Assembly: GCF_000758545.1 (NCBI RefSeq)
Contig: NZ_CP009279.1
Span: 372,001-436,000, forward strand
DNA: 64,000 bases
DNA from: Paenibacillus sp. FSL H7-0737
Lineage (GTDB): Bacteria; Bacillota; Bacilli; Paenibacillales; Paenibacillaceae
Reading direction: 5' to 3'
Below the pieces are notes generated by a model that was given only the letters and a program-made list of their open reading frames with translations, did no database searches and was not told where the DNA came from. The position numbers were made by a program, and so were the translations under genes. Shown piece after piece: positions 1-64,000 of this stretch (position 1 is the first letter of the stretch; each line of letters starts with the position of its first letter).

Positions 1-61
1 AAGTGGACCGATTCTTGATGGGATCATCGAATTTGCCGTGAGAATAGAGGCATATAGGGCA

Positions 62-95
62 GGGCGTTCCTTTTGGAGGAACGTCCGCTTTTGCG
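62..95 (+). terminator. Rho-independent terminator-like hairpin of the gene upstream of the window
   Basis: The arms GGGCGTTCC (62-70) and GGAACGTCC (78-86) pair around a short loop and are followed by a modest T-rich stretch. It probably ends a transcript entering from the left. No convincing coding sequence could be assigned to bases 1-60. Confidence 0.6.
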
Positions 96-164
96 TTGTT
101 TGCCTATTCAAGGTTAAAATTGAAACCTAAGCACAAGATCTATTTAAGTCGAAAAGGAGAATAC

Positions 165-716
165 ATGATGAAGCTAATGTTTATTTCCGATATTCACGGT
201 TCTTTATTCTGGTTAGAACGGGCTTTGGAAAAGGTAGAGGAAGAACAGCCAGACAGTCTTGTAATCGTAGGAGACTTTTTATATCACGGTCCCAGAAATC
301 CACTGCCGAAGGGTTATGACCCGCAGGGAGTTGCTAATAAACTGAATGAATATAACAAAAAGAAGCCTATAACGGCAGTACGTGGTAACTGCGATGCTGA
401 GGTAGACCAGATGCTGCTGCAGTTTCCGATGATGGGCGATTATGTGATGCTCCTGCATGAAGGCAGACGAATCTATGTTACACACGGTCATGGCTTTAGT
501 ATTGAGAATTTACCGGCACTATCTGAGAAGGATATCTTTATTCAGGGGCATACCCATCTTCCGGTTGCGGATGTAAAAGAGGGCGTATACGTGCTGAATC
601 CCGGTTCGATATCGCTGCCTAAAGAGAATAACCCGAATTCCTATGGTATCCTTGAGGGTGGAGAATTCATCGTTAAGGATTTTGAGGGCGATGTGGTAAA
701 AAGGATTACACTATAA
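165..716 (+). CDS. yfcE: YfcE-type metallophosphodiesterase
   Basis: This 183-residue protein belongs to the MJ0936/YfcE family of small calcineurin-like metallophosphoesterases, which hydrolyse phosphodiester bonds with a two-metal centre. The metal ligands are visible in order: SDIHG (D9, H11), GDFLYHG (D37), GNCD near residue 75, THGHGF near 107 and GHTHLP near 130. Length matches E. coli YfcE. The start was placed at the ATG at 165 behind the Shine-Dalgarno AAAAGGAGA (153-161); a second ATG at 168 is equally possible. A longer reading from 96 lacks a ribosome binding site. The physiological substrate is unknown in this family. It appears to be a single-gene unit. Confidence 0.88.
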   Translation: MMKLMFISDIHGSLFWLERALEKVEEEQPDSLVIVGDFLYHGPRNPLPKGYDPQGVANKLNEYNKKKPITAVRGNCDAEVDQMLLQFPMMGDYVMLLHEGRRIYVTHGHGFSIENLPALSEKDIFIQGHTHLPVADVKEGVYVLNPGSISLPKENNPNSYGILEGGEFIVKDFEGDVVKRITL

Positions 717-762
717 GCTCAGTCAGATCACATGTGACCCGAATTCCTTCCAACATTATTAG

Positions 763-803
763 TGTTCTAGGGAATTGAGCACTAGAACATATTATTGTAT
801 GAT
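763..803 (+). promoter_or_regulatory. Sigma-A promoter of aguAB with an overlapping palindromic operator candidate
   Basis: A TTGAGC -35 (775-780) and TATGAT -10 (798-803) are separated by 17 bp. The -35 lies between and touches the arms of an 8-bp perfect inverted repeat, TGTTCTAG (763-770) and CTAGAACA (782-789). That geometry suggests a repressor site; the regulator is unknown. Confidence 0.55.
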
Positions 804-861
804 GAGGTAGGAGTTTTAGGGCAGGGCTGGCTCCAAATATAATAGTAAAGGTAGTTAACAC

Positions 862-1890
862 ATGAATCCTAAAGATTTGAACTATACAATGCCACCGGAA
901 TGGGGCAAGCATGAACGTACTTTTATCTCCTGGCCGGTGCAGGAATCTATGTGTTTCCCGGACAACCACGAGTCGGTATGCCAAGGTTATGCTGACATTA
1001 TTACAGCTATTGCCGAGTTTGAACCGATTACGGTCATCGTTAACCCGGAGGACGTGGAAAAGGTAGAACGTCTGGTCAGCGGACCGAATGTAACGCTACT
1101 ACCTATAAAGCATAGCGATGCTTGGTTGCGTGATAACGGGCCTACCTTTGTTGTTAATAAAGACGGCGTTCTAGCAGGTGTGAACTGGAAGTTTAATGCC
1201 TGGGGCGGTAAATATTCACCTTGGGATCTGGATGATGAGGTAGCTCCACAGATTCTCGAACACACACAAGTGACACGCTTTGATGCGCCGCTTGTGATGG
1301 AAGGCGGCTCGATCCATACGGATGGAGAAGGCACCTTGATTACTACAGAAGAATGTCTGCTCAATACGAACCGCAACCCGGATTTGAAGCGCGAGAATAT
1401 TGAAGAGTACGTGCGCAATTATACAGGTACAGAAACTATTATCTGGCTTAAGCGTGGTCTAAGTGGTGATGAAACCGATGGTCATGTGGATAATATCGCT
1501 TGCTTCGCTGCTCCAGGTAAAGTCATTATTCAGGTCTGTGAGGATCCGCAGGACGAGAATTTTGAGATTACACAGGAGAATCTTCGTATTTTGGAGAATG
1601 CCATAGATGCCAAAGGGCGTAAGCTGGAGATCATCAAGATTCAGCAACCACCACGGGTGGATCATGACGGCAGCCGTCTGACGCTCAGTTATTTGAACTT
1701 CTATTTCGTAAATGGTGGAATTATTTTACCTGTGTTTGGCGGTACAGCGGTGGAAACAGATAAACTTGCCGAGGAAGTACTGGCTGGTTTGTTCCCGGAA
1801 CGTAAGATTCGTACAGTTAACGGTATGGCGGTCATCACCGAGGGCGGGAACGTTCACTGCACTACGCAGCAAATGCCTGCTCAGCAATAA
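862..1890 (+). CDS. aguA: Agmatine deiminase
   Basis: The enzyme converts agmatine to N-carbamoylputrescine and ammonia, the first step of the deiminase route to putrescine. The 342 residues show the guanidine-modifying fold motifs: WLRDNGP with D91, MEGGS with E147, GHVDN with H208, and the nucleophilic cysteine C333 in GGNVHC near the C terminus. The start ATG is preceded by AAAGG. The next gene encodes the second step of the pathway, 53 bp downstream, so the two form an operon behind the promoter at 775-803. Family-typical length and intact catalytic residues make the call firm. Confidence 0.95.
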   Translation: MNPKDLNYTMPPEWGKHERTFISWPVQESMCFPDNHESVCQGYADIITAIAEFEPITVIVNPEDVEKVERLVSGPNVTLLPIKHSDAWLRDNGPTFVVNKDGVLAGVNWKFNAWGGKYSPWDLDDEVAPQILEHTQVTRFDAPLVMEGGSIHTDGEGTLITTEECLLNTNRNPDLKRENIEEYVRNYTGTETIIWLKRGLSGDETDGHVDNIACFAAPGKVIIQVCEDPQDENFEITQENLRILENAIDAKGRKLEIIKIQQPPRVDHDGSRLTLSYLNFYFVNGGIILPVFGGTAVETDKLAEEVLAGLFPERKIRTVNGMAVITEGGNVHCTTQQMPAQQ

Positions 1891-1943
1891 TTGAAGGAAA
1901 CTAAACGTCCAAAGGGACATTTATATATAAGGAGGACAGATTC

Positions 1944-2819
1944 TTGAGAAATGTAAAAGTAGCTGCGACGCAAATGAGCTGTTCCAGCAATATTGATGAG
2001 AATATCAGTAAAGCCGAAACATTGGTCAGAGAAGCGGCGGCACAGGGAGCACAAATTATTTTGCTGCAGGAGCTGTTCGAGACTCCGTATTTCTGCCAGA
2101 AAGAGAAAGCTGATTATTACGCATATGCAACAGAGCTTGAGCATAACAAAGCGATTAATCATTTCACAGCAATAGCCAAGGAACTGCAAGTGGTGCTGCC
2201 AATCAGTTTTTATGAGAAAAAGAACTACGCACGTTACAACTCACTAGCTGTAATCGATGCCGATGGAACGATACTGGGCAAATACCGCAAGAGCCATATT
2301 CCAGATGGCCCAGGGTATGAAGAGAAATTCTACTTCAATCCGGGAGATACTGGCTTTAAAGTATGGAACACTCGCTATGCCAAGATTGGTGTAGGGATTT
2401 GCTGGGATCAGTGGTACCCGGAAGCGGCTAGAGTGATGAGCCTGATGGGAGCAGAAATTCTGTTCTATCCAACCGCTATCGGATCAGAACCACAGGATGG
2501 ATCGATCGACTCTAAGGATCATTGGCAGACTTGTATGCTTGGGCATGCAGCGGCTAACCTTATTCCAGTCGTTGCCTCCAACCGTATTGGTGAAGAGATT
2601 GATGAAGATTCTAGCATTAATTTCTACGGCTCTTCGTTCATTGCGGGACCGCAAGGCAATAAAATTGTTGAAGCAGGCCGAGACGAGCAAGCTGTAATAG
2701 TGAGCGAATTTGATCTGGATGCTTTGGAAGTCGGACGGATCGAGTGGGGCGTCTTCCGTGATCGCCGGCCGGAGCTGTACAAAATGATTGGTTCTTATGA
2801 TGGGGACATCATTCTTTAA
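1944..2819 (+). CDS. aguB: N-carbamoylputrescine amidase
   Basis: This nitrilase-superfamily amidohydrolase hydrolyses N-carbamoylputrescine to putrescine, CO2 and ammonia, completing putrescine synthesis begun by AguA. The 291-residue protein carries the Glu-Lys-Cys triad: E43 in LQELFETPYF, K116 in KYRKSHIPDG and C153 in GICWDQWYPE. Translation starts at a TTG behind a strong AAGGAGG. A terminator hairpin follows directly (2843-2887), closing the two-gene operon. A homologous beta-ureidopropionase role is less likely given the aguA neighbour. Confidence 0.95.
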   Translation: MRNVKVAATQMSCSSNIDENISKAETLVREAAAQGAQIILLQELFETPYFCQKEKADYYAYATELEHNKAINHFTAIAKELQVVLPISFYEKKNYARYNSLAVIDADGTILGKYRKSHIPDGPGYEEKFYFNPGDTGFKVWNTRYAKIGVGICWDQWYPEAARVMSLMGAEILFYPTAIGSEPQDGSIDSKDHWQTCMLGHAAANLIPVVASNRIGEEIDEDSSINFYGSSFIAGPQGNKIVEAGRDEQAVIVSEFDLDALEVGRIEWGVFRDRRPELYKMIGSYDGDIIL

Positions 2820-2842
2820 AAGAATTCACAGTTAAATGTGCT

Positions 2843-2887
2843 AAAGGCATTGCTAGAGAGGATAGAATCTCTGGCAGTGCCTTTTTT
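2843..2887 (+). terminator. Rho-independent terminator of aguAB
   Basis: AAAGGCA and TGCCTTT arms enclose an inner AGAGA/TCTCT stem and are followed by six T. The rest of the gap to 3146 holds an AT-rich stretch that presumably contains the ter promoter, but no -35/-10 pair could be assigned with confidence. Confidence 0.8.
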
Positions 2888-3146
2888 GGTGTTTCAACGA
2901 GAAATACGGGGGTTCTTTGAACAGAGGAGCAATTGTTCGGAAATCCTGTGCAAGATCGGACACAATCTTTTCTATCAAAAGTGCTGTAAAAGTCTGGAAA
3001 AGTAGAATATTGATATTTTATCAGGTATATTAGAAGAGTAAACCGTGATTCAGGGATCTACTATGAAAATTCTGTCGGATACGTGGAGAGGAGGCTCTGG
3101 GATATCTTTTGTTATCATAATCTTGCAGTGATAGAAGGAGAAAACG

Positions 3147-3593
3147 ATGAGCACATTTAAAAACTGGTTGAACACAACCAAAAACGGACTAACAGAACAA
3201 GTAAAGAAATTCAAAAATAAAGATTTCATGAATGCGGTAGTTGCGGGCTGCGCCTTGGTTGCTGCTGCCGACGGTAAAATAGAAGAAGCTGAAAAGAATA
3301 AAATGGCTGGTTACATGAATATGAGTAATGAGCTTAAGGTGTTTGACATGAGAGATGTAATTACCCAGTTCAACTTTTATGTAAGTAACTTTGAGTTCTC
3401 ACCAGAAATCGGTAAGCAGGAAGCACTGAAAGCAATCGGTAAGTTTACCGGTAAACCAGATGTGGGACGTGTAATTGTGGGTGTGTGCTCAGCTATTGGA
3501 TCAGCTGATGGTGATTTTGATGACAATGAAAAAGCAGTTGTGCGGCATATTTGCGGTGTCTTGGGATTAAACCCTGGTGAATTCAGTTTATAA
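3147..3593 (+). CDS. terB: TerB-family tellurite resistance protein
   Basis: A 148-residue all-helical TerB-domain protein. The two characteristic acidic metal-binding motifs are visible: AADGKIEEAEKN (about residues 42-53) and SADGDFDDNEKA (about 117-128). TerB proteins associate with TerC at the membrane and are thought to help organise Ter stress-response complexes; a direct biochemical activity is not established. It opens the ter island: three TerD paralogues, a TerA-like protein and TerC follow on the same strand. The ATG is preceded by GAAGGAG. The protein is cytoplasmic, with no signal or membrane segment. Confidence 0.9.
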   Translation: MSTFKNWLNTTKNGLTEQVKKFKNKDFMNAVVAGCALVAAADGKIEEAEKNKMAGYMNMSNELKVFDMRDVITQFNFYVSNFEFSPEIGKQEALKAIGKFTGKPDVGRVIVGVCSAIGSADGDFDDNEKAVVRHICGVLGLNPGEFSL

Positions 3594-3719
3594 ATGATGT
3601 AATACCATATACATGAGTTCGGATGAAACGTATTTAGTTCTTTAGCGTATCACTCATATAACATCCAAAAGCTAGACTAATAGATGGTGATTCTTTTTAG
3701 GGAATGGAGGTACGTAAAG

Positions 3720-4316
3720 TTGGCTGGAATTAATCTGGTAAAAGGTCAGAAGATTGATCTCACAAAAGGTAATGCAGGCTTATCTAACGTAATTGTAGGT
3801 TTAGGTTGGGATCCGGCTGAGCCAGCTCGAGGATTCTTCGGTGTGAAGAAACAGGCCAACGTGGACTGTGACGCTTCAGCACTGATGCTGAACGAGAATG
3901 GTAAGCTAGTTAAGAAGGGTAACCTGGTGTGCTTCCATAACAAGCAAAGTCCTTGTAACTCTGTCATTCACTCCGGAGACAATCTCACGGGTGATGGTGA
4001 CGGAGACGATGAGCAAATCATGGTTAACCTGAATGCCATTCCTTCCGATGTACACAAGGTTCTGGTAGTTGTGAATATTTATGATGCCACGAACCGTAAA
4101 CAGGATTTCGGATTGATTAAGTCAGCTTATATCCGTGTGATAAACGCTGTAGGCAACAATGAGCTAATCCGTTTCAACCTATCTGATAATTACAATGGCT
4201 ATACGGCGCTTATTTGTGGGGAACTTTACCGTCAAGGTGGAGAGTGGAAGTTCGCCGCAATTGGTGAGGGTAGTCACGCGGCACATATCAATCAACTGGC
4301 AGAACGCTACGTATAA
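3720..4316 (+). CDS. TerD-family calcium-binding stress protein (paralogue 1)
   Basis: A 198-residue TerD/CABP domain protein. TerD domains bind Ca2+ and are induced in chemical-stress responses such as tellurite exposure. Family motifs are [11 protein letters not shown] at the N terminus, [10 protein letters not shown] in place of the usual DFDLDxSxFLL, and the acidic loop [10 protein letters not shown]. The start was set at the TTG at 3720, 9 nt after GGAGG (3706-3710), because this gives the family N terminus M-A-G-I-N-L; the longer reading from 3684 adds 12 residues with no support. It is the most divergent of the three tandem copies, carrying a 4-6 residue insertion around residue 40. 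Confidence 0.88.
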
Positions 4317-4345
4317 TCCAAATAAAAGAAAAGAGGAATGTTATC

Positions 4346-4921
4346 ATGGCAATTAATCTATCCAAAGGTCAAAAGATCGATTTAACAAAAACAAATCCAG
4401 GTCTATCCAAAATCACAGTAGGTCTTGGTTGGGACACTAATAAATATGACGGCGGTAAAGATTTCGACTTGGACGTTTCCGTATTCTTGACTAATGCGAA
4501 CAGCAAAGTTGAAAAAGAAACCAACTTCATTTACTTCAATAATAAACAGAACGAGAACGCTTCTGTTGTTCATACAGGTGATAACCGTACGGGTGACGGC
4601 GATGGTGATGATGAGCAGATTCAAGTGGATCTTCTGAGTATCCCAGCGGATGTAGAAAAGGTAGCTTTTACTATTACAATTTATGAAGCTGAAACAAGAA
4701 GCCAAAACTTCGGTCAAGTTTCTCGTTCTTATGTACGTATCGTAAATGATTTGAACAATGAAGAACTAATCCGTTTTGATTTGGGTGAAGACTTCTCTAT
4801 TGAAACTGGCGTTGTTGTCGGTGAATTGTACCGTCATGGTGCAGAGTGGAAGTTCAATGCAATCGGTAGCGGCTACAAAGACGGCTTGAGCGGTTTGACT
4901 CGCGATTACGGCTTGCAATAA
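4346..4921 (+). CDS. terD: TerD-family calcium-binding stress protein (paralogue 2)
   Basis: A 191-residue TerD domain protein close to the family archetype: [12 protein letters not shown] start, [23 protein letters not shown], the Ca2+-binding loop [10 protein letters not shown], and the C-terminal [19 protein letters not shown]. It lies 29 bp after paralogue 1 with its own AAAGAGGAATG ribosome site. Tandem duplication with the neighbours is evident. Its cellular role is inferred from the family (stress and tellurite resistance through Ca2+-dependent membrane-associated complexes); no enzymatic activity is expected. Confidence 0.93.
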
Positions 4922-4922
4922 A

Positions 4923-4964
4923 TCTTGAAGTATAAATCTTGTAGTATAAATCTTGTAGTACACA
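4923..4964 (+). repeat. Three tandem 14-nt repeats between terD paralogues
   Basis: The unit TCTTGWAGTATAAA occurs at 4923-4936, 4937-4950 and, diverging over its last four bases, 4951-4964. It lies in the 79-bp gap between terD copies 2 and 3, just upstream of the next ribosome binding site. No function is evident; slippage-generated spacer DNA is the simplest reading. Confidence 0.8.
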
Positions 4965-5000
4965 GTGAATTGAATCCACTCACGAAAGAAGGTTATGTCA

Positions 5001-5582
5001 GTGACGATCAGTCTTTCCAAAGGACAGCGGATTGATCTTACCAAGACTAATCCAGGTCTGACAAAGGTAGTAGTTGGATTGGGCTGGGACACTAATAAGT
5101 ATAGTGGAGGTCAAGATTTTGACCTCGATGCTTCAGCGTTTCTGCTTCATGAAGACGGCAAAGCTAAAGGTGCAGATGATTTTGTATTCTATAACAACCC
5201 AAATGGTGGCGCAGGCTCTGTAGTCTACACGGGAGATAACCGTACGGGAGAAGGCGACGGAGATGACGAGCAAATTATCGTTGATTTCAGCAAAGTCCCT
5301 ACCCATATTCAGCGTATCGGTATAACCGTAACGATTTATGATTACGAAACTCGTGCACAGAACTTTGGACAAGTCTCCAATGCTTTCGTACGTGTGGTTG
5401 ATGCTTCCACAGATCGCGAAGTACTCCGTTTCGACCTGGGTGAAGATTTCTCAACAGAGACGGCAGTTGTATTCTGCGAATTCTACCGCAATGGTGCGGA
5501 TTGGAAATTCCAGGCAATCGGTAGTGGTTTTGGCGGCGGCCTTAGCGCATTGTGTAAAAATTATGGGCTGGACGCGCAATAG
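5001..5582 (+). CDS. terD: TerD-family calcium-binding stress protein (paralogue 3)
   Basis: A 193-residue TerD domain protein very like paralogue 2 ([53 protein letters not shown]). The GTG at 5001 was preferred to the ATG at 4995 because it sits 8 nt behind AGAAGG and gives the family N terminus M-T-I-S-L-S-K-G-Q; the ATG would leave only 2 nt spacing. A strong terminator follows at 5591-5623, so transcription of the downstream TerA-like gene may need a separate start or read-through. Confidence 0.9.
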
Positions 5583-5590
5583 CATCTTCC

Positions 5591-5623
5591 GGGCGGGGTC
5601 ATCACCGATCCTGCCCTTTTTTT
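5591..5623 (+). terminator. Rho-independent terminator after terD paralogue 3
   Basis: The arms GGGCGGG and CCTGCCC are followed by seven T. It divides the ter island into a terB-terD3 unit and a downstream unit. Confidence 0.8.
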
Positions 5624-5697
5624 AATTCTTTATGGATTGCCTCACAAAGGAAATGGAATGGGTCTCGAAGTATAAACTCCACTTTGTGGGGTTATTT

Positions 5698-5800
5698 GAA
5701 AATACAAGAAAGCAAAAGTTTCACACGATACTATATGAATTATATTTCTCGCTTAAACGCTTGCCGTCCTTATAAGGACACCGAAGGCGTTATGATTGCT
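5698..5800 (+). repeat. Dispersed intergenic palindromic repeat, copy 1
   Basis: About 100 bp sharing the order ATAYAAGAA, AAGTTTCACAC, TTATATTTCTCGCTTAAACGC and a hairpin core GTCCTTATAAGGAC flanked by AAACGCTTGCC and CGAAGGCGTT. Related copies lie at 24689-24787, 47476-47573 and, more divergent, 40690-40782. It carries no coding sequence and lies between the terminator and the TerA-like gene. Confidence 0.75.
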
Positions 5801-5823
5801 CCATTTATAAAGGTGGTGTAAGA

Positions 5824-7131
5824 ATGGGTATTACAGTTGTCAAAGGACAAAAGGTTGATTTAACTAAAGGGAATCCTGGACTTGATTCTCTTATCGTAGA
5901 GATTGGCTGGCAATCGCCATCTTCACTTGAGATTGATACTTCTGCTTTTCTGCTTGGAGCGCAAGGTAAAGTAAGCAAAGATGAGGATTTGATATTTTAT
6001 AATAATCCGTCTACACCTTATATCAGATATAAGGAAATGCCTACATCAAACAGCCTCAAGCAATTTGACGTGGAACTAAACAAAGTTCCTTCTGATGTGA
6101 TGAAACTCGCGTTTACACTTACCATTTATGATGGCGAGAAGCGGGGTCAAAGCTTTAGGCAGGTAAATCAGGCCTATTTTCGGATTCTGAATCAAGTAAC
6201 AGGTGCGGAGCTTCTCCGATGTGATCTTGAAAATCATTTCTCCGTGGAAACGGCTGTTGTGGTAGGAGAATTATATAGATATAACGGTGAATGGAAATTC
6301 AGCGCCATAGCCGCGGGTTTTGCTGGTGGTCTACAGGAACTGTGTAGGAACTTTGGGATAGAAGCGAACGATGAACCGGCACCGACACCGACACCAATAC
6401 CAGTGCCTAAGCCTGCTGCTCCGCCGCAGCCAGAGCTTAAACGTCAATCAGCGCCGGTAGCGGAGCCTAAGATTCAGATTCCACCTCCTCCTGCAGCTGC
6501 GCCTTCACCTGTAACACCCCCTCCGGTCAATCTCAACCTGAAGAAGATCGAACTGAAGAAAAAAGGTGATTCGATCAACCTGAAGAAATCAGCTGGTGGT
6601 TTGGGCGAATTGCTAATTAACCTCAACTGGAATCAGAAGCAGGGTGGAGGGCTATTTAATCGTAAAAATGGTGTGGATTTAGATCTTGCTTGTCTATATG
6701 AGTTGAAGAATGGTAGTAAGGGAGTAGTTCAGGCGCTGGGCAATGCTTTTGGCTCATTGAACCAACCTCCTTATGTCTTGCTTGATGGAGATGACCGGAC
6801 AGGCTCTGTAACAACCGGTGAGAATCTGCGGATTAATGGCAGCAAAATTGCTGATATTGAACGGATTCTAATTTTTTCTTTTATTTATAAGGGTGTTACC
6901 AATTGGTCAGAAGCTGACGGTGTTGTCACGATTACCCAGAGTGGTGGCCCCGATATTATTGTCAATTTGGACGAGCATAACAACCGCAAAGGCATGTGTG
7001 CCATCGCGTTATTTCGGAATGTGAATAACGAGACATTCAGTGTTGAACGGCTGGTCCAATATTACAGTGGTCATCGGGAGATTGATGAGGCATATGGTTG
7101 GGGACTGCGCTGGGTTGCTGGCAGTAAATAG
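5824..7131 (+). CDS. TerA-like protein: TerD domain, proline-rich linker, second TerD-like domain
   Basis: A 435-residue two-domain protein. Residues 1-183 form a TerD domain (VVKGQKVDLTK, GELYRYNGEWKFSAIAAGF), but the Ca2+ loop is lost: the GDGDGDDEQ region is replaced by a neutral stretch ending SNSLKQFDVEL. Residues about 184-232 are a Pro/Ala-rich flexible linker. Residues about 233-435 are a TerA-type domain with KKGDSINLKKSAGGLGELLINLNW, DLDLACLYEL and LDGDDRTG, so the acidic site is kept in the second half. It is predicted to be cytoplasmic and part of the same Ter complex as TerB/TerC. Its ATG follows AAGGTGGTGTAAGA. The architecture is typical of TerA/TerF-type proteins; exact orthology is uncertain. 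Confidence 0.85.
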   Translation: MGITVVKGQKVDLTKGNPGLDSLIVEIGWQSPSSLEIDTSAFLLGAQGKVSKDEDLIFYNNPSTPYIRYKEMPTSNSLKQFDVELNKVPSDVMKLAFTLTIYDGEKRGQSFRQVNQAYFRILNQVTGAELLRCDLENHFSVETAVVVGELYRYNGEWKFSAIAAGFAGGLQELCRNFGIEANDEPAPTPTPIPVPKPAAPPQPELKRQSAPVAEPKIQIPPPPAAAPSPVTPPPVNLNLKKIELKKKGDSINLKKSAGGLGELLINLNWNQKQGGGLFNRKNGVDLDLACLYELKNGSKGVVQALGNAFGSLNQPPYVLLDGDDRTGSVTTGENLRINGSKIADIERILIFSFIYKGVTNWSEADGVVTITQSGGPDIIVNLDEHNNRKGMCAIALFRNVNNETFSVERLVQYYSGHREIDEAYGWGLRWVAGSK

Positions 7132-7157
7132 ACGATTTTTTCGGAGGCGCAAGTGTA

Positions 7158-7898
7158 ATGGATTGGTTCGCTGATTTTTTCAGGAATATTAGTGAGAACT
7201 ACGGTCATTTTTTCTCATGGAGCGATGTGGTAGGTACGCTCTCAGACCCGGTTAGCTGGGGCATTATTGGTAGCTTAGTGCTACTAGAAGGGCTGCTCTC
7301 TGCAGATAATGCGCTTGTTCTCGCCGTCATGGTTAAGCATTTACCTAAAGAACAACAGAAGAAGGCGCTCTTTTACGGTATTATAGGAGCTTATGTATTC
7401 AGATTTTTGGCTATCGGTCTAGGGACATTTCTTATTAAATTCATGTTGGTTAAGGTTCTTGGTGCAGCCTATCTCTTTTATATCGCTTATGGCGGGTTAT
7501 TTAAGGGCGGTGGCGATGAGAAGATCGAGAACAAGGGGTTCTCTTTTTGGAAGACGGTTCTCCTTGTTGAATTAATGGATATTGCTTTTAGTATTGATAG
7601 TGTTATTGCTGCATTTGGTGTTAGTAACCAGGTTTGGGTGCTCTTTATGGGCGGAATCATAGGCGTTCTGATGATGCGGGGAGTAGCGCAATTATTCTTG
7701 AAGCTTATTGATAAAATTCCGGAACTCGAGCGTGCCGCTTTTGCGCTTATTGCCATTATTGCTGGTAAAATGCTCGCGGGCGCTTTTGGGTACGAAATGC
7801 CACATGTATTATTCTTTTCAATCATTATTCTTGTATTCGGTGGTACGATCCTTTACAGCGTACTGCGTAAGAAAAAAGAAGCCCATAGAAATGCTTGA
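7158..7898 (+). CDS. terC: TerC-family integral membrane protein
   Basis: A 246-residue polytopic membrane protein of the TerC family, with around seven hydrophobic segments. The two conserved acidic transmembrane motifs are present, LSADNALVLAVMV (about residues 48-60) and AFSIDSVIAAFGV (about 142-154). Some Bacillus TerC homologues support manganese export to secreted enzymes; in ter clusters TerC anchors TerB and TerD proteins to the membrane. It starts 26 bp after the TerA-like gene behind CGGAGG, so the two are likely co-transcribed. Substrate for this protein is inferred, not shown. Confidence 0.9.
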   Translation: MDWFADFFRNISENYGHFFSWSDVVGTLSDPVSWGIIGSLVLLEGLLSADNALVLAVMVKHLPKEQQKKALFYGIIGAYVFRFLAIGLGTFLIKFMLVKVLGAAYLFYIAYGGLFKGGGDEKIENKGFSFWKTVLLVELMDIAFSIDSVIAAFGVSNQVWVLFMGGIIGVLMMRGVAQLFLKLIDKIPELERAAFALIAIIAGKMLAGAFGYEMPHVLFFSIIILVFGGTILYSVLRKKKEAHRNA

Positions 7899-7949
7899 TT
7901 TCAAAGCTAGTTGAACACTGCTGCTTTCAGGTAATCGTATATGTTTATA

Positions 7950-8055
7950 GCGTAGGCCTTCACTTATATATGAGAGAACCGGATAGGGTATAGCTGGTTC
8001 TGCCACTCTCTATAGGAGAGGCCTGCGCTTGTTTTGCTTGGCTTCGCAAAACTAT
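7950..8055 (+). other. Potential structured leader RNA before the biosynthetic module
   Basis: A 10-bp stem pairs GCGTAGGCCT (7950-7959) with AGGCCTGCGC (8019-8028), one G-U included. Inside it AGAACC (7975-7980) pairs with GGTTCT (7996-8001), and a further hairpin GTTTTGC/GCAAAAC follows at about 8031-8052. The 171-bp gap between terC and the next gene is otherwise empty. It could be an attenuator or processing site; it matches no riboswitch class I recognise, including the yybP-ykoY element often found near terC. Confidence 0.45.
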
Positions 8056-8069
8056 AAGGGGGAACCATC

Positions 8070-9281
8070 TTGAGATACTTCGATTACCTGACGAAAGAAC
8101 AAGAAATAGCCTTATTTTATAATCCGCCGATTTCATTTAACCATAATACTACGAGTAAAGATTTGCTGGCTCATGCTGTTGGAGCTGCCCTTTATATGCC
8201 AGCAACTCGTGCTAGTGTTCCCGAAGACATTTTGAAGCTTAAAAGTGCAGGACTTGTAACCGTTATTATTGATCTGGAGGATGCGATCGGAGATAACGAG
8301 GTTGACCATGCAGAGGAGTCTCTCATTCAGCATCTTATTTTTCTTGCCGCATATGAGGAGAACGAGCCAAGCGGGAGTGATAGTCTTCCGCTTCTCTTCA
8401 TCCGAGTTCGTAACCCGGAGCAGCTGCGGCAGCTGATTTTTCGGTTAGGATCTTTGGTTACGATGTTAACAGGGTTTGTTTTCCCTAAGTTTTCGGTCGA
8501 CAACGGAATCCAATATTTCGAGGCGATAGCCGATTACAATAGAACGCGCAGTTACTCAGATCCAGTGCTTTATGGCATGCCAATCCTGGAAAGTGCGCCT
8601 ATTATTTACCGGGAGAGCCGGGTAGATAGTCTTTTATCTATTCGTAATTTGCTAGGCAACTACCGCGAATATGTGTTGAACGTTAGAATTGGAGCAACAG
8701 ATTTCTCAAGTTTATTCGGACTGCGCCGTAGTCCTGATATTAGCATTTATGATCTTACCCCTATTCGAGACTGCATATCGGATATTATTAATATTTTTGG
8801 CAGAGTGGAAGAAGGGTATGTAATTTCCGGACCAGTCTGGGAATATTTTGCGAATAAAGGGCACCGGGTGCTCAGACCACAGCTACGGCAGACTCCGTTT
8901 GAGGACACCTATGGTAAAAACGGCCGCGACATGCGAAATAGTTACATTTCTAGCAGCATGGATGGGCTTATTCGTGAAGTGATTTTAGATAAAGAAAATG
9001 GGATCTTGGGCAAGACGATTATACATCCCTCACACCTCAGACCTGTTCAGGCCATGTACACGGTAATGCACGAGGAATATGTTGACGCCTGCAGTATCGT
9101 AGAGAGTAACGATGGCAGCCTAGGAGTCTTCAAGAGTCAATATTCTAATAAGATGAACGAGATTAAGCCGCATTTGAACTGGGCAAAACGGATTTTACTA
9201 CGATCACAAATATACGGGGTGTTACATGAACAACAGCATTTTGTCGGATTATTACCCGAAAACGAATTTACACACGTATAA
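8070..9281 (+). CDS. HpcH/HpaI aldolase / citrate-lyase beta-like protein of ter-linked module
   Basis: A 403-residue protein related to the HpcH/HpaI and CitE TIM-barrel lyases that cleave or form C-C bonds at CoA esters or alpha-keto acids. Supporting stretches are YMPATRASVPEDILKLKSAGLVTVIIDLEDAIGDNEVDHA (R47 region and the acidic EDA metal site), LPLLFIRVRNPEQL, and GFVFPKFS. It begins the five-gene overlapping module conserved beside ter genes in many bacteria, for which comparative genomics has proposed synthesis of a nucleoside-like metabolite. It starts at a TTG behind AAGGGGGAA and overlaps the next gene by 56 bp. Reaction and product are unknown. Confidence 0.82.
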   Translation: MRYFDYLTKEQEIALFYNPPISFNHNTTSKDLLAHAVGAALYMPATRASVPEDILKLKSAGLVTVIIDLEDAIGDNEVDHAEESLIQHLIFLAAYEENEPSGSDSLPLLFIRVRNPEQLRQLIFRLGSLVTMLTGFVFPKFSVDNGIQYFEAIADYNRTRSYSDPVLYGMPILESAPIIYRESRVDSLLSIRNLLGNYREYVLNVRIGATDFSSLFGLRRSPDISIYDLTPIRDCISDIINIFGRVEEGYVISGPVWEYFANKGHRVLRPQLRQTPFEDTYGKNGRDMRNSYISSSMDGLIREVILDKENGILGKTIIHPSHLRPVQAMYTVMHEEYVDACSIVESNDGSLGVFKSQYSNKMNEIKPHLNWAKRILLRSQIYGVLHEQQHFVGLLPENEFTHV

Positions 9282-10668
9282 CATAGTCGAGAACCTGCAG
9301 GTTACGGTTACCGAAACATCTAATCCCTTTCATTTGCCTGTGGATACTTTATTCTCCATGGCAGCCCGGATTAATAAGAAACGCTCCTTTTTGTTCGTCA
9401 GCAAGGTACTTGGTAAACATATCCCTGTTAATCCGTACACCTCTCTGCTAAGTGGTGCTGCATTAGCGCTGCTGTTATATCAGGAGATGAACGGTAATTC
9501 TGCGGATAATGATAGGATGGAAGATTTATTAGATAAAGCTGTACACGGACTGATGCACCCTGAGTCTGCCAAGGAAGCCTATGAGCATTTATTAGCGGCA
9601 AGATTAGTTCTTCCTAGGTCTGTTGTCTTTATTGGTTTTGCTGAGACTGCAACTGCGCTGGGTCACAGTGTGTACAACATGTTTGCCGATGCAGCATCAT
9701 ATATTCATACTACCCGTGAACATATCATCGATTTGGAGTCCATTGTTAGCTTTGAAGAAGAGCATTCACATGCGGTTGACCATCTATGTTACGCCTTGAA
9801 TACTAAGCTATTATCAGGGACTGAGCCGATTATTTTGGTGGATGATGAGATTACAACAGGGAATACAGCAATTAATACGATCCGTGATATTCAGTCCAAA
9901 TTCCCTCGGGAGGAATACGTAGTCGTTTCTATTTTGGATTGGAGGAGCGGTAACAATCTTCATACCTATAGCGAATTAGAACAGGAACTGGGGATTCGGA
10001 TTAAGTCCTTGTGTTTGCTTCAAGGAAGTATTGAAGTAAAAGGCACGCCTTTGCTAAATGCTAGGAATGACAAAGATTTGTTACCGTCTTCAGTGGAATC
10101 CGAAGTAGTGACCACTTATGTAGTGGACGGTTTAGAACGTCTGCAGGCAACATCCGTAGATTCATATGGTGACACCAACTTGTCTCCTTATGTGAAATAC
10201 AGTGGACGTTTCGGACTGGAGTCGCTGAATAATGATGATCTTGATGTAGGAGTAACCCGGATAGCCGCACAGCTAAGAGAACTACGAGGGGGAGATTCTA
10301 AGACTCTAGTGATGGGTGTAGGGGAATTTATGTACCTTCCTATGCGGATAGCGGCTGAGATGGGGGAAGGCATTTCATATCAGTCCTCTACTCGCAGTCC
10401 AATCCACCCTGAACGTCGACCAGATTACGGAGTGCATAGTGCTGCCGCATATCCTTCAGCTAGCGATCCGGAAATTACAAACTTTATTTATAATGTGGAT
10501 TCTGATCAGTATGATGATATATTCGTGCTGATTGAGCGTGATGTACCGCATGAACGAATGAAACCCATGCTTGATATACTGAAGACACTTGCCCGCCATA
10601 AAGTGCATCTTATTGTACTGACTCCTGAAGGAAGAAGTGGAGGCCTCCAGTATGAAGGGAACAAGTAA
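9226..10668 (+). CDS. Phosphoribosyltransferase with TRSP domain
   Basis: A 480-residue protein with an N-terminal phosphoribosyltransferase fold (PRTase_2 family) and a C-terminal TRSP domain. The PRPP-binding loop pattern is seen in IILVDDEITTGNTAINTI (about residues 202-219), with the acidic pair and TGNT typical of the family. The domain-naming motif is visible in YQSSTRSPIHPERRP (about 385-399). PRTases attach or remove a ribose-phosphate; here the acceptor is unknown. The start ATG lies inside the previous gene and the end overlaps the next gene by 17 bp, so translation of the set is probably coupled. Confidence 0.85.
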   Translation: MNNSILSDYYPKTNLHTYNIVENLQVTVTETSNPFHLPVDTLFSMAARINKKRSFLFVSKVLGKHIPVNPYTSLLSGAALALLLYQEMNGNSADNDRMEDLLDKAVHGLMHPESAKEAYEHLLAARLVLPRSVVFIGFAETATALGHSVYNMFADAASYIHTTREHIIDLESIVSFEEEHSHAVDHLCYALNTKLLSGTEPIILVDDEITTGNTAINTIRDIQSKFPREEYVVVSILDWRSGNNLHTYSELEQELGIRIKSLCLLQGSIEVKGTPLLNARNDKDLLPSSVESEVVTTYVVDGLERLQATSVDSYGDTNLSPYVKYSGRFGLESLNNDDLDVGVTRIAAQLRELRGGDSKTLVMGVGEFMYLPMRIAAEMGEGISYQSSTRSPIHPERRPDYGVHSAAAYPSASDPEITNFIYNVDSDQYDDIFVLIERDVPHERMKPMLDILKTLARHKVHLIVLTPEGRSGGLQYEGNK

Positions 10669-11803
10669 TCATAAAGTCATGGACAAAAAAATAGCAGAAC
10701 CGGTTCCGCTAGGTAGCTATCCACCGTCAGATGTTACGTTTCTGCTCAAGGATCTTAGTGACGTTTCGCTTGAGCTGGCGACAGAGGAAAGGGAGGAAGC
10801 TATTCAATCGGGTGTCCATTATTCTGAGATGTTGCCTGTTGAATATCAGCCTACCGAGCAGTATATCGACTTGTTTCATGAGACGCTGCAGCAATCGGCC
10901 AAGAAGGTAGCTTTAGCTGTTGCCATTGTTTCTGAGATGATTGTCTCAAGAAGAGGACTAAGTACGGTGCTTGTCTCTTTAGCTAGAGCAGGAACACCCA
11001 TTGGTATACTGATTAAGCGTTATATAGCTGAGAGATACAAGGTAGACTTGCCGCATTATAGTATTTCTATTATTCGAGGAAAAGGTATAGATGAGAATGC
11101 GATACTCTACATTCTGCAGAAGCATGGACTTGATGCTGATTTGCAGTTTGTGGATGGGTGGACAGGAAAAGGGGCTATCCGTGGGGTGCTGATTGATTCT
11201 TGCAACACCCTCTATGAGAAGTATGGTATTCGTTTAAATGATGATCTTGCCGTATTGGCTGACCCGGGAAACTGCGCAGGCATGTTTGGGACTAGAGAAG
11301 ACTATCTCATTCCTAGCGCCTGCTTAAACTCTACCGTTTCAGGGCTGATGAGCCGAACGGTGTTACACGCTGATCTCATTGGTCCTGAGGAATTTCATGG
11401 TTCAAAGTTTTATAAGGAGTGGCTGGATGCGGACGAGTCCAATGTATTTATTGATACGATTTGCCCGTATTTTCCATCCGTAGTAGCAGAAGCGAAGAAT
11501 ATTGCTGGACAGATGCTGGAGCATCCGCCAGAAATCACTTGGCAGGGTCTTCGTGATATTCAGAGTATTCAGGAGACTTTCGGTATAGATAACATTAATC
11601 TGATAAAGCCGGGAGTCGGCGAAACAACCCGCGTATTACTGCGCAGAGTACCTTGGAAAATTCTTGTCGATACTATGGATAATCCGAATCTAAAGCATAT
11701 TCTTCTCTTAGCGAAGGACCGGGGCGTTCCTGTTGAGATCTTTCCTGGGATGACGTACTCCTGCTGCGGAATAATTAAACCGCTGAAGGGGGAGACAGAA
11801 TGA
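10652..11803 (+). CDS. PRTase/PELOTA-domain protein, StiP-like
   Basis: A 383-residue protein of the family sometimes annotated as StiP 'cysteine protease', which by domain analysis is a PRTase_1 domain followed by a C-terminal PELOTA RNA-binding-like domain. Visible features are SLARAGTPIGILIKRYI (about residues 114-130), VDGWTGKGAI (about 169-178), LADPGNCAGMFGTREDYLIPSACLNSTVSGL (about 204-234), and the C-terminal KILVDTMDNPNLKHILLLAKDRGVPVEIF of PELOTA type. The ATG at 10652 follows GTGGAGG with 8-nt spacing and was chosen over a start 15 nt upstream. The protease label is not supported by an obvious catalytic dyad, so a biosynthetic role is more likely. Confidence 0.8.
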   Translation: MKGTSNHKVMDKKIAEPVPLGSYPPSDVTFLLKDLSDVSLELATEEREEAIQSGVHYSEMLPVEYQPTEQYIDLFHETLQQSAKKVALAVAIVSEMIVSRRGLSTVLVSLARAGTPIGILIKRYIAERYKVDLPHYSISIIRGKGIDENAILYILQKHGLDADLQFVDGWTGKGAIRGVLIDSCNTLYEKYGIRLNDDLAVLADPGNCAGMFGTREDYLIPSACLNSTVSGLMSRTVLHADLIGPEEFHGSKFYKEWLDADESNVFIDTICPYFPSVVAEAKNIAGQMLEHPPEITWQGLRDIQSIQETFGIDNINLIKPGVGETTRVLLRRVPWKILVDTMDNPNLKHILLLAKDRGVPVEIFPGMTYSCCGIIKPLKGETE

Positions 11804-12633
11804 TATATGCTAGTGATCTAGATCGTACTTTGATCTATTCTTTAGGTGCCATAGGTGTGCCGGAGAATACTCCAGGTTTAATTCCGGCGGAAATAATAGA
11901 GGGAAAGACGAGATCCTATATTTCGCAGCAAGCATTAAATCAGCTGATGGATCTGAACACGCGGATTATTTTCATCCCGGTTACTACGCGTACGATACAA
12001 CAATATAAGCGCATTAATCTGTTTCAAGAAACGGTCATACCTGACTATGCGGTTACAAGCAATGGGGGAAATATCCTAATCGGTGGAGTTGTCGATAAGG
12101 AATGGAGAGAATCAATCGGTAGATTGGTAGCTCGTCACTCTGCTGGGGCTGAAGAGGTTAGATCATATATCAAAGCGGTTGTACGTGAGGATTGGATCAT
12201 TAGTGAGAATTATTGTGATGATCTATTCTATTCCTTCATGGTTTATCGGGATCAGTTGCCTTTAGATGAAATCACTAATTTATCAGATCGGCTCTATAAT
12301 CTCGGCTGGAGAGTTTCTTTACAAGGCCGCAAGCTGTACGCTGTGCCGGCTGCCGTGAACAAAAGCGATGCTATACTCCATTTGCGGCGCACCGTTCGCT
12401 CTGAACCAATGGTGGCCTCCGGGGACTCACTGCTAGATAAGAGTCTGCTTGAGAGTGCAGACTATGCTATTGCCCCTTGCCATGGTGAAATATTTGCAGA
12501 GCAACAGAGTGGTCTTGTAAAATCAAGATATCCATTTACGAAAGAATCAGGTGTATTTGCTGGAGATGAGATTTTGCAGTATGTAAATATGATCTATAAT
12601 AATCTAACTGCATTGGGAGTGGGGCCACTATGA
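11800..12633 (+). CDS. HAD-superfamily phosphatase of ter-linked module
   Basis: A 277-residue HAD hydrolase of the Cof/sucrose-phosphatase-like type. Motif I is the N-terminal ASDLDRTLIYSLG (D6 nucleophile, D8 general acid), motif II is IPVTTRT near residue 62, and the C-terminal GDSLLDKSLL (about residues 207-216) supplies the metal-binding aspartates. It should dephosphorylate a sugar- or nucleotide-like intermediate produced by the two PRTase proteins upstream. It overlaps both neighbours by four bases (ATGA junctions), which is strong evidence for one operon. Confidence 0.87.
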   Translation: MIYASDLDRTLIYSLGAIGVPENTPGLIPAEIIEGKTRSYISQQALNQLMDLNTRIIFIPVTTRTIQQYKRINLFQETVIPDYAVTSNGGNILIGGVVDKEWRESIGRLVARHSAGAEEVRSYIKAVVREDWIISENYCDDLFYSFMVYRDQLPLDEITNLSDRLYNLGWRVSLQGRKLYAVPAAVNKSDAILHLRRTVRSEPMVASGDSLLDKSLLESADYAIAPCHGEIFAEQQSGLVKSRYPFTKESGVFAGDEILQYVNMIYNNLTALGVGPL

Positions 12634-13685
12634 AAAAGGTAAATATTTATTTCAATCGTTGGTTTTCCGTGGCTTACCATTATATGAATCTCCTCCGCAA
12701 TAACGAGGATGGTATACCGGTTCAAATCTTTGCGACACACCCGGATATCCGCCATATGTCGCTACAAGGTGCTGACTTTGCTGAAACCGAGCCGGCGCTG
12801 AAGGGAATAGAATATGTTCAGTTTTGCGTTGATTTCTGTCGGCGTAATGAGATCGATGTTTTTATTCCACGGTTGCATATGCTTGATATTGCTCTCCATG
12901 CGGCAATGTTTGATGCGATTGGTACAAAGGTTCTGGTATGTAGAGATCTTGATTTGCTGGAGTCCATTATGGACAAAGGTAAATTTTACGAGAATGTTAG
13001 TGAGCAAGGCATTATGAGTATCCCAGATTATCATGTGGTTAGTACAGCGGAACAGTTTAAAGAGGCTTACGAGGACCTTGTTGCCAAGGGACATCGTGTT
13101 TGCTTTAAGCCTACTGAAACAGAAGGCGGGTTAGGATTCCGTATTATCGACAATACCCGCGATCCTCTTCAAGAGCTTTTTGGGTATGTAACTCCATTGA
13201 TTACGTTTGATGATGCCTATCGTATTCTTGCAAGCAAAGAGACCTTCCCTGATTTGATGGTGATGGAATTACTGGAGGGTTACGAGTATAGTATAGATTG
13301 TCTGGCAGATGAGAACGGTAAGCTGTTAGTAGCTGTGCCACGTCGAAAAGTGGGCGGTCGTCTGCGATTGATGGAGCATATCCCTGAACTGGAGGAGATT
13401 GCAGCTAGAGTTGCAGAAGTTTATAAGATCCCCTTCAATTTCAATATTCAAATGAAATACAATGGAGATATTCCAAAGCTGTTGGAAATTAACCCACGAA
13501 TGTCCGGTGGACTGCATATGTCATGTCTGTCAGGGATTAATTTTCCTTATTTAGCCGTCAAAAGCGCACTCGGTGGCGAGGTTCAGCCTATGAATTTTGA
13601 AGGTGATGTATTGGCTAGCCATCTGGAGCAACCGATGATTATGAAAATAAACGGCCAATCTGTCATTCCGGATGCCGCGAATTGA
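12630..13685 (+). CDS. ATP-grasp ligase of ter-linked module
   Basis: A 351-residue ATP-grasp family enzyme, expected to couple ATP hydrolysis to ligation of a carboxylate with an amine or thiol. Typical signs are the substrate-binding N-terminal half, the lysine in VCFKPTETEGGLGFRI (about residues 157-172), LMVMELLEGYEYSIDCLAD (about 210-228), and the metal-binding LLEINPRMSGGLH (about 283-295). It closes the five-gene overlapping set and likely adds an amino acid or similar group to the metabolite; substrates are unknown. The ATG overlaps the HAD stop codon. Confidence 0.87.
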   Translation: MKKVNIYFNRWFSVAYHYMNLLRNNEDGIPVQIFATHPDIRHMSLQGADFAETEPALKGIEYVQFCVDFCRRNEIDVFIPRLHMLDIALHAAMFDAIGTKVLVCRDLDLLESIMDKGKFYENVSEQGIMSIPDYHVVSTAEQFKEAYEDLVAKGHRVCFKPTETEGGLGFRIIDNTRDPLQELFGYVTPLITFDDAYRILASKETFPDLMVMELLEGYEYSIDCLADENGKLLVAVPRRKVGGRLRLMEHIPELEEIAARVAEVYKIPFNFNIQMKYNGDIPKLLEINPRMSGGLHMSCLSGINFPYLAVKSALGGEVQPMNFEGDVLASHLEQPMIMKINGQSVIPDAAN

Positions 13686-13710
13686 GCGTTCATAAAGTCG
13701 CTCACAAGAG

Positions 13711-14424
13711 GTGAGAACAATTCAGTTTAAATCGAAAGTATTGCTTTACGCCGGTATCGGCTACGTTGTTGCTGTATTAACGAGTTCTTTTCTTCCCGAA
13801 TTCATTTCTCTGCTGTTGCCTTTAGCGGGTGCGGGGATAGGTGCTCTGGTAACGAGAAGTCCAAGAACCAATCTCCCAGCGGAGGTGTTGCCAGCAGGCC
13901 CTGTGACGACACCTATTGCTAAGGCACCCGCTGCGAGTGCTCCTCAATTAAGCAACACGACAAATGATACTACATCAGGTAATCACAGCTATGACGGTAG
14001 GACTGAGAGCGCGGTGAAGATTGGACCGGAGTTCGCTCCGGTTGTGGAGTATCTTAGCATTCTGGAAGATATGATTATCTCAGAAGGGCAGAAGGATACG
14101 CTGGACAATGAAATTGTCGAGAAATCATTGGCGCTCTTCGCGAGGCTTCAACGTGTAATTCCACTGCTGCAGGAGCTGAATAACGGCGAGATTAATCATA
14201 CGGTCCGCAGATTGATTCTGAAGGATTTGAATGGTGTAATCAACCCGTTCTTACGCCTAGGCGGTGAAGCAAAGACGAAGAATCGGAGAATGCTGCTGAA
14301 CGGTCTAAGAGATGTCGATTCCAAAATATCGGATATTGCGTCCACGATCGAACATAAAGACCTGATGGAACTTCAGACGAAGGCGGAACTGATTCATCAG
14401 CGGTACAGCAGTTCCGAACTATAG
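13711..14424 (+). CDS. XpaC-like membrane-anchored protein paired with TelA
   Basis: A 237-residue protein with two short hydrophobic segments near the N terminus (about residues 9-28 and 31-47), a low-complexity Pro/Ala/Ser/Thr linker to about residue 95, and a helical cytoplasmic domain. In Bacillus an XpaC-type protein is encoded directly before a TelA homologue (YaaN), and this gene has the same arrangement, 11 bp before telA. The GTG start follows ACAAGAGGTG. The molecular role is not known; a membrane partner for TelA is an inference from gene order. Family assignment is tentative because similarity is mostly in architecture. Confidence 0.55.
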   Translation: MRTIQFKSKVLLYAGIGYVVAVLTSSFLPEFISLLLPLAGAGIGALVTRSPRTNLPAEVLPAGPVTTPIAKAPAASAPQLSNTTNDTTSGNHSYDGRTESAVKIGPEFAPVVEYLSILEDMIISEGQKDTLDNEIVEKSLALFARLQRVIPLLQELNNGEINHTVRRLILKDLNGVINPFLRLGGEAKTKNRRMLLNGLRDVDSKISDIASTIEHKDLMELQTKAELIHQRYSSSEL

Positions 14425-14435
14425 GAGGGAATCCC

Positions 14436-15536
14436 ATGTCCACGCAGTTGATCCAATTAAAAAAAGAAGATGAACAAAAGGTAGTCGAGGAAGCGGCACA
14501 ATTAATTGAGAAGGTATCCCAAACGGATACTGTTACACTGGATTCCTTGATGGATGATATCGGTAAGCTTGGGGTTAAGACGCAGGAAAAAGCAGGACAA
14601 ACCTTGAAGCTGCTGGATCGCCCGGTGAATGACCTGATGTCTGGTAAACGCGTTGAAGTGCCTAATATGATTATGAAGCTGCGGAATGAGTGTGAGAATC
14701 TGCAGCAAAGTAAGAATGTGAGCTTCTTTGGCAAGATGCTACGCAAGAGTCCGATGAAGAACTATGTGTACAAATATCAGTCGGTCCGCACGAACATTGA
14801 TGCCATTGTTACAGGGCTTCGCGATGGTAGAGATACCCTCGAAGAGAGCATTGTAAATATGCGTCAGCTGAAACGTACTTCCATGGAAGAGATCTATAAC
14901 CTACAGACCAAAATTGCTTTCGGCACTAAGTTGAAAGAGTTGTTCGAGGTAGAGATCGCGAAGCCTGAGAATGAGTACCGTAAAGCTTATCTGGAGCGCG
15001 GTTTGCGTAAAGTGATGGTTCGAATTCAGTCGATGACAGAAATGATTCTGCTGTACAATCAAGCAATTGCTGCTACAGATATTATTAATGACAATAATGA
15101 CAAGCTGATTGATTCCGTGAATAACGCTATTGATAAGACCTCTAATCTGATCACGGTGTCGGCAATGATTGCGATGTCTTTAGCGGATCAGGAGAACGTC
15201 ATCAATGCTGTAGAAGCGACGAATAAGACGATTGAAGATCAATTTAAAGAAAATGCACGTCTGCTGCGTACCACTACAGAGAAAACCACCGAGTTGCTGT
15301 CTAAGCCTTCTATGTCTATGGAAGCTGTGAATCAAGCGATCGGTGATCTGCTTAGCGCATTAGACACTTCAGAACAGTCCAACCGTCGCATTATTGAGAG
15401 CTGCCAGGATTATACGTCTAAAATGACAGCAATCAATACTCAACTGGGCAATCGTTTAGGACTAAATGAGGCGGACAAGCCTCAGGCGCTGAAGCAAGGA
15501 GAGGCTGAGAGTCAACTGAGCAGTTTCTTGAACTAA
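14436..15536 (+). CDS. telA: TelA-family toxic anion resistance protein
   Basis: A 366-residue helical, coiled-coil-rich protein of the TelA/KlaA/YceH family, associated with tellurite and other toxic-anion resistance. Recognisable stretches are RPVNDLMSGKRVEVPNMIMKLRN (about residues 67-89), FFGKMLRKSPMKNYVYKYQSV (about 98-118), and the long helical tail with DNNDKLIDSVNNAIDKT. It has no membrane segment and no catalytic motif. It ends the ter island and is followed by a terminator at 15576-15612. The ATG follows AGGAGGGAATCCC. Confidence 0.92.
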   Translation: MSTQLIQLKKEDEQKVVEEAAQLIEKVSQTDTVTLDSLMDDIGKLGVKTQEKAGQTLKLLDRPVNDLMSGKRVEVPNMIMKLRNECENLQQSKNVSFFGKMLRKSPMKNYVYKYQSVRTNIDAIVTGLRDGRDTLEESIVNMRQLKRTSMEEIYNLQTKIAFGTKLKELFEVEIAKPENEYRKAYLERGLRKVMVRIQSMTEMILLYNQAIAATDIINDNNDKLIDSVNNAIDKTSNLITVSAMIAMSLADQENVINAVEATNKTIEDQFKENARLLRTTTEKTTELLSKPSMSMEAVNQAIGDLLSALDTSEQSNRRIIESCQDYTSKMTAINTQLGNRLGLNEADKPQALKQGEAESQLSSFLN

Positions 15537-15575
15537 ATTGTTTCTGACAATAATAAAAATACAGAGAATAGATTG

Positions 15576-15612
15576 AGAAGCCTGTTGAATTCATTCAACA
15601 GGCTTTTTTAAA
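15576..15612 (+). terminator. Rho-independent terminator after telA
   Basis: AAGCCTGTTGAAT pairs with ATTCAACAGGCTT and runs into TTTTTT. It marks the end of the ter/telA island. Confidence 0.88.
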
Positions 15613-15692
15613 CGCCAATACTCAATCATAAAGCCCTATCTTCACACATAAGTTGTCACAAGACTACATGTGGAGGAAGTGAGGATAGGCAT

Positions 15693-15782
15693 ATGATCTT
15701 AGGGTGCTTGATACTCGTGCTTATCATCGTAGCCAGTAGTGAAAGAGCAGAAGCGATTGCAAAAATGAATGAGGACACTTAG
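15693..15782 (+). CDS. Possible 29-residue single-pass membrane peptide
   Basis: An ATG-started 29-codon frame reads MILGCLILVLIIVASS followed by a charged tail ERAEAIAKMNEDT, giving one hydrophobic segment and a polar C terminus. GGAGG and GAGG purine runs lie 8-20 nt upstream. It sits alone between the telA terminator and the nirC-like gene. Small membrane peptides of this shape are common in Firmicutes, but a chance frame cannot be excluded. Confidence 0.35.
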   Translation: MILGCLILVLIIVASSERAEAIAKMNEDT

Positions 15783-15813
15783 GATTTTTACCATGATTTG
15801 GTTCAAGTAATTT

Positions 15814-15871
15814 CCAGCTGGTTATTGGGTATAATAACGCAAGATTGCACGATTAGCCCATAACTAGCTGG
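15814..15871 (+). promoter_or_regulatory. Large inverted repeat enclosing a -10-like box before the nirC-like gene
   Basis: CCAGCTGGTTATTGGG (15814-15829) and CCCATAACTAGCTGG (15857-15871) are near-perfect inverted arms around 27 nt that begin with TATAAT (15830-15835). No good -35 could be placed. It may be an operator or a 5'-UTR hairpin; the ribosome site AAGGAGG follows 20 nt later. Confidence 0.5.
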
Positions 15872-15897
15872 AAAACCCAAATTCCTAAGGAGGTCAC

Positions 15898-16686
15898 ATG
15901 GAGAACGAGGCGCTGCTACAGGTTGAACAATTAGCACTTAAGAAACAAAAGATCTATCGGCAAAGTATATTGCGCTATATTGCCAGAGCCATGCTGGCCA
16001 GTATGTTTATCGGGTTCGGCGTAATTGTAGCATTCAAGACAGGCAACTACTTCTATATGGAGCATTCACCATTTGCGTATCCAATGGCTGCGATTACTTT
16101 TGGAGCAGCGATCATCCTAATCTCATACGGGGGAGGGGACTTATTTACCGGAGATACTTTCTACTACACGTACACTGCTTTGAGACGCAAAATGAAATGG
16201 TCCGAGGTTGTACGCATGTGGATCATGAGTTATATAGGTAACATTCTTGGTGCTGCTGCATTTGCACTGTTGATTTTTTTAACAGGCCTGTTTTACAGTT
16301 CTGATGTAAATGGTTTTTTACTATATGTGGTTGAGCATAAAATGGAGGCTCCGGCAGGTCAGCTTTTTTTTCGTGCTATCCTCTGTAACTGGCTCGTTTG
16401 TATGGCTTTTTTCATCCCGATGAATATAAAGGGCGATGGGGCCAAAATGTTCGCAATGGTCTTATTCGTATTCTGTTTTTTCATCTCTGGTTATGAGCAT
16501 AGTATTGCCAATATGTGTACCTTTGCAATTGCATTAGTCCTTGACCATCCCGGAACGGTTTCGTGGGGCGGTGTGGTACATAATCTTGTGCCCGTTACAA
16601 TCGGAAATCTAATTGGTGGTGGAGTTCTGATGGGGGTTATGTATTATTATGTGAACAAACCTTTTCTGGATGATCCGAAACATTAA
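15898..16686 (+). CDS. FocA/NirC-family formate/nitrite channel
   Basis: A 262-residue polytopic membrane protein of the formate-nitrite transporter family, which forms pentameric channels for small monovalent anions such as formate, nitrite or hydrosulfide. Six hydrophobic segments are visible, with the conserved GGGDLFTGD (about residues 80-88), CNWLVCMAFFIPM and the GYEHSIANM segment holding the central pore histidine (about residue 201). The ATG directly follows AAGGAGGTCAC. It is a single-gene unit with a terminator at 16708-16740. Nitrite versus formate specificity cannot be decided from sequence. Confidence 0.9.
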   Translation: MENEALLQVEQLALKKQKIYRQSILRYIARAMLASMFIGFGVIVAFKTGNYFYMEHSPFAYPMAAITFGAAIILISYGGGDLFTGDTFYYTYTALRRKMKWSEVVRMWIMSYIGNILGAAAFALLIFLTGLFYSSDVNGFLLYVVEHKMEAPAGQLFFRAILCNWLVCMAFFIPMNIKGDGAKMFAMVLFVFCFFISGYEHSIANMCTFAIALVLDHPGTVSWGGVVHNLVPVTIGNLIGGGVLMGVMYYYVNKPFLDDPKH

Positions 16687-16707
16687 GAAGAAATAATGTG
16701 AATCCGC

Positions 16708-16740
16708 AACTTCGCTCTTTAAAAGGGCGGAGTTTTTTTT
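16708..16740 (+). terminator. Rho-independent terminator after the FNT channel gene
   Basis: AACTTCGCTC pairs imperfectly with GGGCGGAGTT and is followed by a run of eight T. Confidence 0.82.
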
Positions 16741-16837
16741 GTGCTGCAAGAAATTTATTCGCATTGGGATATTTTGATTTTTTAGGGTTCAAAAGGATTA
16801 GGGGGAAAGAAGTAGAATACATATTAGTATTACAAAA

Positions 16838-18469
16838 TTGAAGATTCATACAGAATGGGGTAAGGCTTTGGAAAAGACAACAGGGGTACTGACGGATGAG
16901 ACTATCATTAAGGCTTCCAATCAGCATTGCATTGATCAAGGAATAGACCCTGAGCAGCCTCCTATTTTTCCAAAATGTTATGCTGCAGATGAACTGGGGT
17001 CGCAACTCCGTGTATATAGTGAAGTGATTGAGGTTATTGATTTTTTCGTAAACAAGTTTCTTTCTTCAGTAAAAGGCAATCCGATCCTTGTTACCATATC
17101 GGATGATGAAGGTTATCTATTGGCGTTCAAAGGGGATCCGACGATTATTGATCTCGTAGGGCAGGTTGGCATCAAAGAAGGTGTGCAACTAAATAAAGAA
17201 GTGGGTACAAATTCAATTGCATTGTGTCTCGAACACCATCGGCCTTTTCAGTTGAAGGGACAAGACCATTATCATCAAATTCTTCATCGTTTAGTGTGCT
17301 GCACGGCTCCTTTTTATAAAGAGGATGGGCTTGAAATATTGGGGACGATATCATTTATGGCGGATATAGATGTGGCGCATCCCCACTTATTGCCATTGCT
17401 CTGTACCATGGCTGACTCCATCGAACGCGAGATTTTGCTGCGTAGAGGGAATGCTGAGCTTCAGCTTTTAAATCGAATCCTATTGGATACCAATTATTTG
17501 GGTGTTATTATAACGGATGAACTCGGAACGATCGTCAATATAAATGAGAACTGCTTAAACATGCTTCATTTGGATGGTGAACATCAAGAATCTGTTATCG
17601 GTGCCAGTGTCTTCGAAATTCGAAATGTGGGCTCTTATTTTCAGCATGTCATTCTTCAGCAAGAGGCATGTGCTGGGCTGGAAGTGATTCAGGAGAGCAA
17701 CGGTTTGTTTGAACATTATATGCTGGATGTGCTTCCGGTTTATGATTCGAATGCATGTTTAGCTCGTGTGATTGGGAGTCTTCGTAATATCACAGAGATG
17801 AAAAAAACGGAAGAAGTGCTGCGCAATACAGAGAAGCTAGTGGTTGCTGGACAACTAGCCATGAGTATTGCACATGAGATTCGCAATCCGCTAACTACAG
17901 TCAAAGGAATGCTTCAACTGGCCAATAAAGATTCGCAACTGCTACATTATGATCTTATTATGTCAGAAGTAGAAAGAATGAACCTCATTGTGAGTGAGTT
18001 CCTCATACTAGGTAAACCGCAGGCCGCGCATTATAGGGTAGAACAATGTAGCACGATTCTGCAGGAAGTGCTCAGCATCTTTGCGATTCAAGTGGAGATG
18101 AATAATATATCATTGAACACGCAACTCCATTTTGATGCGAATATCTTGTGTGATCGCAATCATATCAAGCAGGTCTTCCTAAACATCCTAAGAAACTCAA
18201 TGGAAGCCTTGCCCTTTGGCGGAAGCATCACAGTTGCCCTAGATGTGGAGAATGGCTTCCAGAAGATTACCTTCACAGACAACGGAGAGGGTATGAACCA
18301 GGAAGTACTGGAGAAATTAGGCCAGCCTTTTCACACGACCAGAGGTGATGGTAATGGACTGGGAATCATGATTGTTAAAAAGATAGTATCTGCACATAGA
18401 GGGCGAGTGGCCATAGCGAGTGAAGTGGGCGTAGGTACGGCCGTTACGATTTATCTGCCAATAAAATAA
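16838..18469 (+). CDS. Soluble GAF-PAS sensor histidine kinase
   Basis: A 543-residue cytoplasmic sensor kinase without membrane segments. Residues about 20-210 are the AcoR-type N-terminal GAF region (LVTISDDEGYLLA, VGTNSIALCLEHHRPF), then a PAS domain (about 215-325), a HisKA dimerisation helix with the phosphoacceptor histidine in SIAHEIRNPLTTVKGML (about 344-360), and an HATPase domain (NILRNSMEALPFGG, DNGEGMN, GNGLGIMIVKKIV). The TTG at 16838 is the first standard start, but its ribosome site is poor; GGGGGAAAG at 16801-16809 is better placed for a non-standard ATA or ATT start at 16817-16825. There is no response regulator next to it, so it is an orphan kinase. Confidence 0.85.
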   Translation: MKIHTEWGKALEKTTGVLTDETIIKASNQHCIDQGIDPEQPPIFPKCYAADELGSQLRVYSEVIEVIDFFVNKFLSSVKGNPILVTISDDEGYLLAFKGDPTIIDLVGQVGIKEGVQLNKEVGTNSIALCLEHHRPFQLKGQDHYHQILHRLVCCTAPFYKEDGLEILGTISFMADIDVAHPHLLPLLCTMADSIEREILLRRGNAELQLLNRILLDTNYLGVIITDELGTIVNINENCLNMLHLDGEHQESVIGASVFEIRNVGSYFQHVILQQEACAGLEVIQESNGLFEHYMLDVLPVYDSNACLARVIGSLRNITEMKKTEEVLRNTEKLVVAGQLAMSIAHEIRNPLTTVKGMLQLANKDSQLLHYDLIMSEVERMNLIVSEFLILGKPQAAHYRVEQCSTILQEVLSIFAIQVEMNNISLNTQLHFDANILCDRNHIKQVFLNILRNSMEALPFGGSITVALDVENGFQKITFTDNGEGMNQEVLEKLGQPFHTTRGDGNGLGIMIVKKIVSAHRGRVAIASEVGVGTAVTIYLPIK

Positions 18470-18516
18470 AGGGCTTGTCTTGGTTATTTCTTCGTCATGC
18501 AAGCAGTAATTCATAA

Positions 18517-18557
18517 TAAAAGACTCTTCCGCCCAAGCAGGCTGGAAGAGTCTTTTG
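18517..18557. terminator. Bidirectional terminator between convergent genes
   Basis: AAAAGACTCTTCC pairs with GGAAGAGTCTTTT, giving U-tracts in both directions. It serves the kinase gene (+) and the TPM-domain gene (-). Confidence 0.88.
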
Positions 18558-18569
18558 TTTGGAGATAGT

Positions 18570-20897
18570 CTACCACTTGGATCCGCCTGATGAATTTCGG
18601 CCGGACTTCCCTCCGCCGCCCCAAGAAGATCCGCCGGAGGATCTGCCACCGCTGCCACCGCCACCCCAGGAGGAGCCACCGGAGGAGCGTCCTCCACCGA
18701 ATCCACCTGATGAAGGTGGGCCAGAGGACATTCGCTTGCGAGCCTGCGCGCGACGTTGCTGTTCTCTCATCATAGCTAATTGAGCTGATCGTTCTTCTTC
18801 TTCCTTCTGACGAACGAGTCGGTTCGCTTCATTCACAAAGGAAGTGATCTGTGAATCATAAGAACGGCCAAGGGACTCCAGTTCCTCAAGATTATAAGGC
18901 CGGGATGCCAGGCGATGATCCAGTGCACTGTATTCCGGCAGTAAGGATAGCTCGAAGTGAATTCTAGAAGATAACCCTCTGCTATGCAGCATTCGTTGGG
19001 TCGTTTCCACCCGGCTTTGCCCTTCGGAAAAGAGGCGAGTGACCTTATCCAGTCTTTCATGAAGTGCATTTAGACTTTCTGAGACACCATCGAACTGCCT
19101 TGCAGCTTCATCTAGGAGGGATAGCAACTGTTCTAGCGCATTGTGGGCCTTATCATATTCGCCGCGCTCATCACTGGTCCAATTCTCAATCTGCGCTACT
19201 TCACTAGCACCTTCCCGAAGGCGTGTGCTCCACTCTGTAAGGATGTTCTCCACAGTTGATACATGTTGTTCTTCAAAATACATACGTGCTTCGGTAATCC
19301 GGCTTTGCAGTCCGTCTCGCCGCTGTTTTAATTGGCTCCATTCGGTGCGAAATGTCTCTAAATCTCTGCGGTTGTTCTGCCGAAGGAGTGCTTGTTGTTC
19401 TGTCATAGCAACAGCCTCATCCAGGAGAAGGTCAAGAGTGGCGCCAATCTTGCGCACCTCATCCATATCTCCAACACGCAGCGGCGCTTCAAGCGTCAGC
19501 GATTCTGTGCGGGCCTGCTCCAGACGGTCAAATGGTTTTACCTTCATGTTGTGAAGTGAATTCTGCTCGATGATGTTTGTGATTTTGGTACGGGCTGCAG
19601 CTAATACCGTAGGGAACTGGTTTAGCTTATCATCGTAGAGATCGACATCCTTCAGGTCTTGTTCAATCTTTTCTTGGCGATCTTGTGCATCCTCGGTAAT
19701 TTCTTGTGCGGCGATAGGGTCAAAAAGCTCCAATTGATCTGCCTTTGAGGTCTCCTCGGCAAGCTCCTTGAGCTCTTCTACAATTTCTTGAAGTGCATAG
19801 CCGGTTTCTTTAACCGCACCTTGTAGCTGCTCTTCAAGCTCTGGTGCATCCTCTTTCAGCTCTGTAATTCGCTGTTTAACATTGCGATCAGCTTCACTGA
19901 TGACAGCAATGTTCTTCTCTTCCTCCTCAAGCGCTGCGCGGAAGGAGTCCTCTGTCTGCTGTAATTGTTCCACGGCTGCCTTAAGGGCAGTCAAATGATA
20001 AAAGGGTGGCTGTACACCTTGCCCATCATTTTGCAGTGAAGAGATTTCAACGAGCTTTGCAGAGAGTCGTTTTGAAATGCCTTCTACAAGTACCTCGGTT
20101 TTTCCCTGAACGATCCCTTGAAATGGCTTTAATGACTCCAATGCTCGATTCGCCCGTACTAGCAAATCGGATAACTGCTCTTGTTGTGCGTTTAGCTGTT
20201 TGCGTCGACGTAGACCTGTGATCACTATAAATAGCACAAGTAGTATCAGTACGATTCCAATTAGAATGGCGGCAATCATAAACATGGAGCTACTGGAGCT
20301 GCTTCCTGTACTGACCGAATTCCCAGGTTTACCGGAGGTTCCGTTCCCTGAACCGCTATTCGTACTGCCAACTGCGCTACCGCTTCCTGCACTTCCTCCA
20401 GCATTTCCGGTACTCTCCCCGATGGAATGGACCGCTTTAATTAAAGCCTTTGTCCCTCCAGCGAAGTCTCCTTCTCTGGCATAAGGGATGAAATAAGTAT
20501 CAAGCAGCGCTGTAATGGCAGCACTTCCTGATTTCCCTCCCTGATTTTGGGACCAGGCATTTAACGAGGTTTGAAAGCCAGGATTGTTAAAATTAAGTTC
20601 AATGGACTGATCGCCAGCAGAGATCAGCAAGAGAATATCGCGAGTGGACAGTCCCCATGAGGCGTAAGTATCCTCGGCGTATCTATCGGCCGGAGTACCG
20701 TTTAAGGAATCTACGGTGAGTACATGCATAGTAACGAGATCTCCAGTGGCAGCAGCAGAAATGGACGTCGCTTCTGCGGAACTAAACATTCCAGCTTTAT
20801 CGGTTACTAATCCCTGTTGAGCAGGGATTTCGGCGGCGTATGCAACGGGTATCCATAACACGCTGATCAATAAGAATAAAGCTAAATACTTTTTCAA
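18570..20897 (-). CDS. TPM-domain membrane protein with coiled-coil and Gly/Ser-rich tail
   Basis: A 775-residue protein. A signal peptide (about residues 1-22, ending AYAA) precedes an extracytoplasmic TPM domain (about 25-155, with the typical DILLLISAGDQSIELN), a Gly/Ser linker, a transmembrane helix (about 205-228, MFMIAAILIGIVLILLVLFIVI), a long acidic coiled-coil region and a C-terminal Gly/Ser/Trp-rich tail with repeated SSGGSSWGGGG units. TPM domains occur in photosystem II repair and in many bacterial surface proteins of unknown role. The TTG at 20897 was chosen because it follows GGAG by 9 nt and starts exactly at the signal peptide. Confidence 0.82.
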   Translation of the reverse strand: MKKYLALFLLISVLWIPVAYAAEIPAQQGLVTDKAGMFSSAEATSISAAATGDLVTMHVLTVDSLNGTPADRYAEDTYASWGLSTRDILLLISAGDQSIELNFNNPGFQTSLNAWSQNQGGKSGSAAITALLDTYFIPYAREGDFAGGTKALIKAVHSIGESTGNAGGSAGSGSAVGSTNSGSGNGTSGKPGNSVSTGSSSSSSMFMIAAILIGIVLILLVLFIVITGLRRRKQLNAQQEQLSDLLVRANRALESLKPFQGIVQGKTEVLVEGISKRLSAKLVEISSLQNDGQGVQPPFYHLTALKAAVEQLQQTEDSFRAALEEEEKNIAVISEADRNVKQRITELKEDAPELEEQLQGAVKETGYALQEIVEELKELAEETSKADQLELFDPIAAQEITEDAQDRQEKIEQDLKDVDLYDDKLNQFPTVLAAARTKITNIIEQNSLHNMKVKPFDRLEQARTESLTLEAPLRVGDMDEVRKIGATLDLLLDEAVAMTEQQALLRQNNRRDLETFRTEWSQLKQRRDGLQSRITEARMYFEEQHVSTVENILTEWSTRLREGASEVAQIENWTSDERGEYDKAHNALEQLLSLLDEAARQFDGVSESLNALHERLDKVTRLFSEGQSRVETTQRMLHSRGLSSRIHFELSLLPEYSALDHRLASRPYNLEELESLGRSYDSQITSFVNEANRLVRQKEEEERSAQLAMMREQQRRAQARKRMSSGPPSSGGFGGGRSSGGSSWGGGGSGGRSSGGSSWGGGGKSGRNSSGGSKW

Positions 20898-21021
20898 GCT
20901 GACACGCTCCAATCTGAAGGACTTTGTATTCAATATATTATGCTGATAATTATACTATATCATTAACCCTCACGTGACGCGGGGATACTCCTATTCTTAC
21001 ATGGCTGCCAATCATACAAGC

Positions 21022-21053
21022 AAAAAAAGCCGCATTCCCTAAAGGAATGCGGC
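21022..21053 (-). terminator. Rho-independent terminator of the small 47-codon gene
   Basis: On the minus strand GCCGCATTCC pairs with GGAATGCGGC and is followed by seven U. It lies just downstream of the small gene at 21069-21212 and supports its expression. Confidence 0.85.
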
Positions 21054-21068
21054 GAATATTCAGAAAGA

Positions 21069-21212
21069 TTATCTTGTCGGCAGACAAAGAATGTATTGCA
21101 ATCTGGATTTAATTTCTTTTTGCCATTTTAAATCTCCAACTTTAACGGCAAGATTGAGCAGATCCAGATAATCGTCAACCTGTAGTGTTGTTCGGGTAGA
21201 GGTAACGTTCAT
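21069..21212 (-). CDS. Small 47-residue protein preceded by a Fur box
   Basis: The frame starts at an ATG behind a strong AAAAGGAGA and encodes a 47-residue, probably helical protein whose middle reads VDDYLDLLNLAVKVGDLKW. It has its own terminator immediately downstream and a near-consensus Fur box 57 bp upstream, so it is very likely a real, iron-responsive gene. The shape recalls the small Fur-regulated proteins of Bacillus (FbpA/B/C), but I see no convincing sequence match to them. No function is assigned. Confidence 0.7.
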   Translation of the reverse strand: MNVTSTRTTLQVDDYLDLLNLAVKVGDLKWQKEIKSRLQYILCLPTR

Positions 21213-21268
21213 GGGTGATCAGTCTCCTTTTAACTTAAATATTGTAAAGTGAAATCAATAACTTATTT

Positions 21269-21287
21269 AATAATGATAATCATTATC
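21269..21287. promoter_or_regulatory. Fur box
   Basis: AATAATGATAATCATTATC matches the 19-bp Fur consensus GATAATGATAATCATTATC at 18 of 19 positions. It lies 57 bp before the small minus-strand gene and 217 bp before the plus-strand GGDEF-EAL gene; the former is the more likely target. Confidence 0.85.
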
Positions 21288-21503
21288 AACTTGTATCATT
21301 ATTGCTATTATCCACATTTTCCATCTAAAAAGCAATATAAAAATGTAGCATCCGTAATTTTATATAATTTACAAAGGGAAGGGTTCATTGCTGGGATTTG
21401 CGTATATTATGTGACGAGGAAAGAAAAAGCAGGGGTATTGCCATATTTTGTCGAATAACATTTAGGATATTACTGTAAATTCAGTAAAAAGGGGGGATGA
21501 GCG

Positions 21504-24500
21504 ATGAAGCAGTGCAGACTGTTGCTTCTGATTAGCATTCTATTTATGCTCTTACCTCCTACTGCCATTCACGCCGAAAGAAAGGAGATCGAATATCAAG
21601 TAGAGCTGGAATATCCACCTTATAAATATATAAAAGATGGGTACATGACTGGTTTTGATATTGAATTGAGTAATATGATCTTTGAGAAGCAGGATTACGA
21701 TGTCCACTACAGTACAGGGAGGTGGCCTGATGTATATAATCGGCTCGTTCAGGGAGATATCGAAACAGCGGGTCTAATGGCAGTAACGGAAGGACGAAAA
21801 CAAGAGTTGTTATTTTCGGAACCTGTTTTCAAAAGCTATATTTCAATCTACGCAAGGCGAGGGCTTAAGGGTGAGATCGATTTAAATAAGCTTGGAGGTT
21901 ATAAGATAGGTCTAGGAAACGGGCAGTATTCTGAAACAGTACTGAACGGGAAACTGGGAATTAATGATTACGTAGAATTTGCTACGATTCCTGAAGCCTT
22001 GGAGGCTTTAGAAAAAGGGGAGATTGACCTTCTATTTGAGAATCAGGAGGTGGTCGATTATCTGCTCGTTGAACAGGGGAAGACGGACAGTATTATTAAG
22101 AAAATGAATGATCTTTATCCAAGGGATGTGGCTTTTGCAATCAATAGGTCTACACCGGAGTTAGTTTCTTATGTTAACGAGAGATTGGTGGAATTACAGC
22201 ATTCGGGTGCTTTTGAAGAATTGTACCAGAACTATTTCTTCGTTCATTCTGATTATTATAAAGGCATGATCCACAAAAGATGGGTTTACGGAGCAATCCT
22301 TCTATTCTGTCTTCTTATGCTGGGTGGAGTCCTGCTTAAAATGAATATTAATCGTTTACGGCGTGCTGTTTATTCAGAGCATCAATTTTTTGAGGATGTT
22401 ATAGAGCATAGTGGTATGGTAGTTTGGGCGGTGCAGGCAGATAAAAAGGTAGTGCGGTTTAACAAGTTTGCTGAGCGGATGACGGGTTTAAGCGAAAAAG
22501 AGGTGCTGGGAGTAAATATTGAGGATATCGATGGTCTAAAAGGTAGTACGGCTGCAATCCGTGATCTTTTGATGCGGGCAATACGGAATGAATATGTTAA
22601 CAACGTAGAAATTAAGCTCCCAGACCAGTCATCTGAAGCGCGATATTTCTCATTCCGGACAGCCTTATTAAAAGGACTTGATAAGCAAGCAGCCGATATC
22701 TTTGTACTTGTAGGTGTGGATATCGATAATCGTAAACAAAATGAGCTGAGGCTACAGCTAAGTTATAAGGAATTGGAAGCTACATACGAAGAGCTCTCAG
22801 CGACAGAGGTCGATCTACAGGAACAATTTAATAGGCTTCAAATCAGTGAACGACGTTTCCGGCTCACCACAGAAGGTTCTGGTGCATATATGTGGGAGTT
22901 GGATTTGGAGGCGAGACGATTTCATTTATCAGACCGATGGTATGACCTCATAGGTTACACGAAGGATGAAATCAACTCGTTTGAAGAGGGAGCTTTTAGT
23001 ATTGTTCATCCCGATGACATAGCTTCAACCCGTAAGCTTAAACATGATCACCTGGAGGGTGTTACACCTATTTTCGAAACGGAGTTCCGCATGATTACCA
23101 AAGACAATCAAATCGTGTGGTTTGAAGTTAGGGGTAAGGCTACCGTTAATCCAAAGGATGAAGTTCTATTATTTATGGGCTCCTTGATTGATATCAGCGA
23201 GCGGAAGCAAGCGGAGCTTAATTTGAGCAACAGCTACCAAGAACTTGGGGCGACCTATGAGCAGCTCACGACCACTCAACAGGAGCTTCTGGTACAATAT
23301 AATATGCTTCTAGACAATCAGAAACATATGCATCGTCTGGCTTATGTGGATGCGCTTAGTAACTTACCTAACCGTTTATGTCTGCTGGAGACCATGGAGA
23401 AGTATCTAAAGCATCCGGGAGGGAAATTTGCACTACTGTTTTTAGATTCAGATAATTTCAAATACATCAACGATACCTTAGGTCATAAATCCGGGGATGT
23501 ACTCATCCGGAAGGCAAGTGAGAGATTGCAGTCACTGATGCGGGAAGGAGATATGCTCTCACGGCTAGGTGGAGATGAATTTGTTATTTTTATTAAGGAT
23601 ACAGAGGACCGTGAGGCTGTATTGAATCTGGCAGAGCGTATAATGAGAGCGTTCAGGCAGTCCTTTTTAATAGGAGAGAGTAATCTATACGTCTCGCTAA
23701 GCATCGGGATTTCCTTTTATCCAGAGGATGGAGAGACGGCCGAGCAAATTTTGAGTAATGCGGATGTGGCGATGTACCGTGCTAAAGAGGATGGCAAGGG
23801 AACTTATGTAGTCTATAACAAATCGATGCATACAGCGTTTAATGAACGAATGAATATAGAGAAACATTTGCGCAGTGCAATGAACAATAATGAATTTGAA
23901 CTGAACTATCAGCCCCAGATGGATATCGAATCCGGATTCATCTCAGGCTTTGAAGCATTAATTCGTTGGAACAGCCCATCGCTTGGTTCTGTATCTCCAC
24001 TTTCGTTTATAAAAATTGCTGAGGATTCCAGACTGATCATCGATATTGGTGAATGGGTGCTTCGTGAATCTTGCATCTTTATGAAAGGTATTCAAGATCG
24101 TACAGGTGTTCCTTATAAAATATCGGTCAACATTTCGATTATTCAGCTATTCCAGAACGATTTTATTGAGATGGTACAGGATAGTCTGGCTGTAAGTGGC
24201 CTAAATCCAAGCTGTCTTGAGCTGGAAATCACGGAGTCTATTTTTATGAAATCATTTGAGAGTATCCTGGGTAAGCTGCAGTTTCTTAAATCTAAGGGCA
24301 TTAGCATCGCCTTGGATGATTTCGGAACGGGTTACTCATCACTTAGCTATTTGCAGCAATTGCCGATTTCAACGCTCAAGATGGATAAAACCTTTATTGA
24401 TTCACTCTCAGAAAAAGCTAACAGCCAGTCTTTTGTGCAGTCCATTATACAGTTGGGGCATAATATGGGACTGAAAGTTGTAGCAGAGGGTGTAGAAGAG

Positions 24501-24626
24501 GTTATTCAAATGGATTTGCTCAAGCAATTAGGCTGCGACAAGGTTCAAGGCTACCTGATTAGCAGACCTGTGCCAAAGCAGGCAGTCGTAGAGCTTTTGG
24601 AAACACAGAGGCGCTATGGGATTTAG
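21504..24626 (+). CDS. Membrane receptor with SBP_bac_3, two PAS, GGDEF and EAL domains
   Basis: A 1040-residue c-di-GMP signalling receptor. A signal peptide (1-24) is followed by a periplasmic-binding-protein type 3 ligand domain (about 25-245), a transmembrane helix (about 258-279), PAS domains (about 290-410 and 445-575), GGDEF (about 612-775) and EAL (about 785-1035). The diguanylate cyclase site RLGGDEFVIF is intact and is preceded by an inhibitory RxxD site (REGD, five residues before). The phosphodiesterase site is also intact: EALIRW, NISIIQL, ELEITES, DDFGTGYSSL, the catalytic-lysine DKTFID, and QGY. Net direction of activity cannot be told. The extracellular domain suggests an amino-acid-like ligand. 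Confidence 0.92.
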   Translation: MKQCRLLLLISILFMLLPPTAIHAERKEIEYQVELEYPPYKYIKDGYMTGFDIELSNMIFEKQDYDVHYSTGRWPDVYNRLVQGDIETAGLMAVTEGRKQELLFSEPVFKSYISIYARRGLKGEIDLNKLGGYKIGLGNGQYSETVLNGKLGINDYVEFATIPEALEALEKGEIDLLFENQEVVDYLLVEQGKTDSIIKKMNDLYPRDVAFAINRSTPELVSYVNERLVELQHSGAFEELYQNYFFVHSDYYKGMIHKRWVYGAILLFCLLMLGGVLLKMNINRLRRAVYSEHQFFEDVIEHSGMVVWAVQADKKVVRFNKFAERMTGLSEKEVLGVNIEDIDGLKGSTAAIRDLLMRAIRNEYVNNVEIKLPDQSSEARYFSFRTALLKGLDKQAADIFVLVGVDIDNRKQNELRLQLSYKELEATYEELSATEVDLQEQFNRLQISERRFRLTTEGSGAYMWELDLEARRFHLSDRWYDLIGYTKDEINSFEEGAFSIVHPDDIASTRKLKHDHLEGVTPIFETEFRMITKDNQIVWFEVRGKATVNPKDEVLLFMGSLIDISERKQAELNLSNSYQELGATYEQLTTTQQELLVQYNMLLDNQKHMHRLAYVDALSNLPNRLCLLETMEKYLKHPGGKFALLFLDSDNFKYINDTLGHKSGDVLIRKASERLQSLMREGDMLSRLGGDEFVIFIKDTEDREAVLNLAERIMRAFRQSFLIGESNLYVSLSIGISFYPEDGETAEQILSNADVAMYRAKEDGKGTYVVYNKSMHTAFNERMNIEKHLRSAMNNNEFELNYQPQMDIESGFISGFEALIRWNSPSLGSVSPLSFIKIAEDSRLIIDIGEWVLRESCIFMKGIQDRTGVPYKISVNISIIQLFQNDFIEMVQDSLAVSGLNPSCLELEITESIFMKSFESILGKLQFLKSKGISIALDDFGTGYSSLSYLQQLPISTLKMDKTFIDSLSEKANSQSFVQSIIQLGHNMGLKVVAEGVEEVIQMDLLKQLGCDKVQGYLISRPVPKQAVVELLETQRRYGI

Positions 24627-24654
24627 CAGTCAGATTCAAGCAGATGAACACAAA

Positions 24655-24690
24655 CAAGCCCGTGAAAAGATCCGTGGGCTTATTTGTTCA
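24655..24690 (+). terminator. Terminator-like hairpin after the GGDEF-EAL gene
   Basis: AAGCCC and GGGCTT arms with a 14-nt loop are followed by ATTTGTTC. It abuts repeat copy 2. Confidence 0.55.
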
Positions 24691-24787
24691 AATATAAGAA
24701 TTTATAAGTCTCACGCTATATATTATCCTTATATTTCTCGCATAAACGCTTACCGTCCATTAGGGGCGTCGAAGGCGTTTTTGCTTG
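24689..24787 (+). repeat. Dispersed intergenic palindromic repeat, copy 2
   Basis: Shares CAAATATAAGAA, TATAAGTCTCAC, CCTTATATTTCTCGCATAAACGC and the CGAAGGCGTTTTT end with copies at 5698 and 47476. AAATATAAG near the left end pairs with CTTATATTT. It lies between convergent genes and ends in a T-run that could terminate transcription. Confidence 0.78.
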
Positions 24788-24797
24788 TGTTCGGTCT

Positions 24798-25892
24798 TTA
24801 GCCGATTACGATTTTGTTCTTCCCGGTATTCTTAGCCTCGTAAAGTGCATCGTCTGCTTTCTGAAATGTAGAATTTTTGGAATCTGTACCTATAAAATCG
24901 TGCATACCGATACTGACGGTTACGCTTTTGCCGTTCATTTCCGCAAAAGGGGTATCGGAGATGGACGTTAGAATATGCTTCATAATCTCATGAGAATGAT
25001 CAAGGGTTTTAGAAGTCAGGATGACGACAAATTCTTCCCCGCCAAAGCGAGCCGCGAAATCATCAGGACCGACATGCTCGAGGAGGATCGCTGCAACCTT
25101 TTGTAATACGATATCTCCAACGGAATGCCCATAGGAATCATTTACTTTTTTGAAGTTGTCGATGTCCATAACGGCTAGCTGCATGGGAAATGGATTACTC
25201 TGCTGATGATCGATCAGCCATCCTAAGTATTCATGAAACGTCTTATGATTATAAAGGTCCGTCAGAGGATCGATCTTGGATAGCCGATCCATGATTATAT
25301 TCTGAATGCGTAATTCCTGTTCTGACTTTACGGAGTTCTCCAGCGATCGCATCAAATCACGCCCACGACCGATGACTGCAAAGCCTGCTAAAGCAGTAGC
25401 AGCAAAAATAAGAAGAATAATGATAGTTTGGGTGATGGGGACATATCCATGATTAGATGCCTTGATGAATAAAATGATCGTGTACAGTAGACAAACAGCA
25501 GAAGAGGCTATCATATAACTAGACTTCATATAGATCATGGATACAAGCAGCGGCAGCAGCATAATTAATGACATTACATACAGTTCATCATTGAGATTGA
25601 TGATAATCAGAAGCGCAAATAAATGGCTCGCTACTGTAATAGCTAGCTCGGACCATAAGGGTTTCCATCTATAGATAAATTCCAGAATAATGATCAAAGT
25701 CAATATGATGGAATCAGGAATCAGCGACTGAGTAATAAACTCTCCCATGGTTAGGGTATCCGAATGTTGGCCCCATAGGCATTGAGAAACAAACATATGA
25801 ATACTTAAATCCACAATCAGGATGATCCAGAATGCATTAAGCAGCACGCGATTCCAATGGGTCTGACGAGGAGTTTGAGATGTAGTATGCAT
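24798..25892 (-). CDS. Membrane-bound diguanylate cyclase
   Basis: A 364-residue protein with five or six hydrophobic segments in residues about 15-180, a short coiled linker, and a C-terminal GGDEF domain (about 205-364). The active-site motif is FGGEEFVVIL, so cyclase activity is expected. The inhibitory RxxD site is missing: the equivalent position reads GPDD. It should make c-di-GMP from two GTP at the inner face of the membrane in response to an unknown cue. The ATG follows AGAGGAAC. It is convergent with the GGDEF-EAL receptor gene, and repeat copy 2 lies between the two. Confidence 0.9.
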   Translation of the reverse strand: MHTTSQTPRQTHWNRVLLNAFWIILIVDLSIHMFVSQCLWGQHSDTLTMGEFITQSLIPDSIILTLIIILEFIYRWKPLWSELAITVASHLFALLIIINLNDELYVMSLIMLLPLLVSMIYMKSSYMIASSAVCLLYTIILFIKASNHGYVPITQTIIILLIFAATALAGFAVIGRGRDLMRSLENSVKSEQELRIQNIIMDRLSKIDPLTDLYNHKTFHEYLGWLIDHQQSNPFPMQLAVMDIDNFKKVNDSYGHSVGDIVLQKVAAILLEHVGPDDFAARFGGEEFVVILTSKTLDHSHEIMKHILTSISDTPFAEMNGKSVTVSIGMHDFIGTDSKNSTFQKADDALYEAKNTGKNKIVIG

Positions 25893-26136
25893 AATGTGTT
25901 CCTCTTTTCCAGTGGCAATTTGCTTATATATTCGACAATAATTACGGATTCCCTCTCGACCAATTATCTACAAATATATTCGTATATTACGGTAACGTTG
26001 GTGTAGGTCCTCCAGGGATATGGATTTGCGTGTGAAAAGACTGATCGAAAAGGAATAGTATAGAAAGTATTTCCTTTAATTAACTCTGCTGATATAATGT
26101 TAGAATACATAACATCAATCGAGTGGAGTGGGAATA

Positions 26137-27654
26137 ATGATGCAGATTCGCCCTAGCCAGATTTTTGTAGTCGTCCTGTTGCTCCTTGTCAGTGTTTACA
26201 GTTTGTTGATAGACATGTTCTGGATTCATAAGCTGGTAATCATCCTGCTTATGGCTTCTCTAGGCTGGGTCCTGCTAAATTTGTCCCGCTACGGTTATCG
26301 TAAAGAAATGCTGCTGAAAGAAGCTAATAGTAAAGTGGAGCTGCTTGGCAATGAGATTGTAGTTACTTCGGACCGACTGCATGGTGCACTCGAAGAAATC
26401 AGTCGTCATACAGAAGAGCTGCAGCAGACAGCAGATTATTCACATGAATACGAGATGGATTTGCGGATTCGCAGTAACGAAGCTAAAGCTAATATTGAAG
26501 GTGCTTATCAGACAATGGGCGGAGTAGCATCCGTTACCGCACATATCGAAGAGTTGACGGAGAGACTGGGGTCAAATATGAAATATGCTCGTCAAGGAAT
26601 GACAACTATGGTTGATTCCTTGAGCATCGCAGATGCTGTGATGAAGGATTTACAGATGCAGAGCGGGGACATGTTAGCTAAGTTTACTATCTTGAGTAAT
26701 CATATTGCGATGGTAGAAGAGATCAATACGCTTATTAACGGAATTGTGGATGAGACCTCACTGCTAGCGCTTAATGCTTCCATAGAAGCGGCCCGGGCGG
26801 GGGAACAGGGCCGTGGATTTGCGGTGGTGGCCAGCCGGATTCGGCAGCTGGCTGATCAAAGCAAGAGCTCGGTAGACCGTTCCTCTGGCATCTTGCTCGA
26901 CATTAATAACGGAGTACAGCAGGTGCTGGAATCCGTGACGAAAGAGCAAGCTTCAGTGGAACGTGGGGTGAACGAGGTCGGCACTGTGAAGCTTCGACTC
27001 GATGATATCGCGTCGAGAGTCGATGAGGTAGGCAGCGCCGTAACAGAAACCATCGATGCTGCCGCGAAGCAGAGCAAGCTGATTGTTGAAGTGACGACGG
27101 AGCTGAGTGGGGCAGTGGCTATCGTGAATGAGACGATTGCCAATGTCGATCTTACGCTGGAACAAGTGACACGGCAGCGGAGCCAGATCGGGCAGCTGAA
27201 CGAAGTCAGCGCTAATCTGTTAGCGGAGTCGCAATCGTTGCAGCAATCGGTTACCAGCATAGCAGCCCGAGAAGAAATCGAGATGAGCCAATATGCAGCC
27301 CGGCTTCAAGAAATGCAGAGTCTCTTGGAGACAATTTCAGCTAAGGAAGAACTGTACGACCCGGATACTGAAGTTCATCAAGGTGTTTTGACCTCTTACA
27401 TTAAAAAAATTCCGGATGTACAAGCCATTTGGTCCAATCGGACGGATGGGACCTTTATCTATTCCGAGCCAGCGGCTGGCCTCTTGAATGCCAAGCGACG
27501 TGATTGGTGGAATGGGGCCATAAATGAAGGTCAATATGTCTCGAAGCCATATGTATCAGCGATTACGAAGCGTTCTTGTGTTACATTATCCAGAGCGATT
27601 AAGAATCGTCAGGGAGATGTCGTTGGTGTAGTAGGTATCGATTTGGCGGTGTAA
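26137..27654 (+). CDS. Methyl-accepting chemotaxis-type protein with C-terminal sensor segment
   Basis: A 505-residue chemoreceptor-like protein. Two closely spaced membrane segments lie at the N terminus (about 6-24 and 28-46) with almost no external loop, followed by a coiled-coil signalling domain whose hairpin tip is the highly conserved [21 protein letters not shown] (about 200-220). Residues about 425-505 form a PDC/Cache-like half domain ([40 protein letters not shown]) placed after, not before, the signalling domain, so sensing is cytoplasmic. The ATG at 26137 follows GGAG by 8 nt. No chemotaxis genes are nearby. Confidence 0.85.
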
Positions 27655-27663
27655 AAAAACCAG

Positions 27664-27699
27664 AAAAGCAAGCCCTGCTATATTGGGGGCTTGCTTTTT
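27664..27699. terminator. Bidirectional terminator between convergent genes
   Basis: AAAAGCAAGCCC pairs with GGGCTTGCTTTTT; both strands end in a U-tract. Confidence 0.85.
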
Positions 27700-27705
27700 G
27701 TTATT

Positions 27706-28278
27706 TTAGGTAGTGCTGATCTGCAACTGTTTCCACGTCGCCTGCCAGTTCTTTTTAATAACGCGTTGTTCATAAATAGGGAGTAAGCTTGGGTTTTCAG
27801 TAAAATGTGGGGTAGGTCGTAATACTACATGAATAACATCGGAAATTCCGTGTGGAGCGACTAGGATGATTTTACCTGTTGGATCTAAGGAGAGTCCAAG
27901 TGCTGTGGCGGTTTCCGGAAACTTGGATATCGCATCAACAGCTGATGTATAAGGTGGAAGTTGATTGACGGTATGCATTCTTGCTTCATTTTTAACAGAC
28001 CAGGGAACATTGGGGTTTAAATCTCTTAGCTTCGCCTCCCAATCCTTCTCCACTTCCTCTTGAAGATTGCTGTCGTCATAATAAATAACATCAACATCTG
28101 GCAAAGGTGTCCGTTCTTCGAAGCCATGAAGGGTGTCCCAAATTTTTGCACGCACAAAGCCAGCGCAAACCCACCAGTCAGGTAACTGCAGCGATCTAGC
28201 ATTTTCTAATATATCCATCATCCAGGGATCATTTTGTACAAGCTGTATGATATCTGCCTCGTGTTCTAATTTTTGCAA
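27706..28278 (-). CDS. Nucleotidyltransferase-family protein
   Basis: A 190-residue protein of the NTP_transf_6 (DUF925/YiaC-neighbour) family of uncharacterised nucleotidyltransferases. The metal-binding acidic motif LPDVDVIYYDDS (about residues 58-69) and the preceding FVRAKIWDTLHGF are typical. The TTG at 28278 lies 8 nt after GGAGG and was preferred over the GTG at 28287, which overlaps the ribosome site. Substrate is unknown. It diverges from the LytS-like gene. Confidence 0.75.
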   Translation of the reverse strand: MQKLEHEADIIQLVQNDPWMMDILENARSLQLPDWWVCAGFVRAKIWDTLHGFEERTPLPDVDVIYYDDSNLQEEVEKDWEAKLRDLNPNVPWSVKNEARMHTVNQLPPYTSAVDAISKFPETATALGLSLDPTGKIILVAPHGISDVIHVVLRPTPHFTENPSLLPIYEQRVIKKNWQATWKQLQISTT

Positions 28279-28426
28279 ACCGCCCACCTCCGTATATGTA
28301 TGCTTTTATTCTGTTCATATCATACAACAAGAGTTTCAATAGAGGTATTAAAGGATAGGCTGAATGGACAGAGGCATGAACTATCTTTATAATAAGTCGA
28401 CATCTAGTCCTTTGGAGGCGGAGACC

Positions 28427-30088
28427 GTGCAATATACGTTTACGATTTTACTGCAATTATTCGAAAGAGCTGCACTACTGCTGATGTGTCTGTTCGTGCT
28501 GACTCGTCTGCCGCGGTTTAAAGAGATTTTTCAAAAAGGAACATACGCCCCGCAGGAGCTTGCCATAGCGACGACGATATTCAGTTTATTTGCCATCTTC
28601 GGTACCTATAGTGGCATTAATGTGGAAGGCTCGCTTGTGAATGTGCGAATTATCGCCATCGTGTCTGGTGGGATTTTGTTCGGGCCATGGGTAGGACTCA
28701 TAACAGGCATCATCTCAGGGGTTCACCGTTTTTTAATTGATATCGGAGGGGTAACCTCTCTTCCTTGTCTGATTACGAGTATTACCGCAGGGATTGTGTC
28801 AGGGGTAATATACCGCCGCACTTCTGGTGAACGTCGCTGGATGGCCGGTATTTTGGCCGGGATGGCCTGTGAAGCCCTGACGATGCTGCTTATTCTAGTG
28901 ATGGCCGAACCGTCGTCACTGGGTGTGGATATCGTGTCCAAAATTGCTTTTCCGATGATTATGAGCCAGATTAGTGTCGGTCTGATTGTCATGCTAGTGC
29001 AGAGTGTGGAAGGTGAAAAGGAACGGATTGCGGCGAAGCAGTCCAAGCTGGCACTGGATATTGCCAATAAGACCTTGCCTTATTTTCGCAATATTAATCC
29101 CGAGTCGCTTCGTACCATCTGCCAAATTATCAAAGAAGATATCGGTGCAGACGCTGTAGCTATTTCGGATACAAGACTCATTCTCGCTTACGTTGGTGTG
29201 GGAGAAGAGGATTATACTACGACCAATGAAATTATAAGTGAAGAAACTAAGGTGACGTTGTCCAGTGGTGAAATTACGATCCGTAACGACGATAGCGATT
29301 ATGTGAATCCGGAGATTAAATCGCTGATTATTATTCCATTGAAGGAAAAAGGCGAAGTGACGGGAGCGCTCAAAATCTATTACACCAGAGCCCACAAGAT
29401 CACTTATTCTCTACAAGCTATGGCTGTAGGTTTGTCGCAAATGATCTCTACGCTAATGGAAGTATCGCGGGTTGAGGGCATTAAAGAAATGGCGAACAAA
29501 GCGGAGCTAAAGGCGCTGCAGACAAGCATTAACCCACACTTTCTGTTCAATGCGCTGAACGCGATTGCGTCCTCGATTCGGATTAACCCGGATAAGGCGC
29601 GCGAGCTGATCGTGAATCTGTCCGGTTATATGAGATACAATCTGGAGCTGACGGATGAATTCATTGATATTAAGCGCGAGCTGCAACAGGTTCAACAATA
29701 CGTAGAGATTGAAAAAGCGCGCTTCGGAAGCCGGCTTAATGTCCTCTATGATATTGATGAGGTTCAGGTTCGGATTCCGAGTCTAATCATTCAGCCGCTT
29801 GTAGAGAATGCGATCATACATGGCATACTGAAGGTACGAGGGACGGGAACCGTAACGATTTCTGTAAAAGATCAAGGCGATAATGTGCGAGTTGGCATTC
29901 GGGATACCGGAGCTGGCATCAGCGAAGAAACCATAGAGAAGGTCTATGCTGGCGATATGCCGGAGAATAAGATCGGTCTGTTCAATGTACATCAACGGGT
30001 CAAGCTCATCTATGGAACTGGTCTTACGATTCAGAGGCTCGATAAAGGGACGAACATTTATTTTGATGTCAAAAAGGAGGGCCTATGA
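28427..30088 (+). CDS. LytS-type sensor histidine kinase
   Basis: A 553-residue sensor kinase with about six membrane segments (residues about 5-205) of the 5TM-5TMR_LYT type ([27 protein letters not shown]), a GAF domain (about 215-340), a His_kinase domain with the phosphoacceptor histidine in [15 protein letters not shown] (about 366-380) and an HATPase domain ([13 protein letters not shown]). LytS relatives sense extracellular pyruvate or cell-envelope state. The GTG at 28427 is 8 nt from GGAGG, a better start than the ATG at 28364. It overlaps its response-regulator gene by four bases. Confidence 0.9.
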
Positions 30089-30813
30089 GAGCAATTATCG
30101 TGGAGGATGAAGAGCTAGCGAGACAGGAACTGGCTTATTTAATAGAGACTCACAGCGGAATCGACATTGCCGCACAATTTGAAGATGGGCTGGATGCACT
30201 AAAATTTTTACAGGTTGAGACGGTAGATGTGATTTTTCTGGACATTAACATTCCCTCGATCGACGGAGTACTGCTGGCTCAGAATATTAGCAGATTCTCG
30301 GTAAAACCTTATATAGTGTTTATTACTGCGTATAAGGAACATGCCGCCGAGGCGTTTGAGATTGAAGCGTTTGACTATATTCTTAAACCCTACAGCGAGG
30401 TTCGCATTAAGGCTATGCTGCACAAGCTAGAGGGGGCGTTCGCTGCTCGCGGAAGACAGGGGGAAGAGGAACGTAATCCAGTAAGTGATAAGGTGAATCT
30501 GTGGAAAAATGAGAAGATTATCGTAGTGAATGCTGATGATATTTATTACGCCTCCGCACAAGAGAAAAGTACGAGTGTAATAACTAAAGGTGAGGAATAT
30601 AGTATGGCGCTAAGCATCAGCGATTTTTATAATCGACTGCCGGAGGATCGTTTTTTTCGCTGCCATCGTTCCTATATAGTTAACCTGTCCAAAATCAAGG
30701 AAATCATCCCTTGGTTCAACAATACATACTTGCTGCGCCTGCATGATTTGGAGTTTGAGGTGCCGGTAAGTCGAAGCAAGGTAAAGGAATTCAGGCAGAT
30801 CATGCGCCTATAA
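30085..30813 (+). CDS. LytTR-family response regulator
   Basis: A 242-residue regulator with a receiver domain (residues 1-120; phosphoacceptor D53 in [20 protein letters not shown] in DYILKPYS) and a C-terminal LytTR DNA-binding domain (about 140-240, [35 protein letters not shown]). It is the partner of the LytS-like kinase, whose stop codon it overlaps. An MFS transporter gene follows 126 bp downstream and is a plausible target. Confidence 0.93.
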
Positions 30814-30939
30814 ATGCAGTTCATTCTTCATTTTCGTCATCTCATGCCAGATTTCTCTCAACAACCGCTGGTTTAGCTACAATAAAGAGGCAATAGAAGC
30901 TCTTGTAGCAGATCACGAGAGGGAAAGAAGGAATAGACC

Positions 30940-32190
30940 ATGACTTCGACGATGGACAACAAAAACGCCAAACGGTGGCTTATCGTATTAGGAACAGTAA
31001 TTATGCAGATGGGTCTAGGTACCATTTATACATGGAGCTTGTTCAATGCACATCTGGTAACAAAATTCGGCTGGGAGCTTAATTCTGTTTCGATTACGTT
31101 TTCGATCACGAGCTTTGCACTCGCTTTTGCGACTTTGTTCGCAGGGAAATTGCAGGATCGTTTTGGTCTTCGCCGGTTAACTGCCGCCGCAGGGATTGTG
31201 CTTGGTCTAGGATTGATTCTTAGCTCTCAGGCGAATTCGCTTCTAATGTTCTATGTATTGGCTGGTGTAATCGTTGGTTTTGCAGACGGAACAGCTTATA
31301 TCACTTCATTATCTAACTTAATTAAATGGTTTCCGAATAATAAAGGCTTAATCTCCGGTGTGTCCGTGGGTGCTTACGGAACGGGGAGCTTGATTTTTAA
31401 ATATATCAATGGTAGTTTGATCGACTCGGTGGGTGTGTCTAATACGTTTATGTATTGGGGCATGATTGTTATGGTGATGATTGTAATCGGTTCCTTACTC
31501 GTCAGAGAAGCTCCAGTACAAGCGGCATCATTGGGTGCAGCAGCAACATCGACTATCGCTAAACCAAAAGACTACACGGTAAAAGAAATGCTACGCACGA
31601 AAGAAGCTTATCTGTTGTTCATTATTTTCTTTACCGCTTGTATGTGTGGTCTGTATTTGATCGGTATTGTAAAAGACATCGGTGTGCAGCTGGCTGGACT
31701 TGATGTACAGACGGCAGCTAATGCGGTAGCGATGATCGCAATTTTTAATACAGCAGGACGTTTGATCTTGGGTGCCTTGTCTGACAAAATGAGCCGTTTG
31801 AAGCTGGTAGGCGCTTCGCTTGCAGTAACGGCAGCCGCTATGTTGACCCTTAGCTATGCGACGCTGAATTTCGGACTGTTCTTCACTTGTGTAGCTGCCA
31901 TTGCATTCTGCTTCGGGGGTAACATTACAGTGTTCCCGGCAATTGTCAGTGACTTCTTTGGTCTTAAGAATCACAGTAAGAACTATGGAATCGTATATCA
32001 AGGTTTCGGTATTGGAGCCCTTTCCGGTTCGTTCATCGCCGTCTTCCTGGGCGGGTTTAAACCTACCTTCGTGATCTTTGGTCTCTTGTGTCTTCTGGCC
32101 TGCATCATCGCGATTTCGCTAAAACCGCCGGTGGAGAAAGCAAAAGAGAAGAAAGCGCTTCGGCTCAAAGCTACAGAACGGACGGCTTAA
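30940..32190 (+). CDS. MFS transporter of the oxalate/formate antiporter (OFA) type
   Basis: A 416-residue, 12-segment major facilitator. The N terminus (WLIVLGTVIMQMGLGTIYTWSLFNAHL) and the motif-A loop FAGKLQDRFGLRR are typical of OFA family members, which exchange small mono- or dicarboxylates. The ATG follows GAAGGAA. Placement directly after the LytS/LytTR pair resembles the pyruvate-responsive systems in which LytST-type pairs switch on a carboxylate transporter, so pyruvate or a related acid is a reasonable but unproven substrate. A long hairpin terminator follows. Confidence 0.87.
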   Translation: MTSTMDNKNAKRWLIVLGTVIMQMGLGTIYTWSLFNAHLVTKFGWELNSVSITFSITSFALAFATLFAGKLQDRFGLRRLTAAAGIVLGLGLILSSQANSLLMFYVLAGVIVGFADGTAYITSLSNLIKWFPNNKGLISGVSVGAYGTGSLIFKYINGSLIDSVGVSNTFMYWGMIVMVMIVIGSLLVREAPVQAASLGAAATSTIAKPKDYTVKEMLRTKEAYLLFIIFFTACMCGLYLIGIVKDIGVQLAGLDVQTAANAVAMIAIFNTAGRLILGALSDKMSRLKLVGASLAVTAAAMLTLSYATLNFGLFFTCVAAIAFCFGGNITVFPAIVSDFFGLKNHSKNYGIVYQGFGIGALSGSFIAVFLGGFKPTFVIFGLLCLLACIIAISLKPPVEKAKEKKALRLKATERTA

Positions 32191-32200
32191 CCTTATCAAG

Positions 32201-32271
32201 TGCACCTCTTAGAATAGACATTGGAACAGCCTCCGGGTAAATCTAATGTCATTCTAAGGGGTGCATTTTTT
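32201..32271 (+). terminator. Long-stem terminator after the OFA transporter
   Basis: TGCACCTCTTAGAATAGACATT pairs imperfectly with the run ending AAGGGGTGCA and is followed by six T. Confidence 0.8.
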
Positions 32272-32287
32272 GAGCTGACTAATAAGA

Positions 32288-32827
32288 TTATCTGAAGTAT
32301 CTTCCTGTAATAATTTGCTCCACTAGCATTGAAATTTCTGTAGGACTGTCAGAGGCGTTATTTTTGATATAGCGAGCAATCACTTCAACTAGTGCACCTG
32401 ATATAAAGGCCATAGCATATTCTTGATCTTCGCGCTGTGGTGCATTTATGATGTTTCCAAATTGAATCAGATACTGCTCAAATTTATGGATCATAATATA
32501 GTTCAGATTATTTCTTACAAGTAAACTAATAAAATTCTTTTTACTAATAAGATAGGAAATAGCTGAATTACATACTTCGCTGACAGTGCTTTCTTTTGTT
32601 TCTTCGAATGGTTGTACATAGTCAGCAAACAGCTTGTCAAAATATAATTCAATAACCTGTTCCTTCGATTTAAACAATGAATAAAAGGTTTGTCTTGAAA
32701 CAAGTGCCTTATCGCATAGTTCTTTAATATTTATTTTGGAAAATTCTTTATTCTCCATGAGTAAGAGGAGCGCGTCCGTAATCATTTTTTGGGACTGTAA
32801 GGCAATCGGATTGTTTCTTGTATACAT
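32288..32827 (-). CDS. TetR-family transcriptional regulator
   Basis: A 179-residue regulator. The N-terminal helix-turn-helix region is INIKELCDKALVSRQTFYSLFKSKEQVIELYF (about residues 27-58); the C-terminal part is the ligand/dimer domain. The ATG at 32827 follows AAAGGAG, so an upstream in-frame extension to 32911 is rejected. It is transcribed divergently from the membrane protein gene at 32950, with two copies of an operator-like sequence between them, implying autoregulation and control of the neighbour. Confidence 0.9.
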   Translation of the reverse strand: MYTRNNPIALQSQKMITDALLLLMENKEFSKINIKELCDKALVSRQTFYSLFKSKEQVIELYFDKLFADYVQPFEETKESTVSEVCNSAISYLISKKNFISLLVRNNLNYIMIHKFEQYLIQFGNIINAPQREDQEYAMAFISGALVEVIARYIKNNASDSPTEISMLVEQIITGRYFR

Positions 32828-32866
32828 TGACAAATTCTCCTTTATGTCTAACTTATTCGAATAACA

Positions 32867-32918
32867 TTGACAGGTGTAAAGGCTATCTCTATTATAAATT
32901 AACGTTGACACCTGTCAA
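32867..32918. promoter_or_regulatory. Paired TetR operator candidates
   Basis: TTGACAGGTGTAAA (32867-32880) and TTGACACCTGTCAA (32905-32918) share an imperfectly palindromic TTGACA-N2-TGTCAA core, the first with two mismatches. They flank the divergent promoters of the TetR gene and the membrane protein gene. Confidence 0.7.
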
Positions 32919-32949
32919 TGCTAATTAGATAAAGGAGGAAGGAATTCTG

Positions 32950-33606
32950 ATGGAATTATTCTTAACGTTATTAAGTGGGATAGGATGGATTATCGTATAC
33001 GAAGAATGTATACGACTTGGCTTTAAGCATAAATCATATGCTATGCCACTTTTTGCCTTAGGGCTTAACTTTTCATGGGAAGCCATTTATGGATACTCGG
33101 ATCTATTTTTAGAGGCACATGGCCCTAATCCCGGGATTCAAGCATACGTTAATGCATCATGGGCTTTTCTAGATATTATTATTCTCGTTACCTTTTACAA
33201 GTATGGAAAGAAAGAATGGCCACAAGCACTAAGCAAAAAGTTATTTGCACCATGGCTGCTATTAGTTTTAGTGTGTTGCTTTGCGTTACAGTTGGTGTTC
33301 ATAGAACAATTTGGATTCGTAATGGGAGCTCAGTATTCCGCATTTTTACAAAATCTTTTGATGTCCATTATGTTTATCGGGATGTTCGTTAAACGAGGTA
33401 GTATGGAAGGACAGTCATTACTGCTAGCATACGCAAAATGGATTGGTACTCTTGCTCCTACAATTTTAATGGGAGTTATAAACTATAATCCCTTGGTTCT
33501 TGTATGTGGTATTTTCTGTACCATATTCGATGTTATATATATTGTATTACTTACACGTACCAGGAAAAATATAGGAGGTTATTACCCTATGCGAGCATCG
33601 CGATGA
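32950..33606 (+). CDS. Seven-segment membrane protein, transmembrane terpene-cyclase-like
   Basis: A 218-residue protein with seven hydrophobic segments. The shape and the motif LNFSWEAIYGY (about residues 38-48), with an acidic residue inside a membrane helix, recall the Pyr4/PaxB family of membrane-bound terpene cyclases and their bacterial homologues. I recognise the family only by these motifs; a plain membrane protein of unknown role is the alternative. The ATG follows AAAGGAGGAAGG. It is controlled with the divergent TetR gene, a setting often seen for inducible detoxification or secondary-metabolism genes. No prenyltransferase gene is nearby. Confidence 0.6.
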   Translation: MELFLTLLSGIGWIIVYEECIRLGFKHKSYAMPLFALGLNFSWEAIYGYSDLFLEAHGPNPGIQAYVNASWAFLDIIILVTFYKYGKKEWPQALSKKLFAPWLLLVLVCCFALQLVFIEQFGFVMGAQYSAFLQNLLMSIMFIGMFVKRGSMEGQSLLLAYAKWIGTLAPTILMGVINYNPLVLVCGIFCTIFDVIYIVLLTRTRKNIGGYYPMRASR

Positions 33607-33646
33607 AAAAGTTGTAGCTGAAATCGTAGCATTTCATAGATATACT

Positions 33647-33687
33647 GAAAAGGCATCTGATCATTATCAGATGCCTTTTCTTTTTTG
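33647..33687 (+). terminator. Rho-independent terminator
   Basis: AAAAGGCATCTGAT pairs with ATCAGATGCCTTTT and is followed by CTTTTTT. Confidence 0.88.
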
Positions 33688-33764
33688 TATCGCAACGCTA
33701 AAAAACTTTGAGCAGGCACTTTTTTCGCTGCCCAAGTGTTATAGAAGATATAAAGGTTAAGGAG

Positions 33765-34373
33765 GTGCTTACATCGCCACAGGATTCGCTAGACCCAAAG
33801 GAGCTGGAAGAGTTAATCATTAGTATTCAAAAGGGGAATATCGAACGGTATGCTTTTATCGTTAGAGCTTTCCAAACGCCAATCTACCGCTATTGCTATC
33901 GTTTGTTAGAAAACAAGCAGGATGCGGAGGACGCAGTTCAGGATATTTTGGTAAAAGGCTATCAATCTATCCATCAATACAAGCCGCAGATGCATTTCTC
34001 GGCATGGCTCTATCGAATCGCGTATCATCATTGCTTAAACCTGCTGCGCAGACGGCGTTTGCAAAAGCGAGTCATGAGTATCTTCAAGCCTGATTTTATG
34101 TCTGCAAGTCCTGAACAAGAGCTGGATGATCGGTTGTTTAATCCCTCATTGTCAGCCGCTTTAGCACAGTTGTCGCTGGAAGAGAGGAATATGCTTATTC
34201 TGCGGGTGTTCGAGGAAAAAACTTATGCGGAGATAAGCGAAATTCTTGGGGTCAGTCCCAATGCACTGACGAAGAGAATGAACCGGATCAAGCGGAAGGT
34301 GCAGGAAGCTATGAAATTGGAGGAGGAGATCAGATGGAACGAACCACAATCAGCGATGAATACCAAAATATAA
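33765..34373 (+). CDS. ECF-type RNA polymerase sigma factor
   Basis: An extracytoplasmic-function sigma factor. Region 2 reads YRYCYRLLENKQDAEDAVQDILVKGYQSI, and region 4 LSLEERNMLILRVFEEKTYAEISEILGVSPNALTKRMNRIKRKV. The start is unclear: the GTG at 33765 (202 residues) follows AAAGG by 8 nt, while the strong AAGGAGG that overlaps it would best serve a codon near 33775 where no standard in-frame start exists. A TTG at 33708 would give 221 residues without a ribosome site. The 3' end overlaps the next gene by 40 bp, typical for a sigma/anti-sigma pair. Confidence 0.88.
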   Translation: MLTSPQDSLDPKELEELIISIQKGNIERYAFIVRAFQTPIYRYCYRLLENKQDAEDAVQDILVKGYQSIHQYKPQMHFSAWLYRIAYHHCLNLLRRRRLQKRVMSIFKPDFMSASPEQELDDRLFNPSLSAALAQLSLEERNMLILRVFEEKTYAEISEILGVSPNALTKRMNRIKRKVQEAMKLEEEIRWNEPQSAMNTKI

Positions 34374-35290
34374 TTTATGCCTCAGCCGGGAATGAACTTC
34401 TGGGTGAGATCGATGTAGAAGAGAAGGTTATGGGACATATCCGTGGCATATCAGATCGAAAGCGATCGTTCTCGCTCTCGCTGAAGACGATGAATAAAAC
34501 AACGGCAGTTGCCAGTATGTTAGCTTTGTTCCTGATGATCTCAGTGACAGCGTATGCTGCATCGGAATATATACAGATCCGCAATAGTGAAGGCGTAGTA
34601 AAGGTTCAGCATGTTGCGCCGAATGAATCTGCAGGAGTAGCTTCCTATGATAAGTATGCACAGAAAGTAGATGCTTTCGCTAAACCGGGAGAATTGATCG
34701 CCTATCTTGTGAACAATAATGCAGGCGTAGCAGAATTGTCTTTTAAGTATAAAGAGCAGCGGATAGGCGCATATTCTGATTTCTTGAAGGAAATCAAACG
34801 GACAGGGGCGCCGATGCTTCCTGCATTGGCAGCAGGGTATGCTTTTGAATATGGGGTTATAAACCCTAATCATCCGACTACGGATGCGGAGAAGAACAGT
34901 TCTCTATATCAGGAGACGTTACAAGATCTTACTGCCCAAGCAAACAAAGATAAGGAAAGTAGTAATTTATTTATGAAGGCTATACCTTGGTCGGAACCAG
35001 GCTGGATCAGTGCAATTTATTCGAAGAATAATGCTTTTATAGGTATCTCTGCCACGATCATGCATGGTGGCAAAATGTTTGTGGAGCAAGAACCGGAGAA
35101 TCAAGCGGATAAGATTATAGTGGCTGGCACAGAAGTGATCTATAACAAAGTAGTGAAGGAAGAGGTCAGCTACGATTATCTGAATTGGTATAACGAGAAG
35201 CAGGATGCGTATTATACACTCAGCAGCTACGGAGATAAGATTTTGAGTAAGGAGCAATTTTTACAGTTGGCTGGGGAGCTGTTGAAGTAG
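34334..35290 (+). CDS. Putative membrane anti-sigma factor
   Basis: A 318-residue protein with a cytoplasmic N-terminal segment (about 1-55), one transmembrane helix (about 58-76, AVASMLALFLMISVTAYAA) and an extracytoplasmic domain with no recognised family. Overlap with the ECF sigma gene and the one-helix topology argue that it holds the sigma factor inactive until a signal at the surface releases it. There is no zinc-binding HxxxCxxC motif. The ATG follows GGAGGAGATCAG. Confidence 0.7.
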   Translation: MERTTISDEYQNIIYASAGNELLGEIDVEEKVMGHIRGISDRKRSFSLSLKTMNKTTAVASMLALFLMISVTAYAASEYIQIRNSEGVVKVQHVAPNESAGVASYDKYAQKVDAFAKPGELIAYLVNNNAGVAELSFKYKEQRIGAYSDFLKEIKRTGAPMLPALAAGYAFEYGVINPNHPTTDAEKNSSLYQETLQDLTAQANKDKESSNLFMKAIPWSEPGWISAIYSKNNAFIGISATIMHGGKMFVEQEPENQADKIIVAGTEVIYNKVVKEEVSYDYLNWYNEKQDAYYTLSSYGDKILSKEQFLQLAGELLK

Positions 35291-35323
35291 ATTCTTATAG
35301 TCTTGTAGTTGCATGCGCTAAGT

Positions 35324-35508
35324 TAGTTGTACTATATACAATTAAAGTTAACTAATACCTTTATATAAGCCCTGTAGTTGTATTTAATACAGCTATTACT
35401 GGTTAGATTAGTGGAAATAAACGTTTTTACGGATTTTAGTTGTAGAGAATGCAATTAAGGAAGAGGATATGGGAGATCAGAAATAAATAAGTGTATAAAA
35501 TACAGTTA
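35324..35508 (+). repeat. Array of four 21-nt imperfect palindromes
   Basis: Units TAGTTGTA-N5-TACARYTA lie at 35324-35344, 35375-35395, 35437-35457 and 35488-35508, so their starts are 51, 62 and 51 bp apart. They fill the 400-bp gap after the anti-sigma gene, which holds no gene. The repeats are too degenerate for CRISPR; they look like a Paenibacillus-type intergenic repeat. Confidence 0.65.
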
Positions 35509-35621
35509 GATCATATGCAAGGTAGGAAGCATCCCCGACAACGCCGGACTTTCTAACCTAGGGATTCATGATTCACCTTGTACTTATGAAATACTTCATC
35601 TCAAAAGTTGATTCAGATATA

Positions 35622-35664
35622 AAAGAAGGTATCCCTAATGCGAAGCTTTAGGGATACCTTCTTT
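35622..35664. terminator. Terminator hairpin downstream of odhB
   Basis: AAAGAAGGTATCCCTAA pairs perfectly with TTAGGGATACCTTCTTT (17 bp). It lies 30 bp beyond the odhB stop on the minus strand. Confidence 0.8.
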
Positions 35665-35693
35665 ATATTCTTAAGTCGAAAGATCGATCAGGG

Positions 35694-36968
35694 TTAGCCT
35701 TCCAGCAGCAGGGCTTCTGGATCTTCCAGCAATTCCTTCACTTTGACGAGGAAGCTAACCGCTTCAGAGCCGTCAACGATCCGGTGATCGTAGGAAAGGG
35801 CGATATACATCATTGGACGGTTAACGGTTCTTTCTTCGTCCAGCGCAATTGGACGCAATTGAATCTTATGCATCCCTAGAATACCTACTTGAGGGGTATT
35901 CAGAATCGGGGTAGATAATAGGGAACCGAATACACCGCCGTTGGTGATAGTGAACGTACCGCCTTGAAGCTCGGAGAGACTAAGTGTATTAGCGCGTGCC
36001 TTGGAAGCGAGTTCGCCAATCTGACGTTCGATTTCCGGGAAGCTGAGGCGATCTGCGTCACGGACAACCGGAACCACCAGACCTTCCTTAGCTGCAACGG
36101 CAATACCGATATCGTAGAATTTCTTAACGATCAGATCTTCACCGTCAATCTCTGCGTTCAGCAGAGGGTAGGTCTTCAGCGCACCGATCACGGCTTTGGT
36201 GAAGAAGGACATGAAGCCTAGTCCTACTTCATGCTTCTCTTTAAAAGCATCCTTGCGACGCTTGCGGATGTCGAGGATCGCTGTCATGTCCACCTCGTTG
36301 AAGGTGGTCAGCATGGCCGCGGTCTGCTGCGCTTCTACCAAGCGGCTGGCAATCGTGAGCCGTCTGCGCGACATGCGCTTGCGCTCCACGTTCTTGCCAT
36401 CCTCCGGCGCGGCTTTGCTCGCTGCCGGCTTCGCTGGCTCCGGCTTGGCTTGTGCCGCCGGAGCTACCGGTGCAGCGGCCTGTGGCGCTGCTGCACCATG
36501 ACCCGACACATCGGCCTGACCAATCCGGCCGATAGGATCACGGGCGCTAACATCGCCGAGGTCGATGCCGCGCTCCCGTGCCAGCTTGCGTGCGCCCGGC
36601 GATGCCAGTGCAGCGGGGCTTTCGCCACCCGCTACAGCGACTTCGGGCGCTGCTACAGGTGCGGCTGCTGCGCTGCCGCTTGCCGGTGCCGCTTCAGGCG
36701 CTTTGCTCTCAGCGGCCTGCGGCGTACTGCCGCTAGCGGCTCCAATGATGCCGATGGCTTCGCCAACGGCTACGTTCTCGCCCGCTTGACGTAGGATGGA
36801 GGAGATGACACCCTCCACCTCCGCACTAATTTCTAAATTGACTTTATCCGTCTCTAACTCAGCAAGCACATCACCTTGACCTACCGTGTCGCCTTCTTTA
36901 ACCAGCCATTTGTAGATGGTTCCTTCGGATATAGATTCTCCCAGATCGGGTACTAAGATTTCTGACAC
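35694..36968 (-). CDS. odhB: 2-oxoglutarate dehydrogenase E2, dihydrolipoyl succinyltransferase
   Basis: The E2 core of the 2-oxoglutarate dehydrogenase complex transfers the succinyl group from E1 to CoA through a lipoyl arm. In the 424 residues, a lipoyl domain (1-78, lipoylated K in ETDKVNLEI), an Ala/Pro linker, an E3-binding domain (about 121-157, [14 protein letters not shown]), a second Ala/Pro linker and the catalytic domain (about 195-424) with SYDHRIVDG are all present. The GTG start follows GGGGAGG. The gene is 52 bp downstream of odhA and co-transcribed with it. The E3 subunit is not in this window. Confidence 0.95.
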
Positions 36969-37020
36969 AGGCCGTTACCTCCCCAAACATAATGGTTTAC
37001 GCTATTGTGATACCGTCCTC

Positions 37021-39888
37021 TTAAGAGGACGGTACAGCTGTTTGTACTTGTGAATTTGCTTTTAGGGCCTCTGAAACAATTCTACGCTGTTCAAAGCTAT
37101 GAACATCTGCATAACCACTCGCAGGGCTGGAACGTTCAGGACGTCCGATATATCTCACGCTAGTGTTTTGCGGTGCGATGGCCCGTAACCGTGGTTCGGT
37201 ATAACTCCACCCGCCCATATTCTTCGGCTCTTCTTGCACCCAGACAATTTCCTGAAGGGATGTGAAGGAGCTTAAGTGAGCACTCAGTTCATGTTCTGGG
37301 AACGGATAGAGTTGCTCAAGGCGCAGTACATGTAGCCATGACCAATCTTTGTCTGAAGCAGCTTCTAGCTCTGTTTGGATGTCGATAGCTACTTTACCGC
37401 TGCAGACTACTAGACGCTTGACCTCACCTGGCTTCTGGCCTAGCAGGGGCTCTGCTAACACAGGCTGGAATTGTCCGGAGGCGAGCTCAGTTCCGGCAGA
37501 TGTGCTGCGCGGATTACGAATGAGACTCTTCGGTGTCATAATCACCAGTGGTTTAGCGTCTTCCTGTCCACATAAAGCAGCTTGGCGTCGCAAGACATGG
37601 AAATATTGAGAAGCAGTGGTCAAGTTAGCAACGGTCCAGTTCTCTTCCGCGGATAACTGTAGGAAGCGTTCCAATCTACCACTGGAATGCTCGGGTCCCT
37701 GTCCCTCGTAGCCATGCGGTAACATGACGACGAGATTGCTGCGCTGCGTCCATTTCGCACGTCCAGCGGCAATGAACTGATCAAATATAACCTGACCTGC
37801 ATTGGCGAAGTCGCCATATTGTGCTTCCCAGATGACGAAGGTTTCTGGTGCGAACACATTATAACCATACTCAAAGCCTAGCACAGAAGCTTCAGATAGC
37901 GGACTGTTATATACGCCAAAGGAAGCGCGAGAATTACTTAGCTGATGAAGCGGAGAGAATAATTCTCCTGTCTTGCTGTCGTGCAGCACCAGATGGCGGT
38001 GTGCGAAGGTGCCGCGCTGTGCATCCTGACCGCTAAGTCGAATTGGCGTTCCATCCTTCAGGATGGTTGCGAAGGCGAGGGACTCAGCGAGTGCCCAGTC
38101 GACCTTTTCACCCTCATTCAGCGCGTCCTTGCGACGCTGCAGAATTCGCTCCAGTTTCGGATAGACTTGGAATCCATCAGGTACGCTCAGTAGCTCACGA
38201 TTAATCTCTTGCAGACTGGAGATCGGTACGGCTGTAGTGCCTGCCGCTGAGCGATCTGTATGAAGAGGAATGAAGGCTTTTGGTTCTTTTTTCTTGTGAT
38301 TGCCTTCCTTCATACTATCGTACGCACGTTGCAATACGCCTTCTGTTTCAACGTGCATCTTTTGTACATCTTCAGCTGTAAGAATTTTTTCACGCTGTAG
38401 CCGCTCCGCATACACCTTGTAAACGGTTGGATGATTGCGTACCTTACCGTACACGATAGGTTGTGTAGTTTCAGGATCATCCATTTCGTTATGTCCATGA
38501 CGACGATAGCCGATGAGATCAATAACGAAATCCTTTTTGAATTGATTGCGATATGCACTAGCTAAACGAACGGCTGATATACAGGCCTCAGGATCATCAG
38601 CATTGACATGGATAATTGGAATTTCATATCCTTTGGCGATGTCACTCGCATAATGCGTTGAACGGGAGTCTTCACTTTCTGTCGTAAAGCCGATCCGATT
38701 ATTAACAATGATATGGATCGTCCCGCCATTCTGATAACCTTGAAGTTTGCCAATATTAAGTGTTTCTGCAACAATCCCTTCACCTGGAAAAGCAGCATCG
38801 CCATGCATCAGTACCGCCATAGCTTTACTGGTATCAATCTTCGGCAATCCGGCTGTGCTCCGATCTTCTTGAGCAGCACGAGTGAAGCCTTCCACGACAG
38901 GATTGACGAATTCCAAGTGACTTGGGTTATTCGCTAGTGTTATTCTTGTGCGTACGGTTTCTCCTTCACGGACAGCGCGATCTGCACCCAGATGGTATTT
39001 CACATCACCCGTCCAGCCATAGTTAATGCCTGTAGAGCCTTCGGAAGGGAAAAGCTCCTTGTTCGGAGAATGATGAAACTCTGAAAATATAATGTCATAA
39101 GGTTTGCCCAAAATATGTGCAAGAACGTTGAGGCGACCACGATGCGCCATGCCCATCAGAATATGCTCTGCGCCGTCATGCGCAGCAGCGCGTACGATTT
39201 CATCCAGCATCGGTACGAGTGCGTCATTGCCTTCCAAGCTGAAACGCTTCTGACCCACAAAGGTTTTGTGAAGGAAGGTTTCAAATTGCTCTACTTGGAT
39301 CAGGCGGTTTAGCAGCTCTTTACGTTCTGCATTATTTAAAGGCGCTGGTGAGCTTGTGGATTCTGCCTGTCTGTTCAACCATTTCAGTTCTTGTTCTTCA
39401 TGCACATGCCCGAATTCATAGGCGATTGTCTTGGTGTAAGCCTGACGCATACGCTGAACTGCATCCCATCCGGTATGCACATCATTCGGCGCATTCTCCC
39501 AAATGAGCGTGGCAGGTAGTGCGAGCAGATCCTCACGAGTCAGCTCATAGGTTTCGAGTTCAAGATATTTAGCCATGGGATTGTGATCGCGCTCAAGCGG
39601 ATCAATATCAGCGGCCATATGGCCATATATACGAATATTAGCGATTAGCTTGGAAGCTCTTACTGCCTTTCTAAGCCATTCGGTGTCTCCCGAAATGCGA
39701 GGCTGTGGAGCCGGTTCGCTATCCGGTGTTAGGGGTGGGGGACCCGAATTTGTAAAAAGCTCGCGATAATTATTCTCTACGGTGGAAGGATCTTTCACAA
39801 ACTGTTCATATCTTTCTTGAATGTAGCCTAAATTGGGTCCGTAATACTTACTCCAAATGGATTCGTTATAGGGCTCTTTGGCTGCCAT
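37021..39888 (-). CDS. odhA: 2-oxoglutarate dehydrogenase E1
   Basis: The thiamine-diphosphate-dependent E1 component decarboxylates 2-oxoglutarate in the TCA cycle and passes the succinyl group to OdhB. The 955-residue length and motifs such as NKELFPSEGSTG, MHGDAAFPGEGIVAETLN and NNRIGFTTESEDSRS are family-typical. The ATG at 39888 follows AAGGAGG by 8 nt; a start 30 residues upstream is rejected. In the 584-bp region upstream, before sinI, no other gene was found. Confidence 0.95.
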   Translation of the reverse strand: MAAKEPYNESIWSKYYGPNLGYIQERYEQFVKDPSTVENNYRELFTNSGPPPLTPDSEPAPQPRISGDTEWLRKAVRASKLIANIRIYGHMAADIDPLERDHNPMAKYLELETYELTREDLLALPATLIWENAPNDVHTGWDAVQRMRQAYTKTIAYEFGHVHEEQELKWLNRQAESTSSPAPLNNAERKELLNRLIQVEQFETFLHKTFVGQKRFSLEGNDALVPMLDEIVRAAAHDGAEHILMGMAHRGRLNVLAHILGKPYDIIFSEFHHSPNKELFPSEGSTGINYGWTGDVKYHLGADRAVREGETVRTRITLANNPSHLEFVNPVVEGFTRAAQEDRSTAGLPKIDTSKAMAVLMHGDAAFPGEGIVAETLNIGKLQGYQNGGTIHIIVNNRIGFTTESEDSRSTHYASDIAKGYEIPIIHVNADDPEACISAVRLASAYRNQFKKDFVIDLIGYRRHGHNEMDDPETTQPIVYGKVRNHPTVYKVYAERLQREKILTAEDVQKMHVETEGVLQRAYDSMKEGNHKKKEPKAFIPLHTDRSAAGTTAVPISSLQEINRELLSVPDGFQVYPKLERILQRRKDALNEGEKVDWALAESLAFATILKDGTPIRLSGQDAQRGTFAHRHLVLHDSKTGELFSPLHQLSNSRASFGVYNSPLSEASVLGFEYGYNVFAPETFVIWEAQYGDFANAGQVIFDQFIAAGRAKWTQRSNLVVMLPHGYEGQGPEHSSGRLERFLQLSAEENWTVANLTTASQYFHVLRRQAALCGQEDAKPLVIMTPKSLIRNPRSTSAGTELASGQFQPVLAEPLLGQKPGEVKRLVVCSGKVAIDIQTELEAASDKDWSWLHVLRLEQLYPFPEHELSAHLSSFTSLQEIVWVQEEPKNMGGWSYTEPRLRAIAPQNTSVRYIGRPERSSPASGYADVHSFEQRRIVSEALKANSQVQTAVPSS

Positions 39889-40056
39889 GAATACATCCTC
39901 CTTAACGGATGAACTCCATACGTGACATTTTGTGTCAACGCTTACTGGAGCTGTGATGATTGCGGTTTCATTTCTCATCTTATTGTGCTACTTTCCACAC
40001 GTGTAATCAATTCATTCTTTCGTCCAATACGTTCGCAAAATGGTATGGGTTAGCTT

Positions 40057-40073
40057 GTTCTAATGAAAAGAAC
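40057..40073. promoter_or_regulatory. Possible SinR-type inverted box
   Basis: GTTCT and AGAAC arms face each other over 7 nt, with AAAGAAC (minus-strand GTTCTTT) exactly matching the GTTCTYT SinR half site at 40067-40073. It lies between odhA and the sinI riboswitch. Weak evidence on its own. Confidence 0.35.
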
Positions 40074-40360
40074 GCTGTTTCTTCTCATTACCCATTCCTA
40101 AGGCCCACTAAAATGATTCTAATATCCTTATTTTTAACTAATAGGGAAGGAAGTATCATTATATTGGCTTAATTAATTTTATGAATGGGACGAGTATCGT
40201 GTTAATAGGACAAGATATCGCACAAAAGCGCTTCTATTTTTTGTTTTTTAATGGAAAAACTAATCAGAAATCGACACACTTTTCCACTTTAGTATAGTAT
40301 AATGTTATTGCAGTTAGCGATTTTCATATATTTCAAAGTAGATCCTTTCGTGTAAAGGGT

Positions 40361-40446
40361 CCAGTAAAAGGTAAACCTGCCGAAAGACAGGGGCACAAAG
40401 TCGCGGGTCTAAGGTAGAAATACTATGACAGCCGGATTGCCTGGGG
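40361..40446 (+). promoter_or_regulatory. Cyclic-di-GMP-I (GEMM) riboswitch upstream of sinI
   Basis: The element follows the class I consensus in order: GGUAAACC (40370-40377), CUGCC-GAAA-GACAG hairpin with GAAA tetraloop, GGCACAAAGUC (matching RCRCAAAGYC), GGGUCUAA, a variable GUAG/CUAU stem, and AUGACAGCCGGAUUGCC closing P1. An outer CCAG/CUGG pair extends P1. It ends 12 nt before the AGGAGG of sinI. An 8-bp hairpin GATCCTTT/AAAGGGTC precedes it, and a TATAAT -10-like box lies at 40298-40303. No terminator is seen between aptamer and gene, so control may be translational; ON or OFF sense cannot be read from sequence. Confidence 0.88.
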
Positions 40447-40471
40447 ACGTAAAATCTTAGGAGGAGATTTT

Positions 40472-40627
40472 TTGGACAAGTCCAACCAGGGAAGCAACAG
40501 AGAACAGCAGGTCATTGATCTAGACGTTGAGTGGGTACATTTATTATTAGCAGCTAAGAAGGCTGGCATAAAGGCAGATGAAATTCGTCGATTCTTTCAT
40601 GAGAAGACTGTGCAAGCCGTGCAGTAA
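40472..40627 (+). CDS. sinI: SinI-like anti-repressor
   Basis: A 51-residue protein starting at TTG behind AGGAGG. The core LDVEWVHLLLAAKKAGIKADEIRRFF aligns with the SinI dimerisation helices of B. subtilis (LDQEWVELMVEAKEANISPEEIRKYL), which bind SinR and pull it off DNA. It follows a c-di-GMP-I riboswitch and is followed by a strong terminator, so it is a monocistronic riboswitch-controlled unit. Unlike B. subtilis, sinI here is convergent to sinR instead of upstream in the same direction. Confidence 0.85.
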   Translation: MDKSNQGSNREQQVIDLDVEWVHLLLAAKKAGIKADEIRRFFHEKTVQAVQ

Positions 40628-40649
40628 TACATTTAGTGCGTTATATTTT

Positions 40650-40687
40650 GAAAAAGGGCCCAGCGATAACTCGCTGGGCCCTTTTTC
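40650..40687 (+). terminator. Strong terminator of sinI
   Basis: AAAAAGGGCCCAGCG pairs with CGCTGGGCCCTTTTT over a short loop. It separates sinI from the convergent sinR gene. Confidence 0.92.
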
Positions 40688-40689
40688 GG

Positions 40690-40782
40690 TATATAAGAAA
40701 GTATATAAGATAAATAGTCCTTATATTTTACTAGAATATAAAACGCCTTCGCGGTCCATGTTAGGAGGGCGAAGGCGCTTAT
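40690..40782 (+). repeat. Dispersed intergenic palindromic repeat, divergent copy 4
   Basis: Contains TATAAG and CCTTATATTTTACT, and a hairpin AACGCCTTCG/CGAAGGCGCTT, corresponding to the left and right parts of copies at 5698, 24689 and 47476, but the middle differs. It lies between sinI and sinR. Confidence 0.55.
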
Positions 40783-40829
40783 GTTTAATAGTATGAGTAG
40801 AAGAGGATCTTATCAGGTCAGGTGGAATA

Positions 40830-41171
40830 TTAATCCTTCTGATCAAGGCGCCATTTCTGGTAGTCCAGAAACTCCTTGAATTCGCGTTTGCTTATGCCTG
40901 AGGCCATAGCTTCCTGCACCAATCGGAACCATTCCGAATCTAAAGGTGACTCCTCAGCATCATTAGGTTCTCCATAGAGCAAAGCGTGGATGGATACCTG
41001 AAGCGCATCGGCGATCTTTTCGATAAACTGGATTGAAGGATTGGATTGGATGTTTCTCTCCACATTGCTAAGATACGACTTAGCAACATCCGCTCTGTCC
41101 GCAAGCTCAGATAGGGACAATCCCTTTTCTAGGCGGAGATGCTGGATACGTTGGCCCATATTTTGTGACAC
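40830..41171 (-). CDS. sinR: SinR master regulator of biofilm formation
   Basis: A 113-residue XRE-family repressor, clearly orthologous to B. subtilis SinR. The helix-turn-helix region reads GLSLSELADRADVAKSYLSNVERN with NPSIQFIEKIADALQVS (residues about 18-58), and the C-terminal Sin dimerisation domain LDSEWFRLVQEAM...EFKEFLDYQKW (about 77-107) matches nearly residue for residue. SinR binds GTTCTYT sites and represses matrix genes; SinI disrupts it through the same C-terminal helices. The GTG start follows GGAGGGG, and a good sigma-A promoter precedes it (41204-41232). The tasA operon lies directly upstream on the same strand. Confidence 0.95.
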   Translation of the reverse strand: MSQNMGQRIQHLRLEKGLSLSELADRADVAKSYLSNVERNIQSNPSIQFIEKIADALQVSIHALLYGEPNDAEESPLDSEWFRLVQEAMASGISKREFKEFLDYQKWRLDQKD

Positions 41172-41203
41172 TATGCTGACGCCCCTCCGTAATTTTTGTT
41201 ATT

Positions 41204-41232
41204 AGTATAGCAAATATCATTAAATTCGACAA
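41204..41232 (-). promoter_or_regulatory. Sigma-A promoter of sinR
   Basis: On the minus strand TTGTCG (41232-41227) and TATACT (41209-41204) are 17 bp apart, 33 bp from the sinR start. Confidence 0.7.
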
Positions 41233-41248
41233 AGTTTATTGTAAAGAG

Positions 41249-41298
41249 AAGAGCAGCATCTACTTATCCGCTTTCCGGAATCAGGATCTGCTGCTCTT
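41249..41298 (-). terminator. Terminator of the tapA-sipW-tasA operon
   Basis: AAGAGCAGCA and TGCTGCTCTT pair with an extra internal stem; on the minus strand it is followed by a TCTCTTT tail. It separates tasA from sinR. Confidence 0.75.
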
Positions 41299-41328
41299 CG
41301 AGTATTATATTAAATTATTCTATTAATC

Positions 41329-41934
41329 TTAGTAATCTTTTTTAGCACCTTGTTTAGCTACGAAATCCCATGTCAGGGTTATGCTATCGCCTTGGAAAAT
41401 ATTTTGATCTTGGTTATTTTCCACAAATTCGAATTGGACGGAGAAGCTGTCATTGGTGCCGGCTTTAATACCAGATGCTTCGGTGAAGAGTTGATCCCAA
41501 CCAGTATTTTTTACGAGATCCGGATGTTGAGATTTTAAATCAGCAAGCGTAGTTTGATAGACTACATCTTCTGGAGAAACTACGGTTCCTTTATCGTTAT
41601 TTCTAAGGAATTTGACCTTAATGAATTGGGCTAAATCCAGGTAGTTGTCACCTTTAGCATCCGTAATTTGAGTGGAAGTGTTCAGAATAATAGATCCGAT
41701 ATCGAGCGAACCATCGTTTTTCAATTTGAAGGATTTGGTTACAGTATCACCTGGTTTTAGGTTTGGAATATTTACGATAACTGAAGGGTCGGAGTTCAAA
41801 TCGAGTGTACCTGCAGCAAATGTAGCAGTGCTTTGTGCAGTGTCACTAAAGTAAGCGAAGGTTCCTCCACCAATCAATGATAAACCCAGTGCTGCTGATG
41901 CTACGCCAAGACCCAATGTTTTTTTGATACCCAT
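41329..41934 (-). CDS. tasA: TasA/CalY-family biofilm matrix fibre protein
   Basis: A 201-residue secreted protein of the TasA/camelysin family. The N terminus is a SipW-type signal peptide (KKTLGLGVASAALGLSLIGGGTFAYFSDT, about residues 4-32) running into the family motif ATFAAGTLDL and FKLKNDGSLDIGSI. B. subtilis TasA polymerises into the proteinaceous fibres of the biofilm matrix. The ATG at 41934 follows GAGGAGG; a 28-residue upstream extension is rejected. The gene is the third of the tapA-like, sipW, tasA operon and ends at a terminator. Confidence 0.93.
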   Translation of the reverse strand: MGIKKTLGLGVASAALGLSLIGGGTFAYFSDTAQSTATFAAGTLDLNSDPSVIVNIPNLKPGDTVTKSFKLKNDGSLDIGSIILNTSTQITDAKGDNYLDLAQFIKVKFLRNNDKGTVVSPEDVVYQTTLADLKSQHPDLVKNTGWDQLFTEASGIKAGTNDSFSVQFEFVENNQDQNIFQGDSITLTWDFVAKQGAKKDY

Positions 41935-42026
41935 AATTAAAATTCCTCCTCGGTTTTTGTGGTTTTTTTTATAAAAGTTATATATTGTAACTTCCGGTTC
42001 GTAAGCGGAAGCGGACAATCAACGAA

Positions 42027-42614
42027 TTACTGTATTTCAGTTGGGGGTGGAGAGGCGGGCAGTATAGCAGCATTTTTCTTTTCGAGTGCAGCTACAGCCT
42101 TCCATGACGAATACAGAGCATAGAGCAGGAGCATCAAGCCTGGTACGATCATGAGCATGACACTTCCAGCTTTGGAAACTGCGAAATTCATAGCGTAACC
42201 TACGTAAGGTACGGTGACCCCGGTATACTCAGCTACAACATTCGTGGAACTGGTAGGGTTCATATCAGGCGCATCATTGTTATCGCCTTTCGTGCGATAC
42301 ATGGATTCACCAGTAGCGTTGTTCATTGTTGCTTCTACAACACGGTGAGTAATGAGCAGGTTTTCTTCATTTCTAAAGGTGATCACATCGCCTTTTTTGA
42401 AGCGATTCATATCTCCTCCGGGTTTTAAAGCGACAATCGATCCGGTTTGAATCCCTGGTTCCATCGAACCTGAGAGTACCGATTTGATCTGGTATCCGAA
42501 GAAGGCAGGTTCACCGCCGGAGGCCTTTGATAAAACTACGGCTACCACCAGCAGAATGAATATCACAAGCATGATGCTCGATAATGTATTGTTGATCATT
42601 TTTTTAATCCGCAT
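42027..42614 (-). CDS. sipW: SipW-type ER-like signal peptidase I
   Basis: A 195-residue membrane signal peptidase of the archaeal/ER class, recognised by SGSMEP (catalytic serine, about residue 47) and THRVV (histidine in place of the lysine of the prokaryotic class, about residue 86), with N- and C-terminal membrane anchors. SipW processes TasA and TapA. The ATG at 42614 lies directly after the stop codon of the tapA-like gene, with AAAGGTGG overlapping its end, so translation is coupled; the GTG at 42626 is an alternative. Confidence 0.93.
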   Translation of the reverse strand: MRIKKMINNTLSSIMLVIFILLVVAVVLSKASGGEPAFFGYQIKSVLSGSMEPGIQTGSIVALKPGGDMNRFKKGDVITFRNEENLLITHRVVEATMNNATGESMYRTKGDNNDAPDMNPTSSTNVVAEYTGVTVPYVGYAMNFAVSKAGSVMLMIVPGLMLLLYALYSSWKAVAALEKKNAAILPASPPPTEIQ

Positions 42615-42615
42615 A

Positions 42616-43890
42616 TTATTCGCCACCTTTAACTTGTTGAGGGTCCGAAGGGGCTGGTGTTGCTACCGGTGGGGAAGTGGTTGTATCTTCCGCTTTTGGC
42701 GCCTCCTGAGGAACCGCTTGCTGTGGTACATCTTTTGGAATCGTTAGCTCTTCACCAATTTCCGGAACGACCGGGTTAGTGGCTGGGGCTTCAGGCTGTT
42801 CATTATTTATATTCTCTGGAGTAGCTTCACCTTTCGGTGGAGTCACTTCCGTTTTTGCTTTCTCCTCAGCTTCAGCTTTCGCTTTGTCCTCAGCTTCTTG
42901 CTTTTCTTTTTTCTCCAGTGCCAAACGTTCTTCTTCTTTCTTCGTTTGTTCCAGCGCCTCTAGTCGGGCTTTCTCAAGCGCTTCCAACTGTTGTTCACGG
43001 GTTTGACTGATCAATTGGAGCTGACTCTGAAGATTGCTGATTCCTGAAGTAGCCGATTCTTTAAGATCATTCATTTCAGTATTGAGATTTTCATAAGTGG
43101 AGGTTAGTTCGCTAGAGATATTGCCGGCCGGCTGACTAAAAGGAATCAGGAAAGGTAACGGCTGCTGAAACGCCTCGTTGCGTAACTCGGGTTGTCCATA
43201 TACATCACTGGTCACTACCGAAGCAAATGGAAGCCCGATGTCGTGTATGGAGTTTAGATATTGGATGACTCCCTTTAAGGAAGCATTCAGGGATTCAGAG
43301 ATTACACCGCTTTGATTCAGGCTGCTTTGCAGCTCTCTGAAGAATTGTTCATCCTTGATTTCTAGACAGTTTGAATCTAGAGAGGTCATATATCCTCCAA
43401 TCTGGAATAGGACGGCTGCTGCTGCATTCAGCTCACCATTGATTTCGTTCCAAATTTGGCTGTTGGTGGCCAGTTGCTCATTCACGCCATCGATTTGAGA
43501 TTGAAGCGCGGAGATTTGTGTGGAAATCTCTTGCGCTGCGACATCAAGCTCATCCAGCGTCATGCCTTCTATTCCCGAAACGTCTGAGAGACTGCCTGAA
43601 GGGGTATAGCTTTGCAGCGATCCTTTTAAAGCAGTAGCTCTTTCGATATGATCTTTGAGTTCTGTTAGAAGCCCCTTGATCGAGTTTGGAAATACTTCGC
43701 AAAAGCTAATTGTGCTAGTGGTTTGCGTAGTAGCTCCAAAACCACCATAGGTACTACCCACTTGCTGTGAGGTAGTCAGAAACAAGACGGAGACAGCCAT
43801 TCCTGATTGCAGAACACGTAATCCGATTTGTTTCTTTCGTTTAGGTCTTCTTTTTGCTGATCTGGGTCTCAGAGGAATACCTCCCCTCAA
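42616..43890 (-). CDS. TapA-like secreted, coiled-coil biofilm protein
   Basis: A 424-residue protein at the tapA position of a sipW-tasA operon. After a basic N terminus (SAKRRPKRKKQIG) comes a hydrophobic segment with a SipW-type pattern (AVSVLFLTTSQQVGSTYGGFGA, about residues 31-52), then a domain with two cysteines, a long Gln/Glu coiled-coil region and a Lys/Glu- and Pro-rich tail. It shares no clear sequence with B. subtilis TapA, so the name rests on position, signal type and low-complexity tail. The start is unclear: the TTG at 43890 lacks a good ribosome site, while GGGGAGG is ideally spaced for a CTG at 43872. Confidence 0.65.
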   Translation of the reverse strand: MRGGIPLRPRSAKRRPKRKKQIGLRVLQSGMAVSVLFLTTSQQVGSTYGGFGATTQTTSTISFCEVFPNSIKGLLTELKDHIERATALKGSLQSYTPSGSLSDVSGIEGMTLDELDVAAQEISTQISALQSQIDGVNEQLATNSQIWNEINGELNAAAAVLFQIGGYMTSLDSNCLEIKDEQFFRELQSSLNQSGVISESLNASLKGVIQYLNSIHDIGLPFASVVTSDVYGQPELRNEAFQQPLPFLIPFSQPAGNISSELTSTYENLNTEMNDLKESATSGISNLQSQLQLISQTREQQLEALEKARLEALEQTKKEEERLALEKKEKQEAEDKAKAEAEEKAKTEVTPPKGEATPENINNEQPEAPATNPVVPEIGEELTIPKDVPQQAVPQEAPKAEDTTTSPPVATPAPSDPQQVKGGE

Positions 43891-43920
43891 TGTCTTGAGT
43901 TTCTTTGGTTCGTTATTATC

Positions 43921-44084
43921 GTTCTTTATTGAGAACAACTTCTGTAATGAATAATACATGGAATAAAATGAAAAGAAAACTGTCAATAAGTCTCGTTTGT
44001 GCTCTATAAAGAACAAAAATGTTAATTTATCTCTATTTATCTCAGTTTATCGCTTGATATCTATTTTTATTCGCAATAGAGAAC
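43921..44084 (-). promoter_or_regulatory. SinR box cluster upstream of the tapA-like operon
   Basis: The SinR half site GTTCTYT occurs as GTTCTTT (+, 43921-43927) facing AGAAC (43932-43936), as GTTCTTT on the minus strand (44014-44008) and as GTTCTCT on the minus strand (44084-44078). A TTGACA -35-like hexamer lies at about 43984-43979 (minus). Clustered boxes around the promoter fit repression by SinR. Confidence 0.65.
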
Positions 44085-44110
44085 GATGCGTAGGAGGGGG
44101 AAGTATTAAA

Positions 44111-44147
44111 AATAGCCTAATCATGCGAGAGGCACGATTAGGCTATT
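44111..44147 (-). terminator. Terminator after the aldo/keto reductase gene
   Basis: AATAGCCTAATC pairs with GATTAGGCTATT around a second short GC-rich stem. It lies 33 bp beyond the stop codon on the minus strand. Confidence 0.75.
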
Positions 44148-44179
44148 AAGAATTCTTGCGAGTTTAATTGTGGGCTTAG

Positions 44180-45157
44180 TTAGGGAAGACGAGTACCACG
44201 TGAACTAACATATAGGTCATACCATTCTTTACGAGTAAGCTCCAGCTTGTCCGCATCGGCGCAGGCAGCGATGCGCTGCGGATTCACAGTCCCAATCACA
44301 GGCTGAATAGCTGCCGGATGTGTCATTAGCCAGGATAGCACTATGGCTTCGGGTGTTGTTCCTTTTTCATCTGCAAGTTGTTTAACCATGGCAGCTGTCT
44401 GGACGATATTCTCTGGTTGATCCTCTAATGAACGTCCGCTAAATAAGCCTTGTGCGAGTGGGCCCCAAGCTTGAAGCTGAATGTTCTCCATTCGACAATG
44501 TTCAAGGGTTCCTTCGGGAAAGGTAATATCCTTCCAAGGTTCACGGTTTACACTGATTCCAGCATCGACCCAGCTGAGCTTGGCTAGGCTCATGTGTAGC
44601 TGGTTTACGATAAAAGGTTCATCGCAATAGGCTTGCAGCATTTTGATCTGCGCTGCGCTCATATTGGAGACGCCGAAATGACGAACTTTACCTGTTGCCT
44701 TTAATTGATGCAAAGCAGAAGCTACTTCCTCTGGATCCATTAGGGGGTCAGGCCGATGGAGCAGCAGAATATCAATATACTCCGTTCCTAGTCGCGACAA
44801 TATTCCTTCTACACTGCTTAGAATATGCTGGCTTGAGAAGTCAAAGACATTAGAGCTGTCTCCAGGCTCCATTAGCTTAATACCGCACTTCGATTGAATA
44901 ATGATTTCTTCGCGGAGTCCTGGGCGTTCTTTAAAGATTTGACCGAATACCTTCTCTGCTTTACCACGGGTATAAATATCTGCGTGATCAAACATATTGA
45001 TACCAATAGATAGTGCTGCGTCGACGGCTGCATGTCCTTGCTTAACATTCTCGGCGGTAATCGGTTCATGATCCCAGCCCCCACCAAATCCCATACAACC
45101 TAGAGCAATACGGCTGGCTGGTATACCGCGCTTGTTTAAAGGCAGTGTTCTCAACAA
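44180..45157 (-). CDS. Aldo/keto reductase
   Basis: A 325-residue NADPH-dependent oxidoreductase of the YdhF type. The tetrad is visible: D in MFDHADIYTRGKAE (with catalytic Y), K in IIQSKCGI and H in LLLHRPDPL; the cofactor loop is near VIGTVNPQRI. The TTG at 45157 lies 7 nt from AGGAGG and was chosen over a start 50 residues upstream. Substrate unknown. Confidence 0.9.
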   Translation of the reverse strand: MLRTLPLNKRGIPASRIALGCMGFGGGWDHEPITAENVKQGHAAVDAALSIGINMFDHADIYTRGKAEKVFGQIFKERPGLREEIIIQSKCGIKLMEPGDSSNVFDFSSQHILSSVEGILSRLGTEYIDILLLHRPDPLMDPEEVASALHQLKATGKVRHFGVSNMSAAQIKMLQAYCDEPFIVNQLHMSLAKLSWVDAGISVNREPWKDITFPEGTLEHCRMENIQLQAWGPLAQGLFSGRSLEDQPENIVQTAAMVKQLADEKGTTPEAIVLSWLMTHPAAIQPVIGTVNPQRIAACADADKLELTRKEWYDLYVSSRGTRLP

Positions 45158-45275
45158 TGTGATTCCTCCTAGGAAAATATGATTGCGTACACGTACATAT
45201 TGTACACGCTTAGATTCTAGTATGGTATTTATTGTCTCTGCAAAAGCGAAAAAAAGAGTAGAGGTCCTAAGGACT

Positions 45276-45839
45276 CTACTCTGTATTAAGTGGTGTTCCA
45301 ATGTCATTCAACTTGCGTGCTACAACATCATCATAGAGACGTTGTAGCCATTTTAGTTCAATAAGGGTGTGTTCATAGGTGCCGTACATGAGATGAAGGG
45401 CGGAACGAGGAACAATAGGAATATGTTCTTCATATACCTGATAAGCCAGATTCACCTGATGTTCGGTTTCACGAATACGTTCTTCGAGCAGCTTCTCCAC
45501 CTTGTTTTGATCAACATGACGGGACATGGCTAGAGCCATATACATCGGATGATAGAAGGGCTCGTTCTTTTTAATTTGCTGTAGAATTAACTGCTCGAAT
45601 AAATTTTTACCTTGCTCAGTAATACCGTAAATGGTTTTGTCTGGGCGATCACTGCTGCTTATCACTTCTAAAGCTTCGATATAACCATCTTGTGCAAGTT
45701 TATCGACAGCATAGTAGAGAGACCCAAGCTGGAGCTTTGTAATCCGGTCCATGGAGCGCTCTTTCATGACTAGTGTAATTTCATAGGGGTGCATATTTCG
45801 TTCAAGCAATAGTCCGAGAATAGCCAATTTCATCGACAT
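45276..45839 (-). CDS. PadR-family transcriptional regulator
   Basis: A 187-residue regulator with an N-terminal winged helix of the PadR type (LAILGLLLERNMHPYEITLVMKERSM, LQLGSLYYAVDKLAQDGYIEAL) and a C-terminal helical domain. PadR proteins often control adjacent multidrug exporters in response to toxic ligands. It lies 5 bp after the MFS exporter gene on the same strand, in one operon, so it likely controls the pair. The ATG follows AAAGGTAACGATT. Confidence 0.9.
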   Translation of the reverse strand: MSMKLAILGLLLERNMHPYEITLVMKERSMDRITKLQLGSLYYAVDKLAQDGYIEALEVISSSDRPDKTIYGITEQGKNLFEQLILQQIKKNEPFYHPMYMALAMSRHVDQNKVEKLLEERIRETEHQVNLAYQVYEEHIPIVPRSALHLMYGTYEHTLIELKWLQRLYDDVVARKLNDIGTPLNTE

Positions 45840-45844
45840 AATCG

Positions 45845-47365
45845 TTACCTTTTACCCTCGGACGCCTGAGCAGTTTTACTCGGAATGGTGAGGCGGTCTT
45901 TTGGCATAAGCAGCACAAAGACTAAACCAAGGACGGCAGGAATCATGGCCCACATAAAGGTATGTGCGATTGAAGAGGACAGTGCACTAGATATTTTCTC
46001 TAAAATTTCAGGTGGAATCTTGGCTCTTGCTTCAGGTGTCAGGGCTGCCCGTGGATCGCCGAAGGCTGCTGACTGCTCACTTCCGCCAAAAGCTTCGCTA
46101 ATGCTGCTAGTGAAGTTGTTACGCTGAATAATACCGAAGATCGTAATCCCCAGCGTCATCCCAAGCGAGCGCATAAAGGTACTTGTTGAAGTTGCCGAAC
46201 CGCGTTGGCGCATATCGAAATTATGGATAGCTGCCATGCTTAGCACGGAGAAGGAGAAGCCCACGCCGAATCCAGTTAAGGCCATGAATACATTAAGCAT
46301 GAGACGGGAGGTATCTGGTGATAAAGTGCTTAGACTGTAAACGCCTGCTACAAAACAGACTGCGGATAGGATCATAATGTTGCGGAAACTGGTTTTGGTT
46401 GTAAGTAGCCCACCGGTCTGACTGCCCACGACCGTACCGATCATCATCGGCATGAGGATCAGTCCAGAGTTCGTAGCGGAGCCGCCAAATACGCCCTGTA
46501 CAAAGATAGGAATGTAGATGGTGGCTACGATAAAGGCAGAGCCATAGAACAAGGCTGTCACACTACTTGTTGCAAACAACCGTTTACTGAACATCGCGAA
46601 CGAGATAACAGGTTCAGCCGCCACTCTCTCAATGAGGATGAATGCCAGCAAGAGTACAGCGAAGCCGGCGAATAAGCCGAGAATGACACTGGAATCCCAA
46701 GCGTATTGATTGCCTCCCAGTTCTAGCGCAAACATTAGGCAGATAATGGCGCCGACGAGAGTGAAGGCTCCGCCCCAGTCGATGCGCTGTTTAGCGTGAG
46801 AGATCGATTCTTTGTAAGAAGTTGCAATCAGAAAAAGTGCAATAATTCCGAGCGGCAGGTTAATGTAGAATACCCATTGCCAGCCTACATAGTCGGTAAT
46901 ATATGCACCCAATAATGGTCCGAGTACACTGGAGATTCCGAAGACCGCACCGAAAAGGCCGGTCAGCTTTCCTCTTTTTTCAGGAGGGAAAATGTCGAAA
47001 ACGATGGTGAAGGCGATAGGCATTAGTGCACCGCCGCCGATTCCTTGAATTGCCCGGTAAATACTTAGTTGTGTAATACTGGTTGCAGTACCGCACAGTG
47101 CTGAGCCAATCAGGAATACAATCAGTCCGAACATGAAGAAACGTTTACGTCCATACATATCCGAGAGCTTGCCGAAGATAGGGGTTCCAGCCATTACCAT
47201 GACCATATAGGCCGAAGTGACCCATACGATTTTGTCCAGACCGCCAAGGTCGGAAACAATGGTTCCCATAGCTGAAGCTACAATGGTATTGTCCATCGCG
47301 GACATCAGAATACCGAGCAGCAGGCCGATAACTACGAGTTTAAGATTACTTTCTTTAGTATGCAT
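45845..47365 (-). CDS. MFS drug exporter, DHA2 (14-segment) family
   Basis: A 506-residue efflux pump with about 14 membrane segments. Motif A (GKLSDMYGRKRFF), the antiporter motif C (GAVFGISSVLGPLLGAYI) and the start LLLGILMSAMDNTIVASAMGTI are typical of the EmrB/QacA group, which expels cationic or amphipathic drugs using the proton gradient. The ATG at 47365 follows AAAAAGGAG; a 22-residue upstream extension is rejected. It is followed by the PadR gene. Confidence 0.92.
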   Translation of the reverse strand: MHTKESNLKLVVIGLLLGILMSAMDNTIVASAMGTIVSDLGGLDKIVWVTSAYMVMVMAGTPIFGKLSDMYGRKRFFMFGLIVFLIGSALCGTATSITQLSIYRAIQGIGGGALMPIAFTIVFDIFPPEKRGKLTGLFGAVFGISSVLGPLLGAYITDYVGWQWVFYINLPLGIIALFLIATSYKESISHAKQRIDWGGAFTLVGAIICLMFALELGGNQYAWDSSVILGLFAGFAVLLLAFILIERVAAEPVISFAMFSKRLFATSSVTALFYGSAFIVATIYIPIFVQGVFGGSATNSGLILMPMMIGTVVGSQTGGLLTTKTSFRNIMILSAVCFVAGVYSLSTLSPDTSRLMLNVFMALTGFGVGFSFSVLSMAAIHNFDMRQRGSATSTSTFMRSLGMTLGITIFGIIQRNNFTSSISEAFGGSEQSAAFGDPRAALTPEARAKIPPEILEKISSALSSSIAHTFMWAMIPAVLGLVFVLLMPKDRLTIPSKTAQASEGKR

Positions 47366-47475
47366 GCTTCGCAGGCTCCTTTTTCTAATAGTGATAAATC
47401 CGTTCAATAAATGTTCATAGGTTAGAAGCAAAATTTATTATATTCAAATTTGAATAGGGTAGCAATAGTTTTTTT

Positions 47476-47573
47476 CAAATATAAGAAGTATAAGTTTCAC
47501 ACAATACTATGTGTCTTATATTTCTCGCTTAAACGCTTACCGTCCTTAAGGACACCGAAGGCGTCTATGCTTG
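47476..47573 (+). repeat. Dispersed intergenic palindromic repeat, copy 3
   Basis: CAAATATAAGAA, GTATAAGTTTCACAC, CTTATATTTCTCGCTTAAACGC and GTCCTTAAGGAC with CGAAGGCGTC. AAATATAAG (left) pairs with CTTATATTT, and the core is a second hairpin. It fills the gap between the MFS and csoR genes. Confidence 0.82.
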
Positions 47574-47613
47574 AAAAAATGGGATTTGGGGGATAGGAAA
47601 TAAAGAACGCCTC

Positions 47614-47642
47614 TTGACATACCCTACGGGGGTATATTATAT
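47614..47642 (+). promoter_or_regulatory. csoR promoter overlapped by a CsoR operator
   Basis: TTGACA (47614-47619) and TTATAT (47637-47642) frame a 17-bp spacer that contains the CsoR box ATACCCTACGGGGGTAT (47619-47635). Copper-free CsoR would block this promoter. Confidence 0.88.
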
Positions 47643-47665
47643 TATTGGCAAGGAGGCTGATTCTT

Positions 47666-48013
47666 ATGTCTACTAGTAAGCAAGAACAAACTGAGAAATC
47701 CTGTGAAGCTGACTGTCATTCTTCAGCATCTGGAGAACGAATGAGTCATCATTCGACAGATTTCAAAAATGGTTTGAATACTCGCCTCAACCGGATTGAA
47801 GGCCAGATCCGCGGGATAAAGGGTATGATAGAGCGGGATACTTATTGTGACGATGTGCTCAACCAGCTCGCAGCGGTTCAAGCGGCACTAAACGGTGTTG
47901 GTAAGATGCTGCTGGAAGGGCATATGAAGAGTTGTATTATTGAACGAATCGAAGCCGGTGAACATGAGGTTATCGATGAGCTGCTAATTACGGTTAACAA
48001 ATTAATGAAATAA
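47666..48013 (+). CDS. csoR: Copper-sensing transcriptional repressor CsoR
   Basis: A 115-residue four-helix regulator of the CsoR/RcnR family. Copper ligands are visible: a cysteine in TYCDDVLNQ, and the histidine and cysteine in GHMKSCIIE. A Cys/His-rich N-terminal tail (EKSCEADCHSSAS) is an additional possible metal site. Cu(I) binding releases it from the box at 47619-47635, turning on the operon including copZ and copA. The ATG at 47666 follows AAGGAGG; a TTG 21 nt upstream is rejected. Confidence 0.94.
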   Translation: MSTSKQEQTEKSCEADCHSSASGERMSHHSTDFKNGLNTRLNRIEGQIRGIKGMIERDTYCDDVLNQLAAVQAALNGVGKMLLEGHMKSCIIERIEAGEHEVIDELLITVNKLMK

Positions 48014-48066
48014 TAAGCTAATGCTCCTTGAGCATGGCTTCATAACATTTACTGGAGGTAATTATA

Positions 48067-48267
48067 ATGTCGAACGCTACATTAAACGTTGAAGGAATGT
48101 CTTGTGGTCACTGTGTCAACTCTGTAGAGAAGGCTGTAGGTAATCTTGGAGCTACTGCTAAAGTTGATCTTGCTGCTAAAAAAGTTTCCGTTGAGTATGA
48201 TGAGAACAAGGTGAGCCTTGGAGCTATTAAAGAAGCTATTGAAGAGCAAGGGTATGATGTAGTTTAA
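48067..48267 (+). CDS. copZ: Copper chaperone CopZ
   Basis: A 66-residue HMA-domain protein with the Cu(I)-binding GMSCGHCVNS motif (C13, C16). It carries copper in the cytosol to the CopA ATPase. Its length is that of a single ferredoxin-like fold. It lies 53 bp after csoR behind CTGGAGG and is followed by a terminator-like hairpin before copA. Confidence 0.95.
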   Translation: MSNATLNVEGMSCGHCVNSVEKAVGNLGATAKVDLAAKKVSVEYDENKVSLGAIKEAIEEQGYDVV

Positions 48268-48283
48268 TTTGAAGCAAAGTAAT

Positions 48284-48334
48284 AAGGCTTGGAGCTGTAT
48301 GGGAATGCCATAAGCTCCAATGCCTTTTCTTTTT
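48284..48334 (+). terminator. Hairpin terminator between copZ and copA
   Basis: AAGGCTTGGAGCT pairs with AGCTCCAATGCCTT and is followed by a T-rich tail. It would reduce read-through into copA, so the second CsoR box just beyond suggests copA has its own promoter. Confidence 0.75.
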
Positions 48335-48346
48335 ATAGAAATTATC

Positions 48347-48363
48347 ATACTCTATAGGGGTAT
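48347..48363. promoter_or_regulatory. Second CsoR box before copA
   Basis: ATACTCTATAGGGGTAT resembles the box at 47619-47635 (13 of 17 positions match). It lies 18 bp before the copA start. Confidence 0.65.
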
Positions 48364-48380
48364 GAGGAGGCTTTGGAATC

Positions 48381-50843
48381 ATGGATAAGTTAAAAATAAC
48401 AGCTTCACCCAATGAACAGCAAGCGACCGTACAGATTACAGGCATGACCTGTTCTGCTTGTGCAGCTCGAATTGAGAAAGGTTTGTCCCGGATGGAGGGT
48501 GTTTCTCGCGCAAATGTAAATTTAGCCTTGGAACAAGCCACTGTCGGATTCGATCCTTCTGTATCAGGGTTACCACAAATTGAAGATAAAATCCGCGCTC
48601 TTGGTTATGATACCGTCAAAGAGACCGCGGATTTTGATATATCAGGCATGACCTGCGCTGCATGCTCGGCGCGGATCGAAAAAGTGTTGAGTCGTACGCC
48701 GGGGATCGCAGCAGTGAATGTGAATTTAGCGCTGGAAACGGCACATGTAGAATATACTCCCGGTAATATTAGTCCAAGAGAGATCATGGAGAAGGTAAGC
48801 AATATCGGATATAAAGCTACTCTTAAAGAAGACCGCAAGGATCATGTGGATCGTCGTGTACAGGAAATTCAGCATAAGAAGTGGAAGTGGATCATTTCTG
48901 CTATTCTTTCTTTCCCATTGTTATGGGCGATGGCAGGTCATTTCTCATTCACAAGCTGGATTCCAACACCGGAGTTATTTATGAATCCTTGGTTTCAGCT
49001 TGTTCTGGCGACCCCCGTACAGTTTATCATCGGTTGGCAGTTCTACGTAGGCGCGTATAAAGCACTTCGTAACGGAAGTGCCAATATGGATGTGTTGGTC
49101 GTACTGGGGACATCAGCAGCGTATTTCTACAGTCTTTATCTGACGATTGATTCATTAAGTATGAAGGGAATGAATCATACCGCCCCAATGTATTATGAGA
49201 CGAGTGCTGTACTCATCACGCTCATCCTCGTCGGTAAATGGTTCGAGGCGCTAGCCAAAGGACGTTCCTCTGACGCTATTAAGAGCTTAATGGGGCTTCA
49301 GGCAAAGACGGCTCTCGTGATCCGCGATGGCAAAGAAATGAATATTTCGACAGATGAAGTGATTCCCGGTGATATTGTATTGGTGAAGCCTGGAACAAAG
49401 GTGCCGGTGGATGGCGAGGTAGTAGAGGGTTCCTCTTCTGTGGACGAGTCTATGTTGACCGGAGAAAGTATTCCTGTAGAGAAAAAACCTGGAGATACCG
49501 TTATCGGTGCTACATTAAATAAGAATGGGATTTTAAGAATTAAAGCCAACAAAGTAGGAAGAGACACTGCTCTCGCTCAAATCATTAGAGTAGTGGAGGA
49601 GGCCCAAGGCTCCAAAGCGCCGATCCAGCGGATCGCGGATGTCATCTCAGGTATTTTTGTACCGATTGTTGTAGGCATTGCGATGATCACTTTCTTGGTC
49701 TGGTACTTCTGGGCAGCACCTGGTCAATTTGCCGATGCCCTTGAAAAAGCTATTGCGGTGCTCGTAATCGCTTGTCCATGTGCGTTAGGTCTTGCAACGC
49801 CGACCTCCATTATGGCGGGATCGGGCCGCGCTGCGGAGCTTGGTATTCTGTTCAAGGGTGGTGAGCATTTAGAAGGCGCACAAGGGATTAAGATCGTTGT
49901 TTTGGATAAGACAGGTACGGTTACAAATGGTAAGCCCGTGCTGACTGATATCGTGACTACCACTGGAATTGCCGCTTATGGTAAAGAAAGTGCAGAGAAT
50001 CGTCTATTAGCTTTAACTGCGGCAGCCGAGAAATTATCAGAACATCCGCTTGCGGAAGCAATCGTAGCAGGAGCCGCTGACAGAGGTTTGATCTTACCCA
50101 CCGCTGAACAGTTTGATAATGTACCTGGACGGGGAATTATGGCTGTTGTCTCCGATCAACAAGTTAGGGTGGGTACACGGCGTATGATGGAAGATCATCA
50201 ATTGGACATCACAGAGTGGACCCCAGTCATGAAGAGACTGGAAGAGGCAGGAAAGACAGCTATGCTTGTAGCGGTGGACGATGATATTGCCGGGATTGTC
50301 GCTGTGGCGGATACGATTAAGCCAACCTCTAAAGCAGCTGTAGCTGCGCTTCATGCGATGGGCATAGAGGTCATTATGATTACAGGTGACAATAAAATCA
50401 CCGCAGAAGCTATTGCGAAGCAAGCAGGTATTCGAAAAGTGTTAGCAGAGGTTCTACCCGAAGGCAAAGCGGAGGAAGTTCGTAAGCTGCAGCGGAATGG
50501 GACAAAGGTAGCTATGGTTGGGGATGGCATCAATGATGCTCCTGCACTGGCTACTGCAGATACGGGCATGGCGATTGGTACAGGGACGGATGTAGCAATG
50601 GAGGCTGCAGATATTACACTGATGCGGGGAGATCTGAAGAGCATACCCGATGCCATTATGATGAGCCGTAAAACGATGAGTAATATTAAGCAGAATTTGT
50701 TCTGGGCACTTGCATACAATACAATAGGTATACCGATTGCTGCACTCGGATTTCTGGCTCCATGGCTAGCTGGAGCTGCGATGGCATTCAGTTCTGTGTC
50801 CGTCGTCTTGAATGCACTTCGTTTGCAGCGGGTAAAGCTTTAA
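48381..50843 (+). CDS. copA: Copper-exporting P1B-type ATPase CopA
   Basis: An 820-residue Cu(I) efflux ATPase. Two N-terminal HMA domains bear [10 protein letters not shown] (C24, C27) and [10 protein letters not shown] (C92, C95). Membrane segments include the CPC transport motif ([13 protein letters not shown]), the phosphorylation site DKTGTVTNG, the HP locus [10 protein letters not shown], and [10 protein letters not shown]. It completes the csoR-copZ-copA set. The ATG follows AGGAGG. Confidence 0.96.
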
Positions 50844-50874
50844 GAGAAACCTAACTATGTAAGGAGTGGCCGCT

Positions 50875-51627
50875 GTGCAAGAAAACAACGAGACAATATC
50901 TCTATTAATGAACCATGCATCTGTCCGTAAGTATCAGGATAAGCCAGTAAGTGAAGAGCAGCTTGCAGCTATTATTGAAGCAGGTCAAATGGCTTCGACT
51001 TCCAGCAGTGTACAAGCCTATAGTGTTATTGCAGTGACTGACCCGGCTCTAAAAGCAGAGCTTGCCGGATTAGCGGGTAATCAGGCTTATATCGAACAAT
51101 GCCCAGTCTTTTTGGTCTGGTGCGCGGATTTATATCGACTGCGTGAGGTCACAAAACCTCATTTGCAGGGAGAGACATCGTATGAAGATTCTACGGAGAA
51201 CCTTATTGTAGCTACCGTTGATGTTGCGCTTGCTGCTCAGAATGCTGCTGTGGCTGCGGAATCACTCGGGCTCGGGATTGTTTATATCGGCGGAATCCGT
51301 AACCGGATTGCGGAGGTTTCTGAGCTGCTTGGACTGCCCGAATTGGTTTATCCGATATTTGGAATGTGTGTGGGCTATCCTGATGGAGCCACAAGCCTGC
51401 GTCCGCGTCTGCCATTAGAGGCTGTTCTACATCGCAATCGCTACAATGCCGAAACGACAGTGGAGCAGGTCAAGACTTACGATAAAGTCTCTTCAGACTA
51501 TATGCGTGAGCGGACGCATGGTGCCAAGGATACACCTTGGTCTGTGATTATGGCAGAACGGTTGGCACAGCCAGCGCGAATGCATATGAAGGAATTCCTG
51601 CTCGGAAAAGGATTCTTTAAGAGGTAA
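50875..51627 (+). CDS. NfrA/Frp-type NAD(P)H flavin oxidoreductase
   Basis: A 250-residue nitroreductase-superfamily flavoprotein resembling the NfsA/NfrA group. Visible are HASVRKYQDKPVSEEQL, QMASTSSSVQAYSVI, VDVALAAQNAAVAAESLGLGIVYIGGIRN and the C-terminal RERTHGAKDTPWS. These FMN enzymes reduce nitro compounds, quinones or flavin. The GTG at 50875 follows AAGGAG by 8 nt and is preferred over the GTG at 50866, which overlaps it. It follows copA by 31 bp and may be co-transcribed. A terminator follows. Confidence 0.88.
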   Translation: MQENNETISLLMNHASVRKYQDKPVSEEQLAAIIEAGQMASTSSSVQAYSVIAVTDPALKAELAGLAGNQAYIEQCPVFLVWCADLYRLREVTKPHLQGETSYEDSTENLIVATVDVALAAQNAAVAAESLGLGIVYIGGIRNRIAEVSELLGLPELVYPIFGMCVGYPDGATSLRPRLPLEAVLHRNRYNAETTVEQVKTYDKVSSDYMRERTHGAKDTPWSVIMAERLAQPARMHMKEFLLGKGFFKR

Positions 51628-51643
51628 TCAAGTATTTTCGATT

Positions 51644-51695
51644 AAAGAGGTTGCCCTATTCGTAGTTAAAACTACGGGTAGGGCAACCTCTTTTT
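51644..51695 (+). terminator. Terminator after the flavin oxidoreductase
   Basis: AAAGAGGTTGCCCTA pairs with TAGGGCAACCTCTTT over a loop holding an inner CGTAGTT/AACTACG stem and ends in a T-run. Confidence 0.9.
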
Positions 51696-51821
51696 CGTAC
51701 CCTGAGGCATGAAGGTGACAGTTGTCATCTTAAAGAAATGACAGTCCATACTAATGTCAGGTCTCCTTTTTCCATATGATTGAAATAGATCAAACGCATT
51801 CGGAATCGGAGGGGTTACGAA

Positions 51822-52730
51822 ATGGACAGTGTTATTGAGATGAATGGAGTTAGCAAATTATATAAGGATAAGAAAGCAGTAGATAATATCAGCTTCAACA
51901 TTGCCAAAGGTTCGATTACAGCTATTCTTGGACCAAACGGAGCAGGCAAAACAACGGCATTGGGAATGTTATTGGGGCTATTAGAACCCACTGAAGGTAC
52001 AGTGAAAATATTTGGACAACATCCAAAAGATAAAATGGTACGTGAAAAGACCGGTGCGATGCTGCAAGAGGTAAGTGTGATGGATCGGCTGAAGGTTCGG
52101 GAGATCATTGCTCTGATCCGTAGCTATTATCCACAGCCGATGGATATGGAGTTTCTAATTAAAGCTACAGGGCTTGCGCCAGCGGATCTGAATAGATACG
52201 CCGAGAAGCTCTCGGGCGGTCAAAAGCGTAGTCTAGGCTTCGCGCTGGCCCTGGCTGGTGATCCAGAGTTGATCTTTTTCGATGAACCTACGGTTGGACT
52301 TGATATTACTTCCCGGCGGCGGTTCTGGGATACGGTTCGTGGACTTGCGGAGCAGGGCAAGACGATTGTGTTCACGACACATTACTTACAGGAAGCTGAA
52401 GATATTGCGGATCGTATTCTATTGTTTAGCAAAGGCCATTTAGTTGCAGACGGAAGTCCAGATGAGATTAAATCGCGGATTGTGAAGCGTTCGCTGTCCT
52501 TTTTGCCAATAGGTGATCGATCAAAATTACGCAGGAGCCTGCTGGAACTAACCGCTATTGAGGGTTGTTATGAAAAAGAGGGCCGAATTCATGTGACGAC
52601 AGACGATACGGATGAAGCGCTGCGAGCGATTTTTGTTACTGGACTTCCCGTGAAGGATGTTCGTATAGATCAGGGACGTTTGGATGACGCTTTTGAACAA
52701 TTGACCATGAACCAAGAGGAGGCTATCTAA
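51822..52730 (+). CDS. ABC transporter ATP-binding protein
   Basis: A 302-residue ABC-2-type ATPase. Walker A is GPNGAGKTTA (about residues 38-47), the signature LSGGQKRSLG (about 131-140) and Walker B LIFFDEPTVGLD (about 152-163). The C-terminal part has the extension usual for drug-export ATPases. The ATG overlaps no other gene; a permease gene follows by 2 bp. With the two-component pair downstream it forms a typical export/resistance module; the cargo is unknown. Confidence 0.93.
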   Translation: MDSVIEMNGVSKLYKDKKAVDNISFNIAKGSITAILGPNGAGKTTALGMLLGLLEPTEGTVKIFGQHPKDKMVREKTGAMLQEVSVMDRLKVREIIALIRSYYPQPMDMEFLIKATGLAPADLNRYAEKLSGGQKRSLGFALALAGDPELIFFDEPTVGLDITSRRRFWDTVRGLAEQGKTIVFTTHYLQEAEDIADRILLFSKGHLVADGSPDEIKSRIVKRSLSFLPIGDRSKLRRSLLELTAIEGCYEKEGRIHVTTDDTDEALRAIFVTGLPVKDVRIDQGRLDDAFEQLTMNQEEAI

Positions 52731-52732
52731 AG

Positions 52733-53467
52733 ATGAGATTAATTACTGTACAGTGTAAAGCCGAGATGCTGAGGATCATCCGTAATCCTTATTACGTATT
52801 CTGGTCATTGCTCATGCCCATTATGTTCTACTTCATCTTCACCCGCGTGGTTAATACAGGTAATGATGACCCGACTTGGCGCGCTCACTACTTAATGTCG
52901 ATGGCAACCTTTAGTGTAATGGGCTCTGCGATCATGACGCTAGGCATCCGTTTAGTGCAAGAACGAACACAAGGCTGGACTACCTTTATTCGGATTACCC
53001 CGCTACCGGGTTCCGTCTATTTCTTCGGAAAAATGTTCGGGCAAACGATGATGCATCTGTTTTCGGTCATTTGTATTTTTGCCGCAGGATATTTAATCAA
53101 CGGTGTCTCCTTATCTGCGGGTCAATGGGTGCTTAGTGGGCTATGGATTCTGATCGGTTCCCTTCCATTTTTGGCGATTGGTACGCTTGTGGGTGCTATG
53201 AAACGGGTGGATACGGCTAGTGGAGTCAGTAACGTGATTTATATGGCGCTTGCTGTAGCGGGGGGCATGTGGATGCCAATTGAGATTTTACCACGTTTAA
53301 TGCAGAAGATTGGTCATTGGTTACCTTCTTATAACTATGGAAATGGGGCGTGGGAGATTGTACGTGGTTCAGCCCCGCATTGGAGTAATGTCTTGATTTT
53401 GCTCGGATATTTGGTAGTTTTTATGTTACTATCGGTTTATATTCGAAAAAAACAGGAAGCGGTGTAA
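52733..53467 (+). CDS. ABC-2 type permease
   Basis: A 244-residue membrane protein with six hydrophobic segments of the ABC-2 family (NPYYVFWSLLMPIMFYFIFTRVV near the N terminus, MALAVAGGMWMPIEILPRLMQKI near residues 178-200). It pairs with the upstream ATPase, separated by 2 bp. The kinase gene follows 4 bp later. Confidence 0.92.
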   Translation: MRLITVQCKAEMLRIIRNPYYVFWSLLMPIMFYFIFTRVVNTGNDDPTWRAHYLMSMATFSVMGSAIMTLGIRLVQERTQGWTTFIRITPLPGSVYFFGKMFGQTMMHLFSVICIFAAGYLINGVSLSAGQWVLSGLWILIGSLPFLAIGTLVGAMKRVDTASGVSNVIYMALAVAGGMWMPIEILPRLMQKIGHWLPSYNYGNGAWEIVRGSAPHWSNVLILLGYLVVFMLLSVYIRKKQEAV

Positions 53468-53471
53468 AGTA

Positions 53472-54626
53472 ATGACTGAGCGTGGAAAGTTCCAGTTATT
53501 TCCGAGAAGTCAGGGGTTTTTCCCTTATGTATGGGCTGTATATCTGATTTTGCCCATCCTGAATTTGCGCGGGGAGACTGGAGTGAAGCTCATTCTAGGT
53601 GGGATTATGATAGCGGTGTTTGCCATCAGCTATCGCCAGCTGTATTGGGTTCGGGGTGGCGTGTTTAATGTTTGGTTAACGACTCAAATGGTGATCATCG
53701 TGGTGCTTAGCTTGTTCTATACGCCCTTTAATCTGTATATGGGCTTTTTCACCGTGAATTTTATAGCTTATTATACGGAGAATAAAGGGTTTAAAATTGC
53801 ATTTACTTCTTTTGTGGTCATGGTACTTTCGGTGCTGGTCTTAGTAGGCCGTGAGTTGGAATGGGTTAGTATTATGTTCTTAGTCCCGTTTATCGTTATT
53901 ATGCTGATTATGCCATTCGGCGTAAGATCCATGCATCAACATCAGAAGCTGGAGAAAGAGCTAGATCAAGCTAATGAGGTGATTAAAGAGTTGGTGAAGC
54001 GTGAGGAACGCATGAGAATCGCTCGTGATTTGCATGATACCCTCGGGCATACGCTGTCCTTAATTACATTAAAAAGCCAACTCGTAGAGAAGCTGGTGAC
54101 CAAAAATACGGAGCGAGCCCAAGAGGAAGCGCGGGAAATTCAGCGTACTTCGCGGGCTGCGCTCCGACAGGTACGTGAGCTAGTGTCGGAAATGCGTGCG
54201 ATCTCAGTAGCAGAAGAACTGGCAGAAACCGGGGAGATGCTGCGCACGGCGGAGATTGCCTTGGAAGTGGAAGGGGACATCTCGCTAGAGGGAGTATCCG
54301 ATCTGACGCAAAATATTCTCAGCCTCTGTATCAAAGAAGCAGTGACTAACATTGTGAAGCATAGTAGAGCGGATAAATGCTTCATCGGGGTGGCAAAGAC
54401 CGCCGGAGAAGTTCGAGTTACCGTTAAAGATAACGGAATTGGTCTCCAGAACGGTGAGAGATGTAATGGTGGGCTTAGTGATGGAAATGGTATGAAGGGG
54501 ATGGCGGAACGTCTATCCCTGATTGATGGCTCTCTGTCGTTAAGCTCAGAAGAAGGTCAGGGAACTACGCTGATCGTTATGATCCCTCTAATCGTTAAGG
54601 AAGCAACAGGAGGTGAGAGTGCATGA
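53472..54626 (+). CDS. DesK-type sensor histidine kinase
   Basis: A 384-residue kinase with five or six membrane segments (residues about 15-160) and a HisKA_3 dimerisation domain with the phosphoacceptor histidine in IARDLHDTLGHTLSLI (about 181-196), followed by HATPase_c (KEAVTNIVKHSRADK, KDNGIGL, GNGMKGMAERL). This NarL/DesK family often senses membrane state or toxic compounds. It overlaps the regulator gene by 4 bp and belongs to the ABC transporter operon. Confidence 0.93.
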   Translation: MTERGKFQLFPRSQGFFPYVWAVYLILPILNLRGETGVKLILGGIMIAVFAISYRQLYWVRGGVFNVWLTTQMVIIVVLSLFYTPFNLYMGFFTVNFIAYYTENKGFKIAFTSFVVMVLSVLVLVGRELEWVSIMFLVPFIVIMLIMPFGVRSMHQHQKLEKELDQANEVIKELVKREERMRIARDLHDTLGHTLSLITLKSQLVEKLVTKNTERAQEEAREIQRTSRAALRQVRELVSEMRAISVAEELAETGEMLRTAEIALEVEGDISLEGVSDLTQNILSLCIKEAVTNIVKHSRADKCFIGVAKTAGEVRVTVKDNGIGLQNGERCNGGLSDGNGMKGMAERLSLIDGSLSLSSEEGQGTTLIVMIPLIVKEATGGESA

Positions 54627-55225
54627 TAACCATCGTTATAGCGGAGGATCAACGTCTGCTTCGGGGAGCGATGGCATCCCTGCTGGATCTTGAGGATGAT
54701 ATCGAAGTCGTCGGAGAGGCTTGTGATGGAGCTGAGGCGTTAGCTTTAATCGACAGGCTTCAGCCGGATGTATGTCTCATGGACATTGAAATGCCGTTCA
54801 AGAGCGGGCTGGAGGTTGCAGAAATATTGCGGAGTAAAGGTTGTCCGACTCGAATTATCATCTTGACTACCTTTGCCCGTCCGGGCTATTTCGAGCGTGG
54901 AGTGAAGGCTGGTATACAAGGATATTTGTTGAAGGACGAGCCTGTAGATAAGCTGGCTGAATCTATTCGCCGTGTCATGGCTGGACATCGGGAGGTATCC
55001 CCCGAGTTAGTTTTTGGTAGCCTGCGGGAAGAGAATCCACTAACAGCACGGGAACGAGAGATTTTAAAGCTGGCTGGTGAAGGGCAAACGGCGGCGGAGA
55101 TCGCTTTTTCGCTACATCTTTCTTATGGAACTGTTCGCAATTATATTTCAGAAATACTCAATAAGCTGGAAGTGAAAAGTCGAATTGAGGCGGTACGACT
55201 GGCAGAGGAAAAAGGCTGGATTTGA
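54623..55225 (+). CDS. NarL/DesR-type response regulator
   Basis: A 200-residue regulator with a receiver (residues 1-120; D54 in VCLMDIEMPF; K in YLLKDEP) and a LuxR-type helix-turn-helix (LTAREREILKLAGEGQTAAEIAFSLHLSYGTVRNYISEIL, about 136-175). It is the cognate partner of the overlapping kinase, expected to activate the ABC transporter genes. Confidence 0.95.
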   Translation: MITIVIAEDQRLLRGAMASLLDLEDDIEVVGEACDGAEALALIDRLQPDVCLMDIEMPFKSGLEVAEILRSKGCPTRIIILTTFARPGYFERGVKAGIQGYLLKDEPVDKLAESIRRVMAGHREVSPELVFGSLREENPLTAREREILKLAGEGQTAAEIAFSLHLSYGTVRNYISEILNKLEVKSRIEAVRLAEEKGWI

Positions 55226-55243
55226 GGGGAGCAGGGCATTATT

Positions 55244-55945
55244 ATGCAAATATTTCTGATTCGTCATGGTGATCCGGACTATTCCATAGATGGTCTAACA
55301 GAATTCGGGCATCAGGAAGCAGCAGCACTAGGAAAACGCATGGCATCTATCGGTCTGGATGAACTATATGCTTCACCACTGGGTAGAGCGCAGACAACAG
55401 CCAGTTATGTGGCCAAAGAGACGGGACTTGTAATTCAGACAGAACCTTGGACTTGTGAACTGGATTGGACAGAGATTATGTTAGATGGACAATTGTCGTC
55501 TATTTGGGATAGCCCCGGAGAACATATTAGCGAACTATCGAGTGGAAAGAGAGTATGGTCTGATGAAACAGATCATTGGTTGAAGCAAGAGGAATACAGA
55601 TTGCGGTTCAGCGAATTACAAGCGGCGTCAGATCAATTCTTACTTCGACACCATTATAAAAGAGAAGATGGCCTGTATCGGATCCTTGAGCCTTCTACCA
55701 AGAAGATTGGAGTAGTATGCCATGGTGGCTTTGGCCTCGCATGGCTAGCTCATTTATTACAGATTCCTTTAGCTTTGGCTTGGTCCGTATTTTGGTTAGC
55801 GCCAAGCTCGGTAACGACGATCTTGTTTGAAGAGCGCAGCGAGAACTTTGCGGTTCCTAGATGTATTGGACTAGGAGATGTTTCCCACCTTTATGCTGGC
55901 GGCATGAACTATCGCCCGAGGGGATTAATGGGCAATCATGTTTAA
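55244..55945 (+). CDS. Histidine phosphatase family (phosphoglycerate mutase-like) protein
   Basis: A 233-residue enzyme of the branch 1 histidine phosphatase superfamily. The catalytic LIRHGDPDYS lies at residues about 4-13, the phosphate-binding Arg in YASPLGRAQTTA (about 44-55), and the second histidine in GVVCHGGFG (about 151-159). It lies 18 bp after the response regulator. Substrate is unknown; not a clear PGM. Confidence 0.87.
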   Translation: MQIFLIRHGDPDYSIDGLTEFGHQEAAALGKRMASIGLDELYASPLGRAQTTASYVAKETGLVIQTEPWTCELDWTEIMLDGQLSSIWDSPGEHISELSSGKRVWSDETDHWLKQEEYRLRFSELQAASDQFLLRHHYKREDGLYRILEPSTKKIGVVCHGGFGLAWLAHLLQIPLALAWSVFWLAPSSVTTILFEERSENFAVPRCIGLGDVSHLYAGGMNYRPRGLMGNHV

Positions 55946-55986
55946 AGTGAATGCTTAAGAGTGAGTAAGAACATTGCCTATGAAGT

Positions 55987-56016
55987 GAAAGGCCATCCCA
56001 CAGAGGATGGCCTTTT
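55987..56016. terminator. Terminator between convergent genes
   Basis: AAAGGCCATCC pairs with GGATGGCCTTT and ends in TTTTT. Confidence 0.88.
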
Positions 56017-56053
56017 TACTAGCTCTATATGATCGGAGCGAATAGGCCACTCT

Positions 56054-56572
56054 TCAACGTGGATTTAATTTCACCTGTGAACCTTTGCCGCCTGTCTGGA
56101 TGCCAGTGTCCTTCGTTCCAACTTCCTTCAAGTCAGTCACTAGTCGCTCTAATACGGCCTTGGAGGCAGCCGCTTCTTTGGCGCCGGATGCCTTCACGAC
56201 TAATTGCACCGGCTTGCCGGAGCGGAGATGCTTCTCAGCCTGCCGGAGCTTCGTATCGTAGTCATGCTCTTCAATATGAGCCGTGAAGCGGAGCTCTTTG
56301 ACCTTCTCCTTGCTGCCGCCCTTTGCTGCTGAGCCACCACTAGCCTTGCGTGCTGAGGCTGCTTCTTTCTGCGCGGCCGCTTTTGCTTTGCCCTTTGCAG
56401 TTAGGCTGCAGGGCGGTGGGCTGCTCATTAGTGAGGTGCATACCAGATCAGCACCTGCTGAACGAGCCATGGCCAGCGCCTCTTCTCTGGACACAATCCC
56501 CAGCTTCTCACCTCTAAGTCCAGTAAGTACTACTTCGGATGCTCTAATTTGTTCGTTAATTAATACAGCCAC
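56054..56572 (-). CDS. Divergent paralogue of translation initiation factor IF-3
   Basis: A 172-residue protein with the two-domain outline of IF-3. The N-terminal half keeps LINEQIRASEVVLTGLRGEKLGIVSREEALAMARSAG, and the C-terminal half keeps IEEHDYDTKLRQAEKHL. The central linker is Ala/Lys/Gly-rich and unlike that of IF-3, and the C-terminal FRGRE-type 30S-contact motif is replaced by KASGAKEA. It is not beside rpmI/rplT, so the genuine infC is elsewhere. It may bind ribosomes without initiating activity. The GTG start follows GGAGG by 10 nt. Confidence 0.75.
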   Translation of the reverse strand: MAVLINEQIRASEVVLTGLRGEKLGIVSREEALAMARSAGADLVCTSLMSSPPPCSLTAKGKAKAAAQKEAASARKASGGSAAKGGSKEKVKELRFTAHIEEHDYDTKLRQAEKHLRSGKPVQLVVKASGAKEAAASKAVLERLVTDLKEVGTKDTGIQTGGKGSQVKLNPR

Positions 56573-56632
56573 TTGGGTGAATCCTCCCTGAGAACAATGA
56601 TATAGCTATCATATATGGAACTAGCTTGAGGT

Positions 56633-57538
56633 TCAAATATGGAGCGTAGGATTAGCGTTACTAATCCTCTCAATTTCCTCTTTTATGATTTGTATGAATA
56701 GTTTTTTTGATGATGTTGCTAGATATTCTCGGTTGCGCCGCTGCAATATACCAACTTGAATGAACGGCTCGCTTAGTTCAACATCGATTTTTACGATATC
56801 TGTCATTAAAGCTGTCGAATCAAGCACTACCCCCACCCCAGGGTTCTTTCTTATAAAATGAGGAATAGCAGAAATTTGACTTATGGTGGATAGAGTGGGC
56901 TTTGATTCGAATCTCGAAAATTGCTTAGCTAACCGAAGATAATATAAGCAAGTGTGTCCTCCAGCTATAATTTGATATTCAAGAATTTCTCGAAATGAAA
57001 TATTGTCTCGTCCGCTTAAAGGATGATTGTGATCTACTATAAAAGCGATTTTCTCGTGATAGAGCGGTTGGAAACAAAAGAAAGACAGGTCGGACGGCTC
57101 ACCGCAGATGGCGAAATCCAGTTCACTTTGTAGAACAAGTTGTGAGAGCGAATCAGAGTTACCCTGAATGAAGTTACATTCCATTTTGGGTTTTTGCTCA
57201 TGAAACTTTCCCAAGGCGTTCGGTAGAACGGATTCCATCATGGATTCAATGCCTCCGATATGGAGTGTGCCAATTTCGTCATGCTGTAAAGCCTTGGTGA
57301 GTTCTGATACATAGTTCCAATGTTGAATAAGGTTATCGATTTCCGCTGCAAAAACTTGCCCAGCACTTGTCAGTTCTACTTCCCAGCCTCTGTGAAAGAG
57401 TTGTATGCCCAGTTCTTTTTCAAGTCGTTGAATTTGGTTGGTAATGGTAGACTGCGCATAATTCAACTTTTCGGCAGCACGTGAGAAAGTGCCTTCTTGA
57501 AGGATGGTCTTAAAAGCCATCAGTTCTTTTAGATCCAT
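56633..57538 (-). CDS. LysR-family transcriptional regulator
   Basis: A 301-residue regulator with an N-terminal helix-turn-helix (FKTILQEGTFSRAAEKLNYAQSTITNQIQRLEKELG, about 9-43) and a C-terminal periplasmic-binding-like sensor domain. It diverges from the tautomerase and decarboxylase genes and probably controls them. Confidence 0.93.
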   Translation of the reverse strand: MDLKELMAFKTILQEGTFSRAAEKLNYAQSTITNQIQRLEKELGIQLFHRGWEVELTSAGQVFAAEIDNLIQHWNYVSELTKALQHDEIGTLHIGGIESMMESVLPNALGKFHEQKPKMECNFIQGNSDSLSQLVLQSELDFAICGEPSDLSFFCFQPLYHEKIAFIVDHNHPLSGRDNISFREILEYQIIAGGHTCLYYLRLAKQFSRFESKPTLSTISQISAIPHFIRKNPGVGVVLDSTALMTDIVKIDVELSEPFIQVGILQRRNREYLATSSKKLFIQIIKEEIERISNANPTLHI

Positions 57539-57650
57539 CGATTGTCACCTCTATCGGTATAATTGATTAAGATTATTATCTTATTCAATTATATAAATCA
57601 AAATACTGAGAGTACAATAAAAGAATTCCAAAGAAGGAGTGAATTAAAAA

Positions 57651-58055
57651 ATGCCATTCATTAGAGTCAGTTATTTGGAGCAACAATACGACATTCATCA
57701 GCTAGAAGGAATATGCAGAGCGATTATGAGTGCATTAATTCAGCATTTCCATGTACCGGAGGATGATCTGTTTCAGGTTTTTCATGCGCATAAAGCGGGG
57801 GAGTTTTTTTATAGTAAAGATTATTTAAATATTGAACGAAGCGACGGACTGATATATATCCAAGTTACGCTAAAATCCGGAAGATCGACGGAGCAGAAAA
57901 CAAGCTTTTACGCGATGTTAGCCGAGGAATTATCGATGATGCTAAGCATCAGAAAAGAAGATATATTCATTGTGCTCGTCGATACGGAATTCGAAGATTG
58001 GTCGTTTGGTAACGGTGTTGCTCAAATGCTACAACCTCCGGTTAGGGAGGTGTAA
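57651..58055 (+). CDS. Tautomerase-family protein
   Basis: A 134-residue protein of the 4-oxalocrotonate tautomerase superfamily (long form). The catalytic N-terminal proline is present right after Met (M-P-F-I-R-V). It would interconvert keto/enol forms of an organic acid. It follows GAAGGAG and overlaps its neighbour's ribosome site, 1 bp before the next gene. Paired with the CMD-family protein and LysR it suggests catabolism of a ring-cleavage-type acid or detoxification. Confidence 0.85.
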   Translation: MPFIRVSYLEQQYDIHQLEGICRAIMSALIQHFHVPEDDLFQVFHAHKAGEFFYSKDYLNIERSDGLIYIQVTLKSGRSTEQKTSFYAMLAEELSMMLSIRKEDIFIVLVDTEFEDWSFGNGVAQMLQPPVREV

Positions 58056-58056
58056 T

Positions 58057-58386
58057 ATGGCACATCGGAAAATCGTCACAAATGTACGGAAATCGTTAGG
58101 GGAGTTCGCTCCAGCATTCGTCGACTACTCGGAAAATGTGTTATTTGGGGACTTATGGAGACGGGAGCAATTATCACTTCGGGATCGTAGCATGATTACG
58201 ATTTCTGCTTTGGTGATGGGGGGCATGACGGAACAACTCCCCTATCATTTGCGCTTGGCTTTAGAAAACGGATTACAACTTGAAGAAATCGTGGAGGCCA
58301 TTACCCACCTTGCTTATTATGTAGGCTGGCCGCGAGCCTCTTCAGCTTTAGAGATTGCAAAGGATGTAATCGAAAAAAATAAATAA
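58057..58386 (+). CDS. Carboxymuconolactone decarboxylase (CMD/AhpD) family protein
   Basis: A 109-residue CMD-family protein with the typical RSMITISALVMGGMTEQLPYHLRLALENGLQLEEIVEAITHLAYYVGWPRA. There is no CxxC pair, so an AhpD-type peroxidase is unlikely; gamma-carboxymuconolactone decarboxylase-like activity is more plausible. The ATG at 58057 follows AGGGAGG. Confidence 0.88.
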   Translation: MAHRKIVTNVRKSLGEFAPAFVDYSENVLFGDLWRREQLSLRDRSMITISALVMGGMTEQLPYHLRLALENGLQLEEIVEAITHLAYYVGWPRASSALEIAKDVIEKNK

Positions 58387-58472
58387 CGTCTGACTTTTTT
58401 AATCTCATCCGTAACCTTTGGGGACTTCATTGGCACTTGTATATAATACGGAAGAAGGGAGCGGGGGAGAAA

Positions 58473-60029
58473 ATGCTTCAGTATATCGAAGAGGCTAAAC
58501 AAGGAGATCGACAAGCTTTTGAACAGATTGTTAGGCACTTTACACCGATGGCAAATGCAGTTGCGTTCGAAAAGCTCCACGATTACCAATTAGCGGAAGA
58601 TGCTGTGCAGGAAGCTTTCACAGAAGCCTTTTTGCATTTGAATAAATTACGAGCAGTAGAGGCATTCCCGGGCTGGTTTAAAGCTATTGTGGTGCGGCAA
58701 TGTTATCGTATCTTGCGAAGAAAGCAGCATCCTGCATTACCCTACGATGAAGCTGCGCAAGCGACAGAATCTTCATTTAGTGTGGCGGACATTATTGAGA
58801 AAAAAGAAGCGCGGCGACTGCTTCACGAGTCTATAGCTGCTCTAACGTCCAATATGCGGATCGCCGTTCAATTATATTATTTTCAGGGATATTCCCTTCA
58901 AGAGATTGCTGACTTTCTGGGGACCTCAGTCCCGGTATTGAAGAAACGCCTCTTTGATGCCCGCCGCAAACTGAAAGGTGCATTGCCTGTGGCAGATGTT
59001 CTTTCCGTATTCAACCATTTGTACGAAGGGGGAAAAGATGTGCTTCACATTGTAAATGGAGATGTAGTGGGAGAGAAGCTGCGGCAAGGAATCGTGAAAG
59101 GTGATGTACTAGTGTGGAGAGAGGTATATTCGCATGGGCCGGTCTTTTTAGAGCCTGCGGAACAGAATAACCGCTTAGTAAGAGCGCATTATTTAGAACA
59201 AACGATGGGGATTCCGCAGAAGGAATTTATACAGAGTAGTAAGGAACAGGAAAAGATCTTAGCTGATTTTCATAAATATGATGAAGTTGTATTATGGTTC
59301 GAGCATGATCTATTCGATCAGACGATGCTGTGCTATTTGCTCCATTGGTTCTCGAAGCAGAAGAAGGGATCCACGAAGCTAAGTTTATTGTGCATTGGAG
59401 AATATCCCGGCATTGAGCTGTTTCGAGGACTTGGACAACTATCTGTAGAGCAAATGGAGACTTTATCAGGAACGTGGAAGTTAATCGGCGACAAGGAGCT
59501 AAAGGTAGGCCAAGAACTCTGGGAAGCCTATGTATCACCGAATCCAGAATCATTACAACAGCTACTAACTAAGGATACGTCCGCATTGCCATTTGCATAT
59601 GACGCCTTCATAGCGCATTTATCTCGGTTCCCATCGACCTCTAATGGACTTGGTATTGTTGAACAGATGACTCTGGAGATGATTCATACTGGAATTAACT
59701 CCCCTTACGGGTTGTTCAAAAATGTGGGAGATAAACTTCATATCTTAGGCATGGGTGATCTGCAATATTGGCATATTCTAAGACAGATGGCACAAGATCC
59801 ATATCCGTTACTGCAAACCTATGGGTTCAATGATTTTCCTGGTTATAACGATCCAGTAATGCCATTCAAAGACTGCGAGCTTGCATTAACCGAGCTAGGC
59901 AAAAGTGTATTGGCTGGAAATGAAGACTGGGTTCAGAAAAAAGGAATCGATGAGTGGTATGGCGGGGTTCATCTGCAAGGATCAACTCCGCGCTGGCGAT
60001 GGAATTCTTCTTCGCAAACGATTCAATAA
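58473..60029 (+). CDS. Sigma-70-family factor fused to DUF1835/DUF3658 domains
   Basis: A 518-residue fusion. Residues about 1-170 are an ECF sigma factor (region 2 with HDYQLAEDAVQEAFTEAFLHL, region 4 with SNMRIAVQLYYFQGYSLQEIADFLGTSVPVLKKRLFDARRKL). Residues about 190-320 are a DUF1835 domain (LHIVNGDVVGEKLRQG, VLVWREVYSHGPV, VLWFEHDLFDQTMLCYLLHWF), and about 370-518 a DUF3658-like tail. The DUF1835 family has no established activity. The ATG at 58473 follows GGGGGAG; a longer start at 58437 is rejected. Confidence 0.85.
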   Translation: MLQYIEEAKQGDRQAFEQIVRHFTPMANAVAFEKLHDYQLAEDAVQEAFTEAFLHLNKLRAVEAFPGWFKAIVVRQCYRILRRKQHPALPYDEAAQATESSFSVADIIEKKEARRLLHESIAALTSNMRIAVQLYYFQGYSLQEIADFLGTSVPVLKKRLFDARRKLKGALPVADVLSVFNHLYEGGKDVLHIVNGDVVGEKLRQGIVKGDVLVWREVYSHGPVFLEPAEQNNRLVRAHYLEQTMGIPQKEFIQSSKEQEKILADFHKYDEVVLWFEHDLFDQTMLCYLLHWFSKQKKGSTKLSLLCIGEYPGIELFRGLGQLSVEQMETLSGTWKLIGDKELKVGQELWEAYVSPNPESLQQLLTKDTSALPFAYDAFIAHLSRFPSTSNGLGIVEQMTLEMIHTGINSPYGLFKNVGDKLHILGMGDLQYWHILRQMAQDPYPLLQTYGFNDFPGYNDPVMPFKDCELALTELGKSVLAGNEDWVQKKGIDEWYGGVHLQGSTPRWRWNSSSQTIQ

Positions 60030-60047
60030 TATAGAGAATGTAATTTA

Positions 60048-60100
60048 GAGAAGGGGCTGTCTCAAGAGTAGTGAATGCTACTTAGAGGCAGCTTCTTTTC
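60048..60100. terminator. Terminator between convergent genes
   Basis: GAGAAGGGGCTGTCTC pairs imperfectly with GAGGCAGCTTCTTTTC over a loop with an inner AGTAG/CTACT stem. It serves the sigma-fusion gene (+) and the AraC gene (-). Confidence 0.75.
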
Positions 60101-60101
60101 T

Positions 60102-60995
60102 TCAATCATTATTCATAAACGTCTTATGATAGGCGTTACGATATTGGGTAGGTGTCATGTTTTCGTATTTTCGGAAGAGGCGCATGAAATATTTATCGTC
60201 GGTGAACCCCGTCTCTGTCGCGATTTCCCTCACGCTGAGGGCGGTTCTGGTTAGCAGCTCCTTCGCTTTAGTCACACGTACGGAATGAATATACTCCAAA
60301 GGCCCCATCGAGGTATGTTGTTTAAATAGCCGGGCTAAATAATCCTTGTTGTAGTTGAATTTCTCCGCGATGATTGCCACCGTAAGAGGTTCGCTTGCAT
60401 GTATTCTTGTCCACTCGGCTATTTTTACAAAGGTGACATCTTGCTGCGCACGGATTAGCTTACTGGCGAACGGCTGAAGTGCATGCTCAGATAGCTCAAT
60501 TAAGAGTGAGGTCAACAAATAATTAACACTGGAATAGGTCAAATATCCTGAGTTAGCCACATGGAGGATTTGATTCGCCAGAATATGAATCCGGTCACTG
60601 TGCTCGATCTTTATGAACTGTGATAGATATAGATCATGTACGGACCATAAGCGCTGTGTGCGCGAAAAGATTTCTTCCGCCTCAGGCTTCATTTCCTCCT
60701 CACTCAGCAATACCCCCTCGCTTTTCAGCTCAAAATGAAACCAATAAAACTTAACCCCGGGTCGTGATTCTCTATAGCCGACGTGCGTGCGATTAGGCAT
60801 AAGTAAAAGGGCTTCGTCAGGGCCTACTTCGAAGCTTTTGGTCTCCTCATTTAAATAAACCGTTTCATTCACGCCTATGATTAGCTCATAATTGCCCATA
60901 GTACGTTCTACATGTTTCCATGGCGTTTCTGAGATGAATTCACCTGCCGCAGTAAAATGAACAGGTATATCTGCATTTATTTTCAAATAGGTCAT
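60102..60995 (-). CDS. AraC-family transcriptional regulator
   Basis: A 297-residue regulator. A cupin-like N-terminal ligand domain (about 1-150) precedes two helix-turn-helix motifs of the AraC DNA-binding domain (LTVAIIAEKFNYNKDYLARLFKQHT and LSVREIATETGFTDDKYFMRLFRKYENMTPTQYR, about 195-290). It diverges from the GH127 gene and likely senses a plant-sugar inducer. The ATG follows AGGAGG. Confidence 0.93.
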   Translation of the reverse strand: MTYLKINADIPVHFTAAGEFISETPWKHVERTMGNYELIIGVNETVYLNEETKSFEVGPDEALLLMPNRTHVGYRESRPGVKFYWFHFELKSEGVLLSEEEMKPEAEEIFSRTQRLWSVHDLYLSQFIKIEHSDRIHILANQILHVANSGYLTYSSVNYLLTSLLIELSEHALQPFASKLIRAQQDVTFVKIAEWTRIHASEPLTVAIIAEKFNYNKDYLARLFKQHTSMGPLEYIHSVRVTKAKELLTRTALSVREIATETGFTDDKYFMRLFRKYENMTPTQYRNAYHKTFMNND

Positions 60996-61140
60996 GCGGT
61001 CCTCCTAGCAATTAATAAGTCGGATTTGTCCACCATTTGTATGGCTGATCTACCGACAAATCAACGTTCCGATGTTATCTTATGGATACAAATATACACT
61101 TGTCATATCACCCTGACAAGATTGCGAGGGAGCGATTTCA

Positions 61141-63393
61141 TTGAAGACGCAAGCTTTTGATTTGCAGAATGTACGCATTGATTCAGGTCCACTTCTCCAT
61201 GCGATGGAGTTAAATACGGATTATTTACTCAAGCTTGAGGCAGATCGGCTTCTGTCGCGTTTTCGCCAATATGCTGGCTTAGAGCCTAAGGCTGCTCATT
61301 ATGAAGGCTGGGAATCTCAAGGCATTAGCGGCCATACGCTAGGCCATTATATCTCTGGATGTGCGTTAATGTATGCCTCTACAGGGAATGAAGAGCTGCT
61401 CACCCGCGTGAATTATGTAGTAGACGAATTGGAGCATTGTCAGGATGCGCATGGTAATGGCTTCATTTCCGGTATTCCTCGTGGCAAAGAGCTGTTTGAG
61501 GAAGTGAAGGTAGGCGACATTCGCTCACAGGGCTTTGACCTTAACGGTGGCTGGGTACCGCTGTACACGATGCATAAGCTGTTTGCGGGTCTTCGTGATG
61601 CTTATCGATTGGCCGGAAATCAGAAGGCGCTCGTTATTGAAACGAAGCTTGGAATGTGGCTTGAAGATATTTTTGCAGGGCTGAATAAAGATCAGATCCA
61701 AGAGGTGCTGCGTTGCGAATTCGGCGGTATGAATGAAGTCCTCACAGATTTGGCAGAGGATTCTGGCGATGACCGTTTCCTCACGTTAGCGGAAAGCTTT
61801 TATCATGGGGAAGTGCTAAATGATCTTGCTATAGAAAAAGATACCTTAGCTGGAAGACATGCTAATACACAGATTCCAAAAATCATTGGAGCTGCTAGAC
61901 AATATGAGGTAACAGGGCAGGAGCATTATGCAGGTATTTCCCGCTTCTTCTGGGATCGGGTCGTGAATCATCATTCATACGTGATTGGCGGCAACAGCTA
62001 TAATGAGCATTTCGGCGAACCGGATAAGCTGAACGACCGATTGGGAGAGGGGTCATGTGAGACGTGTAATACCTACAACATGCTGAAGCTGACCAAGCAT
62101 ATGTTCCAGTGGGATGCTTATGCCGCATATGCGGATTACTACGAACGTGCAATGTATAACCATATCCTAGCTTCTCAGGAGCCGGTTGATGGACGTGTGT
62201 GTTATTTTTTATCCCTCGAAATGGGTGGACATAAGTCGTTCAACTCCCAGTTTGAGAGCTTTACATGCTGTGTAGGCTCAGGAATGGAAAGCCATTCTAT
62301 GTATGGCTCGGCGATTTACTTCCATAGTGAAGATGAGCTGTATGTGAATCAGTACGCACCTTCAACAGTGACTTGGAAAGAGCAAGGCATTAGTTTGAAG
62401 CAAGAGACCAAGTTCCCTGAAGAGGGACTAGGCACCCTGCGTATCAGCACGGAGAAACCAACTAAATTCACATTGAAGCTAAGATACCCCTACTGGGCTG
62501 AGCAAGGCATGAGCGTTAAAGTAAATGGTGAAGACATTCAAGTGAATGTGGGCAAATCCAGCTACCTAGCTTTGGATAGAGTATGGCAGGATGGGGACGT
62601 TGTCGAATATGATATTCCGATGTCGGTAAGAATCGAGTCCATGCCGGATAATCCAAACCGAATTGCATTCCTCTATGGACCGCTTGTGCTTGCAGGTGAT
62701 TTTGGACCTATAAATGCTGAGCTAGGCAGTGATCGTGCCCTTACTTCTGTATTAATTGGAGATCGCGAGACGCTAACGGATAGCCTGATTCAGTCTAACG
62801 TTAGCAAAAATGTGTTCCGGATGAAAGGTTTAGGATATGCAGGAGACCATGAGCTTCGTCCGTTCTACCCTATGCATGATCATCGTTATTCGGTGTATTG
62901 GGATTTGTTCACGCCAGAGGAATGGAAGCTGGTAGAGGTTGAATATCGCGAGGCCGTAGAGAAGAATTTGCTGCTTGAGCAGCTAACCGTCGATTCGATA
63001 CAACCTGCTGAAATGCAGCCCGAACGCGACCATAATTTCGAAGGAGAGTATGTAGGCTTAGGAAAAATCTACAACCGTAAGTATCGCGACAGCTGGATCA
63101 ATGGCTGGTTCTCCTTCACGATGGAAGTCTTGCCAGAGGAGCAAGTAGATCTGGTAGTAACGTATTTGAAGTCCAACGATACTTCGGTGGCCTTCGATAT
63201 TACGGCAGATGGGGAGCAACTTGGGCTAGGCGTCCTTGAGTCTGAAGAGATGAACAAGCTGGAGACCATTCGTTACGAGCTTCCGCAGACGATCACGAGG
63301 AGCAAATCAGCGGTTACGATCAAGTTCGCTTCGCATGAAGGATATAAGGTGGGCCAAGTGGCAGGACTACGTATCGTCAAACGTAATTCTTGA
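61141..63393 (+). CDS. Glycoside hydrolase family 127 (DUF1680) protein
   Basis: A 750-residue enzyme of the GH127/DUF1680 family, known for beta-L-arabinofuranosidases that trim plant arabinans and hydroxyproline-linked arabinose. The [12 protein letters not shown] motif (about residues 313-324) and the [15 protein letters not shown] region (about 375-389) hold the cysteines that coordinate zinc in the family, with the catalytic Cys probably in SFTCCVGS. Aromatic and GG-rich (alpha/alpha)6 segments are typical. It starts at TTG behind GAGGGAG and is cytoplasmic with no signal peptide. The promoter of the next unit overlaps its stop. Confidence 0.9.
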
Positions 63394-63418
63394 AATATAT
63401 GGATTAGAGAATTATAAT
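63390..63418 (+). promoter_or_regulatory. Sigma-A promoter for leader and ABC exporter
   Basis: TTGAAA (63390-63395) and TATAAT (63413-63418) have an ideal 17-bp spacer. The -35 overlaps the GH127 stop codon. Confidence 0.8.
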
Positions 63419-63445
63419 AGGAACAATTCTTTTAATTGGGGTGAA

Positions 63446-63548
63446 ATGGATGTCTTTCCGTATCGTTCGAAGTAACTAGTTATCGGGCTGGGTCAAACGC
63501 GTACCAGCTATCAAGGGGGGAGTCTACCCTTTTGATTACATTAACTAG
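63446..63548 (+). other. Leader with short peptide and three-way-junction RNA
   Basis: An ATG behind GGGGTGAA opens MDVFPYRSK (63446-63475); an overlapping frame from 63450 reads MSFRIVRSN. Next, CTAGTTA (63476-63482) pairs with TAACTAG (63542-63548), enclosing GCTGG/CCAGC (63487-63491/63504-63508) and ATCAAGGG/CCCTTTTGAT (63510-63517/63527-63536). This geometry is typical of ribosome-mediated attenuation leaders. Confidence 0.5.
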
Positions 63549-63585
63549 AGCTTTGAACGGTGCCATAGGCAGCTTTTTGTATAGA

Positions 63586-63672
63586 GCCAGGCACTTAACC
63601 TATTTAACTTTGAGAACCGTTTAATTGTGGATGGTTTTTTACAGTTGGATGGTGGGGTTGCCTGGCTTTTTT
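63586..63672 (+). terminator. Putative attenuator terminator before the ABC exporter
   Basis: GCCAGGCA (63586-63593) and TGCCTGGC (63659-63666) pair over a long loop and are followed by TTTTTT. It ends 31 bp before the ABC gene start, so read-through would be needed to express the exporter. Confidence 0.7.
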
Positions 63673-63703
63673 GCATTCAATTAAAAGATAGGGGATTAAC
63701 GAT

Positions 63704-64000
63704 ATGTTGAAAAAGAGTCTAGCTCACCTGAAATGGTGGATATGCGGTTATATTTTATTGGGTTTTACTATTCAACTGCTGAGTAGTTTAGGCATTGTAG
63801 TGTTTCAAAAAATATTAGACAAGGTCACGGTGATCAACAGCTTTGGTGAGCTATTTAATTTAATCTTGGTGTACGGCCTTTTGCTGGCTGGGGTGGTGAT
63901 CCTAAATTATGTGGATGAATACCCTAGTGTGTATTTATCGAACAGTATAACGGAGAGGTTAAAGATACTTGCACTATCTAAAATATCCAAAATCGACTAT
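63704..64000 (+). CDS. ABC exporter, N-terminal membrane part (truncated by window end)
   Basis: The first 99 residues of a protein that runs off the right edge. Two hydrophobic segments (about 10-32 and 52-70) with the ABC_membrane-type pattern ITERLKILALSKISKIDY at the end suggest a half-transporter exporter with an ATPase domain to follow outside the window. The ATG follows AGGGG. The preceding attenuator-like leader suggests inducible expression; cargo unknown. Confidence 0.7.
   Translation, partial: MLKKSLAHLKWWICGYILLGFTIQLLSSLGIVVFQKILDKVTVINSFGELFNLILVYGLLLAGVVILNYVDEYPSVYLSNSITERLKILALSKISKIDY

Follow-up and report, generated by a model that had tools for sequence, protein, structure and literature searches.

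The SinI/SinR pair is a model biofilm decision circuit whose main known input is Spo0A~P. In Bacillus subtilis, the sinI promoter is activated by Spo0A~P and SinI inactivates SinR (PMC7643835); the accessible part of that source makes no mention of c-di-GMP. A putative "(c-di-GMP)-sinI" riboswitch was listed for Bacillus methanolicus MGA3 (BMMGA3_08510) in 2015 (PMC4342826, Table 4), and in the available sections it consists of a mention in the text and a line in the table, which give no mechanism, class or conservation. A 2023 publication proposed that a c-di-GMP-I riboswitch of Paenibacillus sp. FSL P4-0081 acts in antisense on a homologue of sinR (PMC9943018, accessible part). In B. thuringiensis, sinI was stated to rise on diguanylate cyclase overexpression and high c-di-GMP, from the authors' unpublished array data (PMC7793685, accessible part), and in C. 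difficile SinR orthologues are described as acting on c-di-GMP levels, which is the opposite direction (PMC8653836 and PMC8470499, accessible parts). A riboswitch on sinI is unreported in the available portions of PMC10240345, PMC8876208, PMC12747935, PMC6143707, PMC8470499, PMC8653836, and PMC7643835. Literature searches by title for sinI or SinR together with riboswitch, c-di-GMP, or Paenibacillus, which covered few subscription papers, gave no report besides PMC4342826 and PMC9943018.

The locus studied here lies in Paenibacillus sp. FSL H7-0737, within a window of 64,000 nucleotides (contig NZ_CP009279.1, positions 372,001 to 436,000), and all coordinates below refer to that window unless stated otherwise. 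The source genome is 6.77 Mb in a single contig, and a domain search found the SinI domain in two of its genes, sinI and sinR. As in B. methanolicus, a putative c-di-GMP riboswitch is located upstream of sinI (PMC4342826, available sections), whereas the present analysis adds two aptamer classes, many genera, a proposed switching element in the coding region, and a locus convergent with sinR. The FSL P4-0081 locus is probably of the same kind, with a c-di-GMP-I aptamer facing the sinR homologue, but the published target is sinR in antisense whereas the sense target here is sinI. As in B. subtilis, SinI is predicted to inactivate SinR, and a candidate 0A-box-like promoter element appears to be kept at this locus. 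The aptamer and the convergent sinR distinguish it from the B. subtilis control genome, in which a SinI-domain match was present and no RF01051 or RF01786 match was found. Relative to RF01051 and RF01786 riboswitches in general, the aptamers match above the gathering thresholds, and the differences are the target gene and, in Paenibacillus, a proposed switching strand in coding sequence. The RNA class and the protein family are known; as far as our literature searches show, novelty lies in how widely the arrangement occurs, in the replacement of one aptamer class by the other, and in a switching strand placed within codons. The features of the locus are as follows.

40272..40303, + strand: promoter, CGACA (40272-40276), 21 bp, and a TATAAT -10 element (40298-40303); from sequence and genus conservation
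40341..40361, + strand: P0 hairpin GATCCTTT/AAAGGGTC, present in the leader MFE; overlaps the 5' strand of the aptamer closing stem by 1 base
40361..40445, + strand: complete class I c-di-GMP riboswitch aptamer; Rfam covariance models RF03167 and RF01051
40440..40448, + strand: CCTGGGGAC, 3' strand of the P1 closing stem and proposed switching strand; identical in 63/64 leaders
40459..40464, + strand: sinI ribosome-binding site AGGAGG; from sequence, conserved
40472..40627, + strand: sinI, TTG start, 51 aa, SinI-type anti-repressor; PF08671
40480..40490, + strand: anti-P1 element GTCCAACCAGG within sinI codons 3-7; identical in 64/64 leaders
40656..40686, no strand assigned: terminator-like hairpin GGGCCCAGCGATAACTCGCTGGGCCC plus T-run between convergent sinI and sinR; a GC-rich perfect hairpin
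40830..41171, - strand: sinR, with HTH_3 (PF01381) and the SinI/SinR interaction domain (PF08671), convergent with sinI; Pfam
41329..41934, - strand: tasA-like matrix protein with SipW-type signal peptide; PF12389 at 252.8 bits, TIGR04088 above cut-off
42027..42626, - strand: sipW signal peptidase; NF046067 at 253.7 bits, cut-off 190
42616..44016, - strand: first gene of the putative matrix operon, upstream neighbour of sipW; tapA-like by position only

The identity of the aptamer was deduced from covariance models and from the ligand pocket. Scanned against Rfam at gathering thresholds, the window gave a single match, to RF03167 (c-di-GMP-I-GGC; 69.1 bits with a gathering threshold of 59, E 2.9e-14), and on the same 40361-40445 the c-di-GMP-I model RF01051 scored 77.3 bits (cut-off 35) over its full length, 1-87. 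The latter score confirmed the original prediction of a complete c-di-GMP-I aptamer and refuted its concern that a GEMM score might be absent; the 12 nt that it gave between aptamer and ribosome site are actually 13 nt to the AGGAGG at 40459-40464, a trivial difference. The GGC variant was rejected as the identity since its diagnostic base, G for A at the intercalating position, is absent, the RF03167 consensus reading GCGAA and the window ACAAA, with the canonical A. The pocket motifs GG-U-AAAC, CAC-A-AA, and UGCC were present in all 64 genus leaders, so that the ligand-pocket nucleotides are canonical; we take the pocket positions to be those numbered G20, A47, and C92. Given the absence of the GGC-marking base, the higher RF01051 score, and the canonical pocket motifs, the element in the window appears by sequence to be an ordinary class I c-di-GMP aptamer. 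The Rfam 15 clan competition keeps RF03167 over RF01051 at many loci, though the variant-defining base is A in 64/64, and the RF03167 label misleads at these loci. The source genome contains nine class I aptamers. L011 and L015 (712531-712801 in the genome's own numbering) are tandem class I aptamers before the gene of a protein of 269 aa whose start resembles a signal peptide, and others precede receptor-like, thiamine-enzyme-like, and glycoside-hydrolase-like genes, with products guessed by eye.

The gene downstream encodes a short protein of 51 aa without an HTH. Its product matched PF08671 (SinI) at 36.0 bits, over the cut-off of 31.4 (E 6e-9), in agreement with the claim that a 51-codon, TTG-started gene here matches SinI. 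The NCBI equivalog for Bacillus SinI, NF046031, was not reached (32.4 versus 80 bits), and the product is SinI-type rather than an exact Bacillus equivalog. Its nearest solved relatives are the SinI chains 5tmx_A and 1b0n_B, and among solved structures the sinR product matched the SinR chain 1b0n_A (E 1.5e-39), which places relatives of both in one solved entry, 1b0n. The closest named SinI relatives are from P. odorifer (88%) and P. monticola (73%). The PF08671 match of sinR (46.3 bits, residues 77-103) provides an adjacent partner with a matching interaction domain. The start codon of sinI is TTG in 63 and GTG in 1 of the 64 genus genes. Codon tests were done on 32 of these 64 genes after removal of those with at least 95% identity. 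From codon 8 on, pS was 0.69 versus a pN of 0.19, and the median dN/dS was 0.155 (294 unsaturated pairs out of 496 from the 32 non-redundant sequences). Judged by its codons, sinI is a real gene under purifying selection, and the frame was found at 64/64 loci, which upholds the expectation that it is conserved among relatives.

The terminator that had been placed directly after the gene corresponds to the terminator-like hairpin and T-run at 40656-40686, which is likely bidirectional. In 62/64 loci, sinI is followed by a hairpin with 8 bp or more and then by a T-rich stretch; in 54/64, an A-rich stretch also precedes this hairpin. In the matrix region beyond sinR, the tasA-like protein did not reach the TasA equivalog NF046066 (102.9 versus 450 bits), and the gene at 42616-44016 had no NCBIfam match. 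Two GGDEF domains, at 23340-23798 (+) and 24813-25277 (-), lie about 15-17 kb from sinI and are possible local makers of c-di-GMP; the source genome has 20 GGDEF matches. The palindrome GTTCTN7AGAAC occurs once in the window, at 40057-40073 before the sinI promoter (chance expectation 1.91 when one mismatch is tolerated), and GTTCTN6AGAAC lies at 43920-43935 before the matrix operon. Both palindromes resemble what we take to be the SinR operator consensus. Genome-wide, GTTCTN6AGAAC was unenriched (11 sites versus 9 for the reversed control), and only 5 of the 63 relatives had GTTCTN6-8AGAAC in the sequence fetched, which in most cases stops short of the matrix operon's start. With genome counts near the control and few relatives carrying them, no claim is made for these palindromes as SinR operators.

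Conservation within the genus supports the pairing of aptamer and gene. The SinI domain was found over the cut-off in 64 of the 100 genus genomes searched, and in all 64 a short sinI-like gene that converges on sinR is among the places listed. An RF01051 or RF03167 aptamer was directly upstream of sinI in 63/63 fetched genus loci, in addition to the window. Since every fetched relative with the gene also has the aptamer directly before it, it was concluded that the pairing is not due to chance, and the originally suggested check, whether the riboswitch-sinI pair is conserved in related genomes, came out in favor of the pairing. The distance from the aptamer end to the sinI start is 26 nt in the window and 24-29 nt in 64/64 loci. 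Fetched sequence extended about 2.5 kb past sinR, and in the 63 loci it contained sinR in 63/63, a tasA-like gene in 42/63, and sipW in 49/63. Five further SinR-like loci (L112-L116), for which no paired short gene was among the matches listed, had no aptamer.

The strongest argument came from outside the genus. In the family survey, the SinI domain was present in 84/245 genomes, 57 of them outside the genus, and 35 non-genus sinI loci were fetched from the matches listed among those 57. At gathering thresholds, a class I aptamer was found directly before sinI in 9 of the 35, all from genus g18, and a class II aptamer (RF01786) directly before sinI on the same strand in 15, from genera g2, g6, g13, and g17; neither class was found before sinI in the remaining 11 at the same thresholds. 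By eye, one of these 11 (L123) retains a class I aptamer in its 3' half only, the 5' half being replaced, and is apparently a decayed switch. Class I and class II c-di-GMP aptamers are described as binding the same ligand while being non-homologous (PMC12452182, accessible part). The occurrence of unrelated aptamers with a shared ligand at the same site thus argues strongly, at the level of sequence, that the ligand is c-di-GMP and that its link to sinI has been selected.

At greater distances the arrangement was found again in part of the genomes. No aptamer was found directly before sinI in 20/20 sampled loci from other families of the order, which were taken because a short sinI was visible and are not a random draw; class II was sought with RF01786 and a custom model, and class I with a regex and the RF01051 matches listed. 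In two order-level loci (L174 and L185), a class II aptamer was seen by eye about 330 and 560 nt upstream of sinI with a small ORF between. In the class survey, 78/398 genomes had the SinI domain, and the 30 with the best SinI scores, again not a random draw, were examined. RF01051 was directly before a SinI ORF in at least 18 of these 30, from 13 families (G681, G497, G537, G459, G713, G792, G737, G479, G768, G485, G800, G616, G633, G457, G798, G721, G575, and G624), and the remaining 12 had no aptamer before SinI among the matches listed. G479 has at least three SinI-like genes (L207, L226, and L227), each with a class I aptamer directly before it. Five loci of genus g67, whose SinI presumably resembles the B. 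subtilis protein, had no aptamer before sinI by the regexes, which had been validated on known cases (class I 72/72, class II 15/15); a looser pattern matched once, at L231. The aptamer-sinI pairing and its predicted role are supported, and much more widely than originally proposed.

The promoter was examined for a Spo0A input. In 62/64 genus leaders, exactly 21 bp separate CGACA from the -10 element; the other two have TGACA, and the full TTCGACA is present in 9/64. The pattern of CGACA, 21 bp, and -10 was found in 29 of 20,000 random 150-nt pieces of the window, 28 of which contained this very site. The Spo0A box consensus is given as TGTCGAA (PMC10134886, accessible part), the reverse complement of TTCGACA, and CGACA forms its core. 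Among the 35 other family loci, the 21-bp spacing occurred in 6/15 with class II, 1/9 with class I, and 6/11 without an aptamer. Since the 0A-box-like element is kept, the riboswitch is likely a second input to a Spo0A-type promoter rather than its replacement, and a promoter of that type appears from its sequence to be retained beneath the RNA switch. Transcription would then still depend on Spo0A~P through this element, and SinI would need both signals. The predicted departure from the B. subtilis wiring would stand as regards the added riboswitch input but not as regards Spo0A, whose box-like element is kept in 62/64 promoters.

From these data it is proposed, with good though not full confidence, that c-di-GMP acts through the class I riboswitch upstream of sinI to turn on SinI translation, by which SinR would be inactivated and the matrix genes (tasA-sipW) likely raised. 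Without ligand, the closing-stem strand of the aptamer, CCUGGGGAC (40440-40448), would pair with GUCCAACCAGG (40480-40490) in the first sinI codons, P0 would occupy the 5' side and leave the aptamer unclosed, and the anti-P1 pairing would shut the ribosome site and start codon in a closed loop. With c-di-GMP bound, the switching strand would be held in P1 with CCAG (40361-40364), and the initiation region would be freed so that SinI is made. SinI would in turn inactivate the convergently encoded repressor SinR, and the matrix genes would be freed.

This scheme is consistent with the following folding and codon data. The free MFE of the leader forms the anti-P1 helix, and anti-P1 was favored over P1 by 5.3-11.5 kcal/mol in 64/64 leaders, in a calculation with no ligand or tertiary terms. 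The P0 hairpin occurs in the genus with G-U, A-U, and C-G variants and is not conserved in genus g18. Codons 4-6 of sinI (TCC AAC CAG) showed zero synonymous change among the 32 non-redundant genes, whereas every other residue that is invariant in all 32 and has synonymous codons varies synonymously; K3, Q13, and D16, kept in part of the genes, were likewise without synonymous change. It was deduced from codons 4-6 that the anti-P1 element is under constraint at the RNA level. In genus g18, the element differs only by AA to GC at the two bulged bases in 6/9 loci, and the other three (L124, L134, and L141) have differences on both strands. The covariation alignments A3 and A2 held 16 sequences from 73 leaders and 15 sequences from 15 leaders, respectively. 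For class I anti-P1 (16 sequences), 95.1% of the cells were paired versus at most 52.4% when the strands were slid, and no covarying pair was found in this nearly invariant helix.

Leaders from elsewhere suggest the same logic in another form. Of 20 class I leaders from the class-level genomes, 13 were folded, and in 9 of these 13, from other families of Bacilli, hairpins of -9.8 to -14.2 kcal/mol reached the SD, with the last strand of the aptamer (e.g., CCUGAAAUAC) pairing to a stretch that contains 2-3 SD bases (e.g., GUAUUUUAGG); the other 4 of the 13 had no SD-reaching hairpin. In class II leaders, the C-rich 3' strand of the aptamer paired with 3-4 SD bases in 15/15, although this hairpin showed no gain over controls in a fixed alignment, no support from covariation, and a mean z versus shuffles of only -1.06. 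Because the switching strand goes into the SD by the same strand-swap logic, an ON switch is predicted for these leaders as well. In the genus leaders, the SD region retains a small hairpin in both states. Transcription-terminator control at this SD hairpin was considered unlikely, as its stem is AU-rich and the T-run is mostly broken or short (39/64 leaders; unbroken in 25/64, including the window).

The direction of the switch was weighed against the reverse, in which c-di-GMP lowers SinI, for example because the start codon folds into its own hairpin, UUGGA/UCCAA. In the models, the P1-locked start codon can form this 5-bp hairpin, and when the footprint was short (SD to about +8), the P1-locked state cost more to open than the anti-P1-locked state in 64/64 rows, with 9.2 versus 5.7 kcal/mol in the window. 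For longer footprints, the P1-locked state was cheaper than the free ensemble in 38/64 (-20..+12), 57/64 (-20..+15), 55/64 (-20..+18), and 47/64 (-20..+20), but the mean gain was small, 0.3 to 1.8 kcal/mol, and the window was slightly dearer at -20..+12; as modeled, accessibility may lend weak support at best to an ON switch. Against the OFF direction, the helix that spans the initiation region is stronger in the free state, four leaders (L075, L104, L105, and L106) have a broken start hairpin, and the pairing of the switching strand into the SD in class II (15/15) and class I Bacilli (9/13) leaders predicts ON. The OFF direction was accordingly judged improbable, and a translational ON switch is held to be likely. 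The ON direction is also consistent in sign, by analogy, with the rise of sinI reported for B. thuringiensis.

Two other explanations concern the target and the ligand, and both were given very little weight. The riboswitch might act through antisense RNA to repress the convergent sinR, as published for the c-di-GMP-I riboswitch beside the SinR homologue of Paenibacillus sp. FSL P4-0081 (PMC9943018, accessible part), and the riboswitch in the window does point toward sinR. However, a sinI with its own RBS and signs of purifying selection intervenes 24-29 nt past the aptamer in 64/64 loci, a terminator-like hairpin follows sinI in 62/64, and several other Bacilli (e.g., G616, G633, and G497) have the aptamer before sinI with sinR co-directional; moreover, the paper that made the proposal never uses the word "sinI" in its main text, as available. 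The antisense explanation is thus highly improbable. Equally hard to sustain is an aptamer of altered specificity, of the c-di-GMP-I-GGC or c-AMP-GMP type, that senses another ligand. Its support is the retention of RF03167 in the Rfam clan competition, but the window has the canonical A (ACAAA rather than GCGAA) with the higher bit score for RF01051, class II c-di-GMP aptamers occupy the same place in sister genera, and the G that becomes A in c-AMP-GMP sensors, at what we assume to be the position of that change, is kept in 64/64. The preferred explanation remains that c-di-GMP itself, through the sense transcript, turns on SinI translation.

With less assurance, though still on balance, we favor the broader view that c-di-GMP gating of SinI is widespread and probably old across Bacilli, that at least two unrelated aptamers serve it with the same strand-swap ON logic, that the switching strand lies within sinI codons in Paenibacillus, and that the textbook B. 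subtilis circuit would describe only lineages without it. The findings also suggest that the published antisense-riboswitch example be reassigned to an easily missed short gene, sinI. If true, many Bacilli outside the B. subtilis group would feed c-di-GMP directly into SinI/SinR via RNA, and the drive of matrix by c-di-GMP in Gram-positive spore formers would become directly testable.
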